Shown in pieces: positions 1-64,000 of a DNA stretch of 64,000 bases. The stretch's first letter is position 1. Every line of letters starts with the position of its first letter. The DNA is taken from the NCBI GenBank assembly GCA_911728435.2, contig OU452201.1, forward strand, positions 24,056,001-24,120,000, in the 5' to 3' direction. Both the position numbers and the translations under genes were made by a program. This DNA comes from Apoderus coryli. Taxonomy: Eukaryota > Arthropoda > Insecta > Coleoptera > Attelabidae. Below the pieces are notes generated by a model. The model was not told where the DNA came from, made no database searches, and saw nothing but the letters and a program-made list of their open reading frames with translations.

Positions 1-1330
1 CTTTTTGAATACGATGAAACTTAATTACCTCTTCGGCCTTGTCCCAAATTTACTAGATGTTAGGGCATAGCGGGAGTATAATTTATATTTCAATGCTAAA
101 CCAATAATAAAAATGCTGAAAAGAGTCAACTGATGATTTAACCAAGTTGCATGCTTTAACAAGGACTCCTTGTTCTTCGGTAAAAAATAATGTACCACGG
201 AACAACTATTTCTTGTAGCATATCAGGCCTTAGAAAAAGATTGCGTAAAATGGGTTTTAAATATCACAGAATTGATAAATGTTTATGTAACTAGATTTAT
301 AATTTAGTTAACAATATATCAGCAGAAAATCGACAAATTATTACCTTGACAAAATAAAATGATTACATACACATGACGCTGCAATGCTAGGTTGAAATGT
401 GATAGCGAGACAGACATGAATGTAGAGTGCACTAGAATTGAGTTGCCAAAATTAATTATTTTAAAACTGAATTTGAATCTTGTACTGTGGGTCTCCACAA
501 TTACTTGTTGGCAACTGTATAAAACACTAAAAACTTAAATTGGTTGATTTGAATAAATTAGTGTTTTATATTTCAATATTCCATTAATTTGTTTGTATTA
601 TTATTATTTTTAGTTTTTATACGATTTATTTAATATGCATTATTAATTGACAATAAAACATCAATCAATATATAGGTATAAATATTTTCAAGACGTCCCT
701 GTACCCATTCATTGTGGTTTAAAGATGTTGAAACCTACACAATGATAAGATAAGTTAATTTTTTGCAGTAAAAGACAACCGCATCATCCTTGTAAATTTG
801 GCTAACCGTCTGGCTATCTGGAGAATTATATTTATTTACAAAACATTAAATTTAATTTAGACCAGTTTTACTAATGCATTTAATTATTATTATGAAAGCT
901 AATGAAAATACTGCTTTACTTTTACACAATAAACAGTTTAAGTGCTCTTCGACCACCTGCTAATTTTAATTTTAAAACTCATTTTATTACGCTCTAAAAC
1001 TTACCTGTTAAAGTTAATAATCCTGTTTTCAAATATAATTAATATTACGTTTCCTGGAAAACTGTAAATTCAGGTCACAGCAGAAATTAAATATTTAACT
1101 TAGTAATGGAAATGAGAATAATAGATTGTTTGTTTTTCTGTCTTTCAAATTAGTTTGTCATTGTTTCATGATGGATTTAAATATTAGTTTATCTTGACAT
1201 CTCCAAATTAAACAATAAAGATCGAAATTCTGGTTATGATTAGTGTAGACTGTGACATCGTTTTATTGGAATTATTACAAAAGTCTCCTAGAGACATTTA
1301 TTGCGCTCCACAACTCATTCTATGTAAAAT
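1..1330. other. AT-rich intergenic stretch, nothing recognised
   Basis: No open frame, transposon terminus, tRNA or splice-flanked exon could be recognised on either strand. The stretch is very AT-rich with scattered short T and A runs. Confidence 0.5.
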
Positions 1331-1545
1331 ACAGCGTGCCCCAAATGAAATTTGCACCGCCCACAACCTTTAAAACGGTTCAGATATTTAAAAAATGCTG
1401 AAACACGTCAATTTTTATCAAATTTTTTAAATTGTCATCCCTCTGCCGCCCAGAACTATCCGTTCAATAATTTTAAATGGCAAGAGAGGTCGATTGACAT
1501 ATCATTGTGTGCTTTCATTTTCTATGCAACCATGCTTTCTTAAAC
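1331..1545. repeat. Probable terminal part of a DNA transposon
   Basis: The stretch opens with ACAGCGTGCCCCAAATG, which resembles the ACAGGGTG(C/T)CC ends common to insect mariner-type elements, and continues with a block of less AT-rich sequence. The short open frame over it (1352-1543) has no recognisable protein similarity and is probably chance. No matching opposite terminus was found nearby, so this is a truncated end at best. Confidence 0.25.
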
Positions 1546-1640
1546 CTCAAACAATTTGTTTTGAAATCACGAAATTATTTATGCTCAATGAAATTCTTAC
1601 CTGTGTCAATTCGGATAATTCGTGGAAATTGTTAACAAGT

Positions 1641-1882
1641 AAAAGGAATATATTCAACATAAGTAGTTGACACTGTATAATATAAATATAGAAACATGAA
1701 ATAAACTAATATTGTATACGAACTGAAAAAAATTCCACGGTAGTTCAATTGGTTAGAATACCTGATCGGCATTCGGGAGATGTTGGGTTCGAATCCCACT
1801 TGTGACACGGAATTTTTTTCAGTTCGTATAAAATATTAGTTTATTTCATGCCAACTACTTATGTTGAATTGATTCCTTTCAT
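1641..1882. repeat. Long inverted repeat enclosing a tRNA-like sequence
   Basis: The left arm (about 1641-1736) and right arm (1809-1882) are complementary: both contain the segments TTCAACATAAGTAGTTG, CATGAAATAAACTAATAT and CGAACTGAAAAAAATTCC in mirrored order. The left arm carries an extra block of about 25 bases (around 1671-1695) absent from the right arm. The loop between the arms is 72 bases and is almost exactly the tRNA-like sequence at 1734-1807. Read as one unit this is a foldback element, or a hairpin made by duplication of a tRNA 5' flank. Confidence 0.75.
1734..1807 (+). tRNA. tRNA-like sequence (Ala-GGC-like anticodon), probably a pseudogene
   Basis: An A box (TAGTTCAATTGG, 1741-1752) and a perfect B box (GGTTCGAATCC, 1786-1796) are correctly spaced. 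The anticodon stem CCTGA/TCGGG pairs fully with one G-T wobble around a 7-base loop TCGGCAT, giving anticodon GGC, but position 33 is C instead of the near-invariant T. The T stem has one mismatch. The acceptor stem is poor (about five of seven positions with wobbles). These defects favour a tRNA pseudogene or the head of a tRNA-derived element over a working tRNA, although the internal pol III promoter looks intact. It fills the loop of the surrounding inverted repeat. Confidence 0.6.
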
Positions 1883-1885
1883 TTA

Positions 1886-2468
1886 TCTGGTGTTTGCAGC
1901 TTTCAATGAGAAATAACAATGCGTTGTGGCAGTATGTAGTTTGTACACACTTATCACTACTAGTTTTATAAAAAGAGGGCTGTTCACGTCCCAAAAATAG
2001 AACCAATTAGTATCTCTATACGAATCCCGCCATTTTTACCAGCGGTGAGAGTCCAAACAAATCACTTTATTTTATGCGGTATTGTAACTGTTTAAATTAA
2101 GCTCAATAAGCACTGATTGAATTAGACGGCGTGTTACACTGTAATAATGTAAACAAACACACAAACCGACTGAAACTCGACGTTGCCAAATATATTGTTT
2201 CCTGGCTTGTCTAAAGAAGGCTGTAGCAGAATGCAGAGGCCAAAATGTCGGTTCCTCACAATTTAAGATTGACAAAAGAAGTTCACAGTCTAAAACAAAT
2301 TCCTACAAACAAAGACAGAGTGTTAGTAATTATTTATATCAATTATCAAACTTAACTATGAATTAAAATATCTTCTTGGTAGAAAATTGATAATTTAATT
2401 GCACAAAACGGTGATATACAGGGTCAGCGATTTGTTGCCTCAATATTTTTTTTATTTAATTAATTGGA
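1886..2468. other. Intergenic stretch, nothing firm
   Basis: No supported gene. A possible element edge (ACAGGGTCAGCGATTTG near 2418) lies close to the LINE tail, without a partner. Confidence 0.4.
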
Positions 2469-3450
2469 TCAATAATAATAATAATAATAATAAATGGTCT
2501 TTATTTTTAACTCGGCGAATTTCAGCAAGCTGTTTTTAACCGAGCATGCATACAACAATCAAATACAATATCAAATTACATTGTGAATAATAAATCATAA
2601 AAAATTCTAAGTATTTATCACATACCAAAAATTTACCTGTACTAAATTAAATATTGTAATAACACAGTTAGCCAAGCAGGCGAAAAAGAAACAGAAAACA
2701 AATAAAATCAAGAAAATGAGGAAAAATCAAAATGAGGAAAAATGAAAACGAAATAAAATCAACAAAATGAAATTCACAACGTACCATCGCTACCCACTCT
2801 TATCCAACAGATATTTCTTGAGTTTCTTTCTAAAGCTTGCTATCCCCAAAGAACTCAGAGACGTTGGCAACCGATTGTACAACCGAACTCCAATATATGA
2901 GAAAGATCTCTGAAAAAGGGCTGTATTATGTTTAGGTGTACTCAGGAGGTGGCGATATCTTGTGTCTCTGTCATGAGTCGCGTACACATAAGACAATTTG
3001 TTCCTTAAATACGACGGAAAATTCATTGTTAATATCTTGTTTACCATGCAAGCGATATGCAAGTCTCTACGTTCAGTCATTCGTAGCCACCGTAGCTCTC
3101 TCAATTTATCGCTTACATGGTCACGCGCCCTAAGACCAAACACAAAACGAACATACGAGTTTTGGATTTTTTGTATTTTATAACTGCTCTTATTATCTAA
3201 ACATGGACCATAAATGACATCTCTAAAATTACAATGGCTCAAAACCAAATTTTCGCACAGCTGCTTTTTAATTTAACATTTAGTAAGTGTCTACTGCGAA
3301 ACAAGTTCCGTAAAGTCATAAATGATCTCTGAACAATTTTGTTAACATGCGTTCGGAATCTCAATCTTTCATCAAACGTAATACCCAAGTTGTTTACCTC
3401 AATCGGTATTGAATATAAAATTTGTACAATTTTCAAATATTTTTCGTTTT
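2469..3450 (-). mobile_element. 5'-truncated non-LTR retrotransposon, minus strand
   Basis: On the minus strand the element runs from a reverse transcriptase C-terminal region (3436-2790), through a non-coding 3' region, to the end sequence AATAAAGACCATTTATT followed by an (ATT)n tail at 2495-2469. The same layout and end sequence occur in the plus-strand copy ending near 10580, so the two belong to one family. Everything upstream of the end of the RT domain is missing, as expected from 5' truncation during target-primed reverse transcription. Confidence 0.75.
2790..3436 (-). pseudogene. LINE reverse transcriptase, C-terminal part, frameshifted
   Basis: Two minus-strand frames join near 3245. 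The upstream frame (3436-3239) carries a LGITFDERLRFRTHV segment typical of the stretch after the RT palm. The downstream frame (3248-2790, 152 residues) carries DVIYGPCLD, a string of LRELRWLRMTERRD type, and the ALFQRSFSYIGVRLYNRLP terminal motif. These match position by position the protein at 9518-10240 (LGVITDTDLRCREHV, DFVYGPMLD, SLFQRSFTYNAIRLYN). The overlap of the two frames marks a single frameshift. The catalytic palm is absent, so the copy is dead. Confidence 0.75.
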
Positions 3451-3867
3451 TTAAGGTAGTCTATTGGTGTCTTGTTTATCAATATTTCACAATATGATCC
3501 TTACCTAGCAAAACAACATTGACACAATCCAATTGAGCACATCTCGGGTACAAATAACATTCGATTTTGCGATGTATTTCAATTAGGCTTTTAAAGGTCA
3601 TGGTGAAACCGATAAATCCGAAAATCTAGGGTTTTTCGTGGATAGTAACTGTTACGACCGAATTAATTAAAACAATATTTAGAAACATCTACCGTTTTTG
3701 AAAGAACGTCCACAGAAGTCCAGAACGATTTATGAGATTTTATACTGAGCATTTCGCAATAGTAACGGATGCAGCGACAGATGATGTTTTTACGAAGTAT
3801 TATTTAGTTGCAGTATTTAGGCACCTACAGCACCTATATTTTTGCTACCACTGATTATTAGTTATTA

Positions 3868-4267
3868 GTGTTTAAACATTCATTTATTCTTCCTTCCAGC
3901 TCGGGGGTTCCACAGGGCTCCAATCTCGGTCCTTTGTTGTTCAATATTCCCATTAATGACCTAATTGAGTCTTTTACGTGTGGTAGGCTTGCTTATGCTG
4001 ACGATCTTAAGATCTTCCAGCCCATTAATTCCCTGAATGACTGCGATCATCTGCAGAGTAATTTGAACACTCTGTGTACCTGGTGCACGGACAATCGTTT
4101 AGAGCTTAATGTATCTAAATGCAAGATTGTTAGCTATTCCAGACTAAAGAACGCATCGAATTTTGATTATCAATTGAACAATGAGTCCTTGGAAAGGCTC
4201 AGCGAAATGAAAGATTTGGGTGTTGTCTTCGCCAGTGAATTTACATTTATCCACGGTCCCGTCAGTG
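3868..4267 (+). pseudogene. Jockey-like LINE reverse transcriptase, part 1 of a split copy
   Basis: The frame encodes the RT catalytic region: SGVPQGSNLGPLLFN (motif B), then AYADDLKIF (the catalytic YADD box) and LELNVSKCKIVSYSR, ending in KDLGVVFASEFTFIH. In intact relatives this last motif is followed by a HIDL-type segment and the thumb; here it stops at a run of TAA repeats, the poly-trinucleotide tail of the minus-strand LINE at 4268-6770. The missing continuation (ANRMLAFIIRNCRQFND) reappears at 6771. The two halves therefore belong to one older LINE copy that served as insertion target. The 5' end is also missing. A close relative lies at 55125-57790. Confidence 0.8.
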
Positions 4268-6770
4268 TAGTATAATAATAATAATAATAATAATAATAAT
4301 CTTTATTCATCAGGTACAACAATAGTACATAGAATGTGTCAAAAACTTCACAAATAGCAATTCTCAAAATGACTATAATTACAATTACACAACCAGCACG
4401 TTAATATCTACAATCTACAAAAATAAATAAAAAAATACAGTAATATTTACATTGACAAACAACAATTATATCGAACAATCACTTTAACAATTAAGTATGT
4501 CCAAAATATTCATTCAACGAATAAAAACTGTGCTGTAAAAGCCAAGCCTTAACGCCGCATTTAAATTTTCTTGAACCAGGGATAACTTTCAGATGCCGAG
4601 GCAGATGGTTAAAAATCTTGATAGGCATTACCAAAGAACTATTTGCCGATAGGGAGAGTCTGTGAGCAGGTAGTCTTAAATTCAGCTTATGTCTTAGCTC
4701 ATAATTGGATATCTGGCTTGTGCTTTCAAATTTATCGATGTTAGAATAAACATAGAACGCACTCTCCAATATATAAATTGAGGTAACAGTTAAAATATGT
4801 AAGGTCTTAAACAATTGGCGGCAGGGAAATCTCGCAGATTTAAATGACATTGTCCTAATGATCCTCTTTTGTAAAATTAGTAGTTCGTCCGTGCGTCGCG
4901 AGTTACCCCATACCACAATTGAATAGGATAATACAGAATGGACATGTGCAAAATAGAAACATAACAACACATCAAGGGTAACAAAGCTTCTGAGTTTCGA
5001 GATCAAAAACGACAGCCTGCAGAGCTTCCTCGAAACAGTCTCGATTTGCCTGTACCAATTTAGATGCGAGTCGATCTCAACTCCCAAGAACCTCACTCCA
5101 TCTGTCTGCACAAGGCGGCACTCCGAACTCTGGACTCTTACGCTGTAGTCCACCTCCTTAGTAGAAAAATGGACGTGATTAGTTTTCCTCAAGTTCAACA
5201 CTAGGTCATTAGTACCACAATAACCCTGCATATCTTCCAGGCATTCATGCGCCTTGGCACTCAAACCGTTAATAGTATCAGCAGAAACTATTGCTGATGT
5301 ATCGTCTGCAAAAAGAGTTATGTCATGAGCGGATTTTATTAGTGAAGATATGTCAGAGATAAACATAATAAAAATCAACGGTCCCAGCGTGCTACCCTGG
5401 GGAACGCCAACGTTGATTTCACGAACTGACGACTCAAACGTGACACCGTTACGGTTGAGACTTACTTTCTGCGTTCTACCAGAGAGATATGATGCTATCC
5501 AATTTAAAGATGTTCCACGAATACCAGCGTTAAAAAGTTTAGATAATACATGTTGATGGTTTACCGTCTCAAAGGCACGCGTATAATCGAAAAATAAACC
5601 CGAACACTTTTGTCTCCCCTCCAGTCCCCTCAACACATTACCGACAAACCGAATCACCGCATCTTGCGTAGACATGCCTTGTCTAAACCCAAATTGGTTT
5701 TGGCCAAGTATATTGTACCTATTTACAAAATCATTAAGTTGATTATAGAAAGCATTTTCAAAAACTTTTGAGAAAACAGATAGTACTGAGATTCCTCTAT
5801 AGTTTACCACATTTTTTGGATCTTCCTTTTTAAAAATAGGCACAACTTTGGCCAGTTTTAAATCTTGCGGAAATTTACCATCCAGAAAAGAATGATTAAT
5901 TAAATGTGCCAAAATCGGTGCTATGTCTTCAATAACGTGCTTTAAGAGAGAGCAGGGGATACCATCAGAGCCGCTTGAGTCTTTTCGCGTTACCTTCCGC
6001 AGAATCCTACATACTTCCACTTCATGTACAGGGTGCAGAAAAAAAGTTTTACTATTAAATAGCGGTATCTCACGGTTCAATGAGTGATTGTTCGGTCTGA
6101 CCAAATTCTTAACCGAGTCAGTGAAATAGTCGTTAAACATATCCGCTGCATGCTCATCACAGGGATACTCTCGTTCATCTCCGTCCGTAAACGCAGAAGG
6201 ATATCGATTATCTTCACCCAAATTAACCTCGTCCTTGATTATTGTCCAACACATTTTTGATCTATTACGCGACGCATAGAATCGTGAGTTGTTAAAAGAC
6301 TTCTTCGCGTCAACTATTCGTTTTTTGTGTTTTTTATATAAGACCGTGTAAAGTTCTTTAATATTCTGATTTTTAGAAATTTTATATTGAAAATCCAACA
6401 TCCTAAGAAACTCTCCCTCAGATATAATATCGTCTGTCACCCAACAATTGTGTGATATTTTGTTTTTCATTTTAACAGACTTTAAGGGAAAACACAGATC
6501 CAATATGCTATCTAACTCTTTATTAAAATGTGTAAACTTCGCATCAACCCCAGCAGCATCTAACACGCCGTCCCACGTCTCATGAGATATACGGTATTTA
6601 AACATCTCAATACCAAATAGATCATTAAAATATCTTTTATTGACATACTTAACATTAGTGTCATTTATGGATCTTAAAATACTAAAATTTACAATCTGAT
6701 AAAAATGATCGGATATGTCGGTATTCCGTACAAGGGATGTCACATGATCATTGTAGAAATTACAAGTATT
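4268..6770 (-). mobile_element. Non-LTR retrotransposon inserted into an older LINE
   Basis: A minus-strand LINE occupies the gap between the two halves of the plus-strand Jockey-like copy. It ends on the minus strand with AAAGATTATTATT and a TTA repeat run (4303-4268) and starts near 6770, where the host RT frame resumes. The endonuclease half is missing (5' truncation), while the remainder of the protein is uninterrupted, which suggests a fairly young insertion. A clear target-site duplication was not identified by eye. Confidence 0.8.
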
Positions 6771-6833
6771 GAGCGCAAATAGAATGTTGGCTTTTATTAT
6801 TAGGAATTGTCGGCAATTCAACGATGTTTTCAC
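4491..6833 (-). CDS. LINE reverse transcriptase (5'-truncated, otherwise open)
   Basis: The frame is 780 codons. The first 21 or so residues are antisense host LINE sequence, so the element's own protein begins near 6770. Visible in order: a linker after the lost endonuclease (residues about 60-250); RT entry motifs LAKVVPIFKKEDPKNVVNYR (about 328-346) and GQNQFGFRQGMSTQDA (about 377-392); FFDYTRAFETVNH with the first catalytic Asp at about 416; GVPQGSTLGPL (476-486); LFADDT with the Asp pair at 510-511; then thumb and the conserved LQKRIIRTM and RLSLSANSSL segments, ending SLNEYF. All catalytic Asp residues are present. The tail motifs fit the CR1/Jockey group, but the clade is uncertain. 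It cannot move by itself without the apurinic endonuclease domain. Confidence 0.85.
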   Translation of the reverse strand: MKTSLNCRQFLIIKANILFALNTCNFYNDHVTSLVRNTDISDHFYQIVNFSILRSINDTNVKYVNKRYFNDLFGIEMFKYRISHETWDGVLDAAGVDAKFTHFNKELDSILDLCFPLKSVKMKNKISHNCWVTDDIISEGEFLRMLDFQYKISKNQNIKELYTVLYKKHKKRIVDAKKSFNNSRFYASRNRSKMCWTIIKDEVNLGEDNRYPSAFTDGDEREYPCDEHAADMFNDYFTDSVKNLVRPNNHSLNREIPLFNSKTFFLHPVHEVEVCRILRKVTRKDSSGSDGIPCSLLKHVIEDIAPILAHLINHSFLDGKFPQDLKLAKVVPIFKKEDPKNVVNYRGISVLSVFSKVFENAFYNQLNDFVNRYNILGQNQFGFRQGMSTQDAVIRFVGNVLRGLEGRQKCSGLFFDYTRAFETVNHQHVLSKLFNAGIRGTSLNWIASYLSGRTQKVSLNRNGVTFESSVREINVGVPQGSTLGPLIFIMFISDISSLIKSAHDITLFADDTSAIVSADTINGLSAKAHECLEDMQGYCGTNDLVLNLRKTNHVHFSTKEVDYSVRVQSSECRLVQTDGVRFLGVEIDSHLNWYRQIETVSRKLCRLSFLISKLRSFVTLDVLLCFYFAHVHSVLSYSIVVWGNSRRTDELLILQKRIIRTMSFKSARFPCRQLFKTLHILTVTSIYILESAFYVYSNIDKFESTSQISNYELRHKLNLRLPAHRLSLSANSSLVMPIKIFNHLPRHLKVIPGSRKFKCGVKAWLLQHSFYSLNEYFGHT

Positions 6834-7318
6834 GGTTAAGCTTTTGTTTTATGCATTTGTTAGATCTAAACTGGAATTTGCCGCAATTATATGGAACCCA
6901 ATATATAGTACTCGTATTAGATCCTTAGAGTCTGTTCAGCGCCGTTTCCTTAAATACCTAGCCTATAAAGCCGACAATGTTTATCCTCCACGGGCAGTAG
7001 ATCATGCGGGTAGATCATGCGTCTTTGCTCTTGCGTTTTAATGAACCTTCTCTCTTGCCAGAAGAAACATTCACGCAGTCAAGTTTTTATACAAATTATT
7101 GCACTACGCCGTTGATCGCCCATATCTATTGGGATGTATTAGATTCCGTGTTCGTGCCGTTCACTGTGGGCCCAGCCAGGACTAATATTTTATTACAAAG
7201 TCTTGTTTACTATATGTGTGATATTTTCAATCGGTGTTGTCGTGATTTTGACATTCATGACTCAACTTTGTCCGCGATTACTAATAGTGTTGATTTGTTT
7301 GAGGAATTGAAAGTATAG
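6771..7318 (+). pseudogene. Jockey-like LINE reverse transcriptase, part 2 of the split copy
   Basis: This is the continuation of the frame at 3868-4267. The first piece (to 7041) encodes FYAFVRSKLEFAAIIWNP and a RRFLKYLAYK segment, the normal C-terminal third of Jockey-type RT proteins. The second piece (7004-7318) continues in another frame with DHASLLLRF and an RTNILLQSLVYYMCDIFNR-type end. A short duplication of TAGATCATGCGG near 7000-7018 causes the frame change. A 3' non-coding region follows, ending GGAATAAATGCTTATTATT around 7535-7560, the poly-trinucleotide tail. Confidence 0.75.
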
Positions 7319-7589
7319 GTACCTTGGACAGAGAGTGTTAATTTTTGATTATTTTTGACATTCCGAAATATTTAATCAATTTTTTTTATTGTTTGCATTT
7401 ATTGTTTTGTTTTGTAACGTAGTTATTTGGTTGTTTTTTTTTTGTTTTTTCCTCTTGATTTGATGTTTTTTTTTTTCAATTAATTCGAAATTGTATTTTT
7501 GATTTTCCTGTAAGTGGGTTTGACCTGTTGGGAATAAATGCTTATTATTATTATTTATTAAAGTTATTGAGAGCCGGTCAGCCATAAAA

Positions 7590-8261
7590 TTTATCTTCTT
7601 TTTTATATCGAGTCCGCCTCTGTGCTCTGGCCATTTGAATGTTTATTATTCTTTATATCCAACTCATCCTTCTACCAAAAGGGATATATACGAAAGAAAT
7701 CTGTCTCATTTCGAGTTCCAGATTCTATTCCGGAATCCAGCAGCTAGGCTATATTATGCTGCCTGTAGTAGTGAGATGAGAAAGAGACGTTCTAATCCGG
7801 GGTTTTAGTACTTTCGGATTTTGACTTTAAGGCAATCCTTGCCAGCATTTCGTTTTCTTTCTCTCTCTGTCTCTCGTCCTGGCGAAGTTAACATTTGACC
7901 GTATTCAACGTATTTATTCTTAGAGGGATTGCTTTTAGACGGCTTTTTCGCTATAATACCCCTTATAGTAGGGTTTCACTTTAAAAAAGAATATAACAAT
8001 AATAGATATGGAGATAGAAGCTGTATGTGGATCCAAGAGATTACGTATATTTTATATAATAGAAACGTGTAATTGATTTAGCGGGAATCAAGTGTAGTTT
8101 TATTTCCGTTAAGATCAACAAAGAGTAACATTCAACTGAAGATTCTCTTTTACACTTTTATAAAATAATACTTATCTACAGTCATTAGTTTCTTGAATCT
8201 TGTATAGAATTTCAATATACCAGGGTGAGGCACGAATTTTATCGAGGTCTATTTAGGTTAT
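7590..8261. other. Unassigned stretch, possible further LINE debris
   Basis: No open frame survives. Around 7600-7640 a conceptual reading includes ESASVLWP, loosely like the LEYASVIWNP motif of Jockey RT, and a reading near 7890 gives TFDRIQRI. This is too weak to call a gene. There is a CT-rich run at 7850-7878. Confidence 0.25.
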
Positions 8262-9506
8262 TATTGCTTGGCAAACGAATCTGTGACAACGAAAGGAATG
8301 CGGACAAAAAAATGCTATATTGCCAAATGTAACTACAAAAAATCACTAGTTCTAGAAAAGAAGTAGTATTAACTTGAAAATCGATTTTTTACAATTACAA
8401 ATAATAATAATGCAAAAGGTCAGTATTTTTAAGTGGTTGTTTGTTTTATTTTTTTTTAATAACTAAAATTTTTACCACTGAATATTAAAATAGGGAAAAG
8501 GAATTACGATCTTCTGTAAAATCTGCAATACCACGCGAAATAGGTGGTTAGACGCCGCCTGAATTATCCTAATTGGTGCGTAGACACTCGCACGTTTTGT
8601 CGCCATGCGCCTGTTGAAGTCGCAATTGGTGGAAACTGAGTTCTTCCCCGCAATTGTTGCCGCCCCTCGTAAGTAATATTGAATCAGCCAGAGGCAAAGT
8701 GGTGTTATTATTTATACTGAGTGTTATTATTTATACTGAGTCGCAATTTTATCAAATATTATATCAAATTATTATTGTATATTTAGTGTTCTGTTACTTC
8801 AGTGTTTTAGGTTCAATACAATTTTTCTTTGTTCTTGTAGAAATATAAGCTTACACATTGTTTGTTGTTTATTAAGGCATCAAAACTGCAAATTTTTATT
8901 GAACATAGTTAGAATTTTGGTATTTTAAAGATTAACAACATAATCGTGACAGAAATTAACACTATACCAAAATTACAGAGTGTCCAAAAATCCTTGGAAC
9001 AATAAATTTTTCAATACCGTTCTCGATTTTTGATATTTCTAAAACTAAAACTATTTTCTCGTATATCATTTAAATGGAACAAAAATATGCAATTTTATTG
9101 GCTAAAAAAATCAGGGTAGTTTGTAGTTTCCGTAAATGTGCGACTTAAACCTAATAGAGTTAACTTACGCAAAACTTAAATGAAATATATAAGAACCCGC
9201 AATACAACCGGAAATTTCAACCTAACTACATTAACAGAAGTTTTTAATATCCAGTAATGATTGGAATAGTTTTTGCCGACATGTTAAGGAGTTTGAAGAA
9301 GAATTTTGGAGAAAATTGAGCACATTATAATAACTTTAGGACAAGATGACGACAGCGAGGCTGATGATGCTGAAGTTGACGAAATATAACAGATTGTCAC
9401 CTTCTATAAAGTAATACTAATTATGATCGTTATATTTAATCGAAATATTTAAAACAGTTAATTATAGTTTCTAAATGTGACTTAAAGCAACAAAAGATTC
9501 AAGATA

Positions 9507-10582
9507 ATAATTTAAAATTGAATCCATTAAAATCGCATATGTTGCTGTATAGTAATAGAAATGATTCTGAATATCTTAAAGAAAATTTTAAAGTTATGAT
9601 TAATAACAGTGTTGTCCAGTGTGTTTCTTCTGCAAGGAACTTAGGTGTTATCACTGACACTGATTTAAGATGTCGTGAGCATGTAAAGAACATGTTGCGG
9701 AAGTCATTTTCCACTTTGAAACTTCTGTATTCGCATAGACATGTTTTGAACGTTAAGCTCAAGCGTACTCTCTGTGAATCACTGATTTTATCCAATTTTA
9801 ATTACTGTGATTTTGTTTACGGTCCCATGTTAGACGTTTTTGATAAAAGACGTATTCAGGGAGTACAAAATTGCTGTGCTAGGTTTGTTGCGGGTCTTAG
9901 GAAGTTTGATCGTGTTTCTCAAGCGATTCGTGATATGAATTGGCTTAGAATGGAAGACCGTCGTCTCCATCACCTGGCTACGTTTATTTTTAAATTACTT
10001 CATAATTTTAATGCTCCTTTTGATATTAAAAGTAAGCTTGTGTCCAGGAGAGATGTACATGACATTAATGTTCGCCATTTTGATAGACTTACAATGCCAC
10101 ATCATAGAACTTCATTGTTTCAGAGAAGTTTTACTTATAATGCCATCAGATTATATAATACGATTCCCAGTGAGTTCAGAGGGTTGAGTGCTAATACATT
10201 TAAGAGTCGTTATAAGCTACACCTACTAAATAAACCGTGAAACGTTAGATACGTCCATTGTATTTCGAATTTGATTGTTTTAATTTGTTTTTTTTTTTCC
10301 CTTTCTCTTTTGCTACTGTCCATGGGAGATGGAGTTGCGTGGGCTTTGCCTAATATGTTATATTAATTAAATTCATATGTTTTTGTATTTCTTCTTTTTT
10401 GAATTTTTATGTTTCTTTCTGCTAAGTTGTTTTGGCTGCTTCTAAGGTTAAGTAGAGTAGCTTTAAGCTAGACTTCGCCTTTTTAGTGGCCGTGTGTGTG
10501 TTTTTTGCTTGGGTGCTTCCCAACATGAATGTATTTACTTTGCAAATAAAGACGATTTATTATTATTATTATTATTATTATA
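9507..10582 (+). mobile_element. 5'-truncated LINE inserted in DNA transposon copy 1
   Basis: Alignment with the uninterrupted copy (around 17512-17530) shows inserted sequence beginning at about 9507 and ending at about 10582. The insert ends GCAAATAAAGACGATTTATT plus an (ATT)n tail, and its 3' region shares CTAGACTTCGCC with the LINE 3' end at 32930-33210. Confidence 0.8.
9518..10240 (+). CDS. LINE reverse transcriptase C-terminal region (truncated)
   Basis: The 240-residue open frame begins after the catalytic palm. Visible segments: LGVITDTDLRCREHV (about 42-56), SHRHVLNVKLKRTL, FNYCDFVYGPMLDVFDKRRI (about 94-113), DMNWLRMEDRRLHHL, and SLFQRSFTYNAIRLYN near the end. The same segments occur in the minus-strand copy at 2790-3436 and in part at 53042-53377, defining a family with at least three truncated copies here. 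No YADD box or endonuclease is present. The frame is intact to its stop, so the insertion is probably younger than its relatives. Confidence 0.75.
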   Translation: MNPLKSHMLLYSNRNDSEYLKENFKVMINNSVVQCVSSARNLGVITDTDLRCREHVKNMLRKSFSTLKLLYSHRHVLNVKLKRTLCESLILSNFNYCDFVYGPMLDVFDKRRIQGVQNCCARFVAGLRKFDRVSQAIRDMNWLRMEDRRLHHLATFIFKLLHNFNAPFDIKSKLVSRRDVHDINVRHFDRLTMPHHRTSLFQRSFTYNAIRLYNTIPSEFRGLSANTFKSRYKLHLLNKP

Positions 10583-10999
10583 TTTTAATTATTTTCGATA
10601 AGTGTTAAGTTGATTTACATTTTTTTGGTTAAATCAAGCAAGATTACCAAATAATTTAATTTATTTCGTTAAGTTGTTTTAGAATGTTTTTGTTTTTTAT
10701 TTTCATTTTAAGTATGCAAACTTTAGTACATATTTGAAATAAAATAAATAATTAATTAAATAAATAAAATACTTCTTGGGTGTTACAGCTTAATAGCAGT
10801 AGGTGCTTTTACCAAACACGTGAAGAACTTTTCAATAATTTTAATTTTTTAGTAACACATAAATGTTTATTAATTATTACTAAACTTTTACAACGCACGC
10901 CCCTGAAAATTTTATGAATGAAATCAGCCATGTTTTATTACAACTGCATTCCCCTTACCAACGTCGCGCTGTTACAGATCAATTTGCCAAACAATAAGT

Positions 11000-11290
11000 G
11001 CTCATTAGGGTGGGCCGAAAATATGAATTTTTAAATTTCTTTTCGGAATAGTGAAATAAAGTTGCAATTTGTTATTACAAAAAAAAAGGTAATAAAACTT
11101 TTTTTGATTGAAGTGCGTCTTCTGCCCCCTATCATAACCTAAAATTATAAAAAATGTCTGAAATTCAAAATTTTGTATTTCGATTTGGAATAGCTCGAAA
11201 GGGTTTGCTTTGGTTACGTTAATCAAAACATGTTGTGTGTATAATTTTTTAATATCAGTTCATATTCTGCCCCCTAACGGCCCTACAACC
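11000..11290. repeat. Possible terminus of the transposon carrying the 11.5-12.1 kb protein
   Basis: The block opens with CATTAGGGTGGGCCGAAAA, the form of a DNA-transposon end, immediately after DNA transposon copy 1, and carries two imperfect repeats of a TTCTGCCCCCTA segment (11119 and 11267). No partner terminus was found. Confidence 0.3.
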
Positions 11291-11506
11291 TTAGAAAAAT
11301 AAAACGAACTTTTTGATCGAACGAGGTTAAGTAACAAATGAGTGGCTGAGTTTTCCTGGATTCTGGTTCGCTAAACCCGCCGAACAATGACCTGAAGATA
11401 TTGCGAGGCAAATTTTGTTAAGGTATCTCTGATCAGTACTTCGGTCGCAAAATTTTACTTCTGGAATTTGCAGTCCATAATTTCATATTTTATAACTGGT
11501 AAATTT

Positions 11507-12150
11507 TCACAGTGGGCTTATAAGCTTTCCCAGTCGAACTGAAAACGCATTAGGACCTTTTGTTTGTCCATCAATATGTTGAAAAATATGTCGTAAAGGT
11601 AGCTCATTGTAAAGTTGAGCTATGACTCCATTTTTCGATCCGGTGTTGACTACTGTACCATCAGAAGCCACAACTAGTAAGGTTGAAAAGTCATATTCCC
11701 TTTCCTCTAAGAATTCAATTATAGTTCGCCAGATATCTTTTGCTGATCCAGAAGAAGGCATTGTGTGACCCAGAAACACAGAACCAGGCTCTTGAACCAA
11801 AGAAACATGTTCTTCCACTAACGTTCTTATGTGAAGCCTGCCATCTGTTTTTTCAATAGACAATGTTTTATCTTTTCCCCGTCAAAGTAAATTGAATTTA
11901 TTGCTTGCGTGGATTTTGTATGCATAATTTTATTTCTTAAACTCTCTCTAGCTCTTCTAAATTTATTTGTATATATTACTTGCACTGAACATTTTTTTTT
12001 ATTACTAATCCAATATCTTGAATTTTTTCAAATCTTCTATTGTTGTTTGTTAATTTTTTGGATAAATTACATTTTAAAGTAATATAAAAATCGTACCCTT
12101 TTTTCTTTGCTACAAAAACACTCTTTAATATTTTTCCATTTGCAGGTGGT
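11507..12150 (-). pseudogene. Decayed transposon-encoded protein of an insect DNA transposon family
   Basis: The minus-strand frame 11863-11507 encodes SLVQEPGSVFLGHTMPSSGS, then VVASDGTVVNTGSKNGVIAQ joined directly to NELPLRHIFQHIDGQTKGP. From memory of insect genomes, a widespread transposon protein has the same blocks with about 20 more residues between GVI and NELPLRH, so a short internal deletion is likely. Upstream on the minus strand (about 11890-11980) another frame reads ESLRNKIMHTKSTQAINSIY and FDG, joining the first by a frameshift near 11870. The family assignment is uncertain; it is not one of the DDE types identified elsewhere in the window. Confidence 0.45.
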
Positions 12151-12404
12151 TATGTCGAAAAGTTTCTTGATTTCTACTTTATAAGTCTCAATTTTTAACA
12201 CATATATTGATCTTTTTCTTTCAGATACCACAAAAGCTTTAAGTATCTATCGTGTTGTATTTTGATAAGTTGCAAAACACGTTTACATGTTAAGTACTGT
12301 AGGATTTCGCACTTTCTCCCACAAACTTAGAATTTTGTCAGCTAGTATATTAGAAATTTGAGAAACTATTGCCTCTATTCCACAATGCGGTGGTTGTAGA
12401 CTAA

Positions 12405-12870
12405 ACCTTATCCTCCAAAGCGAGCAAAGATACTACAGTCTGCCGGTAAGGTGATGTTATCTGTATTTTGGGATGCGAACGGAATAATATTCATCGACTA
12501 ACTCCAAAAAGGAACCACCATCATCATTGGATCGATTGAAGGGTGAAATCGCAAAGAAACTGCCACATTTGCAAAAGAAAAAAGTGTTTTTTCACCAAAT
12601 CGATGAAAACTATGGCAAAATTGAATGAATTGGGCTTCGAATTGCGTACCTACTCACCGTATTCTCCAGATTTAGCTCCCAGTGACTTTTTCCTGTTTTC
12701 AGATCTCAAGAGAAAGCTTGCTGGAAAGAAATTTAATTCCAATAATGAAGTAATCGCTGAAACTGAGGCCTATTTTGACGAGAATGAGAAATCGTACTAT
12801 AAAAGTGGTATCGAATAGTTGGAAAATCGATATACTCGTTGTATTGCCCTCTGAAGCAACTATGTTGAAT
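12405..12870 (+). pseudogene. mariner transposase, C-terminal half
   Basis: The 12543-12818 frame holds KSMKTMAKLNELGFEL, then YSPYSPDLAPSDFFLFSDLK, the mariner signature with the third catalytic Asp (DD34D type), and AGKKFNSNNEVIAETEAYF. The preceding bases in another frame encode PKRAKILQSAGKVMLSVFWD, normally just after the first catalytic Asp, then an in-frame stop after IIFID. The HQDNAPVH-type segment with the second Asp has been scrambled by a frameshift near 12590. The N-terminal DNA-binding half is missing. The copy at 24753-25515 matches at VMxxVFWDAN and FIxxLQKG and belongs to the same subfamily. Confidence 0.85.
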
Positions 12871-12957
12871 AATAAAATCGAGTTTTGTCAATTTTTTTTT
12901 CTTACTTATCTTACAGACTGAATGACCTATATATTATTATTCTACTCAACTTTTAGA

Positions 12958-13441
12958 TTTGAAGTCGGTCCATATGACCTGGAAGGTCCGCAGAGCTCAA
13001 ATTAATAAGTTTCTTAAAAAGTAAAAATGGCTTCACACCTAGCCTAACCTACCTAACCCAAAGATTTATAATTTGTTGCCTAAGCTAACCTACCTAACCA
13101 TAGCATTATTAATGCTATAGTTGCCGAGGACGGCCGCTTGCAATTAGCGATTTTGTATTTCGAAGAGATCACCCTATTAAGGGCGTCCCCTAATGAAGGT
13201 TTACTGAAGGGGAGGGGAATGAAGCTGACTGCCTCCGCGCGGTGTTCCCTGGAAACGTCTTTGACGGCTAAACAGTCAGCAATATTAGTTTACAGTAGTT
13301 TAGTCCAAGTTAGGTCAGGTTAGATTAGCTTAGGTAGTTTAGGTTAGGTGTGGAGCCATTTTTACTTCATATAAGATGTTTGTTAAGAATCTTATTAATT
13401 TGAGTTCGGTGTACCATGAAGGTCATGCCGATCGACTCCAC
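12958..13441. mobile_element. Foldback/MITE with inverted repeats of about 110 bp
   Basis: The left arm (about 12958-13060) and right arm (about 13320-13441) are complementary: AGCTCAAATTAATAAG mirrors CTTATTAATTTGAGTT, AAGTAAAAATGGCTTC mirrors GAGCCATTTTTACTT, and CACACCTAGCCTAACC mirrors GGTTAGGTGTG. The core (13090-13310) is unusually GC-rich for the region but has no recognised coding content; its short frame (13138-13323) is not conserved with anything I know. Direct TTAGG-like blocks in both arms are part of the inverted repeats, not telomeric DNA. Confidence 0.7.
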
Positions 13442-13689
13442 GCTACGAGGTATACTTTTTTTATGATTTGTTCATCGCTGTCTTTTTTAGGCTAAGGTCT
13501 TTTGGCAAATTAAAAATTGCTTAATTTCCCATTTAGTTCAATAAATATCAATTTTTTTAAGGTTTGATCCTCTTTGCCTACGGCATTTGAGTCTCAATTT
13601 TATCTCGGATATTATTAGAGCCTATACAGGAATTTATTTCCATGTTAGAATATTTACATATATTTAGATTTTGGTTCTTTTTAAAAATA

Positions 13690-14235
13690 AAATTCGCACG
13701 CCCTGTATATTTAAATTGTACATCGCAGTCTTTTTCGGCCAACATCGGCATATAAAGAAAACCCAGATTCTCTACCAGCCTGCACCAAACACTGTGGCTG
13801 TCACACTACATATTTCAGAACATCAAGAGTTTCTCGCAACGCAAACATCGATGATGCAATTCAGCATCGTATAAGATGGACAATCACATCTTTTCTCCGT
13901 CTGAGGACGAGAGTCTTCGATAATCATAACATCGACGTTCGAGCTAAGTTCACGTCCAACATGAAGAAGTGTGGCTTAGATATGAAGAACGACCGACCAA
14001 GATGGAGGCGTACAATTTACGAGGGCCTTGCAAGTTTTTTAAGAGCAGCGTCAACGAAATGAGGATGCGAAGAGACAGCATCGAAAGGTAAGAGAACTCA
14101 TCGATAGGGCAGCGCACCTAGAACAGTCGGTAAATGGTGGTGATTAGGTGTGTCAATTTTGTGACAAAATTTGCGGCTCGAGGATAGGTCTGTTTAGCAA
14201 TCTTAGAGTTCACAACAGAAATTCCTGAGTTGGAA
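13690..14235 (+). pseudogene. C-terminal fragment of a LINE polyprotein with a zinc-finger motif
   Basis: Conceptual reading of 13990-14090 gives RPRWRRTIYEGLASFL, and 14150-14220 gives CQFCDKICGSRIGLFSNLR followed by a His. That is a CxxC...H finger of the kind found at the extreme C-terminus of one group of endonuclease/RT retrotransposon proteins (CxxCG-SRIGLxSH). Stops and frame changes interrupt it throughout. The upstream part (13690-13930) probably belongs to the same fragment, though I cannot assign its motifs. Confidence 0.45.
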
Positions 14236-14239
14236 TAAT

Positions 14240-14750
14240 TCATACTCGCTAGCGACTGAATAATATGCAATATTATGTGTATTGCATATGGTATGGAGAG
14301 CTAAAAATTGTTCCATATATTAAATGTTCCAAATGCTGCCAGTTAGTTTATATTTTATATCAATATTTGCCATGGGGCTTTTGTTAGTGATGCAAAAAGC
14401 TAATAATATATTTTGAACAGTAACAAAAATATTGATTTAGCTATTTGATTATATATCTTGATATCATCTTGATCAGTCATATGCATTTTTCTACTAACAA
14501 ATTCAGAATATCAGCGAATGTGCATCCGTTCACCTAGAAACGGATAAACCATATTTAGCAGAATAACCTCGTCATGGCTACTCCTGTACTGCGAACCTGG
14601 AGGCGCTTTAACATTGGTTAACTGATCGCTCTAATTTAGCACAGAATGCGAACATCAAATAGTAATTAGTGTCGTAGTTTAATTTAGAAAATGATTAAAG
14701 CAAATATTATCTTTCATTTGCGACTAAGAATAGATTCTACAAAATATCGA
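14240..14750. other. Intergenic stretch, nothing recognised
   Basis: AT-rich sequence without open frames, terminal repeats or splice-flanked exons that I can support. Confidence 0.4.
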
Positions 14751-15227
14751 TATACCGTGTGTCCACGATAAACGGATGAATACTTGAAAATGACAAGAAA
14801 AAAGTGTATCAGATATTCATCTTCTGGTTTTTGCCTATACTTTGTCAAAAACTGAGAAGTACCGAATTTCAATCAAATCTCTCGTTTACGTAGAGATAAA
14901 TTTTAAAACATGGGTTGAATTAAACTACCTTAATTTTTGAAAATACATGAAAATTGTATTGGTAAATGTTCTTTAGAATGAAGATTTACGGCGAAATTGA
15001 AACCACTTTGAATTTTGTTTTTGTTTGGAGTCTGATTTGGGCTAGTCGGCTGCAATTCATAGTCAGCACCTTAGACTATTTAGCACAGATAGACCAATAA
15101 ATATTGTATTGATAAATACTTTTAAAACAAAATCATTCATTGTTTAAACAATGAAGATGAATATCTGATTCAAAAATTGTTTTCCATTTTCACCTATTCA
15201 TGCGTCCATCCATGGACACATGGTATA
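14751..15227. mobile_element. MITE with long terminal inverted repeats
   Basis: The left end (TATACCGTGTGTCCACGATA) is mirrored at the right (TATACCATGTGTCCATGGAT on the other strand), with continued similarity for about 75 bp including GAATACTTGAAAATG against GAATAGGTGAAAATG and CAGATATTCATCTTC in both arms. The ends are flanked by TA, as for Tc1/mariner-type elements. The 480-bp element has no coding capacity. Confidence 0.75.
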
Positions 15228-16279
15228 TTGTAAATCCTGCATTTAGTTTAGATAACATAAACTTTATAGCAGCTAATTTGGATGGCGAAGCAAAGGGTAT
15301 TAAGTCTATAAATCTTTCCCATTTAACACAATTCTTTCTAAATATTTAAGCTTTAGGAAAAAAAATCGCGCACAGCTAATTTGCTAATTACTTTTTTATG
15401 GTTTTTCTCTGGGAGTTAAGATTACCTCCATTTTCGCGTAAATTACAAGTTCATTCTTTCGACGCGCCTTCTCCTGAAAACAGAGAATAAGTGCCATTTA
15501 ACAGAAAGTGTGCTTAATATTATACAAAATGGCACAAAGTAGAAACGATGTCATCTCTTATCGCTCCGGTATCTTGTTTCCATAGTGTGTCAACATTTTT
15601 TTTTGTTTGAGAAGCTATGTTGTAGGTGTATCGTATTTTAGCTTGTTAACGTTGTTAGTGTCTGATATTTTGCAAGAGTTACACAGTGACATGCCGCTTT
15701 TCAGCTTAAATTCCATTCCGTAAAATGTAAGAGTACTTCACGTTAAAAAATGAACAAAAAGGAATTTTCGACTTGCAAAAATTATAATTAATTTTTCAGC
15801 TTTGGCGAAAATGTTATAACACGGATCTTATAAATATTCCTTACCTTATTCATGCCACATAATATTTAATGCTTATGAGCAGCAGCGTTAGCTTAAGAGC
15901 GTATTTACCCTACATTGGTCAGGCTTAAATGCGAGATAGGTGGTAGCGGTTGATGCTGTCGATTCTGTTGCTTGTTTACCCTTTTTCCATCTTTTTTTAT
16001 CAGGACCGAACTTAGTCTTGCAAAAACGCCACGCGATTTTTAATAAAATCATTGTATAAGTAGGTACATCGCATTTTAATGGCAAATGGGAAGCTCAACG
16101 TATCACAGCGCGCCAACTATTTACTAAAAATAATAGATACATATTTTTCGCCAACAAATGAATATCCCTTTATCTAGCAAAGCATGAAGGCGGCTCAATG
16201 CATAATTTCGAATTATACAGTTCCTATCAACAACAACAATCTCCCATTCTACCCTTCATATTCTTTTACCTATAACGCG
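15228..16279. other. Intergenic stretch, nothing firm
   Basis: No recognisable gene or element edge. A minus-strand frame at 15888-16085 lacks known motifs and is probably chance. Confidence 0.4.
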
Positions 16280-17940
16280 TATTGCTTGGCAAATGAATCT
16301 GTGACAACAAAAGGAATGCGAACAAAAAATCTTATATTGCCAAATTTAACTACAAAATATCACTAGTTCTCGAAAAGAAGTAGTAATTTGAAAATCGATT
16401 TTTTACAATTACAAATAATAATAATGAAAAAAGCTCAGCATTTTTAAGTGGTTGTTTATTTTATTTTTATTTAATAACTACAATTTTTACCACTGAATAT
16501 TAAAATAGGGAAAAGAAATTACAATCTTCTGTAAAATCGGCAATACCACGCTAAATAGGTGGTTAGACGCCGCGCCGCCTGAATGATCCTAATTGGTGCG
16601 AAGACCCTCGCACGTTTTGTCGCCATGCGGGTGTTCAAGTCGCAATTGGTGGAAACTGAGTTCTTCCCCGGAATTGTTGCCGCCCCTCGTAGTAATATTG
16701 AATCAACCAGTGGCAGAGTGGTGTTATTATTTCTACTTTTGTTGTCGTGTATGAGTTGCAATATTATATCAAATTATTATTTTATATGTAGTGTTTTAAG
16801 TTCAAAACATTTTTTTTTGTTTTTTTTTAATTAGGTATAAGCTTACACATTGTTTGTTGTTTATTAAGGCATCAATCCAAACTGGAAGTTTTTATTGAAT
16901 CTACTTAGAATTTTGGTATTTTAAAGATTAACAACATAATCGTGACACAAGTTAACACTATACCAAAATTACAGAGTGTCCAAAAATCCTCGGAACAATA
17001 AATTTTTCAATACCGTTCTCGATTTTTGATATTTCTAAAACTAAAATTATTAAGTCTCGTATATCATTTAAAAGGAACAAACATATGCAATGTTAATGGC
17101 TAAAAAAATCAGGGTAGTTCGATTTAAAAAAATATCTCTTAGAACACCTCCGTATATCTGCGAGTTAAACCCACGCAAAACTTAAATTAAATATATAAGA
17201 ACCCGCAATACAACCAGAAATTTCAACCTAACTACGTTAAAAGAAGTTTTTAATATCCCGTAATGATTGGAATCGTTTTTGCCGACATGTTAAGAAGTTG
17301 GAAGAAGAATTTTGAAGGAAATTGAGCACATTATAATAGCTTTAGGGCAAGATGACGACAGATGATAATGATGATGCTCAAGTTGACGAAATCTAACAGA
17401 TTGCCACCTTTTCTAAAGTAATACTAATTATGATCGTTATATTTAATCGAAATATTTAAAACAGTTAATTATAGTTTCTAAAAGTGACTTAAAGCAACAA
17501 AAAGATCCAAGATATTATGATTATTTTCGATAAGTTGTTTTAGATTTTTTTTGTTTAAATCAAGCAAGATTACCAACGAATTTCATTTATTTCGTTAAGT
17601 TGTTTTAGAATGTTTTTGTTTTTTATAAGAACGGTTTATTTTAATTTTTGGTATGCAAACTTTAGTACATATTTGAAATAAAATGAATAATTAAATAAAT
17701 AAATAAAATACTTCTTGGGTGTTATAGCTTAATAGCAGTAGGTGCTTTTACCAAACACGTGAAGAACTTTTCATTAATTTCAATTTTTTAGTAACACATA
17801 AATGTTTAGTAATTATTACTAAACTTTTACAACTCACGCCGCTGGAAATGTTATGAATGAAATCCGCCATGTTTGATTACAACTGCATTCCCCTTACCGA
17901 CGCGACGCCGCGCTGTTACAGATCAATTTGCCAAACAATA
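16280..17940. mobile_element. Non-coding DNA transposon copy 2 (uninterrupted)
   Basis: This is the intact 1661-bp counterpart of 8262-10996. It starts TATTGCTTGGCAAATGAATC and ends with the reverse complement of TATTGTTTGGCAAATTGATC. It aligns with copy 1 through the blocks around 8400/16420, 8600/16590, 9000/17000, 9430/17430 and 10620/17560, with scattered substitutions and small indels, so both are independent insertions of the same family. It serves as the empty site for the LINE in copy 1. No transposase is encoded. Confidence 0.75.
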
Positions 17941-18186
17941 CACAGTTATCTGCCTATATTATGCTCGTTTGCACCACATACAGTTTAAGTGACGATTTGT
18001 TCTAAGAGTTGAATAGCATCTATTTTTTATTGCACCGCGTTGAAACGTCACTTTAAATTTGCCTAAGTGTCACTTAAGTTAAGTGTCGAAAATTCTCTTC
18101 TTAAATGGAATTCAAACCTCAATATTGCTTTTATATTTTTCATTATTGGGTTCTTTACTTTGTGTGGCGATTAAAAAATTAAAAAT

Positions 18187-18420
18187 ATGGAATTATTGGA
18201 TGATGATCTTGATGTTTTAGAATTAATTGAACATGGATTTCCAAGGAGGGTTTATGAGAGGCCGAATTATTTTTAGATATGCCCAATTTAAGTTTATTTC
18301 AAAGATTTCGACTGACGAAGCCGACGATTCGGCCTGCCCTAGACCAAATTGAGCATTTTTACTAGAATTTGATGAGATATGACAGCGTTCATTAGAAGAT
18401 ATGTTAGTATCAAAGACCGA
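18187..18420 (+). pseudogene. PIF/Harbinger transposase, N-terminal fragment
   Basis: From the ATG at 18187 the reading is MELLDDDLDVLELIEHGFPR and RVYERPNYF, a stop, then DMPNLSLFQRFRLTKPTI and LDQIEHF. The LLDDDLDxLELIEHGFPRR and FxxRFRLTK blocks are typical of the start of insect Harbinger transposases. Two in-frame stops and loss of everything downstream, including the DDE domain, make it a pseudogene. Confidence 0.7.
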
Positions 18421-18885
18421 AAAGCCTCTTTGTGCGTAACATACCTATTACTATTATATAGAGGTATATATATTATTCTGCTAGGGTATCAACAACAATA
18501 AATTAAAACCATAATAACTTCACGTTTATACTTTATTTAATTATAAATCCACAAAAAAATAAATAGGTAATAGGTAATAGGTAACAACTCTACTTATGTA
18601 CCCAGGTAAATAATAAACTAAAACTATTTTTGAATATAAATCTTAAAATATGTAAGTAGTAGTAGCACTCATCTAGCTAAATCTTATAATAAAAACAGAT
18701 AAAATACTATGTATATGTAATAAATACATTTCAAATATATAACAATAGTTAATTTTATTAATTTGAGTGATGCCACAATTATGATCCAACACCATCGTTG
18801 GAAGTGTAGTTTGGAGGTCTTCTCTTTTTTTATGTATCACTAACTTCCATCGTATTATATTAAAACTGTATTTAATAATAAAAAG

Positions 18886-19030
18886 AAAATAATTTTGTGG
18901 CATAGCGGACAAAATGACTGGTTTTTCCTACACAAGGGACTTTGTGTAATTTAACAGGGCCTCAGTCTTAATAAAGTCCCTTGTGTAGGTAAAACCAGTC
19001 ATTTTGTCCGCTATGCTACAAAATTATTTT
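18886..19030. repeat. 57-bp near-perfect hairpin
   Basis: Arms at 18886-18942 and 18974-19030 share TGGCATAGCGGACAAAATG, ACTGGTTTTTCCTACAC and AAGGGACTT in mirror image; the loop is 31 bases. Related ends (GTCCGCTATGCC and TTTGTGGCAT) occur at 33213-33449, so this is a dispersed family rather than a local accident. Confidence 0.75.
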
Positions 19031-19379
19031 GTTTCTATTATATTTACGGACACAATTTCACTCTAGTATTTCATAATTTTCGTTCACATTCACAATCAAA
19101 ATTAATGTTTACATTATGAATTATTATGGAAACAAAACTGAAGAGGTTAAAAGTTAAAATATTACCTACTGCCCGAGCAAAAAACTCTTCTTCATTGTCG
19201 GCTACCTTAAATTTGCTATGTTGACAAATTTACCCGATACTTAACTAAGTGCTACCCACTCATGACTCGGTGCAATCAATTCCGTTCTAAGTAATACTTA
19301 AAATTTAGGTGACCCTTAACTATTCTATACTTAAACTGTATGTGGTGCAAACGGCATTAATCAGTTATTTTCTTTTTAA

Positions 19380-20371
19380 TAAAAATTCTCGCATTTATTC
19401 AAATGCATAAATATTTGATCAGGTAGCCTTTCCTGGCCCCTGTGAGTAGTTTGCACAATGTCAAATACATTTCTTATTTCATTTTCACTAAGCTTAGCAG
19501 GACACCCGGTTTCAGTTTCCTTTTCATGACCGTCTATGCTTTTTATATCGTCAATTATATCTTAGTCAGTTGGGAGATCTGTCGTGCCAACATCATTTTG
19601 TCGATTTCTAAGAAATCTTCAAGTTAAAAATCTGCGTTTTTTGTAGAATACCCCATTGTTTTTTTAAGATAGCGAGATCGATTTCGTCTTCTTCCTCCCA
19701 TTCGTGATTTTTCTCAGTAAAACCTTTAGAAAAGCACTTTTTGATAGTTTTCTGAGAAACATTTTCATTCCATACTTTCACGACTTCGGTTATACAGATG
19801 ATGTTTCTTGTTTTTTTATAATACCCTGGTCCAAGGGTTGCAATTTGGGGGTCATGGAAAAAATGGTCAATTCAATATTCGTTAATTTTTTACTTACACT
19901 AACTGGATGTGCAGGACAATTATTGTCTATAAACATCACAATCTTTCGCTTTTGTCTTTTCGTTTTCGTGTCCAGTTTTAATCCATTTTTCGAAAATCTC
20001 AGAAGTCATCCATGCCTTTTTATTATTGGCGTAATTTAATTCCAGAAATTTAACTCCTTTTAAACCACTGGGATTTTTGCTTTTACCTATGAGTAGTAAT
20101 TTCAGTTTTTCTGAGCCATCCATTTTCAAAAGAATGCGATATAAAAATGTAAATAGGAAACCCGAAAAGGCCAAGATCTCAATAAATGCATACTAATTTA
20201 CACATGAAAGTCCGGTAAATATGTTATTATATAGAGTTGATACTTATTTAAAAATTCACTATATGCAGGGCTTTTTACATTAAATTTCATTAAAATATTC
20301 TAGGTCTTGGGAAAATTGCACTATAAATAGTTTTTCACTATATAGAGTTTCACTATACGCAGTGTCAACTG
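19380..20371 (-). pseudogene. pogo/Tigger-type transposase, C-terminal part
   Basis: On the minus strand the frame from 20174 encodes DGSEKLKLLLIGKSKNPSG, GVKFLELNYANNKKAWMTSE and IFEKWI, the DDE_1 core of pogo/Tigger/CENP-B-like transposases. Frame-shifted continuations give a FIDNCPAHP-type block with a catalytic Asp (19925-19890) and a KLQPxxQGIIKK-type block (19835-19800). The minus-strand 5' terminus is probably CAGTTGACACTGCGTATAGT at 20371-20352. The CENP-B-type N-terminal DNA-binding domain and the other terminus are not recognisable, so the copy is partial. Confidence 0.75.
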
Positions 20372-21085
20372 TATATCAAATTCTCTTATAACAGTATTGC
20401 ACAAGTCAAGCAATTTTAAAGTCTCCTAAGACTTTTGACACCATTAACTTTAAAGTTCTATTAAATTACGATTTCTGAATCTAATATTATGAGTAATAAA
20501 GAAAATAAACAATACTGTTTACTTGTATCTAGGACTTCCGGATATACCGGAAGTCGAGCTTAACTTTGTTAATTTAAATGGAACACCCAAATTAAATTCT
20601 ACACAGATTTTGTATAACATTCCCTAAACCAAACGGTTCTCCCAAATAACATTTTTATTTTTTTTTTTTTGTAAAATATAGAATACATGTTGAACATAAT
20701 TTTAGGCGATATTTAATTTTTGTTTTGTAACAGATATTAGGCAACAAGCGTATTTTTAACACATTTCTACACACTTCTGTCTAAATTATACAGGATGTAC
20801 ATACTTACTCAATTTTTTATTTTTGAAATTTTTAATACATCTAAAATTCAATTTTTTCATTGGACAAATTTATTTGCACTGAGATTGCCTTGTTACTTCA
20901 TCAGCAACAACAGTGGAACGCTAAGTGTCTAACTAAATCATCGATTATTTAACTACAATGCTGGATATTCCATGAAGTTCAGAGGTAAAATTGTTGTTCA
21001 ACTTTTTGGAGCCACCGCTAACAACCTCAATATAAAACTAAGTACAAACACTTACATCGAACTACGTAGACATATATATCTATAT
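20372..21085. other. Intergenic stretch with one short perfect palindrome
   Basis: No gene. A palindrome GACTTCCGG-atata-CCGGAAGTC lies near 20534-20556; it may be a MITE end or a symmetrical protein-binding site. A further element edge (TACAGGATGTACATACTTAC) lies near 20798. Confidence 0.4.
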
Positions 21086-21278
21086 AGGGTGTTTCATTAA
21101 GAAGTATCCATAATATGGTAATTGGAGGTACCTTGGCCAAAATATAAAGATTTAACCCAGAACACTTAAATATATTTTTTTTAAACTAATCCATTTCGAT
21201 GCGAGAAGTTAAAACTTTAATGAAATAAAAGTCGTCTACTCCACAAATGAACTTTCTATTTGTCAATCAAACATTATC

Positions 21279-21321
21279 TACCATACATGTTTCGAGAATT
21301 GAATTCTCATCCTCAGTGGTA
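21279..21321 (-). ncRNA. Hammerhead ribozyme motif, full type I architecture
   Basis: Read on the minus strand: stem I TACCA, core CTGAGGA, one extra T, stem II GAGAAT/ATTCTC with loop TCA, core GAAA, short self-complementary stem III ACATGT, cleavage-site A, and stem I return TGGTA. All conserved core positions (C3, U4, G5, A6, G8, A9, G12, A13, A14) are present; position 7 is G, which is allowed. The trinucleotide GUA is a permitted cleavage site. The extra base before stem II is the only departure. Hammerheads of this compact type are known from ends of Penelope-like elements. Similar sequence surrounds the motifs at 35.3 and 58.0 kb. Confidence 0.65.
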
Positions 21322-22003
21322 ATATATTTTATACAGATTAAAGTTATAATGTGCCTCCAAACATAGGTTCTAAAATCAATGTACACTACTTTTTAATGAT
21401 ATACAAGTGTGTTATATTTATATGAATGATAAATTTTATATTAAAGTCACCATTTGTTGAAAAAATAATATGTTATGAGATTATAACATATTTAACAGAA
21501 AATAAGAATTATTAACTTGAAGAGTTAATAACATCGTTTCTCTTTTTATTTTTTGCGTGTTTTACTCATGTCTTTAATTAATTTTAAAGTTAATTAACAA
21601 TTAATCAAACGAATTATTAGTTTTATGACTTTTCATTCTCGTGGTATAAGTAAAATGGCGAATATCATCAATAAACGGAAACTATCAATTTTGATTTTCA
21701 GGAATATGACGGTGAAGCTGACGTTTACTGCTATATTACTTAAATAAATTATTCTCCCTTATCGTGATCAGGGTGTTTTATTATACCTATTCCGAAATGA
21801 TGCTATCCCATTGTTTGGCACCTTTCAATGTTAGAATTGTTAAGATGTAATCAATATTGAGAGTTTCATGTAACTTTACGATTTAAATTAACAAATTTAA
21901 TATAAACTTAAATTATTACCGGAACTCAAGTGAAATAAGCCGTAAAATATAAAATTAGTTATTTTCAACATTACAGTTAATCACAAATAACTTGAAAACT
22001 ACT

Positions 22004-22502
22004 TTTTTCTACGACTGCCTTTAAATGCCTTTATTCTATGTTCAATCATGATTTGAAAATATAGTACATTGTAAAGCTGTTTTTCATTTACCCCTGGTAA
22101 TGACAAAAATAGGCATGAAAAATCACCATAGCAACGCCGACAATACAAACACACCAAATTAACTGTAGGTATTTCCAATTAATAATAGTTATAATTAAGT
22201 ATTTCGCTAATTTCAAAACAGTGATAGTGAATATAGTTTAACACCACCTAGTCAATTTAATACTTCTAACTTATCGTATTGAGGCTTACGGCAACTGGGG
22301 AAAGTTTCGAAAATCAAATATTTTCCTAAAAATTATGTTTAATTTATTCAAAAGCATTAAAACGGTCGAAAAAGTATAGTGTGAAACTCACATGAAATAA
22401 CCATTTCCTACTCATATGATTTGCAGCATGAGCCGCAGGCGAGTGCTGCAAACGTTCATACTCGTAGGAAATATGTCATTTCATGTTCGTTGCACAATAT
22501 AC
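22004..22502. repeat. Hairpin-ended repeat family, copy A
   Basis: The unit begins TTTTTCTACGACTGCCTTTA and includes an inner mirrored end (degenerate here, GGTCGAAAAAG). It is followed by a second inverted repeat: CTCACATGAAAT...CATTTCCTACTC against GTAGGAAATATGTCATTTCATG, with a GC-rich loop GCAGCATGAGCCGCAGGCG. Copies B (27403-27849) and C (41931-43621) share the whole layout. No coding capacity. Confidence 0.7.
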
Positions 22503-22868
22503 TAATTCAATCCCATTGATGCTAGAGAATGATATTTACGTAGAAAGTAACGAAGATTCCAAAAAACATGCTGGAATTTTTATGCCGGCCGTGGTGTAGG
22601 TTTTATAGGATAAAAAGGAAGTATCTATCCTTACCGCACGGTTCTGGTAATAGCGGAAAACTGTTTTTACTACTATTTTATCTATCCTACTAGGTAACTT
22701 ATAGAACAGTGTTCGCCAAGTATGAACAAAAAATATTGAAAGGTTCTAAAAGCATTTGGAAATATATATATTATAAAATACCCTCTCTCAGGGTACGTGA
22801 GATTTAAACTTTTCGTCCAATCTTCATATTTTGTTCTAAGGTATCTCCAATTACTATATGAAACCCTG

Positions 22869-23595
22869 TTAGTAGATCAACATTAAAATTTACTTATATT
22901 GGTGTTATTATCTACAATAGTACGTTTTTTCTTCACAATCCATTTAATATTCATAAATGCCTCTTCATAGTAAGCGAATTTGGCCTTAAGTTAACTCCGT
23001 AATCATCCTCAATGCAGCAGGTATATTCACTGACCGAATCAAATACCATTTGAATCTACATATATACACTTAAATTAAAATTAACGAACCGTTTACTCAA
23101 TTACCTCCGACTGACCATAAATCATATAACCACAGCGGCCATTTCTGTTCCGTTTCATTTTACTCCTGAAGCAAAATAATATAGACGGTTAATAATATAT
23201 TGCCAGGAAAAGCACTATATATACTTCATGTATATCATACAAATAGTCCTGGCGAAAAAGTCATGTGTTAGCACAGCATAATAGTTGGGATAAGAATATC
23301 TCTATGTTATCCAGGGTAATCAAACTGATATTAGTTTTGTACAATGTCATTCAGAGACATAGTTTAAGTCCCACTTGTAGGTATTTCTTGAAAACATTAT
23401 ATCAAATACTAGGTTTTTTTCCAATCGAACAAAAACAATGGAAAAGTGAGAGCTTATTCTGGAATCCATTATTTGAGAAAATTTTACATACATTAGATCA
23501 TCAATACGTCCGTACGATAACACATAGATGGCGTTACTAGAATTTTTTCATATGTTTTTTATTTAGTACTAACCTTCAAACGATACGTGTATTAA
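22869..23595. other. Intergenic stretch, one unassigned open frame
   Basis: A 91-codon plus frame (23265-23540) shows no recognised motif and starts at a non-ATG codon; I would not call it a gene. The rest is AT-rich with no element edges found. Confidence 0.35.
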
Positions 23596-23599
23596 TTTG

Positions 23600-23745
23600 T
23601 CACCAATCTGACTATTTATTCGTGAGTTATAGCATTTTGTGTGAAGCAACTTTTGTTATTGAAAAAAAAATGGAAAAAAGTGAATTTCGAGTTTTGATAA
23701 AGCATTGCTTTTTGATGAAAAAAAAAATTCGCGTGCAGGACAGTA
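23600..23745 (+). pseudogene. mariner transposase, extreme N-terminus
   Basis: From the ATG at about 23670 the reading is MEKSEFRVLIKHCFLMKKK, the characteristic start of insect mariner transposases, and the preceding bases (TCGTGAGTTATAGCATTTTG) resemble mariner 5' untranslated sequence. After about 25 codons similarity stops at the left end of an inverted-repeat element (23755). Transposase coding resumes beyond that element at 24753, so the two pieces are probably one interrupted copy, though a few codons overlap. Confidence 0.7.
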
Positions 23746-23754
23746 CACGTGATA

Positions 23755-24752
23755 GAAGTGAATACTTCTTTCACCAGAATTTCAAACTACAACATATTTA
23801 TTTCACTTGGGTAAAGTATAGTATATTATTAATATTTTTAATTGACTCATAATTTTCAAACGAATCCAAGCATCACGAAGCCCAAGCACAATCTTCTTCC
23901 TTATGGCTGACCCTGTCTAATATTTCGTTATTATATATGATTACTGTTTACGTCTACCTCCATAAAAAAATTGAATTCAATACCTACAGCGGTTGTATCG
24001 ACAGTATCTCGTATAATACACAATCTTTGCCTTGTAAAATAACACCCTAAGTGTAGCCATCGAAAAATTAAGGAATAGTACCGGCACAGTTTATACAGTG
24101 TCGGAACGTTTCATCTTCATGTCATCAAAGCAATTCGCCGCCCGCATAGTTATAGTATAGTATCTTATCGTATATATAGATTGAATAGTATAACATAAAC
24201 GTACGACTAGAGACTATCACATAACAATCACAAACTTATTTTGTAAATATTTTATTTTATAATATTTTCTTGTGTAAGTTTAAACAAAGAGAAATATGCA
24301 ACGTATATCTAATTACATGTTTATAAATTATTGAACAATTTAATGTTAAGAATATAGCGGAAAACAAAGTTTTTGTTCAAATATCAAATCATTATTCATT
24401 AATTTTTAATTAAAAATTAGTCATTCTTATTATTATTTATTTCAGTAAAAACTATTTAATCTCATACAACAAAGTACAACTGGCATAATAATACTCTTGT
24501 GTATGCTGCAATACAACCGGTATATATCAGAACCAAGCGCGTTGTGGTGTAGCTGTGCCTATGCATGCACTCGTTTTCTCGTGTATGGTATAGGATATAG
24601 TGTGTAACATATACCACAAATATCATTGTCTCTCTCTGCCTCATATTTGTTATATGCTTCATCTCTTTTGCGTGACGAAAATGTTAAATCGCGTCGCGAC
24701 GTGACGCGACCTTGAAAAATCACTCTCATGCGGCCAAAGAAGTATTCACTTC
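23755..24752. mobile_element. 1-kb element with 17-bp inverted ends splitting a mariner
   Basis: The left end GAAGTGAATACTTCTTT (23755-23771) is the exact reverse complement of the right end (24736-24752). It lies between the two halves of a mariner transposase frame. The interior has no recognised protein; it includes a short CpG-rich patch GTCGCGACGTGACGCGACC near 24694. Confidence 0.55.
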
Positions 24753-25515
24753 AAAAAAATACAGTATAAACCAAACAATGGCTTGATAAACATTATCCGA
24801 ACTCTGCTCCATCGACACAAATGGTAGAGAAGTGGATTGCTGAGTTTAAACGTGGTCGTACCAGCACAAATGATGCAGAGCGCAGTGAACGCCTAAATGA
24901 GGCTGTTATTCCAGAAAACGTCATCAAAATCACAAATTGATTATGAACGATCACAAATTGAAGGTGCATGAGCTAGCTGACCTTGTAAAGATATCAGATG
25001 GCAATGTTTTTACCAATTTACACAAAGATTTGGGTATGCGAAAGCTCTGTGCAAATTGGGTGCCGCGTGAGCTCACAGTTGACCAAAAACAACAACGAAT
25101 TGAAGCTTCAGAGGAGTGTTTGTCGCTGTTAAACCAAAATAAAATGGAATTCTATCGTCGATATCTGACAATGGATAAAACATAACTTCACTATTACACA
25201 CCAGAATCCAAAAGACAATCTCAGTGGACAGCAATCGACGAACCGAATCCAAAGGGAGCAAAGACGCAACAGTCGGCCGGTAAGGTGATGGCGGCTGTAT
25301 TTTGGGATGCGAACGAAATAATATTCATCCGCTACCTCCAAAAAGGAGCCACCATTAACAGCAACTATTACTGTATACTTTTGAATCGAATGATGAGTGA
25401 AATCGCACGAAACGGCCACATTTGCAAAATAAAAAATTGTTGTTTCACCAAAACAATGCACCGTGTCACAAATCGACGAAAACTATGGCAAATTTGAATG
25501 AATGGGCTTCGAAAT
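24753..25515 (+). pseudogene. mariner transposase, main part
   Basis: The reading starts KNTV, a stop, then TKQWLDKHYPNSAPSTQMVE, KWIAEFKRGRTSTNDAERS, VHELADLVKISDGNVF, RKLCANWVPRELTVDQKQQR, TMDKT (first catalytic Asp), HYYTPESKRQSQW, VMAAVFWDANEIIFI and TMHRVTNRRKLWQI. It thus contains the helix-turn-helix DNA-binding region and the first part of the DDE domain, with several frameshifts (near 24938, 25180 and 25440) and stops. The second and third catalytic Asp are lost: the sequence breaks off at 25515, where LINE endonuclease sequence begins. It belongs to the same subfamily as 12405-12870. Confidence 0.85.
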
Positions 25516-26001
25516 CTAGAATACGACCAGGGTGACTATTGGATTGAAATAAGTTCTCTCAGACATCACCGGTAAAATATCCGAGTCACCAGGGTATACG
25601 GACTCGTCAGATGTCAGAGAAGAGGTAAAGCGATCGTCAACCCAATCGCCATTCGGTAGATTGAAATCGCTTATCAAATACAATTCCGCTTTAGGAAACG
25701 CGTAAGAGACTGACTTAACGCTATCAGCGAACACGTTATAATTGTCTAGGGAAGACCTGGGTGCCAAGTAAACAGCTCCAAAAACCTTAACATTACCTAT
25801 GGAAGGTAAAAGAACAAAAATCTGTTCGATGTCACCCGAGCATTTGATCGCAGATCTAGGCAAGTTCTTGCCAACCGCCACAAGGACACCTCCCCCACGA
25901 AAACATAAACTGGTGAGAAGTGATCGCAGCTCCCTCACCAGTTTATATACACCGTATAGTCTTCCGACAACCAAGTCCCTGTAAATACCAAAAGGTATCA
26001 T
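25516..26001 (-). pseudogene. LINE apurinic-type endonuclease domain fragment
   Basis: The minus-strand frame encodes RGGGVLVAVGKNLPRSAIKC, a GNVKVFGAVYLAPRSSLDNY-type strand and LYLISDFNLPNGDW, in the order seen in the exonuclease/endonuclease/phosphatase domain of Jockey- and CR1-type LINE proteins; DFNLP corresponds to the GDFN catalytic motif (first residue changed to S). The N-terminal Asn/Glu motifs and all RT sequence are absent. It abuts the broken mariner at 25515, so one of the two truncated the other. It may belong to the family whose RT is at 4491-6833, which I cannot verify by eye. Confidence 0.75.
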
Positions 26002-27402
26002 CGGGGTCCATCAAGTGGAACAGTTTTGTGCAAAGGCCACGTTTTCTCAATTTTTTAAAATAAAAAGTTATAGTTTTTGAAGCGCTAACAAGATTACATT
26101 TTGATTATAAACGGAAGTTCTACCAGCTTGAACGTATTTTATATATCTGACCGCATTGAACTTAATACATCCGGTAAAGCTCATAACTTCCCGAATTAAA
26201 CTTTTTCAATATTTACCGCAGTCTTTTCCAGTTATTTTCAGGTGTTATCAATTCCATATTTATTTATTATTTAGAGAATTGCTTGGTCCATTCTCGCAGT
26301 AGAGGCTTGGATATTGTATTAAGTGACATCCTGATATTTATTTGGATAAGTTGATTTACTGTTTGTTTATTGTTTGAATAAAAAACGTATAGGTAACGTG
26401 TCGAGCTTTGCTTGTTTTAATTTAGGTTTACATAAACACAACACAATCCATATCGTTCTTGCAATGTTTGCTACATTTTATTTTATATAACATCAGCGTT
26501 CCATTCAATCACTACGACGACGTCTATACCATACCACTGATATGTTTATCCCGGACAACTCTACAGCCCATATATGAGGCAATTTTCGCGATAACACCAA
26601 CAACCCGACAACTGCAGACTATGCTGCGTATTATTACCGCTATTGACCAAAAAAAAAGATAAAAAAAAATCACCGATTAGGTACAAGCCCAGAAAACTTG
26701 TTAACAACCAACGATAAAGCGAACATATTGTTTGGAATCTGGCCCGGGAGATTTTCATTTTAGATCTCCGACTCGACCAGTTTTTGGCATCAGAAGAAGC
26801 GGAGAGAGTTTTAATGTTGATTTGAATCTGTTTGATGAGCTTTATTTATCAGATGTTTTAAATGCGCTCGCATTTGCGGCGATATTACGTAAAGCTTTTT
26901 TTCGATGTGAAAAAGAACAAATGTAATGTTCTGAATAAAATGAACTCGGAATATCAAAGTCTAATTTGCTGTCTTAATAAAACTTTGAAAAGATTGGATG
27001 AGGGTAATTATTAGAGTTAAAGGGAATAAATATATTAACCTTATAAATTTAAGGATTATATTTTTTATAATTTTCAATTAGTTAAAAATTAAAAGCATAC
27101 CAACGCCAAAATTGAAAAAAAAATGGTGATGCCAGTATCCAAAAAAAAGAATAATTTCAATGACTAACTAGAAAATCATTATTATTTTTTTTATTATTCT
27201 TGAACCCTAATTTTAATTTTTTTTCAGTTTACTTTTCTTGGGGTGTTCTGTTCTTATAAAAAATTTTCTTTACACAAATAAAAATAAATTAAATAAAATG
27301 ACAACGACGATTCGTCACAAATTAGTAACTTCTTCAGGTTGAACACATTTTTCTAAAATTACATGCACATACAAATTATTTAAGATAATTCTTTATATAT
27401 AT
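26002..27402. other. Intergenic stretch with two unassigned small frames
   Basis: Frames at 26459-26662 and 26732-26926 (the latter containing RSPTRPVFGIRRSGESFNVD) show no family I recognise. The second has moderate codon-like composition and could be an exon remnant. The remainder is low-complexity AT sequence. Confidence 0.3.
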
Positions 27403-27849
27403 TTTTTCTATGACTGTCTTTAAATGCCTTTATTCTATGTTCAATCACGATTTGAAAATGTAGTACATTGTAATGCTGTTTTTCATTTACCCGGTAAATT
27501 TCCTGGTAATGACAAAAATAGCATCGGGCATGAAAAATCACCATAGCAACGCCGACAATACAAACACACCAAATTGACAGTTTAGGTATTTACAATTAAT
27601 AATAATTATAATTAAGTATCTCGCTAATTTCAAAACACAAAAACAGTGATAGTGAATATAGTTTAACACCACCTAGTCAATTTAATACTTCTAACTTATC
27701 GTATTGAGGCTTACGGCAACTGGGGTAAGCTTCGAAAATCAAATATTTTCCTAAAAATTATGTTTAATTTATTCAAAAGCATTTAAACAGTCGTAGAAAA
27801 AGTATAGTGTGAAACTCACATGAAATGATCATTTCCTACACAATATACT
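27403..27849. repeat. Hairpin-ended repeat family, copy B
   Basis: It begins TTTTTTCTATGACTGTCTTT and ends its inner unit with GCATTTAAACAGTCGTAGAAAAA, which mirror each other over about 25 bp. It then continues GTATAGTGTGAAACTCACATG and stops after CATTTCCTAC, lacking the GC-rich loop and the return arm present in copies A and C. Confidence 0.7.
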
Positions 27850-29630
27850 ATTTTGTTTTAATTTTTTTTTTTGTGTATTACCTAACACAAATTCCAATAC
27901 GTCAATATCAAAAATAACAAACAATTTTCTTTATAGTTACAAATACAACATTTAAAACATTCAAATATAATAAAACTTATAACTGATACGAGTATGTTGT
28001 GTTGAAAGTAGTAGTAGTAGAAACACAAATTCGATATGAAGGCATTTTTGATTCTTTTTTGCGTTTTCTTTTTTTTGCTTTTTTTGTATACCTATACAGG
28101 TGAGATGTTTAAAAGGTATACATTTATTACAACAAATACAGGGGGGTGTGAGTAGTATTTTTCATTTCTTATTTGATAATATTGTGGTAGATACCGCTTA
28201 GATGTTGAATGTCAGTTCTGTCACTAACGCTGTTTTTATTTTTTTTTTTTTTTTTGGTGTATATCATTTCTAAAAATTCTCTTTTTTTTTGTGTGTTGTT
28301 CCATGTCTAAAATTTATTTATTAGAAAATTAGTGATATTGGAAAAAGTATTTGCTGATAAATATACAAATGTTTTCACGATATAAAAATCAAAAATTTTT
28401 GAGTCCGTAAAATATTTATCTTTGGTATATATTTTTTTGATAGATTGGTGGATTAGAGATCAATAAAAATACCATTTGTATGAGTTCGCCAACGTTGCGT
28501 TCCATAGTTTGAAGATCTTCATGTCTACATCAAAATGATTGACTTAAAGTATCTATTTTGTCGTTTTTCGAAGATTAAAACTGCTTGTACCATGCCAAAG
28601 CATATGTTTTCCGTTTTGTTTTAATATATAAAGTATTTTACAATGTTTTTGATGTAACCCTGAAATGCTCAAGTAAGTGAGCGAAACGTTAGTGAACTCA
28701 TAAAAATGGACCTTTCATTAACCTATAATGTATCTAAAAATATCTTATAATAGTAATTTGTTAGAAAATAAAATCGATCCAAGTATCAGAAGATATTATA
28801 GATTCAACTCTGTAAGTGTAACACTTACGACCTTAATTCTTTCAAATAACTAATAGTTTGTAATTTTGGTGACACCGTTAATTTATTTCTGGATATTATG
28901 TTAGGATTATTAAATCTCAAATTTTAACCAGCAAGTTCATTCTTATTGTGCGTATATAGAGTGGGTACAGTTTAATTACTACGTATATCGGTTTGTAATC
29001 TTGTAGAACATGGTAAGTTATATCTTCGAAATTAGTAATTCTTGGTATAATTGTGTGATTTTGCATTAGAAACCGAAATAGATATTTCTATTTTTTTGTT
29101 ACTTTCCCGCACAAGGGATGAAACCTATTTTGTAGATTGTATCCAGAGAAATTCTTCTTTATTAAACCTTCATCTAACCCCTATGTTGTCTTTCTTTTGA
29201 TATTGATAATAGACAAAAATTGTTAATTGTTATATATCCACTTTGTGAGTTCGCTGGGGTCTCACATCGATTTTTAGTTCAAATATTCTTGTTGTGTTGA
29301 AAAATGTTTTAAATTTTTATCTCGTAAACGAAGCGACATATGAAAGAAATACAAGAGATATTAATTAAAGTTGTAGTATTAGTTGCTTTATCTCATGACA
29401 ATATCCAAATTAAATTACAGTTAGTGGTGTACATTTTCTTGTCAATATTTTGTATTAAGTTGTACCCCTAACGCCACTGGCCTTAGTAATTTTGATCTCG
29501 GTAAGGAAATATTTGACTTAATTTAAAAAAAAACTTTAACACATTGTAACTTGGAAACAATGCTTTTCCGGACGTATACTTATCAGAACTTTTTTTCATA
29601 AAATGACCTGAGCAACCACACCCTTAAATA
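27850..29630. other. Long AT-rich stretch, nearly featureless
   Basis: No open frame with recognised motifs. Several T runs (28239-28256, 28281-28289). One decayed hammerhead-like motif is listed separately. A minus-strand conceptual reading around 28380-28540 hints at a degraded protein but matches nothing I can name. Confidence 0.35.
28655..28701 (+). ncRNA. Decayed hammerhead-like motif
   Basis: The plus strand reads CTGAAAT, then GCTCA/TGAGC as a five-pair stem II around AGTAAG, then GAAACGTTAGTG. The GAAA core and stem II are good, but G8 of the CUGANGA box is missing and stem I does not pair, so it is probably an inactive relic of a Penelope-like element end. Confidence 0.3.
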
Positions 29631-29639
29631 TTGCCGCGT

Positions 29640-29830
29640 CCTTTTGAAACACCTTCCAAATTATGATTATTATTATAATTGTATTAATTTTATTATTTCC
29701 AATAAACTTACCTAAAAAACTAACTACTTTATTTAAAATTAGAAATAAAGAAAATGGCAAGAATAACTGGGATTTAAACCCAGAACCTTCCGCATTCAAC
29801 TCACTCTACCAATGAGCTACAAAACTTATG
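29640..29830 (-). repeat. tRNA-derived SINE-like sequence
   Basis: On the minus strand an A box (TAGCTCATTGG at 29819-29809) and a B box (GGTTTAAATCC at 29780-29770) with a perfect T stem CTGGG/CCCAG are present, followed downstream (lower coordinates) by AT-rich sequence. The anticodon region is about six bases too short for a tRNA, so this is a SINE head or tRNA pseudogene. Confidence 0.55.
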
Positions 29831-30179
29831 CGAATTACCTCAACCATATAGATACAAGTACCAACTACTTAACTGGCGAAATTTTAAACGCATTTTTCTT
29901 GACAACTGTGGGGATAAATTTCAAAAGTAAACTACCTATTGCTGTAAAGAGAAGAACGATTTCCCAAAACCAAAATTTAGCTAAATTGGTTGTGAAAATG
30001 GTTAAATGCAACCTTATCTCATTTTTTTAGCGCAGTCACAATACTGTCCCCCTTTCCCTGAGTCGGGAAAGTAAAACAGAAAAGAAGAGAATTAGTCCAG
30101 TAAATGACATATAACATAAGGATAATAGTTCTGTTATTTATTTTTTCGCCTGGCTGCACTTAAACGGAGTTTTACCGCC

Positions 30180-30850
30180 CGCATATGCGGGCGGTAAATG
30201 ACCAATTAGCGCCCGCTCTTTTTATTTTTATTTCATAGATGGCGCTACTGTTAGATTTCCAATAATAACGTTAACATCAGTAGTTTTCACTCACTTAACT
30301 TAATGTCCATTCCATCTAGAGGATAAGTTGACAATTAATTGAGAAAGTTTACTTAGGTAGTCGTTTGCCATTCCGCTAAACTCATTTAATTATTTAAAAT
30401 TGTCCATTATTATTTAGTAATCATTTTTTAATTATTATTGTAATACCGAAATATACCTAAGATTCTAAAATCAAATTTCTATAGCGTACACGCTCAGATA
30501 ATAATTTGACAGTTTCTTTCTACATTTAAAATACGCAACATTGACATGTGAGCCTGTCACATAATTTTATCTGATCTGAGTTTGTCAAAGGATAACGCCT
30601 ATTATCATGTACGTCAAAAAATACTCCTATTAATTACTGTCAAAAACTGTCAGTTCATAACAGTAATAATTAATTATTAAAATAAAGTTCTTTTGGTTTA
30701 ATATTGTAGTATGAAGAGGCAGGCGAAAAACAGTTGTAAGCACCACTGGCGGTAAAGCCGCTGCAGCCTTTCGCTGTATAGCTGCCCTCGCTCGCTTCGC
30801 TCACTCGTGCGTCTATACAGCGGCGGGCTGCAACGAATGCTTTACCGCCC
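30180..30850. repeat. GC-rich palindromes bounding a MITE-like unit
   Basis: At the left, TACCGCCCGCATATGCGGG is a perfect palindrome continuing to CGGTAA. At the right (30747-30850), GGCGGTAAAGC mirrors GCTTTACCGCC around GCTGTATAG and CTATACAGC, forming a hairpin of about 100 bases rich in CGCT repeats. Such GC-dense palindromes stand out sharply in AT-rich surroundings. The two ends share the GGGCGGTAAA motif in opposite orientation. Confidence 0.55.
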
Positions 30851-31020
30851 TTTATACTTAATATACTATATTATATTATTAAGTTATAGTGTTTAAATTC
30901 GTGTTAATTTTTATGTAGATATAAAAATATGTATATCTTCAATCAGTGGCGGTTCGTGGGTAATTTAATTAGGTAGGCACTAATATAAAATTGTATATGA
31001 AGAAAATTGTGTAGGCAAAA

Positions 31021-31661
31021 AGTTTTTAGATTGTCAAGGTCAAGCGCCTTGGATGACAAGTAGAAAATTATCAAGGTTTTTTTGTTCCAAAATGTATCGC
31101 CTTAAGCTATGCGTTTTACATTTTCTTATACTCATAACGTGAAAACAAGCTGGAACGCATATCGGGAAAACATCGAGCATGCATTAGACTTAAACGTAAG
31201 TCTTCAGAGCCCCAGCGAAATCGACCAAGCTGTGAACACTTTTAATAATGTCATTACAACAGCTGTAGAACAAGCAACTCCACAGATAAACCCAAAACAG
31301 CATAATATTCCGCTAGAAATAAAGCAATTAATTGCACAAAAAAGAAAAGTTAGGGCAAAATGGCACCGCACCCATGCTCCATTAGATAAAAATGTGCTAA
31401 ACAGAATATCAAATCACCAGAAATCAAAAATAAAAGATGTCAAAGATCAATCATTTCACAATTACGTGTCTCAACTCAACCGATACGACAATACAATATG
31501 GAAGCCAATTAAACATGCGAGAAAACTACAAACCCATATACCACCAATCCGGAATGAAATGATGAATTTTTTTAGATTGTCAAGGTCAAGCGCATTAGAT
31601 GAAAAGTAGAAAATTATCAAGGTTTTTTTTGTTCAAAAATTATCGCCTTAAGCTATGCGTT
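31021..31661. repeat. 95-bp direct repeats flanking a LINE fragment
   Basis: Copies at about 31023-31115 and 31569-31661 share TTTTTAGATTGTCAAGGTCA, AGTAGAAAATTATCAAGG and ATCGCCTTAAGCTATGCGTT with about five differences. The sequence between is the LINE fragment. The repeat could be an unusually long target duplication, or a tandem duplication of hAT sequence later filled by the LINE piece. Confidence 0.7.
31116..31568 (+). pseudogene. Jockey-like LINE, linker between endonuclease and RT
   Basis: The open frame (31109-31609) encodes VKTSWNAYRENIEHALDLNV, VNTFNNVITTAVEQATPQ, IAQKRKVRAKWHRTHAPLDK and FHNYVSQLNRYDNTIWKPIK, the characteristic region between endonuclease and RT in Jockey-type ORF2 proteins. 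Neither catalytic domain is present. The frame is unbroken, so the fragment is not very old. Both ends are abrupt and coincide with the direct repeats. Confidence 0.7.
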
Positions 31662-31811
31662 ATATATTTTTATAAATCAATTCAATTCGTCGATTTTTTC
31701 TACCCGCAAAATGATTTATTACTTGATCGTGAAATTCTGAACCTAACTATATTGTTATTAAACCCAAGTTGCTTAAACGAGATTCTTCAATTTTATTGCG
31801 AAAAATGGTTT

Positions 31812-32030
31812 TTATTCGTTTGAAACACAAAAGCTTCTTTCCACGGACGCAAAAGCAACTGGAATACAAAGTATTAAATTACATAATTTAAAAATTTCTG
31901 GCAAAGCAATAACTAAATTATTATGAACAAAAAACTGTATAACATCACATAATTTTGAGCAATTTTTAAACATTTCAACATCGCAATCTATTACTTTTAG
32001 TTCATTTTCTAGTCTATTAAAATAGAGCAA
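31812..32030 (-). pseudogene. hAT transposase C-terminal dimerisation domain relic
   Basis: The minus-strand frame ends with LCNLILCIPVAFASVERSFC, matching the LLxIPVxSASVERSFS signature of the hAT dimerisation domain. The preceding residues (CSKLCDVIQFFVHN) are weakly similar to the usual upstream segment. The frame stops soon after the signature and upstream coding is unrecognisable. Its position inside a hAT element with intact ends supports it as that element's own transposase. Confidence 0.65.
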
Positions 32031-32929
32031 CCGTGCATGCTTGGATTTAATATTGTATTTGCGTTCAAATAGGTTCCATATTAACGAAAATGCATAGATT
32101 TGAGTTTGATTTGGTTGTAAACAAATAAAATACCTAGGTACCTATCCTACATAGCAACAATAAATACCCTGTCTATTATCTATTATTTTACAAAAACCCA
32201 TGACATCTCTAAAATTTATACTTTTTTGATAAATCTGATTTAGTATGAAAACTTATAAACCCTACATTTTATTTCCTGCTGTTAGGAAATTTTTGTAAAT
32301 TCTTCAATACAATCTTATATGCAATAATATGCGTGTATTCGTGTATATTAATAGGAAGCAGGCAGGTGGCTAGATGCCTGCGTTTAGATTATACTGAGCG
32401 GTTGAAGGATAATAGTAGAAGTATACTGTTCATTCTAAACTACATGCGGGTTGGTATGACATTATCAGTGCTATATTGCTGTTGTGAGCAGTGGCGTCTC
32501 ATTGATGCGCCTAATAGGAACTCAAACTCTTTAGTTACAGGGTGACGGTGCGGTAGTAGTCGTGAGTTGTGAGACTAATATAACAAATAACTAAAATTAG
32601 AGCAGTTTTCACATTAAAAATAAATAATAGTAGATACCAACATAGAACAATTACTATTATGAAAATGTCCCTGAAATCAAATCTGAGCAGGCACGCCTGC
32701 CCTGACGAGTCGCCACTGTCTTCAATGCCAAAATAAAATGAAAATTACTAAAAGCAAAAATTAATAGTGTGTAATGTTTGTCAAAAGATTTTTTTTTTCA
32801 TAAGTAGGTATAATTTTCAACTTTCAGTAGGTAGTTATTAAATTTAATTGTCTAATTATATGTATGGTTATTTTTTTTTATATTAATAAGTTTTGTTTTT
32901 GTCTTATTCGTAATTTAATTTGATATAAG

Positions 32930-33210
32930 GGTGTTTCATTAGTTTTAATCAGGGTGTTTTTGTTTGAATAGTTTTCGTAACAAAATAAGAATTGAAATTT
33001 TTTGTAGTTAAGAGTATAAATATCATTGTTTTATATTAATACAATTCATATAGGTTATGTGTTTAGTTTTTATATTGTTTAAGTGGTTAATGTTGAGTAG
33101 CGGCCTTTTTTTTACTCAAAAGAAAAGAACCTGCTAGACTTCGCCATTTAAGATGTATATTTTTCTGTATATTATAATCTTAATAAAGCCTATTATTATT
33201 ATAATATAAT
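32930..33210 (+). mobile_element. LINE 3' untranslated region and tail
   Basis: The sequence GCTAGACTTCGCCATTTAAG followed by TTAATAAAGCCTATTATTATT matches the 3' end layout of the LINE ending near 10580 (CTAGACTTCGCC, AATAAAG, ATT repeats). Coding sequence is absent, so this is a severely 5'-truncated insertion. Confidence 0.55.
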
Positions 33211-33212
33211 TA

Positions 33213-33449
33213 AATTTGTGGCATACCTTACTTTTTTACTGGCTTCACCTATAGGTATACCCGAGATTTTGTTTAAATTAACGGCGCCTCAGTTTAATTT
33301 TGTTTAGCCAGATTAAGACAGGGGTCAACAGATACTGAGGATATCGTTTCGCTCCTATTGTGAGCTCGTCAGCTCAGACAACGTCCATTGTGCATTGTGA
33401 GCTGTGAGATATAATTTTGTCCGCTATGCCCTAAAATTATTTATCTTCT
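33213..33449. repeat. Repeat related to the 18.9-kb hairpin family
   Basis: It starts AATTTGTGGCATACC and ends ATTTTGTCCGCTATGCCCTA plus AAATTATTT, the arms of the 18886-19030 hairpin, and includes the ACGGCGCCTCAGTTT block comparable to GGGCCTCAGTC in that hairpin's loop. The interior is longer and not strongly self-complementary. Confidence 0.5.
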
Positions 33450-34390
33450 AAATTTTTATAATAACATCGTATTATACAAATGAAGACCATATTTTAACCA
33501 CCTAATACTTTTTAGTTTTGCCGATAATACATAGTGCAGCTACAAACATTGTACCTTATTTTTCATTAAGTCACATTTTTATTATTATTTTTGTCTATTG
33601 TTGAATCTATTGTGTGCGACACCGCATATTACTGAAGTTATCAATATTGTATTAGTTTATTAGACAAAGTCAATGCACAGGTATGTTTGACTAAGCCACT
33701 TAATTTATAGTATAAGTGCGTGGTTGGTAGCCCCATATATGCCATGTAACCTGACTCAAAGCGAAACTTGGAGTAAACATAATAGTACATTATGGTAACC
33801 AAATATTGAAGTTTCGATTTTGTTTGTTATTGCCGACAGGCATAAATCAGATTGAAGTTTGAAAGACGTTTACCTATCACAATGGACACAACAGTGTAAG
33901 TCTTACGCACATTCCGCAAATTATATCACAGTCTTTAGGAAAAAGTAATATTAAATGAAACAAAGAACGTCATAAACTGAACCAAAAAGGTTTCGTACTT
34001 TTTTTGACGTTAGCAATATCGAATCTCATAATATATAGGTAGTTGCATAATTTTAAATAAAAGAAAATACACTGGGCTTCAAAACAAGTACTACTGTAAG
34101 CCACCCGATATAATCAAGAGCTAGGGTACTACAGTTTATTATAATTAGTGGAAATTACTTCCATAAATTCAATGGATGATGCAGTGTAACCTCTTAATAA
34201 ATATATCTTTCTTCCTCGCCAAAATTACGATGCATAATTGACGAATATGGTCCTGTTCTGCTAGGATGTCATTTCAACCTAATCTTCGATTAAAAAAATA
34301 AAATATCTCGAAACGAAAAGAGATTCCAAAATTTTTAAAATAATTAAAATATGTGAGCAGTGCGGATATACCAAATGTCGCTACCTTATC
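33450..34390. other. Intergenic stretch, nothing recognised
   Basis: AT-rich; no supported frames, element ends or RNA motifs. Confidence 0.4.
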
Positions 34391-34394
34391 GCAT

Positions 34395-34691
34395 CGAACT
34401 GATACTGATTTCCAGAAGGCTTTTGATATTTTGATCGCAATTATCACTACGTGTTGTTGTCTAACCTCAAAATGAATTTACTTAAAACATATCTTCTTGG
34501 CAGAGTGCAGTTTATTGAATACAAGGGATTCAGATCGTACGAGTATCTTGCTATTTCAGGGGGCCACAGGGTTCAAATCTTGATCCATTATTATTTACCA
34601 TTTTCCTAAGTGATCCCATCAAAAATTAAAGCCTGTAGGCTCGCTTTTGCGTATGACCTCAAGCTCTATTTTGTCCTCAGGTCTGTGAATG
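34395..34691 (+). pseudogene. Jockey-like LINE reverse transcriptase fragment
   Basis: Conceptual reading with frame changes gives TDFQKAFD (RT motif with the first catalytic Asp), LLKTYLLGRVQFIEYKGF, SGGPQGSNLDPLLFTIF (a variant of GVPQGSNLGPLLF) and RLAFAYDLKLYF, where the YADD/FADD box has become AYD. The catalytic box is therefore damaged. The piece ends abruptly at the minus-strand transposase remnant. Confidence 0.65.
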
Positions 34692-35140
34692 TGATGCTTT
34701 GTTTGTTGCGTTGTTTGTTTGTAAACACTTGATGTTTAAGGTATCCCCATAAGAAATGATCAAGGAATGTAAGACGGGGGTTTCTAGGATGCCACTTGAT
34801 GGTGCCTCGACGCTTTTTCTAGGAAAAGTTGATTGACAACCGAAAGCGATTAGTTGGAGGTGTGGCCCCATCTTGTTGAAACCATGTTTCCACATTAATA
34901 CCTTCTAACTTTTGCAGTTGTGGAGCCAAAAAGTTCCTTAACATATCGCAATACCGTTCACTGTTTACCTTAAGTGCTCGCCCTCGCCTGTCTCCAAAAA
35001 ATAAGGCTCCATGATGCCTTCACCAGACATGGCAACCCAAGCAATAAGTTTTGGACTATCTAGTGGTCGTTCATGTTTGTCTCTCGGATTTTCGTTGGCC
35101 CTGCAGTAGCGAGAGTTCTGTTTGGTTATGTGCCTTTTTA
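34692..35140 (-). pseudogene. mariner-like (IS630/Tc1/mariner group) transposase remnant
   Basis: Minus-strand readings give SRYCRANENPRDKHERPLD, PKLIAWVAMSGEGIMEPYF, a TVNG-type block, and VLMWKHGFNKMGPHLQL, the decayed counterpart of the WFQQDGAxPHT block with the second Asp, followed by LIAFGCQSTFPRKSVEAPSS. Several frameshifts are required. The first and third catalytic Asp regions are not recognisable. It resembles but is not the same as the family at 51.6 and 60.6 kb. Confidence 0.6.
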
Positions 35141-35290
35141 AGTGAAAGTTTGCAAAATTCAGTCGGAGCGGATAGTCAGTAACTCTCAGTTCTTGAACGA
35201 GCTGAATTTTGTATGCTGTAATATCTACTCTACAAAATATTCATATATCTATATACGGTCAACCCATGGGTTGGAATACAGGTTTATCTA

Positions 35291-35337
35291 TATCAGACAT
35301 GTTTCGGAATACGCAGATTCCATCTTCAGTGGCATTA
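35291..35337 (-). ncRNA. Hammerhead-like motif, probably decayed
   Basis: Minus strand: CTGAAGA core (position 7 is A, allowed), an extra T, stem II GGAAT/ATTCC around CTGCGT, GAAA core, ACATGT stem III and GTC cleavage site. All core bases are intact, but stem I (GCCA against TGAT) pairs poorly. The extra base before stem II matches the motifs at 21.3, 58.0 and 59.9 kb. Confidence 0.45.
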
Positions 35338-35751
35338 CAAAGAATCTTTATGAAAACATTTATACATTCTGAAAAGTTAAGTTAATATTATTAGTAATGT
35401 GTTAGTTAATTTTCATTTGTATGTTCATCTCACCATTTTGTGAAAAAAATTTTTGAACACGAATTTAAACATTAAATTGAACTTAAGATGTAGATAAAAT
35501 AAAAGTTGATTATTATACCTAGTTTTGGTATACTACATTATGTAGGATCATTTCTTTTTGTAATGTTAAAATAACAAAAGTACCAAGTATAGTCTTTCTA
35601 ATCTTAATTTAAAATATATAAATTTAATAATTCTACCGGGGCTATCCGTTCCCATACCTCTTTACATTTCTCCCTCGTATATAAGACCTATAATAAATCA
35701 TGCCTGCCAAAGGATACGGACAGTAATGAAAATAACTACACTGACTGGAAA

Positions 35752-35945
35752 ATGTTGGGTTATTAATTAGAGTTTGCAAATAAATATAATATGAATGAAA
35801 CAAATAATTTTTGGCAACGTGTTATTTTCTCAGATAATTCTAAATATAATCGGATGGGCATCATGTGGTATGGCGAAGACTTAAAATTTGTGTTCGACAG
35901 TAAAACACAGTGGCAGAATATTGTAACCATGATTTGTTTAATAGT
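35752..35945 (+). pseudogene. Tc1-like transposase fragment
   Basis: The reading YTDWKMLGY, stop, LEFANKYNMNETNNFWQRVI then FSDNSKYNRMGIMWYG corresponds to the FWxxVIFSDESKFN block around the first catalytic Asp of Tc1 transposases, with SDES changed to SDNS. Stops and missing flanks show it is a relic. Confidence 0.55.
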
Positions 35946-37600
35946 TTCTCTTAGATTAATAAAATGAAAGAAGATCTATCAAATTACATAATAATTTTTA
36001 ATAATACCTGAAGTGGATGAAACTTTTTGCAGTCACTGTATCAGCACCCGCCGGTATTAGGTTGCAATGTAGCTATATATTTTATATATTTTTTGCACTT
36101 AATCCCGAATTGTTGATGCTACTGCGTTTAAATTATTGTAATACGTTTGCAAATATTTTCTCAAGACCAACGTGATACATAAAATAACTGACAAACAATA
36201 TATAGTTAGTACAAACTGCAGTGACGGCTCGAGGCTTTGAAATACGGTGGGTTATCCTCATCTGTCCATTTAGACGTAAATGGAGTTTCCAATAAATTAC
36301 CATCACCACCCTGGGAGAAGCTTCACAGCAATATTTTCACTTTAAAAACTTCTAGTTAGAAACTCTGTGTCATGGGTAAAAACCATCGTGTTTTTAGAGC
36401 CAGGTTTATTGTTTTTATTCTATAAACTGAAAGAAAAACCGCAAATGCGTTCCTGGCATTATTTGTCGCAACGTAAATTTTTATAGCGCGAACGCTAATA
36501 CTAAATATTCGCTTAATCTCAGTGACACGACAAGCGCGTTTGCACCATTTTTATTTTTTTAGGAGTTAGGAATGTTGTGCGTTTTTTTTTTTATTTAAAA
36601 AAATTTAACTATTTTTACAACCGTAGTTTTTTTTAGGTACATACAGCTTGTGTTTTTAACAAGATTAGTTTTTCACATAAAAATGTATGTGTGTGGTACA
36701 GTAGTATAATAATCCTTGGGTAACAATAAGAACGAAACGAACGAAATCCGTAAAATTATACTTAAATTAAAACAAAGTATGATTAAAGTTAATACTTTCT
36801 ATAATACACTAATTAGATAATCCATACAGTATACCAGAAAATTTGCTTGTGGGCTGCAGTGGAGTTTGCGAATAGTTTTTGATGTTTATTGTTGTAAAAT
36901 TAATAGCTATCGCAAATATATCATAATTAAAAAAATTGCCGTTTATGTGTCGTAAAGGTAAATAATGTAGGCAAGAGAAAATTCTATGATATCAGAGAAC
37001 AACTAAGGGAGAGAATATAATCTCTGTCTTGCCGCCTTTGATCTCATTCAGCCTGTGGCCTCCATGTTGAAATAGTAGAAAACAGGGTCGTATTTAAATT
37101 TTGTTGAAATAATCGTTCAGGTCGGTACTTAAGGTGTTTGAGTTGCTTGCAGTGTGGATTGAATGCATGGAGTACTTTAGGTAATGTCGGCAATTATAAT
37201 AGACATATCTCCCAACTAGTTGATTTGCCAGAACTTACTACTTCTAATAATACTATGATAATCTTCAGCAAAAAATCTACTACGAACTAAAGAAATATTT
37301 TAAACTATTGCGGGGTTAGGCGTGAATATAATTACTGTTATTGTCGGGATATTTTAGCTGCTATTGTTAGAACTCTTTTGCATTTGTCATTAGTAGGAAC
37401 CTAGGTAGGTGCAATGCAGGTGTGCATCAAGGAGTGACCAGAAGCTAAAAAACCTATATTTTTCTATAACGTTTTTATTATAATAAGTTTATTTTTGTTG
37501 GTACACTAATCTTTAGCGTATAAAATAACCTTATTCTGAAATACAAACTTACGATATAAGTGTAGGAAATTCTGAACATGGGTGTACATATGCAATATCT
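35946..37600. other. Intergenic stretch, little to report
   Basis: A hAT-like terminus CAGTGACGGCTCGAGG occurs at about 36219 without a clear partner. T runs lie at 36577-36595. No supported gene. Confidence 0.35.
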
Positions 37601-37608
37601 TTACTAAG

Positions 37609-37810
37609 ACAAATAAGAGAGAGATGTATTTGGCGACACCTAGCGTGAACAGGCAATATGCCGGGTGAAACACAGTTCACAACGATGGCCGGACAAGAAG
37701 CAACAACTCCATTACATCCTATTGCCAACACTAGATGCGCCCGAATCCCATAGCAGGGAGGCTTTATTTAAGAATTGCTTGTTACATAAAGCAACAAGAC
37801 TGTAAGTTAT
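37609..37810 (+). repeat. Partial units of the hammerhead-bearing repeat, left of the Penelope-like element
   Basis: Bases 37609-37660 (GAGAGAGATGTATTTGGCG through ATATGCCGG) match the end of the roughly 230-bp repeat unit found in inverted form at 40389-40620. After a spacer, 37769-37810 (AGAATTGCTTGTTACATAAA, GCAACAAGACTGTAAGTTAT) is the beginning of another unit, which is then cut by the Penelope-like insertion. An end followed by a start is what a head-to-tail array would leave. Confidence 0.65.
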
Positions 37811-37898
37811 AACTGCGTAAAATAAAACAACTTTAGTTTTAAATATTTCCAAACTTTTATAATATACAAATTTATATTTCAAAATTACACGACACGTT
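37811..37898 (+). repeat. Left inverted terminal repeat of the Penelope-like element
   Basis: It is the mirror image of 40161-40252. It ends in ...CACGACACGTT, the complement of the cleavage-side half of the hammerhead at 40131-40174. The left copy thus contains only the stem III/stem I part of the ribozyme, and the mirror symmetry breaks inside the ribozyme core. Confidence 0.8.
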
Positions 37899-39437
37899 AC
37901 TTTCTCAAATCATAAGTTTTTCAATAGATTTGTAAATTTAACCAATTTAGAATTCAAAGAACATGAAGTCAATTTACTTAATAAAGGTTTCAAATACAAC
38001 CTACAACACTCTGATAAAAAAGAAATAATTGAAGCTACCGAAATTTTAGGTCTTGAAACAGAATTAATTTTAACAAATAATAAGCTTAGTAACAATAATC
38101 TTAAATATGAATCAGCAAACCTAATAAACAATCTTAGTTCTAAGCAAAATCATTGTAACATACAAGAATCGTTACTGTTAAGAAATTTAAGAGACAAAAC
38201 CAATAAGAATAATATAATCTTCACAAAAGCTGACAAAGGAAATACAATAGTAGCTATAGAAAAGACTCATTACATCAAGAAAACTGAGGAATTTTTAAAT
38301 CCAGACAGTTACAAGATTTTGCAGAAAGATCCTACAAATAAATTTCATAAACAAATACAATCAATTATCAACAATTGTAAAAGTCTGTTTAACGATTATG
38401 ATTCCAGAAGCTTAAATATTATGAACCCTCAAGCTCCAAAACTTTATTCACTTCTGAAGCTTCATAAAAATGGTTGTCCTGTAAGACCTGTCGTCTCATT
38501 CTACACGTCTCCCTCATATAAAGTTTCTCAAAGACTGACAAAAATTATCGTAGATATCACTAAATTTTCACCTAAATATGCCATAAAAAACTCTTTTGAA
38601 TTATCTCGGAAAATACAAAATATTACATTACCTAGCAATGCTAAACTTATATCATTTGATGTCACTAACCTCTTTCCAAGTGTACCTATAAACGAAATTA
38701 CACCTCTCATAGAAAACCTACTAAATTCCAATAAAACTAATTGCATAGTTAAACAAGATATTTTAACAGCCTTAGAAACATGCTTAAACCAAAATTATTT
38801 TGAATTCAACCAAAACATTTACAGCAGTACCAATGGTTTGATAATGGGCAATCCTTTGAGTCCCCTATTAGCAGAAAATTTTATGAACAATCTTGAACTT
38901 AAAATAGAACAACAACCTCTCTTTAAGAACTTTCTCTATTGGTATAGATACGTAGATGATGTACTTGCTTGTTTTGTAGGAACTGATAGACAACTTACCC
39001 AGTTTTTTGAATTTATCAACAATCAGCACCCTAACATAAAATTTACAATAGAACAAGAAACGAACAACTCTATCAATTTTCTTGATTTAACAATCACTAA
39101 AGTAAGTAACAGACACTCGTTTTCGATTTTTCATAAACCTACACATACAGACACAATTATACATAATACATCTAATCATCCTATCCAACATAAACTAGCC
39201 GCATTCCACAGTATGATCCATAGACTTGTTAATATTCCATTAAATAAAGTTAACTTCAAGAAAGAACTTAATATAATTAAACAAACAGCAGTAAACAATG
39301 GTTATCAACCGACAATAGTAGAAAAAATCCTAAACAAAATTAATTACAAAAAAACAATCAACACTGTTTTCCCTCAAAGCCCAAAAGATCCCCAAAATTA
39401 TGGCTTAATTACCTACTCAGGCCATAATTGCAAATAG
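37896..39437 (+). pseudogene. Penelope-like reverse transcriptase (frame broken by a 149-bp duplication)
   Basis: The frame is open upstream of the first in-frame Leu at 38319, back to about 37896 and further, with an N-terminal region including FTKADKGNTIVAIEKTHY (about 38220-38270), a conserved block preceding the RT. RT motifs counted from 38319: KLYSLLKLHKNGCPVRPVVS (41-60), SFDVTNLFPSVPI (112-124) with the first catalytic Asp, GLIMGNPLSPLLA (173-185) and RYVDDVLACF (210-219) with the YVDD pair, then NFLDLTI. All catalytic residues are present. The frame ends at HNCK where a second copy of the preceding segment begins; the duplication shifts the reading frame and cuts the RT from its endonuclease. 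Promoter sequence is not evident. Confidence 0.88.
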
Positions 39438-39579
39438 CAGTAAACAATGGTTATCAACCGACAATAGTAGAAAAAATCATAAACAAAATTAATTACAAAA
39501 AAACAATCAACACTGTTTTCCCTCAAAGCCCAAAAGATCCCCAAAATTATGGCTTAATTACCTACTCAGGCCATAATTG
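39287..39579 (+). repeat. Tandem duplication of 144 bp inside the Penelope-like ORF
   Basis: Bases 39287-39430 recur at 39436-39579 with a single difference (AATCCTAAAC against AATCATAAAC) and a 5-base filler CAAAT between copies. The period of 149 is not a multiple of three, so it causes the frameshift. Near identity points to a recent event, or an assembly artefact. Confidence 0.95.
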
Positions 39580-40006
39580 TTCCTATATTTCAAAATTTTT
39601 TAACCAACATAATATAAAAATAGCTTTTAAAACCAACAATACAATAGGAAAAATTATCAAAAATTCAAAATAAAAAATAGATAAGAGAGAAAAATCTGGA
39701 GTGTATGAACTGACGTGTGGAGACTGCGATCGGGTTTACATAGGACAGACAGGTCGAAGTTTTTCTAAAAGAATTAAGGAACACTACTTAAGTTATATCA
39801 AGAAAAAAGACAATTCTAATTACTCTAACCATCTTTTAGAACATAATCATAATTTTAACGATAATTTCAAAATTATTCATATAGAAAACAAAAGTAAAAA
39901 GCTGGATCTTCTAGAATCATTAGAAATAAACAAACTTAAATATTCTAACAAATTACTGAATAGCCAAACAGATTTAAATAATTCCCCTTTGTTAAACCTC
40001 TTTTAA
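39434..40006 (+). pseudogene. Penelope-like C-terminal region with GIY-YIG endonuclease
   Basis: After the duplication the protein continues in the new frame: NYGLITYSGHNCSYISKFF, NQHNIKIAFKTNNTIGKIIK, one in-frame TAA at 39671-39673, then EKSGVYELTCGDCDRVYIGQ and TGRSFSKRIKEHYLSY. The last segments form the GIY-YIG nuclease fold, with VYIGQTGR as the second signature and RIKEH carrying the conserved Arg and His. CGDC is part of the Cys-rich segment normally preceding it. The frame before and after the stop is the same, so only one codon separates the two parts. It ends PLLNLF at 40006. Confidence 0.88.
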
Positions 40007-40130
40007 TTTTTGTAACCCTAGGTAGTTTTTATGCACCTGTGACCTAGTTATTAGTTTTCATTTTGTTACACTTTTACTATATTTTATTACCTGTACAAAC
40101 CATATAAATATTTTGTATTTTAGTCTTAAG

Positions 40131-40174
40131 TTACACTTGATAAAGCCACTGTGTGGACGAAACATGTCGTGTAA
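40131..40174 (+). ncRNA. Variant hammerhead at the 3' end of the Penelope-like element
   Basis: Stem I TTACAC (40131-40136) pairs perfectly with GTGTAA (40169-40174). Between them: TTGATAA in the place of CUGAUGA, an extra A, stem II CCAC/GTGG with loop TGT and a weak base, GAAA, the self-complementary ACATGT stem III and a GTC cleavage site. The two departures from the core, C3 to U and G8 to A, fall on the two bases known to form a Watson-Crick pair in the active ribozyme, so pairing is kept as U-A. Activity is unproven. Confidence 0.5.
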
Positions 40175-40252
40175 TTTTGAAATATAAATTTGTATATTAT
40201 AAAAGTTTGGAAATATTTAAAACTAAAATTGTTTTATTTTACGCAGTTATAA
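40161..40252 (+). repeat. Right inverted terminal repeat of the Penelope-like element
   Basis: Mirror image of 37807-37898 over 92 bases with two mismatches. It begins within the hammerhead (AACATGTCGTGTAA) and ends CGCAGTTATAA. Confidence 0.85.
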
Positions 40253-40330
40253 TGAATTTCCAACAAGTATCGGCTAATTCTATTCAAACTGTAAGTTATG
40301 TTGGAAATTTGTTTCACACCACTATGCTTT

Positions 40331-40372
40331 CACCAGACGGCCGTTTCGTCGATCCACGACTCATCAGTGGTG
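40331..40372 (-). ncRNA. Type I hammerhead ribozyme, left palindrome arm
   Basis: Minus strand: stem I CACCA, core CTGATGA, stem II GTCG/CGAC with loop TGGAT, core GAAA, minimal stem III ACGG/CCGT without loop, cleavage site GTC, stem I return TGGTG. Every conserved core base is present. Beyond stem I, TGC/GCA and CTA/TAG can pair around internal loops, where peripheral contacts are expected in natural hammerheads. The loop-less stem III is typical of hammerheads from Penelope-like elements and retrozymes. Confidence 0.88.
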
Positions 40373-40505
40373 ATCGGCAGGTAGTGTGCCGGCATATTGC
40401 CTGTTCACGCTAGGTGTCGCCAAATACATCTCTCTCTCAATCAATTCTCGTGCTGGTATAAGCTCTTTGTAAATGTTGGAGGTTTGGGTCACACTACCTG
40501 CCGAT

Positions 40506-40547
40506 CACCACTGATGAGTCGTGGATCGACGAAACGGCCGTCTGGTG
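40506..40547 (+). ncRNA. Type I hammerhead ribozyme, right palindrome arm
   Basis: It is identical in sequence to the motif at 40331-40372 but encoded on the plus strand, because it lies in the opposite arm of the palindrome. All core residues and all three stems are intact; predicted cleavage is after the C of GTC at 40540-40542. A transcript from either strand through this region would carry one active-sense ribozyme and one antisense copy able to pair with it. Confidence 0.88.
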
Positions 40548-40620
40548 AAAGCATAGTGGTGTGAAACAAATTTCCAACATAACTTACAGTCTTGTTGCTT
40601 TATGTAACAAGCAATTCTTA

Positions 40621-41002
40621 AGACAAATAAGTTTTTTCAAAATATTTGTTTGTGTAGGTACACACATTTTCAAAATTAGTTTGAAATATAACTTCCAAAC
40701 GGGATGTATATAAAACAAAATCAGGATCTGGCATCATTAATCCACCAAAATTACTTAATCCTGTCTTAAAAATGAGCAGCACACAATCTGTAGCTACTCA
40801 AATTTTTACTAGCTAAGATCTTCATGGCCCTAACCAACCGTCCAAATTTCAGCTCTATAGAACATAAAACACTGATTATTATACCATAACATACAACTAC
40901 GCATAATATAAGATTACAGGAAGAATTCCATTTCAAAAATAAGACAATATACCACATCACTATAAAAATAAAATACAATAAGTTAATCGAAACAAAACTT
41001 AC
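40621..41002. other. Intergenic or possibly intronic stretch
   Basis: A 70-codon minus frame (40766-40978) rich in hydrophobic residues has no recognised motif. If the splice donor at 41001-41002 (minus strand) is real, this interval would be intron. Confidence 0.3.
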
Positions 41003-41325
41003 CTTGCTTGATCTTTTGGAAACGTGAAAAACGACAAGTTACAGTTATAACTCTTGTTCGCACAGCCTTTCGCTGAACACACTACGCCACACTTAGGTTT
41101 ATTTATGTTAACGGAAAAACGATAAGAATGTAAGTTTCGCAATCACACAATATCTCACTTGCAATCGAAAATCTCAGATTAACGCTGCCACTGAATATCC
41201 GTTCGCTCGCAACGCTAAACTGGACTAAATTGCGTGTGGCGCCTCTGTCTAAACTCAGTACGTCATCGAATCCCTCTACGCGAATGAGGTGCGCAAACTA
41301 GCCGCGCCCACCAGACTTTATATTC
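41003..41325 (-). promoter_or_regulatory. Possible promoter and 5' untranslated exon on the minus strand
   Basis: The interval is clearly richer in G, C and CpG than its surroundings (for example CCGTTCGCTCGCAACGC and AACTAGCCGCGCCCACC). On the minus strand it runs into ATCAAG followed by GTAAGTTTTG, a strong splice donor at 41002-41001. No long frame is present, so a non-coding first exon and its promoter would fit. No downstream exon could be identified with confidence. Confidence 0.3.
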
Positions 41326-41330
41326 TCTAC

Positions 41331-41711
41331 CTTAGTTGTTCTCTGATGATATCCTGAGCTTCGTTCGTGGAGGCGATTCTGAATGGGTGCTAGTTTTCAA
41401 TGCTATTCTGCATTCACGGAAAAAAAGTTATCGACCTTCTAGTAATAGATGCAAACAGTTTATCGTTCACGGAGCATACAGATACAGTTCGTTACCGGTT
41501 CAAAACCGATTATGCAATTCTACTGACTGAGGAAGAACTGTTGGTTCTGACATGCGCAGTCATAGCGAAGCTACAAGATTTTTTTACTGGTTATGTTTAT
41601 TTATTGTTTATATGTTTTATCCTGGTATATAAGGGTTTATTCAGTTTCAGTGACCAAGACGAATACATCCAAGAAAGAGTAGAATGGGGCTTGAAGAATT
41701 TTATTTTCTGA
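41331..41711 (+). pseudogene. Unidentified exon-like coding segment with one frameshift
   Basis: After a possible splice acceptor (CTCTACCTTAG, ending about 41335) the plus strand reads LFSDDILSFVRGGDSEWVLV and FNAILHSRKK in one frame. It then continues from a run of seven A bases (41421-41427) in the next frame as VIDLLVIDANSLSFTEHTDT, VRYRFKTDYAILLTEEELLV and LTCAVIAKLQDFF. Removing one A from the run would give about 85 consistent residues. I do not recognise the family. It is either a decayed exon or an exon with a homopolymer error. Confidence 0.35.
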
Positions 41712-42396
41712 GTATTATAAATAAAATAATATTCATTTCCCAATACAAATCGAAATATACATACAATAACAATATCAGAATGAGTGGAAACAAACATTAG
41801 AGAAACAAATATCTCCTTATAGATAATTAATATTAAATTTTCTAATCAAATCAAAATGCTCGCATTTAGCAAAAGCGCTGATGCGCTTGTCCACTAAATT
41901 TGCGCAAAAAGAGTATCGGACATAAATATATTTTTTCTACGACTGTCTTTAAATGCCTTTATTATAGGTTCAATCATGATTTGAAAATGTAGTACATTGT
42001 AATGCTGTTTTTCATTTACCCGTGCGTAATAATTGCTGCTAGGCAACTAGTGGGAAATATTATTACGCACGGATAAATTTTCCTGGTAATGACAAAAGTA
42101 GCGGCGGGAATGAAATATCACCATAGCAACGCCGAAAATACAAACACCAAATTGACAGTTTTGGTATTTATAATTAATAATAATTATAATTAAGTATTTC
42201 GCTAATTTCAAAACACATAAACAGTGATAGTGAATATAGTTTAACACCACCTAGTCAATTAATACTTCTAATTTATCGTATTTAGGCTTATACGTTAACA
42301 GGGGTAAGTTTCGAAAAACAAATATTTTCCTAAAAAGTATGTTAAATTTATTCAAAAGCATTAAAACAGTCGTAGAAAAAGTATAGTATGAAACAT

Positions 42397-43500
42397 AACA
42401 TAACATAACTTTTAAAATAAATTCAACTGATCACATAAAATACCTAGGTATAGAAATTGACAAATTCTTAAAATGGGATGTTCATATAAGCTCATTAGTA
42501 AAAAAATTACGAGGGATATTGTGTAAATTTAAGCAATTGCAAAATATAGGACAAAAATACCTGATAATGATGTATTATGCTCTAGTGGATTCGCTTGTAC
42601 AATATGGCATTATTGGTTGGGGAGCTGCTTATCGAGTTCATATTAAACATGTCGAAATAATACAAAAATCTTTTATTAAAATCATTTTGGGTAAAACGCG
42701 AACATATCCTACTGAAGACTTATATAATGAAAGTAAATTTTTTGATATAAGACAGCAATATTGTTACAATATATTGCTGACACAATTCAAAAATAAAAGC
42801 CAATTGATGCACATAGATCACAATTACAACACAAGAAATAAAATTGAAAGGAGAATAAAAACAAAAACAGCGTCAAAAACAATTGGACAAAGATCATATT
42901 CTTACTTGGCTCCGCGTCTATTTGGCAGTATTCCTGAACATATCAGACAAATAAACAGTAAAGAAATGTTTAAAAAGTTTATCAGAAGGTGGATGATATC
43001 GGTTCCAAGAAAATTCTTCTATGAACTAGTAGATTAAAGAGAAGAAAGAATTGTTTGTTTTTGCTTTCCTCGTATTATACTCATATTATGTTGATTAAAT
43101 ACTTATATGTAATTTATGTTAAATTTAGTGTCTTTGTGAAAATTATTAAAATAAATTTTTTTTTTATTTTTGTGGTACTGTATAGTGTATGATTATTTTT
43201 TTTTTTATTTTTGTGGTACTGTATAGTGTATACGGGGTATGATATATTAGTATAAGGGCTATTACAACTACAAAGATTTTTCGAGTTTGGAGTTTTCTTT
43301 AATTTAGTGTTTGTACATAAAACGAAAAATCAAACCACGCACAAATCATTAGATTGATTTCTGTGGTAAGATTTTTTTGTTTGTTTACCAGGATTAAGTT
43401 TTTTTTTTTTTTTTCATAAATGATGCTTTTTATTTAAACTGTATTTGAATTATTGTATATTGCTGCTTGGTTGAATAAACATTATTATTATTATTATTAT
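42397..43500 (+). mobile_element. 5'-truncated LINE inserted in repeat copy C
   Basis: The insert starts after GAAAC at 42396 and ends GGTTGAATAAACATTATTATT with a trinucleotide tail to about 43500. The surrounding repeat is contiguous in copy A, which defines both borders. A pair of near-identical 50-base blocks ending GTACTGTATAGTGTA lies in its 3' region at about 43150-43240. Confidence 0.8.
42412..43037 (+). CDS. LINE reverse transcriptase, C-terminal region
   Basis: The open frame can be read from about 42412 as INSTDHIKYLGIEIDKFLKW and DVHISSLVKKLRG, continuing into YALVDSLVQYGIIGWGAAYR, HVEIIQKSFIKIILGKTR, HNYNTRNKIERR and IGQRSYSYLAPRLFGSIPE. This is the region after the RT palm in CR1/RTE-X-like LINE proteins (YLGIxID and GIIGWGxAY motifs). 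The palm with its catalytic Asp residues is missing. The relative at 44116-44600 shares GIIGWGGAY and SIGQRMF. The frame is intact to the stop but cannot be functional alone. Confidence 0.75.
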
Positions 43501-43770
43501 TAAACTCACATGAAATGACCATTTCCTACTCGTTTGATTTGCAGCACTCGCCTGCGGCTCATGCTGCAAACGATCATACTCGTAGGAAATATGTCATTTC
43601 GCGTTCGTTGCACAATATACTATTGTTATACACCTCATTTAGTTTAATATAAAAAAAAAAAGAGTATATTCTCATCACTTCGTAATATCTGCAAACAATG
43701 TAAAATACCGAATAAATAATCACTTTATATAACTTAATATAGCCCCTCTAATTGACTTAAAAAATGTTAA

Positions 43771-43985
43771 ATAAGAATTGCTTGTTACATAAAGCAACAA
43801 GACTTTAAGTTATGTTGGAAATTTGTTGCACACTACCATGCTTCCACCAGACGGCCGTTTCGTCGATCCACGACTCATGAGTGGTGATCGGCAGGCAGTG
43901 TGACCCAAATTTCCAACATTTACAAAGAGCTTATACGAGCATGAGAATTAATTGAGAGAGAGAGATGTTTTTGGCGAGCGTTTAC
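43771..43985 (+). repeat. Uninterrupted copy of the hammerhead-bearing repeat
   Basis: From AGAATTGCTTGTTACATAAA through GTTATGTTGGAAATTTGTTG, the hammerhead (43845-43886) and GAGAGAGAGATGTTTTTGG it parallels the unit read on the minus strand from 40620 to 40400. Its CAACAAGACTTTAAGTTATG is the empty-site equivalent of the Penelope-like insertion point. Confidence 0.8.
43845..43886 (-). ncRNA. Hammerhead ribozyme with a core mutation
   Basis: It is the same as the 40331-40372 motif, with all stems intact, but the core box reads CTCATGA: the invariant G5 is C. G5 is essential in characterised hammerheads, so this copy is expected to be inactive. Confidence 0.8.
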
Positions 43986-44115
43986 TACTACTACTACTTA
44001 ACAAAACAAAAAAATTCTTATATTGAAAAAACAATAACCCCTGGAGACTTCAGCTTTTCAAATTATCGACCATTACAGAAAAAAAAAATAGTTATATCAA
44101 TTCAACAAAGTAGGA

Positions 44116-44600
44116 TTATTTTCCTTTAGCCAGCGAACCACGCGAGACAGACAACCTTAGCTCGTTTGGCAACAAATTGAACAGCTTATGTCCTACCACG
44201 AGAAACATTCTCTGTCCAATAGACCTCCTTGCTTGGGGAACACGCACATTATGGAGTGATCTTTGCCTTGTTAAATGACGATATTCCGGTAAATTAAAAA
44301 ATATTTTGTGTTTGTTTAGGTGTACTATAGAACATTTATAAAATATTTCCCTGATGGTTAGGAGGCTACAATGTTCGAACAATCTGACGGTAGGAAATCT
44401 AGTGTCTAATTTAAAAATTATTTTCAATATCCTCTTCTGTGTTAAGATCAATGGCTTTAAGTGTTCACTATAAGCTCCGCCCCACCCAATTATACCATAG
44501 AACAATAGCGACTGGACCAATGCATAATATAGGGATAAATTTTGTTTTTTTGTGAGAATGTGAGTAGTCTGTTTAAAAATATATATTAGCGATCGTAATT
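44116..44600 (-). pseudogene. LINE reverse transcriptase, C-terminal region
   Basis: The minus-strand frame 44520-44116 encodes VQSLLFYGIIGWGGAYSEHL, TQKRILKIIFKLDTRFPTVR, LTIREIFYKCSIVHLNKHKI and ARRSIGQRMFLVVGHKLFN, and ends SRGSLAKGK. It is homologous to the copy at 42412-43037 but divergent, and lacks the palm domain. Upstream sequence to 44600 gives frame-disturbed traces (KITIANIYF). A plus-strand GDFSFSNYRPL reading at 44045-44080 may be a scrap of another RT. Confidence 0.7.
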
Positions 44601-45194
44601 TTTGGTCACATTCTGGATGTGATGTAAAAATAGAACTGTTTTTTGTTTGTTATTTTTGCGGTTTTATTTACAATTTTTATTTCTTATGATGTATTTATTG
44701 ATGTCCTGAAAAAATTGAAAAACTAAATAAGTTATCAACTAGACGATTCTTGTTAAAAATGTGCTGCAAATCGTTGTGCAAGGTCTTCTGTCAGTTTATT
44801 AGACAATAAAAATGATCACGATATTATTTATAACAATTAAAGACACCTATTAGGTAGTACTCTAGCAAGAGTTAAAGATAATTTTCTTTTTTTATATAGG
44901 TATATAGTAATTTTTAGAAAAGAAATTAAAATTTTAATTTTAAACGAACTGTGACAGAAGCGTTAAAAATTTTTACCCTCTTGCCTCCAAATGCTTCACC
45001 CAAAATTAATATGATATATAAAAAAGAAAATTACAGTTTTACTGTGTACCATTAATTATGGGACTCCCTATATACATAAGAGGATTCTTTTATATTATTT
45101 TAAATTTACAATAATAATATTGTTCTGTCGTGAATCAAATATACCAACTATCATCTATACTTGATTTATTTGATTGAATATTATTATTGTAATA
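44601..45194. other. Intergenic stretch, nothing recognised
   Basis: AT-rich without supported features. Confidence 0.4.
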
Positions 45195-45310
45195 CTTATT
45201 TACCTAACAAGTGCGGAAAGCACTACTTTTCCGCACGCGACGAAATACCGAACGACGCGCAGTGGAGGTCGAACATTCACCACGTTCGGAAAAGACACTT
45301 TCCGCATGTG
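45195..45310. repeat. Small inverted-repeat element with GTGCGGAAAG ends
   Basis: AGTGCGGAAAGCACTACTTTTCCGCAC is itself a hairpin (written here as its two arms GTGCGGAAAG and CTTTTCCGCAC), and the far end GACACTTTCCGCATGTG mirrors the first arm. Partial copies of the same motif (GAGTGCGGAAAAC, ACTTTATCGCACG) occur at 45680-45740. Confidence 0.5.
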
Positions 45311-46326
45311 ATAAGTTCAAATTTTTTCTTACGAACACTTCAAGTTTCACAGTAACATACGGCATTCTCGTTTATGTATTGTTTAGTAACCTGAACTGTC
45401 AAACTAACAGGTAACAACAATTGACATATGTGTCAAATATGCTTAGGGTCATAATAATATCTATTAATGTATCATAATAGAAATATTCTAAAATTTTCGA
45501 TTTTTAGTTCATTTAACAGTTTATTTTTGTTTGCTGGATAAGCTATAAATACTTCCTCTTTGAATGCGGATAAACAGTTATTAATATTTATGATTTATTA
45601 CAAATCTAACAGTAGGTATCTCACTTTATATTAGATATAGCAATATTAAAAACAGTTGGGAAAAGAAACTTTTAGCAGTGAGTGCGGAAAACTAAAATAC
45701 AAACTAAAAAATACGGAAAAGTTCACTTTATCGCACGCTCGTAGGAAAACTTTTTGAACAAAATTGTATTTTAATTTATTATTATTTATATTTTAATTTT
45801 GAACACCCTGTATAAGGAACCGCCAATATTAACATTTTTTTAGATAACATGATCCCAGTTTAGACTTTTTACAAACTTTTGATTATATTCAATGAAAAAT
45901 AACGGCGGCATTGAAAATGTAAGTGAAGTACTGATTTCGTAAAAAAAATCATTAAAAATTCAATAAAATGACAACATTTTAAAACAAAATTATTTTACTG
46001 TTGAATAAACAATCCGATAGGACACTAATTTCGCTAAAAATAAAGTCATTCCAAAAATTAATAATTTTGCGCCACGCTTGTGTGGGACACTCTATGTAGC
46101 CAAATTATTTTTAGAATATTCTCCCTTAATACTCAACGTAACGTTAAGCAAAATTTATAATGAATTAACCATAAAGCTGTAATCGAAGACCGGAGTGCTA
46201 AATGGACACCCTGATAGTAACTTCTGTTGAACCTTATGTTTTTAGGATAATTTTTAGATTTTTTTTGTATTAACTGCAGCGGTCCCATATAAATTTCATA
46301 TTACCCTAATAATACTATATATTATC
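45311..46326. other. Intergenic stretch, nothing firm
   Basis: It includes the partial GTGCGGAAA-type repeat at 45680-45740 and an element-edge-like AACACCCTGTATAAGG at about 45802. No gene recognised. Confidence 0.35.
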
Positions 46327-46446
46327 TTATAAGGGATTCGACCAGTGCTCAATAAACTCCAATATTGGTTCTTTTATTTCCACAACTTCTTCTAGTTTCT
46401 TGAATTTATGGGTCAACCTTCTCAGCTTTTTTAACAAACTTGTAGC
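46327..46446 (-). CDS. Putative terminal exon of an unidentified gene
   Basis: On the minus strand a pyrimidine-containing acceptor (ATTTCCCTCAACAG) is followed by exactly 40 codons in phase 0, starting ATSLLKKLRRLTHKFKKLEE and ending EPILEFIEHWSNPL before TAA. The segment is strongly amphipathic and Lys/Glu-rich, suggesting a helix or coiled coil. I do not recognise the family and see no certain upstream exon; a 98-codon minus frame at 46494-46790 is adjacent but lacks motifs. It could be chance. Confidence 0.3.
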   Translation of the reverse strand, partial: ATSLLKKLRRLTHKFKKLEEVVEIKEPILEFIEHWSNPL

Positions 46447-49326
46447 CTGTTGAGGGAAATATCTATATTTATATACCCAAATATTTAATAACCTTAAGAA
46501 GTTTTATTTGAGCCTATTTTGGTTGCAACATTTAAGATTTCAAAATTTGCCAAATTTCTAGTTTTATAGGTTAGACGCAAATAGTGTGGTTTACCAAAAT
46601 TAATAGTCAATTTTATTTGATAATTTTTATAAATCAGATATTGTTGCAAACCATAATTTACCAAAGGCTTACTTCGGTGGGTATACCCATTCCAATCAGA
46701 TGGAAGCTGACATTTATCTGACGTTGTTATAATATGGTTCAACTGTGACCGAAATCTAATAAAATCACATCCGAAACTCTTCAAGGACAATAGTGGAACA
46801 GGACATAGGACCTAAACTAACATCAAGATCTAAAACTCATTATCAAACAGTAAAGACACAACCAAATATGACGGTTCTAAATTATGCCTTTTTATACATT
46901 TTACTTTTAGGTCTTAATTCAAAGGGCCATGTCATGGAGGAATTGTGTAAATGGAAAAACGAACAATTAAATGTCTACTCGAGGAATACTGCAGCTCAGG
47001 GCACAATCACAGAGGTTCATTAGGCTCTCCGAATTAAAAGCCAAAGGGAATTGGCCCCCAGAGAGATAATCAACTCCATAAAAAGTTTGGGGCAACTGGG
47101 CGAACTCTAGATTAGAGTCATTCGCAAAATATTTCTTAGGTCGAACTGAAGAGAGATAATGGGATCTGAACGATTGCACTGCAATCTACAATCTAGGTAT
47201 TTCCTGAATTGTTACACAGGATAGCCTATGGCGAAAAGAATTTTTAGAAAAATTTGTGAAGTTGATCTAGAAATTTCGTTATTTTAATATTGATAATGTA
47301 TATTCGATTAACTTCGTTGAACATCAACTACATAATCATTTAAATATATTTATAAATGTCCCCGATTGTAGCACTCTAAACCCAAAATTCACAAGCAAAC
47401 CTCATCAAAGGTGTCGTTAAAACTGGATTACCTTGCTCGTTATCAATACTAATAGCAACCGATGTATTTGCCTAAACTTTAAACTAGAAATTAGTCTAAC
47501 TTAAATACAGAGATAGAGAATATTTCTTTTGAGGCACACTCAAGCAGAAAATACTATCAAGTTTACGCAAATATGAGAGGTGTTTCATGTACTAAATTCA
47601 AATTAAATGATCATTAGCAGTAATGGTATATTACAACAACATAAAAATTGCTTTGGCAGCCTATTATAAATAACTTAGTTTCCATTTTGATTTAACCTAA
47701 TTTAGAAATTGATGACCTAAGCCGAACAAAATACCAAATAGGAAAAATGACACTTCACTCAGTATACAGTTGGCCCAGTATTAATTTCTGCTCGTATTAA
47801 TGTGACAATTTAAATTAGCGGGCGTGTTGTATTCACCTAGAAAGAAATTTGATTAAAAGGCTCAATCCAAGTGAACCCGATTGCTATTTAAAATTATTGT
47901 ACACAGGCTCGATAATAAACTTTACGAGCGGCTTTTACTTTTAGGTTTTAATTGATGAAAGTACAAACGAAGAATATCAAACTTTATTATTCTGTATTAA
48001 AATAAAATTCACAGGTAACTTAACACAATTTATTTATTGAAAAAAAAACATTTTTTGAATGATCTTGTTGTTTACTAAGATATCTAAAGCTTTCCTCAAC
48101 TAGAAGCTTTACTTTAAATAAAAACACAAAATTTGGGGCTATAAAACAACAATTTAATTATAAAGAATAAAAATGAATAACAATAAAAAAAGTAGATAAG
48201 TATAAATAAAAAGAATAAAACAAAAATGAAAATCTAAGAAAGAAAATATTAATCTAACAAACTGCAAAGGTAAATTAATATAATTACGTAATTAATATTA
48301 ATTTCCAGATAAAACTTTAACTATTATTGTAATCTGACAATTATAACAGACTTTAAAATTCGACTATTCGAAATATCAGACAATTTACAAAAAAGAAACA
48401 AAACTTTAACTTTACTGAAACTTTTAGAAACAAAAAGATCTTTAACTTTAGAGAACAAACAAAAGAACTTACTGAACAAAACTTTACGTCTACTGACTAT
48501 TAAGAAACTTTAGAAAACTTACTATTTTAGAACTGGAAATGAACTGGACTTTATAAACTGGAATACCAATCATGCACTGCGGCTACGTAACTGCCAGTTA
48601 CAAACTAAGCGGATAAACGCAATTTGCTTTAACTGTCACTCTAGCAGTCAGATACAGTTAACCTCTGGCTACGTAACGAACATCTGTAACTTTGCACTGA
48701 CAAATCTGCCCTGAGATCTTCAGTAACGGTCACGCATCTGCAAAAATTTACCAGGTGATAGAACTTTCAAAAATATGAAGATGAAAAAGGCAACTATCTG
48801 GACCAGTTTTAACTGAAATTCACCCGGATTTTCGAAAGTTTGGACTTCAAGAAATCCCAGAAAATAGATACATTAAAATTACCAATAGTTTGACCAAATT
48901 TGATAATTATTATAATAAATAAAAGGTCAGTCCAACAGTTGTGCGATGGAGGTATTCATGTTTCTAAACACAAGTTTTGCAATACAACTAGTGAAGACGT
49001 CTGGACTTTCGTAATTGGTTTTGCGCAGTGCTGGAGGAGCTTCTGATGTCATAACCAAAGTGATTTCCCTACCTTCTCGTTTAAATGGATAATGATATTT
49101 TCGATCATGACTTTTTCAGTATGTAGAAGATAATCCGATTAATTTAATAAACGAGTGTTGGGCGGTGCTTCAGCACAAACGTAAACGTAATATAAACAAA
49201 ACCGAGGAAACACTTAAGGTTAACTACTTGCATCCCACTGCAGTTAACCACATGAACCTAGCTCTGTCGCGCATCACACGCATTCATGATGAAACTATGT
49301 GCAAAACCTTACGCATGAAGACCATA
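46447..49326. other. Long non-coding stretch, partly A-rich
   Basis: No recognised protein. At 48120-48550 the plus strand is strikingly A-rich, with recurrent AACTTTA-type words (AAACTTTAACTTTA, GAAACTTTAGAAAAC), a low-complexity region of unclear origin. Short frames at 46793-47023 and 49165-49362 carry no motifs. Confidence 0.35.
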
Positions 49327-49866
49327 GAAATCTTATATTATATATGTACTCTAGAATGCTAATTAAATCCAGCCGAATACCAAAAAGTGTAACGGGTATG
49401 CAGAGTTTTCTCGAACTACGCATGCTCCTCAGTCACTTATTTTCAGTACAGAGCTGCCATATTTAAAACTATTTTGTCGTTCGCCTTACAGAATTTATGC
49501 GACATATCTGTTTTATAAATAAATCCATATGTTGCGTCATACGAAACTGCTTGACAAAATCAAATAATTCAATGTTATCGGTAAAATTGTAATACTGTTT
49601 AGTTTTCAGCAATATGAACGAAACATTTTTTTCCAAATCTTATTAAATTTAGGAGATTTCGCAACAGCGTCTATTTTCGCAAATGACATTTCTCGTAGTG
49701 GGAATATCTGTCAGAGTCGGCTTCACAACAATTCAGATAGGTTTTATAATTGAATTATGAGTTTATGCGTGGTATATTTTAATTGTTGATAGATATACTT
49801 ATTTGTGATTAAAATTGTTTTTAATATTTGTTATTTTGGTTTGGTAGTTTGTTTATTTAACAAACA

Positions 49867-50213
49867 ATGAGGTGTATAGTGTTGTGGTGTAAAAATTAAA
49901 GTATCATTCCTGGTATTAAATATTTTCAGTAAGTTATTGTTTCGGGTTTCTAACAGTCTCAGTTTGAGTCAATATGATACCATTGACATGATACTCATTT
50001 TTAGCTTGACAAAAAAAAGACATGATGTTTGGATGCGGGCATTGGGATCCTAGTACAGAAAATGTATGTGATGGGAATGTCATATGCAGTAAGCATTTCG
50101 CTGCAGAAGATATCATTTGTAGAGAAGACGGCAAGAGGATCACCCTCGTACCCGATGCAGTTCCCAAACTTTTGTTGAAAAGAAGAGATTATGTAAATGA
50201 GAGTGGAAGTTAA
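49867..50213 (+). CDS. THAP domain, apparently in two exons
   Basis: The first piece (from the ATG at 49867) reads MRCIVLWCKN, a stop, then SIIPGIKYFQ; MxCxVxxCKN is the THAP start with the first two zinc-binding Cys. A donor-like CAGTAAGT follows at about 49928. The second piece (50022-50213) reads WDPSTENVCDGNVICSKHFA, EDIICREDGKRITLVPDAVP and KLLL, containing the ICSKHF pair (third and fourth ligands), the invariant Trp and the AVPxxL end of the domain. The internal stop in the first piece and the missing FPKD-type stretch suggest decay. Confidence 0.6.
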
Positions 50214-50369
50214 ATTCTTAATCGTTTGATATCAAGACACTGTTTACTTAAAAGCAGTCAGTCAAAAATGCATGATATGTATGTCAAGAATATATTTCCT
50301 ACGTTGTGTAGGTATACAAAGTTCGTTTGAATTCTGTTGTTAAACTGGAATATACTTAATTATAGAATC

Positions 50370-50528
50370 CTCCATGAAATTGCTGAGAATAAAAGTTCTA
50401 CCAACCATGTTTTGTCACAAAATACTATTGCGAGTAGTACGGATGATATGGAAGTGGTTTACATGGACACGGAAAATATTCGTGAAATCACTGTTTCTTG
50501 CACCCCTTCTTTGAAGGCTGTAGAGAGG
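50370..50528 (+). CDS. Putative downstream exon of the THAP sequence
   Basis: The open frame reads LHEIAENKSSTNHVLSQNTI, ASSTDDMEVVYMDTENIREI and TVSCTPSLKAVE, ending at GAGAG/GTAAGAG, a good splice donor. Composition (Ser/Thr/Glu-rich) fits the linker following a THAP domain. A polyadenylation-type AATAAAG lies at about 50688. Family unknown apart from context. Confidence 0.4.
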
Positions 50529-50948
50529 TAAGAGGCCTAAGGTGGTTGTATAAACAAACAAATATTATATAATAATAAAATAAATAATTAGAATGCTCAA
50601 GTCCTTACGATATTTTCCAATATTAGAATTTTTACTTATTTCTCGTTTCTGCTTAGATTTATTATTATTGGGTTGTACCTGTTAGACAATAAAGTATTTA
50701 TATATTTAATGTAATTTTTTATTTCTTAAATTCCTTTATTCCATTTTTTTATTTGAATTACCAAATGGTAAAATTTAATTTTAAATATACCTATAACAGT
50801 AATATTACATTTAATCAAAGCCGGTCCTGTTGAAAAATAAGTGACTGGTGATCATGCGCATTATGGACAGCTCTACACTTTTGGTTACATTTTTGTACTA
50901 CGGGATTATCATTCTAGAGTATATATATATATAATATAAGATTTCTGT

Positions 50949-51589
50949 GATAAAGACTTACTGCGAAGTACACCCAGCCATCAGTGATGAAGCAAACACA
51001 TTCGCGATATCCTCTGAAGATATAAACCACTCGTGTTGGCGTAACGTCCAGAGGAAATTCTACCAAGAAACGGCCTAATAACCTCGACTAACCACAGGAA
51101 CTAAATGAACGACCTCGAGAGCTTTAAACAATAAATATTTAAACCTCTGTTATCAAATTAATTTTATATTAAATATATCATAATAGCGTTTTAACTCATC
51201 ATCATAAAAAATAATACAAAAAGCATTTCGAAATGAAATTCATAGCAAACTAAAAAGTTTGAGCAGTTATTTGCATTATGTTAATTATTTGAATAAATCT
51301 AATATTGTAAGTAGTATAATATCGTATAAAGGAGAATAAATCAAAATACAAATTATAAAGTGAGGGTATTATTCAAATATTTTAACTTTACTCCGGAATC
51401 CGCATTAGCCCTTCTCGTATACCTACTATACCCTATCTCACTCGACGCGTTCCATTGTACCTAAATTTTAATTTAAATAAATAGACATTACAGATGTTGG
51501 AATAACACGGTTAATATTTTGTGTTTCTGATTCTTTTGATTTTACTTCATTTTCGTATTATTGGGTTTTAACACAAATATGTGGATATA
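50949..51589. other. Intergenic stretch with a possible decayed ribozyme scrap
   Basis: Around 51011-51052 the plus strand reads CTGAAGAT ... GGCGTAACGTCCAGAGG, reminiscent of the Penelope-type hammerhead ends, but the GAAA box is GTAA and stem II is poor. Nothing else was found. Confidence 0.3.
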
Positions 51590-52696
51590 CTGGGTGTCCC
51601 AAAAACATTCCCCACCCTTTACTACCCAAAATAAGACGAAAATCACTTATGTCCAAATTTCGAAAAATGTGTCCTTATGAAATTATGACTATTTTGAATA
51701 TTGAAATTAGACAAATCTTTCACTTGGAATTAATAATTTAAATCTGGTCATCCTTGATAAAAACAGATTCATGCAAAGAGAAAATCTGCATCCTTGTCAT
51801 ATAAAGCCGATTAAAGAATTGCATCCTGGGGATACTGAGTTGCGCTTATGATTTTGTAGATTTTCTTTAAATTGCCCGGACGCAAATGAAGACATTTTTA
51901 AACAAGTACTGTAGAGTGATGAATCCCATTTTAACCAGCAAGGAGTGTACAATCAGCACAACTTGCATTGTTGGAATTATGAAAATCAGCACCAAATTAG
52001 AGAATCACATAAGCAAGCACGCTGGAGCTTAAATGCGTGGCTTTGTCTGTTGGGAAATAGGATAATAGAACCACAGTTTCTACCTAAACGCCGAAAACTA
52101 TGCCAATTTTTGCGATAACAGATTACCAACTCTTCTGGAAGAAGTTCCTTTAGTACAGCGGCCAAATATTGTATTTCAACATGATGGTGCACCTGCCCGT
52201 TATTCTCAAAATTTTTGAGAGATATTAAATCGACGTTTTCCCAACCAATGGATCGATCGTGGAGGACCTATTTCTTGGCCTCCTAGGTCTCCGGATCTCA
52301 ACTCAATAGACTTTTGGCTTTGGGGTTATCTGAAAAATACGGTTTACCATGTCCTACCCAACAGTGAAGATGATGTTATTGTTCGCATTTATGGAGCTTT
52401 AGCTCAAATTACAAACGAAGTAATAGGTCATGTAGAAAACAATTATTGAATAAAATAGTGAGGATTTCGAACACTTGCCTTTGTAAATTGAAATGTTTTT
52501 GTTTTATTATGTGTTTAGTTAATAAATAATTTGAATTTGAACATTTGATTTTATTTTCGAAAATTACTTCATTTTAATATTCAAAATGGTCACAATTTCA
52601 TAAGGAGACATTTTTCGAAATTTTGACATGAATGATTTTTGTTTTATTTTTGGTCATAGATTCTACCCTCAAAGGGATGTTTTTTGGGACACCCTG
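51590..52696 (+). mobile_element. Complete but inactive mariner-like element
   Basis: Ends CTGGGTGTCCCAAAAACATT and (complement) CAGGGTGTCCCAAAAAACAT are flanked by TA. The inverted repeats extend about 120 bp (for example TCGAAAAATGTGTCCTTATG against TCGAAAAATGTCTCCTTATG). A degenerate transposase (51765-52450) lies between. The protein belongs to the same family as the one at 62630-63486. Confidence 0.88.
51765..52450 (+). pseudogene. mariner-like transposase, degenerate
   Basis: Readings in several frames give LHPCHIKPIKELHPGDTEL, SDESHFNQQGVYNQHNLHCW (around the first catalytic Asp), SLNAWLCLLGNRIIEPQF, QHDGAPARYSQNF (second Asp) and SWPPRSPDLNSIDFWLWGYL (third Asp), followed by LPNSEDDVIVRIYGALAQI. 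All three catalytic positions are still recognisable, with stops (for example before SDES and EILNRR) and frameshifts near 52085 and 52170. The motif order matches 62630-63486. Confidence 0.85.
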
Positions 52697-53035
52697 TATA
52701 CAGGGGAAGGGGACTACATACGCGTATAGCCAAACACAAAAATTATTAAATTTAAAATGACCATTTAGATACATATTATACTCATTTAAATTTGTTTGTA
52801 TCATGATGAAAGTATAATAAATAATACAATATTCCGACGCTCCGCTTGCGAGGCGTCTTGCGCATAATATAAAAGCATTAAGAAATATGCTCCTCAAGCA
52901 TGATTTCTATGTAAACATTATTTCTTGGAAGTTTATAAAAATGCTTTATGAGCACGATATACAATATCCAGTTAGAGCAGCAGCCTAAATTAACTAGCTC
53001 GCATATGAATCCCAGCAGTTTCGAGAAAATGAAAG
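52697..53035. other. Short intergenic stretch
   Basis: No feature supported. Confidence 0.4.
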
Positions 53036-53953
53036 TAAAATATGCCACACAATTATTTAGATGATATATATGGTCCTTGTTTGACCAAAATTGATGAGAA
53101 AAGGATTCAGTTTATGCAGAATTCATGCACACGGCTTGTATGTGGAATGAAACAACGTCGGATCTTTCATTCACTAATTTTGTTTAATAAAATCATCAGA
53201 AGGAAAAAGCCGGAATACTTGTATATATTATCTACCTGGCTAACACTTCGTATGTCATCGAATGATTTAATTAAAGAAATGCACTGTCTGTCTAAATATC
53301 TGTGTTTGATTGTGATAATTACGACTATGATATTAATGACCCTAGTAATTTCTCATTTTTCACTAGTAAAACAATAAAGTGAATGGCGCTCTTTTAAATA
53401 GTAAATCTGGCTAGTGCTCATCCGACGCCCAATGCTCTCCAACAAACAACGACTAGCGGAGTAGTAGCGTAATATTCTACTTAAAATATTTTCAGATTTA
53501 CGATTTTACTACTCAATTACAAATTGAAACTTATTACGCTGCAATGAAAGATTGAAGTTCCGAGCACCTGCTCTAAACATTTTTTTGCCTCCCCAAAGAT
53601 CCTGTTAGGTGAGTAATAAGAAAAAATAAAAATGAATACTAGATACTTTTACACTTTTATAACAACTATTTGTATAACTGTAAAATTCATATTACGAAAT
53701 GACAGTATCTAATGTGTTTTTAAACTAAATGCAACTGAAAAATAAACACAAGTTAAGAGCGCTGTCAGACACGTAATAGAACATATTAATTTGTAAAAAT
53801 AAGCTACTTATTTTGGCCAGCGATGTAAAAGAATTTTCAGATTGGTTTAAGCTAAAATATAAGTTAAATTTAGGTTAAGTTAGGAAGCACTGCTTCAACT
53901 TCACCTTTTGTAAAAATGTTTTTTTTTACATAAAGTCTTTATTATTATTATTA
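53036..53953 (+). pseudogene. LINE remnant with RT C-terminal fragment and tail
   Basis: The frame 53042-53377 encodes LDDIYGPCLTKIDEKRIQFM and QNSCTRLVCGMKQRR, matching the DVIYGPCLD and IQNSYVRFVFGL segments of the copy at 2790-3436, then diverges after about 60 residues. The 3' region ends CATAAAGTCTTTATTATT with a trinucleotide tail at about 53953. It belongs to the same family as 2469-3450 and 9507-10582. Confidence 0.6.
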
Positions 53954-54610
53954 AAAATAACCCAACCATGTCAACATTTAACTGATAACACTACTCAAGG
54001 ATGTTTTCAATCACTATGGCACACCACAAATTTTTGAAATTGCCAGCGATATTATTATGTACTTAAATATTTTTACAAAAATAAAATACAGTACTGTGGC
54101 TAGAATCTGAAAACTATAATTATCTTTAGTCAGGACCTGACTTTTATCCTATAATGGCGGCGTCATACGTCACAGTTTGAAATTATTTAGTTCAAAGTGC
54201 CAACGTGGACTCAGAATGCTGTACTTATTATGCTGTGTCATGATGATGTACATCTGAATAAGACAGTGTGTGGTGAAATGTATGTTATGTAAATTTCAAT
54301 AAATTCGTGAACATTTGCAAACGTTTGTTTAAATTAAAAAGTTTAATATGAATTTTCATCAAGTATAAGTCAAAACTATCAACGAAAAAAAATTGCAAAA
54401 TAACATATTTAGTGACTGTTATTGTTAAACATAATAGCGGTTTGAAGAGCGGTTTGGAACATATTGGAAAACTTTTTACTTTTTCTAACTGTGGGGATTG
54501 TTTCTGGGGGTAGTTCGGAGGTGACAAATCTGAGTGATTGATAGGCAATTATATTGTGTGATTTAGAAAGTCAGTAAAAACAAAGTTATTTTAATAACTG
54601 CACCTATATA
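53954..54610. other. Intergenic stretch, nothing recognised
   Basis: No supported feature; an 87-codon minus frame (54285-54548) shows no motif. Confidence 0.35.
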
Positions 54611-55040
54611 CAGGGTGTTTCAAAAGGTTTGTGCCAAACTTAAGGAGAGCATAGCGGATGTTGTCGTGAACAACTTTTGCATAGAGACCCTAGTCAAAAA
54701 TGAGCCGTTTTGGCTCCAGAGTTATTTTTGCTTAAGGCTGTTTGATCAGACTCCAAATATAGGTATATGGCATTCATGATTGTGAACTTATTTCTTAATC
54801 GATTTGAAAAATTCTTTTTGGATCATAGAGAGAACACTTTAACAGAGGTTTATATAGGAATAAAAATAATATTTTGAAGTCAATATAAATTGCTAAGAAT
54901 TTTTTTTTTTATTCCTATATAAACCTCTGTTAAAGTGTTCTCTCTATGATCCAAAAAGAATTTTTCAAATCGATTAAGAAATAAGTGCACAATCATGAAT
55001 GCCTTATACCTATATTTGCAGTCTGATCAAACAGCCTTAA
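54611..55040. repeat. Large palindrome attached to a transposon end
   Basis: Arms 54732-54867 and 54906-55040 are mirror images over about 135 bp with only about three mismatches (for example CCAAATATAGG against GCAAATATAGG); the loop is 38 bases. To the left, ACAGGGTGTTTCAAAAGG (from 54611) is a typical transposon terminus. The right arm is not followed by a matching terminus, so this is probably a transposon end that underwent an inverted duplication. Confidence 0.85.
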
Positions 55041-55124
55041 AAGACCAATCATTATTGTTTTGCTTTAAAATGTTGTAAAGAGTGATATTAGGGTAACATA
55101 GTAGGTATGTTGATTATATAAACG

Positions 55125-57790
55125 GAGTTCATGGCGATATTGTTAGAGACCCTAAGAAATTTTGGTATTCTTTCGCCTCTAAAAAGCAGTATTCCCAAAT
55201 AGTAGTAATTTCTGGAAACGATTCTTACTCTGAGCCACAAGCTACAGTAGATAGCGTTGAACGGTTTTTGAAAGTGTATTTGTTCCGTCCTCCAATAATG
55301 AAGACGGTATTCCTGCGAGCGATGGTGTCAATTGCATACGCGTTGTTATCTCTATTTCAGTGGCGGCTTGTCCTATGAAGCAAGTGAAGCAACGCTTCAC
55401 CTAAATAATCAGTAAAATTAATAAGATTTAAGTATTTAATTTTATTTTATTGTGTAATTATTTTTCTCCATATAAAATTTAAACTAGAAATTAATGTATA
55501 CTTAATTTTCAACCTGCTTTACCATACAACTTTAATTTTGAATTTCGTCTTCATCTGAAGCAGGCTTTATCGTATACACCTATTTAAAATTTACATACCT
55601 ATAGGTATTTCCCTCTGTTTTTATTCGTGTAATAATAGTAAAACATTATTTATTTCGGTCTCTCTCTTCCCTGTGTGCGACAGTTGACACCCTTGCCGGT
55701 GCTTGTGTCCTATGACAATAGCCTATTTATTTATCATACACGTTCTTATGCAGATGAAGCGTGCCTCAAAGCATTTTCATCTATAATTCAGCCACTATAT
55801 AACCACCTATCGCTCTTTGTCTAAACATAGTTGCCAGCGTTTAATTGTACTAAGCATAGCATACGAATCTTGCCATTAAAAAAACACTATAAGAAGCACG
55901 CTCCATATAGATGCAGCAGAGACTTAATGTAAAATAAGGTTATATGACAACGCTTGGCCAGTGTTTTGTACCTATATGTCGATTATTATTTTGATTATAT
56001 CTATCTCTCTCACAGAGTCACAAATTTCTAGTGCTGTCACAGTTGTGCTTTGTGCTATACCTGTGCTAATATTATTTTTATTTACTTTTCGGAAAGTTTA
56101 AAGTTTTGATTTTTGATATTTTGAATACAAATTAGTCTTTCTATTTAGTTACCTACATATTTAATTTAAGTTTTAAAATCTAAAAAAGTAGTGAACAAAT
56201 TAAAAAAATATATATACGGTTATTAATTAGTAGGTACCTACCTATTTTTATAAAAATAAATGGGTAGGTACCGGAAAATATCGTTTTTTAATAATATAAT
56301 ATATTATAATATCTCATACTTTAATATGATGGAAGCAAGTAGAAGTACTACACATCAGCAGCGTGAATTATATTTACGCTGACATCAGGTAAGCGAAGTT
56401 ATTATGAAAAATGATGTTTATTTTTTAATTTTAGCTGAGGTTAAGTTTTTTTAATCAACACTCCTTTTAAGAACAGAAAAATCTTGTTAAAAATATACAG
56501 ACACACCTGTTCCAGATTTAAATAAATGTTTGATAAATATAAATAAAAGCAAATGCAAAAAGCAGAGCTTTTAATAATATCTGGTATGAGACGTATTATG
56601 ATTTGCTAACAGGTAACATAAAAGTAATTTGATCGACAGTTTCATAAAATGTGTTTCATTTGGTATTATTATGAAGGAGGTAAATATATTCTAGATACTA
56701 ATTACACTTTTTAAAGAAAACAATACTTAGATGAGGTACCTACCTATAAACATAACCTATATTTTATGCAGTTGACGAAGTAGGGATATCCGCCACTGCT
56801 CTATTTATAAAATCCTTGATGCTTCTAGAAGGTGGGGAGCAGACATCTGAATCGGAATGTGTATTGGAGTTTTGCGTGAGCCGCTTCCGATTTGTTCAAT
56901 CTAATTCTTAAAACCAAAATTTTTCCTGACTTGTGGAAGTCCTACCTATTTTTAAAAAAAAACTGGTAACCGCGTCAATGTAATGACCTACCGCCCTTTG
57001 TCCATCCCGTCGAACTCATACCTCTGGGACGGAAAACAGTTTGTTTCATATGGTGGTTTTAAATCATCATCTTATGTTGCTACTTCGGGTGTTCCTCACG
57101 GGTCTAATTTGGGCCTACTCCTCTTCTCGAGCACCTGAAGTTAGGCAGGTTGTTTTTCGTCGATAACATTAAAATTTATACTTTGGTGGAAACGCAGAGT
57201 GATTGTGAGCAGCTGCAGGAGGATCTGACTAGAATTCAAAATGGTGTGACAATAACAACATTTGAATATACCAAAATGCAAACGCGTTTCACAACACGTC
57301 CTTTATGCGTTCGATACAGTATTGTTGGCGCACCTCCGGTGCGGTGTAATTCTGTGACTGATTTGGGGGTTGTGTTTGATTTTGAATTTCCTTTTTTCGA
57401 ACACATAGACCTGAAAACATCTCAAGCGAATCAATTTTATGGTTTTATGGTTCACAATTGTAAAGCATTTACAGATACTAAGCCGTTGACGCTGCATATA
57501 TTCGGTCTAAGCTGGAATATGCGTCTTTAATAGAATGTCAACAGGCGCTTTTTAAAATATTTGGCGTTTAAAAGCGATGGTCATTATCCCGCAAGGAGTA
57601 GTGATCATACTGATCTGCTGCAGAGGTTCAGTTTGCAAACTCTGGAGCAAAAATGAATATTTTGCTCTTTGAGCTTTTTAATGGAACTGTGTCGTGACAA
57701 AATTGATTGTCGGCGGCTCTTGGAGCGAATAAGATTTACAGTTCCTCGGATAAAAAATAGTGGGAATAGTAGTATAAGGGGAATTCTACT
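55125..57790 (+). pseudogene. Jockey-like LINE remnant split by a hAT element
   Basis: The left part (55125-55349) reads RDPKKFWYSFASKKQYSQIV, DSYSEPQATVDSVERFFKVY, the linker before the RT. After the hAT insertion (55358-56798) the copy resumes: FLKPKFFLTCGSPTYF-like traces, SGVPHGSNLGLLLF (56090s in host terms, at about 57085-57125), FFVDNIKIYTL (a damaged YADD box, 57150 onward), VTDLGVVFDFEFPFFEHIDL, then RRFLKYLAFKSDGHYPAR and RDKIDCRRLLERIRFTVPRI to about 57790. It is closely related to the split copy at 3868-7318. Numerous frameshifts and loss of the catalytic Asp pair show it is dead. Confidence 0.75.
55358..56798. mobile_element. Non-autonomous hAT element with exact 8-bp target duplication
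   Basis: The insert starts CAGTGGCGGCTTGTCC and ends ATATCCGCCACTG, and is flanked by the perfect direct repeat CTCTATTT (55350-55357 and 56799-56806). The host LINE reads through on both sides, which fixes the borders. Its 1441 bp contain no recognised transposase. Terminal bases match the hAT element at 30944-32718. Confidence 0.92.
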
Positions 57791-58554
57791 GTGACAGAAC
57801 CAGAACGAACTTTGGACATTTATTTCTAATTTTGGAATAAACTAGTTAGGTAGTTGGGTTAGTTTAGACTGATATAATTATTATTTAATGAAGTAATCCA
57901 ATTTGAAGAGGAGCGATGATTATTAACTCAATAAAACTACGTCTGCTCCAGAAAATAAACATAAATATATTGTTAAATTATTAATAATGTTCGACATGTT
58001 TCGAGAATCCATTCTCATCAACGGTGACATTACAACTCATCTTCCGTTATAACACATTGTAACTAATATATACGTTCATCCCGTGAAAATATGTTTATAA
58101 AATTTTTAAATTAATACGTGATTCAATCTAACAAAACACAAGTATTGGCATTAGCTTGCTAGGGCTGCACAAAATAAACATATACAACAACGTATAACTG
58201 AACAGTATATTTATGTAGTAGTACGTAATAGTCTATTATTTATTACTAGATTTAAAAAATATAAACAATAATTATTTTGTCTCTATCCGTACCTAATTTT
58301 GTTCAAAATAGTCTTATTATTAATCACATAGAAAAAAAAATCAAAAAAAGTCGTTATTTCTTTATGGCAGATAATCGGCAAGACCCCCCTATTATATTAA
58401 ATTTAATTGATATTGACATTATGTTGACACTCCAGTCATAGAGAATTACTAATTGTCTAAAAATTTGGACAATTAAATATTTGTATATGATTTGAACTAA
58501 AAGTCAAACTTATAAGCAGTAGTAATCGTAAAAAAACCTTCGAATTCTACAATA
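57791..58554. other. Intergenic stretch upstream of the membrane-protein gene
   Basis: It contains the decayed hammerhead-like motif at 57984-58032. The last 200 bases would hold the promoter of the gene starting at 58555, but no TATA-type or initiator element is convincing. Confidence 0.4.
57984..58032 (-). ncRNA. Decayed hammerhead-like motif
   Basis: Minus strand: stem II GAGAAT/ATTCTC around GG, GAAA, ACATGT and GTC are as in the 21.3-kb motif, but the CUGANGA box reads CCGTTGA, losing U4 and A6. Outer pairing TAATGT/ACATTA remains. It is a relic of the same ribozyme family. Confidence 0.4.
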
Positions 58555-60486
58555 ATGCAAATGAGCAGCAAAGAAAATTTTGATTTTGGTGAATCACAGA
58601 GCCGTTTGCAGTTGAGACTTCCAAGAAGAGATCGTCGTAAAATCATGGCAATATTTGTTTTATCTGGTATATTGTTTCTATATAGCATTTTTACCATGAT
58701 TTACGGATTTTATGTTCTTAAAGTAGGAGTAATTGAGTACTGCTCAATTATAATTTGTTTAACAGTTCTTGCAACAATTGGAGGTAAATCATAATAAATT
58801 ACAGAGATATATAGTTAGGTAGTTCTGCAGTAACGTTTGTAGTAAAATTTTATGTTAGTGAATGAGGTAATGTCGCTATAATGAATTTAATTGTGAAAGA
58901 TAAAGACCTAAATTCACCCTAAACCAGTCTTAACAAATGGTAACAACGGCACTTTATTATTATTTATTTATTAGGTAATCACCTTTCAGCAATTTTTAAA
59001 ACCACTTACACGAAAACAAAAAACCGCTGCTTCAATACAAGTTAGTCATGATAATATCAAACTGCAAATTTACGTACCTACCGAATATATTTGTAATCGA
59101 TAAAGAAAAATAACAATAAAATTGAACTTGGGGGGACATGGGGCTCTGCGGGCCTCGTATTGGACATAACCAATAATGATTAGGTCAGGGCTTTATTTTC
59201 TTCAATTAAATTCACTAACCTAACCTTAAATTATACTATGTAAGTGGAATTTTAAAAAAAAGCCTCCCGCTAGCGAATTCGAGTGTATCTAGGGTTGGGA
59301 ATAGGATGTAATGAAGGTATTACTTCTTGTCCGGCCTTCGTTAGTGAACTTTGTTTCAGCGGACATTTTTCGAATATAGTTTATATTACAAACTAATATT
59401 ATTTTGTGGGTCTCTGTCTGCCTCTTAAGTTTCCGCTTTCGTTGAGAGAGTATAGGGCCATGATATCACCACTATCATATTGTACAGCAATTTTTAAACG
59501 TTCTTTTTCTTAGAACGTATTATGTAACATATAACTCGTTACCAGCACATCTTAAAGTTTTTCGGTTGAATTTAGGTAATTCAGAGACACATACAGAAAA
59601 ATATTGTTAAATATTATATAAATAAATAAGTAATATTTTTCTCTATGTTCAGTTATATTATGTTCTTTATTGTTTGTGTTTCAGGAAATATAATACCTAT
59701 GTGTAGGTATATCACATCTAATGTTTTTTGGGCTACATGTTACAACTAAAATTGTACCACCTATAACTATCTATTTTGGGGCTGGAACTTAGAATCAGCT
59801 TGCCTGCCTTCCAGCCCTTTGTGCAAATTGTCATCCACGAAATAATTCCAATATATCTTTCAATATTTCTTTACCATGACCACACATATTTCAGAGCATC
59901 AGGCCCCATCATCAGTGGTCAATCAAAACCTAAGCTATTGCATTATGTAAGAATTTACTTGTCACAAGATAAAATTAAGAAGTGTATTAAGGTCACTTCG
60001 AGGAAAATTAGGTTATAAATGTTTTATTAACTAATTAAAATCATAGTTGCCACAAATACCTAATGGGATTCTGTTTATAAATCATAAGTGCAAATTTCAA
60101 TTGTATTTACAAATAAAAAAAAATTTCACACTTAATACTTATTGATAACTAATTAACATATTATTTTTTAGGATTTTCAGTAAATAAGAAGTTTCTTTTG
60201 ATCATAATTTCTATCGTCTACATTGTAATATTTATTGTTCTGTTATCATCGTTCTTTATTTTCATCACAATGAAAATGACGAATATTGCCAAGGACAACG
60301 TTAATAAATATTTATTAGGTAAGAAATTGTACATTTTTATAGTATTTAGAACCAACAGATCCTGATTTTGAAATGGCTCTTTGCCAATATCTAAGAATAC
60401 ACGTTGTTCCTCCGGGAACACCCGCGATATATAATGAAATGACGAAATATATTATAGAGTCTGCAAAAATTGACTTGCCTTTATAA
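58555..60486 (+). CDS. Three-exon gene for a 170-residue multi-membrane-segment protein
   Basis: Exons: 58555-58783, 60172-60318 and 60350-60486. The ATG at 58555 opens a hydrophilic, basic N-terminus (LPRRDRRK), then membrane segments at about residues 30-54, 58-76 and 84-110, and a polar C-terminal tail (PTDPDFEMALCQYLRIH to the stop). Splice signals are GGAG/GTAAAT with TTTTTTAG for intron 1 (1388 bp) and TTAG/GTAAGA with TATTTAG for intron 2, which is only 31 bases. Exons join in phase, and AATAAA lies 10 bases past the stop. The layout of three segments plus a loop recalls part of a tetraspanin, but no CCG motif is present, so I assign no family. It is the only convincing host gene in the window. 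Confidence 0.6.
59877..59921 (-). ncRNA. Hammerhead-like motif within intron 1, cleavage site changed to GTG
   Basis: Minus strand: stem I TGACCA/TGGTCA (six perfect pairs), core CTGATGA exact, extra T, stem II GGGGC/GCTCT around CTGAT (with wobbles), GAAA exact, short stem III ATATGT, then G at the cleavage position. GUG is not cleaved by known hammerheads, so the core is conserved but cleavage is predicted to be lost. It lies antisense in the intron of the gene at 58555-60486. Confidence 0.55.
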
Positions 60487-60963
60487 CAAGATGCCTAATA
60501 AATGCTTCCCTATTGAAAAAATTTAGTATTACTATTGGATCTGGAAACGTTCAAATAATCAGAACTGCTGAACTTAGGTATAGGACATTATACACAAATT
60601 ACATTTAGAATTGTATGTGCCTATAATCGAAAAATGTAACAATATACAGGGTGTTAATGAAGTGGTCAAACTTCAGGGGGTGATTCTTTGAGTGATTTTA
60701 AGGTAAAAAGTTCATATAAGCAGGTGTCCGGAAATGCATAGTTTTCAAGATACAGCGTGTCAAATTTTTTTTTACATTTATTTATTAATATTTCAAACAC
60801 CTGTTGACCGATTTTGTTGAAATTTGGCAGTATTATGGTATTAAGTTAGCACCAATTGATTGTTGATTATGACTTCCAGTGGCGTCGTAAGGGGCAGTTT
60901 CACGAATAAAAATAACAAACAAAATGTGCGCCACTGAATTTTTTAAAATTAAAAAAATAATTT

Positions 60964-62166
60964 TTGGATTTTTGGATTTGGATCAATCTCCTCGAATTCA
61001 CAAACTACTTGTCCCGGGCTTTGGAGCACGGATATCAAGTTCATGCCATTTACACCGACTTCTCTAAGGCTTTCGACAGTGTCAACCATCGGCTTCTCAT
61101 TGAGAAGCTTGGGATTGTTGGAGTCTCTGCGCCTATGTTGGACTGGTTGGGGAGCTACTTATGTGGTAGAACTCAGGTTGTCCGGATCAATGAGTTTCAT
61201 TCCAGGCCCATATTAGTTTCATCTGGTGTTCCTCAGGGGTCTCATTTGGGCCCATTATTATTTAACTTATTTGTCAATGACATAGCGCAATGTTTCGTTC
61301 ATAGTGAGATCAAGTTATTTGCTGATGATCTAAAGTGTTATAGGCGTATTGCAGGCCCATCCGATTGCTACCTTTTGCAGGAGGATGTTATTCGGCTTGT
61401 GCATTGGTGCGAGGCGAATGGTTTGGATTTGAATATATCGAAGTGCTTTTGCGTTAATTTTCACCGTACTAGGGATCCACTTTTTCACGAATACTTTATT
61501 GACCGGGACGCTTTGGATTATAAGACTTTGGTCAAGGATCTGGGTGTCTACTTGGATTCTTCACTGAACTACACCGACCACATCAGGCGCGCGACATCGC
61601 GGTCCATTAAGATGTTGGGCTTCATCAGACGTTGTTCGGGGGATTTCAGTCAGATTGGTACATTCAGGGCCCTGTACACATCCCTTGTGAGGCCGCATTT
61701 GGAGTACGCCTCTGCGGTGTGGTCTCCATCTTATGTTTGTCACACTGTCTGTATCGAGAGGGTTCAGCACCGTTTCCTGAGGTACGTTCATTTTAGACTC
61801 GGCCGTGAACGACCCGTTAATTTTAACTTCAACTACGACGTATTGCTGAGTGAGCTGGAGTTGGCTACATTGGGCGCCCGCAGGGTTGTCAGGGATCTGA
61901 CTATACTATATAAAATTTTAAACAATACTCTTTTATCTTCTAGTCTTTTATCCCAGATTGGTTTTCGTGTTCCCCCTAGACAATGCAGAAATTCTGATCT
62001 CTTTCACGTCTCGTTCCACCGCGCGAACTACGCTATGAATACCTTTGTCACCAGAGTGGCGCGACTGGCGAATCGTTGTTCTAATCATAACATCGATTTC
62101 TTTGCACCATTTGGTGAGTTCGCCGGTCGCTTGAGGAGGGGGTCTAGAGATGAATGGTTTCCCTAA
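60964..62166 (+). CDS. Jockey-like LINE reverse transcriptase (truncated, open frame)
   Basis: The 400-codon frame starts in host DNA; LINE sequence begins within the first few residues. Visible motifs: YTDFSKAFDSVNH (30-42) with the first catalytic Asp, SSGVPQGSHLGPLLFNLFVN (86-105), LFADDLKCYR (118-127) with the Asp pair, LDLNISKC, KDLGVYLDSSLNYTDHI, PHLEYASAVWSPSY and RRFLRY-type VQHRFLRYV, and the C-terminal NTFVTRVARLANR. The N-terminal fingers and the endonuclease are missing. Codon use and the lack of any disruption mark this as the youngest LINE in the window, inserted after the transposon's own arms had diverged little. Confidence 0.88.
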   Translation: MDFWIWINLLEFTNYLSRALEHGYQVHAIYTDFSKAFDSVNHRLLIEKLGIVGVSAPMLDWLGSYLCGRTQVVRINEFHSRPILVSSGVPQGSHLGPLLFNLFVNDIAQCFVHSEIKLFADDLKCYRRIAGPSDCYLLQEDVIRLVHWCEANGLDLNISKCFCVNFHRTRDPLFHEYFIDRDALDYKTLVKDLGVYLDSSLNYTDHIRRATSRSIKMLGFIRRCSGDFSQIGTFRALYTSLVRPHLEYASAVWSPSYVCHTVCIERVQHRFLRYVHFRLGRERPVNFNFNYDVLLSELELATLGARRVVRDLTILYKILNNTLLSSSLLSQIGFRVPPRQCRNSDLFHVSFHRANYAMNTFVTRVARLANRCSNHNIDFFAPFGEFAGRLRRGSRDEWFP

Positions 62167-62419
62167 TTCCTTGTTTTTAAAATTTAATATAATTTAGCAT
62201 TCATTAATTCCTTAACATCGGCGAGCGTTGGAGTCCTGCGAGCTGTTGTATGTCGCGCAATTGCTGGTTTTTTGTTTTTTTTATTAAGTTCAATTGTAAT
62301 GGATAGTCTAGAGTTAAGTAAGTTTTATAATTTCTGTATTATGTTGTATGCTATTGTTTTGTACATGTTGTAATAATGGACTTTGTCCGTAGATTAATAA
62401 ATAAATAAATAAATAAATT
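60971..62419 (+). mobile_element. Jockey-like LINE inserted in the transposon's left inverted repeat
   Basis: The right arm contains GGATTAAGCC uninterrupted; in the left arm GGATT is at 60966-60970 and AAGCC resumes at about 62420. The insert is 5'-truncated within the RT domain and ends GTCCGTAGATTAATAAAT followed by AAAT repeats. Confidence 0.85.
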
Positions 62420-62629
62420 AAGCCATTAAAAATACAACTTTTTTGTCTCTTGATATTTTTTCGTATCTTGCATCGTTTTCGGGAAAAAAAATTTACTTTT
62501 ACAGAATTATTGCGAATTACGTTTTACCCAAATTCGTTGAGATTTGGCAGTATTTTTTATAATAGTAAAATGCTAATCGGGATCTTTTAACAGGTCGGTT
62601 GCTGTTGATGGAAGACCTGCAACAGTACA

Positions 62630-63486
62630 GTGGAGCTGGAAGAAGCAGTGTTACATGAAATTCAGCGTAGCCCCGAGACAAGTACACGTAAAATTGCGCT
62701 CCAATTAAATACGACTTACGTTACTGTATATCAAATTTTAAGAGAGTATCAACTGTATCCTTACCATATTCAGCATGTTCAAGCGTTATTGCCTGCTGAT
62801 TTTCCACAGCGAGTTGTTTATTGTGCTTGGATTTTGCAACAACTATTGGTATCTCCTACATTTTTGTCTAAAAATTTTTTTACGGATGAAGCATGATTTT
62901 CCCGTAACTCAATCATGAACTTTCATAACAATCATGTTTGATGTGAAGAAAATCTCCATGCTTTTGTGGAAAATAATTATCAACAACAATTTTCCGTCAA
63001 TATTTGGGTTGGTATTGTAGGTGATTTCTTTATGGGACCCCATTTTTGACCCCGAGATTAAATGGCCAGGAATATCGCCACTTTTTAGAATTTGTTTTGC
63101 CGGGATTATTAGAAGAAGTTCCACTTGCAGATAGAGCAGCAATGTGGTTCATGCACGATGGGGCCCCACCTCACTTTAGCATCATAGCACGGGAATTTCT
63201 GGATCAAACTTATGGAGGGCAGTGGATTGGTCGCGCGGGTCCACATTCATGGCCATTCAGGTCGCCAGATTTAAATCCTTTGGATTATTTCCTTTGGGGG
63301 CATTTAAAGTTGCTGGTTTATAAAACTCCAGTCAATACTGAAGCCGAATTATGTCAGGGCATACGGGATTCATGCAATCAAATAACACATACTCCTGGAA
63401 TATTTCAGCGTGTTCGGCAATCGATGGTAAGGCGAGCTAATGCTTGCATCGAAGTTGAAGGTGGACATTTTCAACAACTAGTATAA
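62630..63486 (+). pseudogene. mariner-like transposase with 41-residue Asp spacing
   Basis: The first frame (62630-62896) holds LEEAVLHEIQRSPETSTRKI and LNTTYVTVYQILREYQLYPY, a helix-turn-helix region, then ADFPQRVVYCAWILQQL and FFTDEA with the first catalytic Asp. After a stop/frameshift region (62897-63045, readable traces NFHNNHVWCEENLHAFVEN in other frames), the second frame (63046-63486) has FMHDGAPPHFS (second Asp) and WPFRSPDLNPLDYFLWGHLK (third Asp). Counting from the HD Asp to the PLD Asp gives 41 intervening residues. The protein is complete apart from two or three disruptions in the middle, so the element died recently. Confidence 0.85.
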
Positions 63487-64000
63487 ATTTATCTTTATTT
63501 GTTGTTATGTTGTTAAGTTCTTAAACGTTTTTTATTAAAAAAGTATTTTTTGTCAAAGTTTAATTACTTAATAATACGTCTTTGTCTTGTCTTAGGCATT
63601 TATTTCCACCACTGAACTTCAATATTAGCATTAGTAAATAAGATTCAATTAGCATTTTACTATTATAAAAAATACTGCCAAATCTCAACGAATTTGGGTA
63701 AAACGTAATTCGCAATAATTATGTAAAAGTGATTTTTAAAATTATTCAGGGACATGCATTTAAGTGGTTTTAATTTTTTTTTTCTCGAAAACGATGTAAG
63801 ATACAAAAAAATATCAAGAGACAAAAAAGTTTTATTTTTAATGGCTTAATCCAAAAATAATTTTTTTAATTTAAAAAAAGTCAGTGGCGCACATTTTTTT
63901 TGTTATTTTTATACGTGAAACTGCCCCTTACGATGCCACTGGAAGTCATAATCAACAATCAATTGATGCTAACTTAGCGTCTTATCATAGACCATAATAC

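What the first reader, a model, noticed from the sequence alone, without database searches (positions are those of the whole stretch)
40288..40590. Two identical hammerhead ribozymes as mirror images in a perfect 101-bp palindrome
Arms 40288-40388 and 40490-40590 are exact reverse complements, and each contains a complete type I hammerhead with every core base intact. A transcript from either strand would hold one ribozyme and its own antisense in one hairpin. The hairpin should block the ribozyme unless folding during transcription lets it cut first; cleavage would then release a defined end. Established: compact hammerheads occur in Penelope-like elements and retrozymes, normally head to tail. 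Inference: this head-to-head arrangement is either a recombination product or a distinct replication intermediate.
Basis: partly seen in the sequence, partly recalled or inferred. Interest (0 to 1): 0.9.

Follow-up and report, generated by a model that had tools for sequence, protein, structure and literature searches.

The report
Head-to-head hammerhead retrozyme insertion, Penelope-like footprint
The mirror-image ribozymes are one copy of a small ribozyme-carrying mobile RNA element, and the way many copies sit in this genome suggests that a Penelope-type retrotransposon pasted them in by copying RNA onto both cut DNA strands.

Summary
In detail: arms 40288-40388 and 40490-40590 are exact reverse complements, each with a core-intact type I hammerhead (33.8 bits; Rfam cut-off 34). 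The interpretation changes. The palindrome is the centre of an insertion (37618-40618) of a 336-nt animal-type retrozyme, flanked by a 13-bp target-site duplication (TSD) and split by a nested Penelope-like element (PLE) with its own 12-bp TSD. Head-to-head is usual here: 37 of 37 clusters with two strands run minus then plus. Of 29 two-armed insertions with TSD of 9 bp or more, 27 have one end near unit 77 and the other near 231; none has two of one kind. The genome's PLE shows the same layout (29 of 40 scored loci, 11 single-stranded, none reversed), TSD length and two-end asymmetry; one LINE gave 0 of 40. Best explanation: hammerhead-processed, perhaps circular, retrozyme RNA is reverse-transcribed by PLE protein from both target strands, starting at two opposed sites. 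PLEs were proposed before as movers of animal retrozymes; this is footprint evidence. Circles, ribozyme activity and trans-mobilisation remain inferred; no chimeric insertion was found.

The parts
37605..37617 (.). left 13-bp target-site duplication of the retrozyme insertion (TAAGACAAATAAG)
   Evidence: chance control: 0 of 349 random places give 12 or more
37618..37810 (-). outer part of the retrozyme left arm, unit 229 down to 37 (its last 12 nt are the left TSD of the nested PLE)
37799..37810 (.). left 12-bp TSD of the nested PLE (ACTGTAAGTTAT, retrozyme units 37-48)
37811..37898 (-). PLE short inverted arm (3' UTR, corresponds to about 40248..40161), end without tail
37899..40287 (+). PLE main arm, 5'-truncated, ends with the tail
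38319..39437 (+). PLE reverse transcriptase ORF (372 aa)
   Evidence: (RVT_1 5.2e-10)
39282..39579 (+). 149-nt tandem duplication inside the PLE ORF; other PLE copies listed align in two pieces that break at this repeat
39674..40003 (+). GIY-YIG endonuclease domain of the PLE (downstream of a stop in this copy)
   Evidence: (PF01541 8.8e-7)
40131..40174 (+). minimal hammerhead-like motif in the PLE 3' region (core U3/A8 instead of C3/G8; no Rfam match)
   Evidence: read by eye; no hit there
40252..40287 (+). PLE tail = probably the first 36 nt of the PLE ORF, present at one end only
40288..40299 (.). right 12-bp TSD of the nested PLE
40288..40388 (-). palindrome left arm = inner part of the retrozyme left arm, unit 48 down to 1 then 336 to 284
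40330..40373 (-). type I hammerhead ribozyme, copy 1
40388..40389 (.). head-to-head junction (unit 284 minus | unit 183 plus, no extra bases)
40389..40618 (+). retrozyme right arm, unit 183 through 336 to 76 (contains palindrome right arm 40490-40590)
40505..40548 (+). type I hammerhead ribozyme, copy 2 (expected cleavage after 40542)
40619..40631 (.). right 13-bp TSD of the retrozyme insertion
43772..43977 (-). separate single-armed retrozyme copy, 94% identical, unit 78 to 211, hammerhead core broken

Best explanation
The palindrome is the middle of a non-autonomous retrozyme insertion. Retrozyme RNA (336-nt units) is cut out by the hammerhead and probably circularised. The protein of a co-resident Penelope-like element binds it, nicks both strands of AT-rich target DNA 12-14 bp apart and uses both 3' ends as primers. 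One cDNA starts at unit ~74-81 and the other at unit ~229-235, two strands predicted to be unpaired in the same RNA multiloop. Both cDNAs run toward the RNA 5' direction, sometimes several units long, and their 3' ends are joined in the middle, some with a short overlap, some with extra bases. This gives two outward-facing retrozyme arms head-to-head between TSDs. In this copy a PLE later inserted into the left arm. Shown from sequence: insertion, TSDs, head-to-head polarity, paired ends, independent templating of the arms in some loci, footprint shared with the PLE. Inferred: circular template, PLE protein acting in trans, simultaneous priming, ribozyme activity.
For: Polarity: 37 of 37 two-strand retrozyme clusters (three duplicate loci dropped; two near-identical copies in L064 both counted) run minus then plus. 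Paired ends: 27 of 29 two-armed insertions with TSD>=9 are A/B, 0 A/A, 0 B/B, against 0.5^27=7.5e-9 for free choice. TSD: 35 sites with 11-15 bp, mode 13; random control >=9 bp in 3 of 349, >=12 in 0. The PLE of the same genome: 29 of 40 scored loci minus-then-plus, 11 one strand only, none the other way; 13 copies read (12 of them chosen as pairs) end at the tail (40287) on one side; the other side ends at about 40242-40253 in 12 of 13 (40185 in L055); TSD 12-14 in 11 of 13. LINE control: 0 of 40 scored loci with an opposite-strand partner. Nick context similar: A at -3/-2 in 69/74% of 70 retrozyme half-sites and 61/50% of 18 PLE half-sites. The published PLE enzyme PAc nicks and extends both strands, prefers ATT, and starts RT at two internal sites (PMC11167929, main text read). 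In 6 of the 29 two-armed events of the first sample compared (L011, L016, L017, L031, L034, window) each arm holds at least 30 unit positions that the other lacks, so neither can be a plain copy of the other. Both start sites are among the least paired stretches of the folded circle (92nd and 99.7th percentile; 1.2% of equally spaced pairs do as well); monomer fold z -6.2. Arms up to 3.9 units long.
Against: No RNA data: circles, cleavage and expression are not seen here. The minimum-energy fold of the isolated hammerhead is not the active three-way junction, and the Rfam score is 0.2 bits under the cut-off. No PLE sequence was found in the 53 other retrozyme loci, so no chimera, which template switching might have left. 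The published enzyme showed no strand difference in start site in vitro (PMC11167929), so the strict one-of-each rule needs something more. In retrozymes the two ends lie about 153 nt apart, in the PLE only about 40, so the analogy is structural; the PLE short end is not especially unpaired (58-64th percentile). Exceptions: L037 (unit 213), L020 (unit 120), and without a TSD L036 (240/233, two of one kind), L011 (240/68), L039 (235/51), both L064 copies (9/233) and an old copy in L021 (261/84). 9 of 38 TSD insertions are single-armed. Junctions give no strong microhomology signal: of 37, overlap 1-8 nt in 15, flush in 4, gap of 1-40 nt in 17, one overlap of 22 (no chance expectation was computed). 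Same-molecule origin of the arms is weak: private variants in all copies of both arms 10, in both arms but not all copies 1, in one arm only 86. The LINE control is one family, mostly 70-80% identical to the query, so short partner arms could be missed.
Confidence: 0.8

Rival explanations
1. Self-priming (snap-back): one cDNA or antisense RNA folds back and copies itself, giving the palindrome (self-priming is the model offered for PLE palindromes in PMC3846280, passage).
For: Exact palindrome and arms identical over 181 positions in this copy; arms of one locus are closer than the median arm of other loci in 26 of 29 (confounded by subfamilies). Two junction gaps (L027, L038) look like small fold-back sequence.
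Against: In 6 of 29 events, the window among them, each arm carries sequence the other lacks, and in 27 of 29 TSD-flanked pairs both outer ends are at fixed places of different kind.
Confidence: 0.08
2. Ordinary LINE twin priming of a retrozyme RNA by a LINE in this genome.
For: LINE-type reverse transcriptases are present; twin priming also gives inverted segments and TSDs (recalled).
Against: 0 of 40 scored LINE loci show an opposite-strand partner (one family); LINE twin priming does not predict two fixed start sites used one each (recalled); no poly(A) run is seen at the retrozyme ends printed.
Confidence: 0.06
3. Recombination or inversion between neighbouring direct tandem retrozymes made the head-to-head pair.
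For: Inverted repeats within the unit (extended stem I) could promote inversion; direct tandems exist.
Against: It would not produce TSDs at the outer ends nor the A/B rule, and should also leave tail-to-tail pairs; 37 of 37 are head-to-head.
Confidence: 0.03
4. The hammerhead unit is the PLE's own pseudo-LTR, and the palindrome is a PLE inverted terminal repeat.
For: PLE pLTRs carry hammerheads and inverted copies (PMC3846280, PMC11167929); the unit flanks a PLE here.
Against: The PLE here is nested, with a 12-bp TSD made of retrozyme sequence; none of the 53 other retrozyme loci, within the stretches fetched, contains PLE sequence; the other 12 PLE copies read end in their own tail or short end followed by a TSD or host DNA.
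Confidence: 0.03

Closest known systems
Metazoan non-LTR retrozymes (PMC7229834, PMC7761336; passages read)
   Same: Type I hammerhead, unit of a few hundred nt (336), tandem copies, GC 44.6%, no long open stretch (56 codons), TSD longer than 4 bp
   Different: Frequent head-to-head two-armed insertions with two fixed ends; the passages seen describe tandem copies, and 'inverted' does not occur in the main text of PMC7229834
Penelope/Poseidon-type PLE insertions (PMC3846280 passages; PMC11167929 main text)
   Same: Head-to-head arms, TSD, two alternative 3' ends (tail on one inverted end), AT-rich target
   Different: The retrozyme shows no protein-coding stretch; its two ends are about 153 nt apart on a 336-nt unit instead of a 30-40 bp tail
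LINE-1 twin priming (recalled)
   Same: Two target-strand primers, inversion, TSD
   Different: LINE-1 has one fixed 3' end; here both ends are fixed and of different kind

Membership tests
Metazoan non-LTR retrozyme | canonical type I hammerhead with intact core | tested here: met
   (33.8 bits, just short of the cut-off 34); core intact in 84 of 91 fully covered motifs of the first sample and window, duplicates included; core varies less than the rest, 0.72% v 1.70%, Fisher p 0.005, but not by rank test, p 0.44. Loop I/II tertiary contacts not tested
Metazoan non-LTR retrozyme | unit about 150-450 nt, multimeric copies, low GC | tested here: met
   336 nt, up to 3.9 units per arm, GC 0.446
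Metazoan non-LTR retrozyme | no LTR/PBS/PPT, no protein | tested here: inconclusive
   no LTR layout seen; longest open stretch 56 codons; PBS/PPT not searched
Metazoan non-LTR retrozyme | circular RNA in tissue | not testable with these tools
   no RNA data held
Metazoan non-LTR retrozyme | self-cleavage | not testable with these tools
   needs a bench assay
Penelope-like element (the nested element) | PLE-type reverse transcriptase and GIY-YIG endonuclease | tested here: met
   RVT_1, GIY-YIG; among relatives several carry both Pfam domains; assignment to PLE rests on this pairing and the insertion structure, no tree was built
Penelope-like element (the nested element) | inverted partial copy, tail at one end, TSD | tested here: met
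   tail reads on in frame in another copy
Penelope-like element (the nested element) | minimal hammerhead in the pLTR | tested here: inconclusive
   hammerhead-like motif by eye at 40131-40174, U3/A8 in place of C3/G8, no Rfam hit
PLE-mobilised non-autonomous element | same insertion footprint as the autonomous partner (polarity, paired ends, TSD length, target) | tested here: met
PLE-mobilised non-autonomous element | trans-mobilisation shown by chimeric insertions | tested here: not met
   no PLE sequence in the fetched retrozyme loci L009-L046 and L063-L077
PLE-mobilised non-autonomous element | trans-mobilisation shown by experiment | not testable with these tools
   needs a bench assay

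The most novel reading that the evidence does not exclude
One circular ribozyme RNA serves both target strands at once: a PLE protein dimer holds the multiloop so that each subunit starts on one of two opposed single strands, and two reverse transcriptases run round the same RNA circle in the same direction without meeting. That would explain the one-of-each rule, the multi-unit arms and the head-to-head insertions, and would make circle formation the purpose of the hammerhead.
Probability: 0.35. Interest if true: 0.88.

Novelty: new variant of a known kind. Interest (0 to 1): 0.7.

Why it matters
Which machinery moves animal retrozymes has been open; PLEs were named as likely candidates because both carry type I hammerheads and occur together (PMC7229834, PMC7761336, passages read). 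A shared and rather strange insertion footprint in one genome is more direct evidence, and it gives predicted RT start sites that can be assayed. It also bears on how PLEs make head-to-head copies: the retrozyme is a 336-nt minimal substrate, and several loci speak against self-copying as the only route.

Tried and rejected
Considered and dropped: (a) that the PLE and the hammerhead unit form one chimeric element made by template switching; the 12-nt duplication at 37799-37810/40288-40299 shows a nested insertion instead. (b) Assembly artefact; many loci with different TSDs. (c) Snap-back as sole mechanism. (d) That arms of one locus must come from one RNA molecule: private variants, 10 in all copies of both arms, 1 in both arms partly, 86 in one arm, not decisive. 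(e) Retrozyme-PLE chimeras: no PLE sequence in the retrozyme loci. (f) Lower variation of the ribozyme core: significant by pooled Fisher test, not by rank test. (g) Microhomology at the inner junctions: mixed, so not claimed. (h) Species: not identified; among the 120 listed RT relatives the named organisms are insects (beetles, psyllids, flies, a butterfly) apart from one bacterial metagenome label; a LINE protein search gave no useful name. The isolated-hammerhead fold does not show the active fold. The loose hammerhead pattern gave 34 matches (2 of 100 shuffles gave as many); its other places were not followed.

Sampling limits: the first set (40 scored loci of 1275 first-look candidates; all 40 covered by the window and L009-L046) was found with the head-to-head sequence itself and is biased to two-armed copies. 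The second (40 scored of 709; its new places fetched as 15 stretches) used units 101-191 only. Before counting, L012, L023, L024 were dropped as duplicates of L011 and L020 (this also dropped a separate fragment, L024:75-273), and the window's copies at 43772 and 59248 are not in the tally. L064 holds two near-identical copies, both counted among the 37. L069 and L073 count as two-armed by their end letters, though BLAST sees one arm. The pieces of the window copy and of L018 were joined over their nested insertions by coordinates. The '29' (first sample, with or without TSD) is another set than the '29'. L047-L049 are one PLE event. The 12 fetched PLE copies were picked because they were pairs; the unpicked count is 29 of 40 (222 first-look candidates). 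The LINE control is one query, read by eye from the table. Paper listings were partial (20 of 22; 25 of 44; 8 of 11).

Full report
What is there. The two arms are exact reverse complements and each carries a type I hammerhead with intact core. Rfam scores both at 33.8 bits, just under the curated 34, so the default scan lists neither.

The window belongs to a genome of 428 Mb in 129 contigs, by size and content a eukaryote. Searching this genome with the 303-bp palindrome returned 180 matches from 40 scored loci, so the sequence is a repeat family. In a fetched locus the repeat runs head to tail with a period of 335-336 nt. Counting from the base after the expected hammerhead cleavage site, that unit (L010:4600-4935) is the coordinate system used below. 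GC is 44.6% and the longest open stretch is 56 codons. These are features of the animal non-LTR retrozymes described in PMC7229834 (passages read).

Anatomy of the window copy. A retrozyme insertion runs from 37618 to 40618 between 13-bp duplications TAAGACAAATAAG. Its left arm is minus, from unit 229 down through 1 to 284; its right arm is plus, from unit 183 through 336 to 76. The junction lies between 40388 and 40389. The left arm is split by a second insertion, a Penelope-like element at 37811-40287, bounded by ACTGTAAGTTAT, which is retrozyme units 37-48 duplicated. The PLE has a reverse transcriptase (RVT_1 5.2e-10; best-scoring relative 65% identical over 99% of the query) and a GIY-YIG domain (8.8e-7), but this copy is 5'-truncated, holds a 149-nt tandem duplication and a stop. 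The PLE is head-to-head too: a short minus arm (37811-37898) and a long plus arm. The plus arm ends with 36 nt that look like the start of the PLE ORF: another copy (L060), joined over a 12-letter overlap, continues in frame. That matches the 'tail' of the PLE literature.

The architecture is common, not an accident. I fetched 38 retrozyme loci found with the palindrome and 15 stretches found with units 101-191 only. After dropping three duplicates, all 37 clusters in which BLAST sees two strands have the minus arm on the left and the plus arm on the right, that is 5' ends together and 3' ends outward. Among 56 clusters, 38 have a TSD of at least 9 bp. Of these, 29 are two-armed, two of them with a very short second arm (L069, L073). 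In 27 of the 29, one outer end lies at unit 74-81 (A) and the other at 229-235 (B). None is A/A or B/B. The two exceptions are L037 (unit 213) and L020 (unit 120; two duplicates of the same insertion, L023 and L024, end at 77). The nine single-armed insertions end at A (3) or B (6) and are cut off at the other side, as in ordinary 5' truncation. Ten further two-armed clusters have no TSD of 9 bp or more: L009, L021, L022 and L075 are A/B by their BLAST ends; L036 is B/B (240/233); L011, L039, the two L064 copies and an old copy in L021 fit neither class. The sample that was not found with the palindrome gives, of 12 with TSD, six two-armed (all A/B) and six single-armed. TSDs are 11-15 bp with mode 13 (35 sites). 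The same search at 349 random places gave 9 bp or more three times and never 12.

The PLE of the same genome leaves the same footprint. Of 40 scored PLE loci, 29 are minus-then-plus, none plus-then-minus, 11 single-stranded in the table. In the 13 copies that I read, 12 of them chosen because they were pairs, one end is at the tail (40287); the other lies near 40242-40253 in 12 and at 40185 in L055; 11 have TSDs of 12-14 bp; three of the 13 are one event. The sequence beside the nicks is similar: A at -3/-2 in 69 and 74% of 70 retrozyme half-sites and 61 and 50% of 18 PLE half-sites. As a control, a LINE from the window (4300-6900) gave 40 scored loci and no opposite-strand partner (read by eye; most copies are only 70-80% identical to the query, so short arms could be missed); 29 of 40 against 0 of 40, Fisher p 9e-13.

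How it probably works. PMC11167929 (main text read) shows for the anole PLE protein PAc that it nicks and extends both target strands, prefers ATT, and starts reverse transcription inside the RNA at two sites whose interval is the tail. Two primed strands on one kind of RNA give two antisense cDNAs with their RNA-3' ends outward, which after joining is a head-to-head copy. For the retrozyme the two starts would be A and B. In the circular fold of the unit (-111.8 kcal/mol, z -6.2) both lie in unpaired strands of the same multiloop; they rank at the 92nd and 99.7th percentile for being unpaired, and 1.2% of pairs with the same spacing do as well. In the PLE the tail end is also unpaired (96-98th percentile) but the short end is not unusual (58-64th). 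Arms of up to 3.9 units fit copying round a circle, though a multimeric linear RNA would do as well. Inner junctions are scattered: overlap of 1-8 nt in 15 of 37, flush in 4, gaps of 1-40 nt in 17, one overlap of 22; this does not single out a joining mechanism.

Alternatives. Self-priming, proposed for rotifer PLEs (PMC3846280, passages), cannot by itself make a pair in which each arm has sequence the other lacks; that is so in 6 of the 29 first-sample events, this one included. Recombination among tandem copies would not give TSDs or the A/B rule. LINE twin priming is expected to give one fixed end, and the LINE control shows no such pairs. The unit is not the PLE's own terminal repeat, because the PLE is nested and no PLE sequence was found in the other 53 retrozyme loci as fetched.

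What is not shown. No RNA evidence is available here: cleavage, circles and expression are inferred from known retrozymes. Trans-mobilisation is inferred from the shared footprint; no chimeric insertion was found. The strict one-of-each rule goes beyond the published enzyme, for which no strand difference was seen in vitro.

Known or new. PMC7229834 and PMC7761336 (passages) name PLEs as candidates for moving animal retrozymes because of co-occurrence. The listings (some cut, as told below Tried and rejected) show no paper whose title or start of abstract reports head-to-head retrozymes or a shared PLE footprint; the 2014 paper on PLE hammerheads is not held and most subscription papers are outside the library. 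I rate it a new variant of a known kind.

Noticed in passing
40131-40174: The PLE 3' region has a minimal hammerhead-like motif whose C3/G8 pair is replaced by U3/A8 (stem I TTACAC/GTGTAA, GAAAC-AT-GTC); another PLE copy (L055) has the same core letters with one stem base changed. Not an Rfam match; whether it cleaves is open.
   Followed up: partly
39282-39579: A 149-nt tandem duplication (99% identical) inside the PLE ORF shifts the frame; alignments of other PLE copies break there, so it seems private to this copy.
   Followed up: partly
59248-59369 and L021:6045-6581: Old retrozyme relatives at 75-81% identity, so the family has probably been in this genome for long.
   Followed up: no
L020, L023, L024: Three copies of one retrozyme insertion with the same TSD; L020 ends at unit 120, the others at 77. 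A 43-nt deletion at a TTAAA repeat might explain it, which would make the original end atypical.
   Followed up: partly
L018:4267-8408: About 4.1 kb of other DNA inserted inside a retrozyme arm near unit 14-18.
   Followed up: no
41923-42409, 43487-43624, 22003-22506, 27394-27815: Another dispersed repeat of the window with direct and inverted copies (78-93% identity).
   Followed up: no
units 71-76 and 237-242 of the retrozyme; 40276-40281 of the PLE: The hexamer AATTCT occurs next to both retrozyme start sites and in the PLE tail; retrozyme and PLE also share AATTTCCAACA. May be chance in AT-rich DNA.
   Followed up: no
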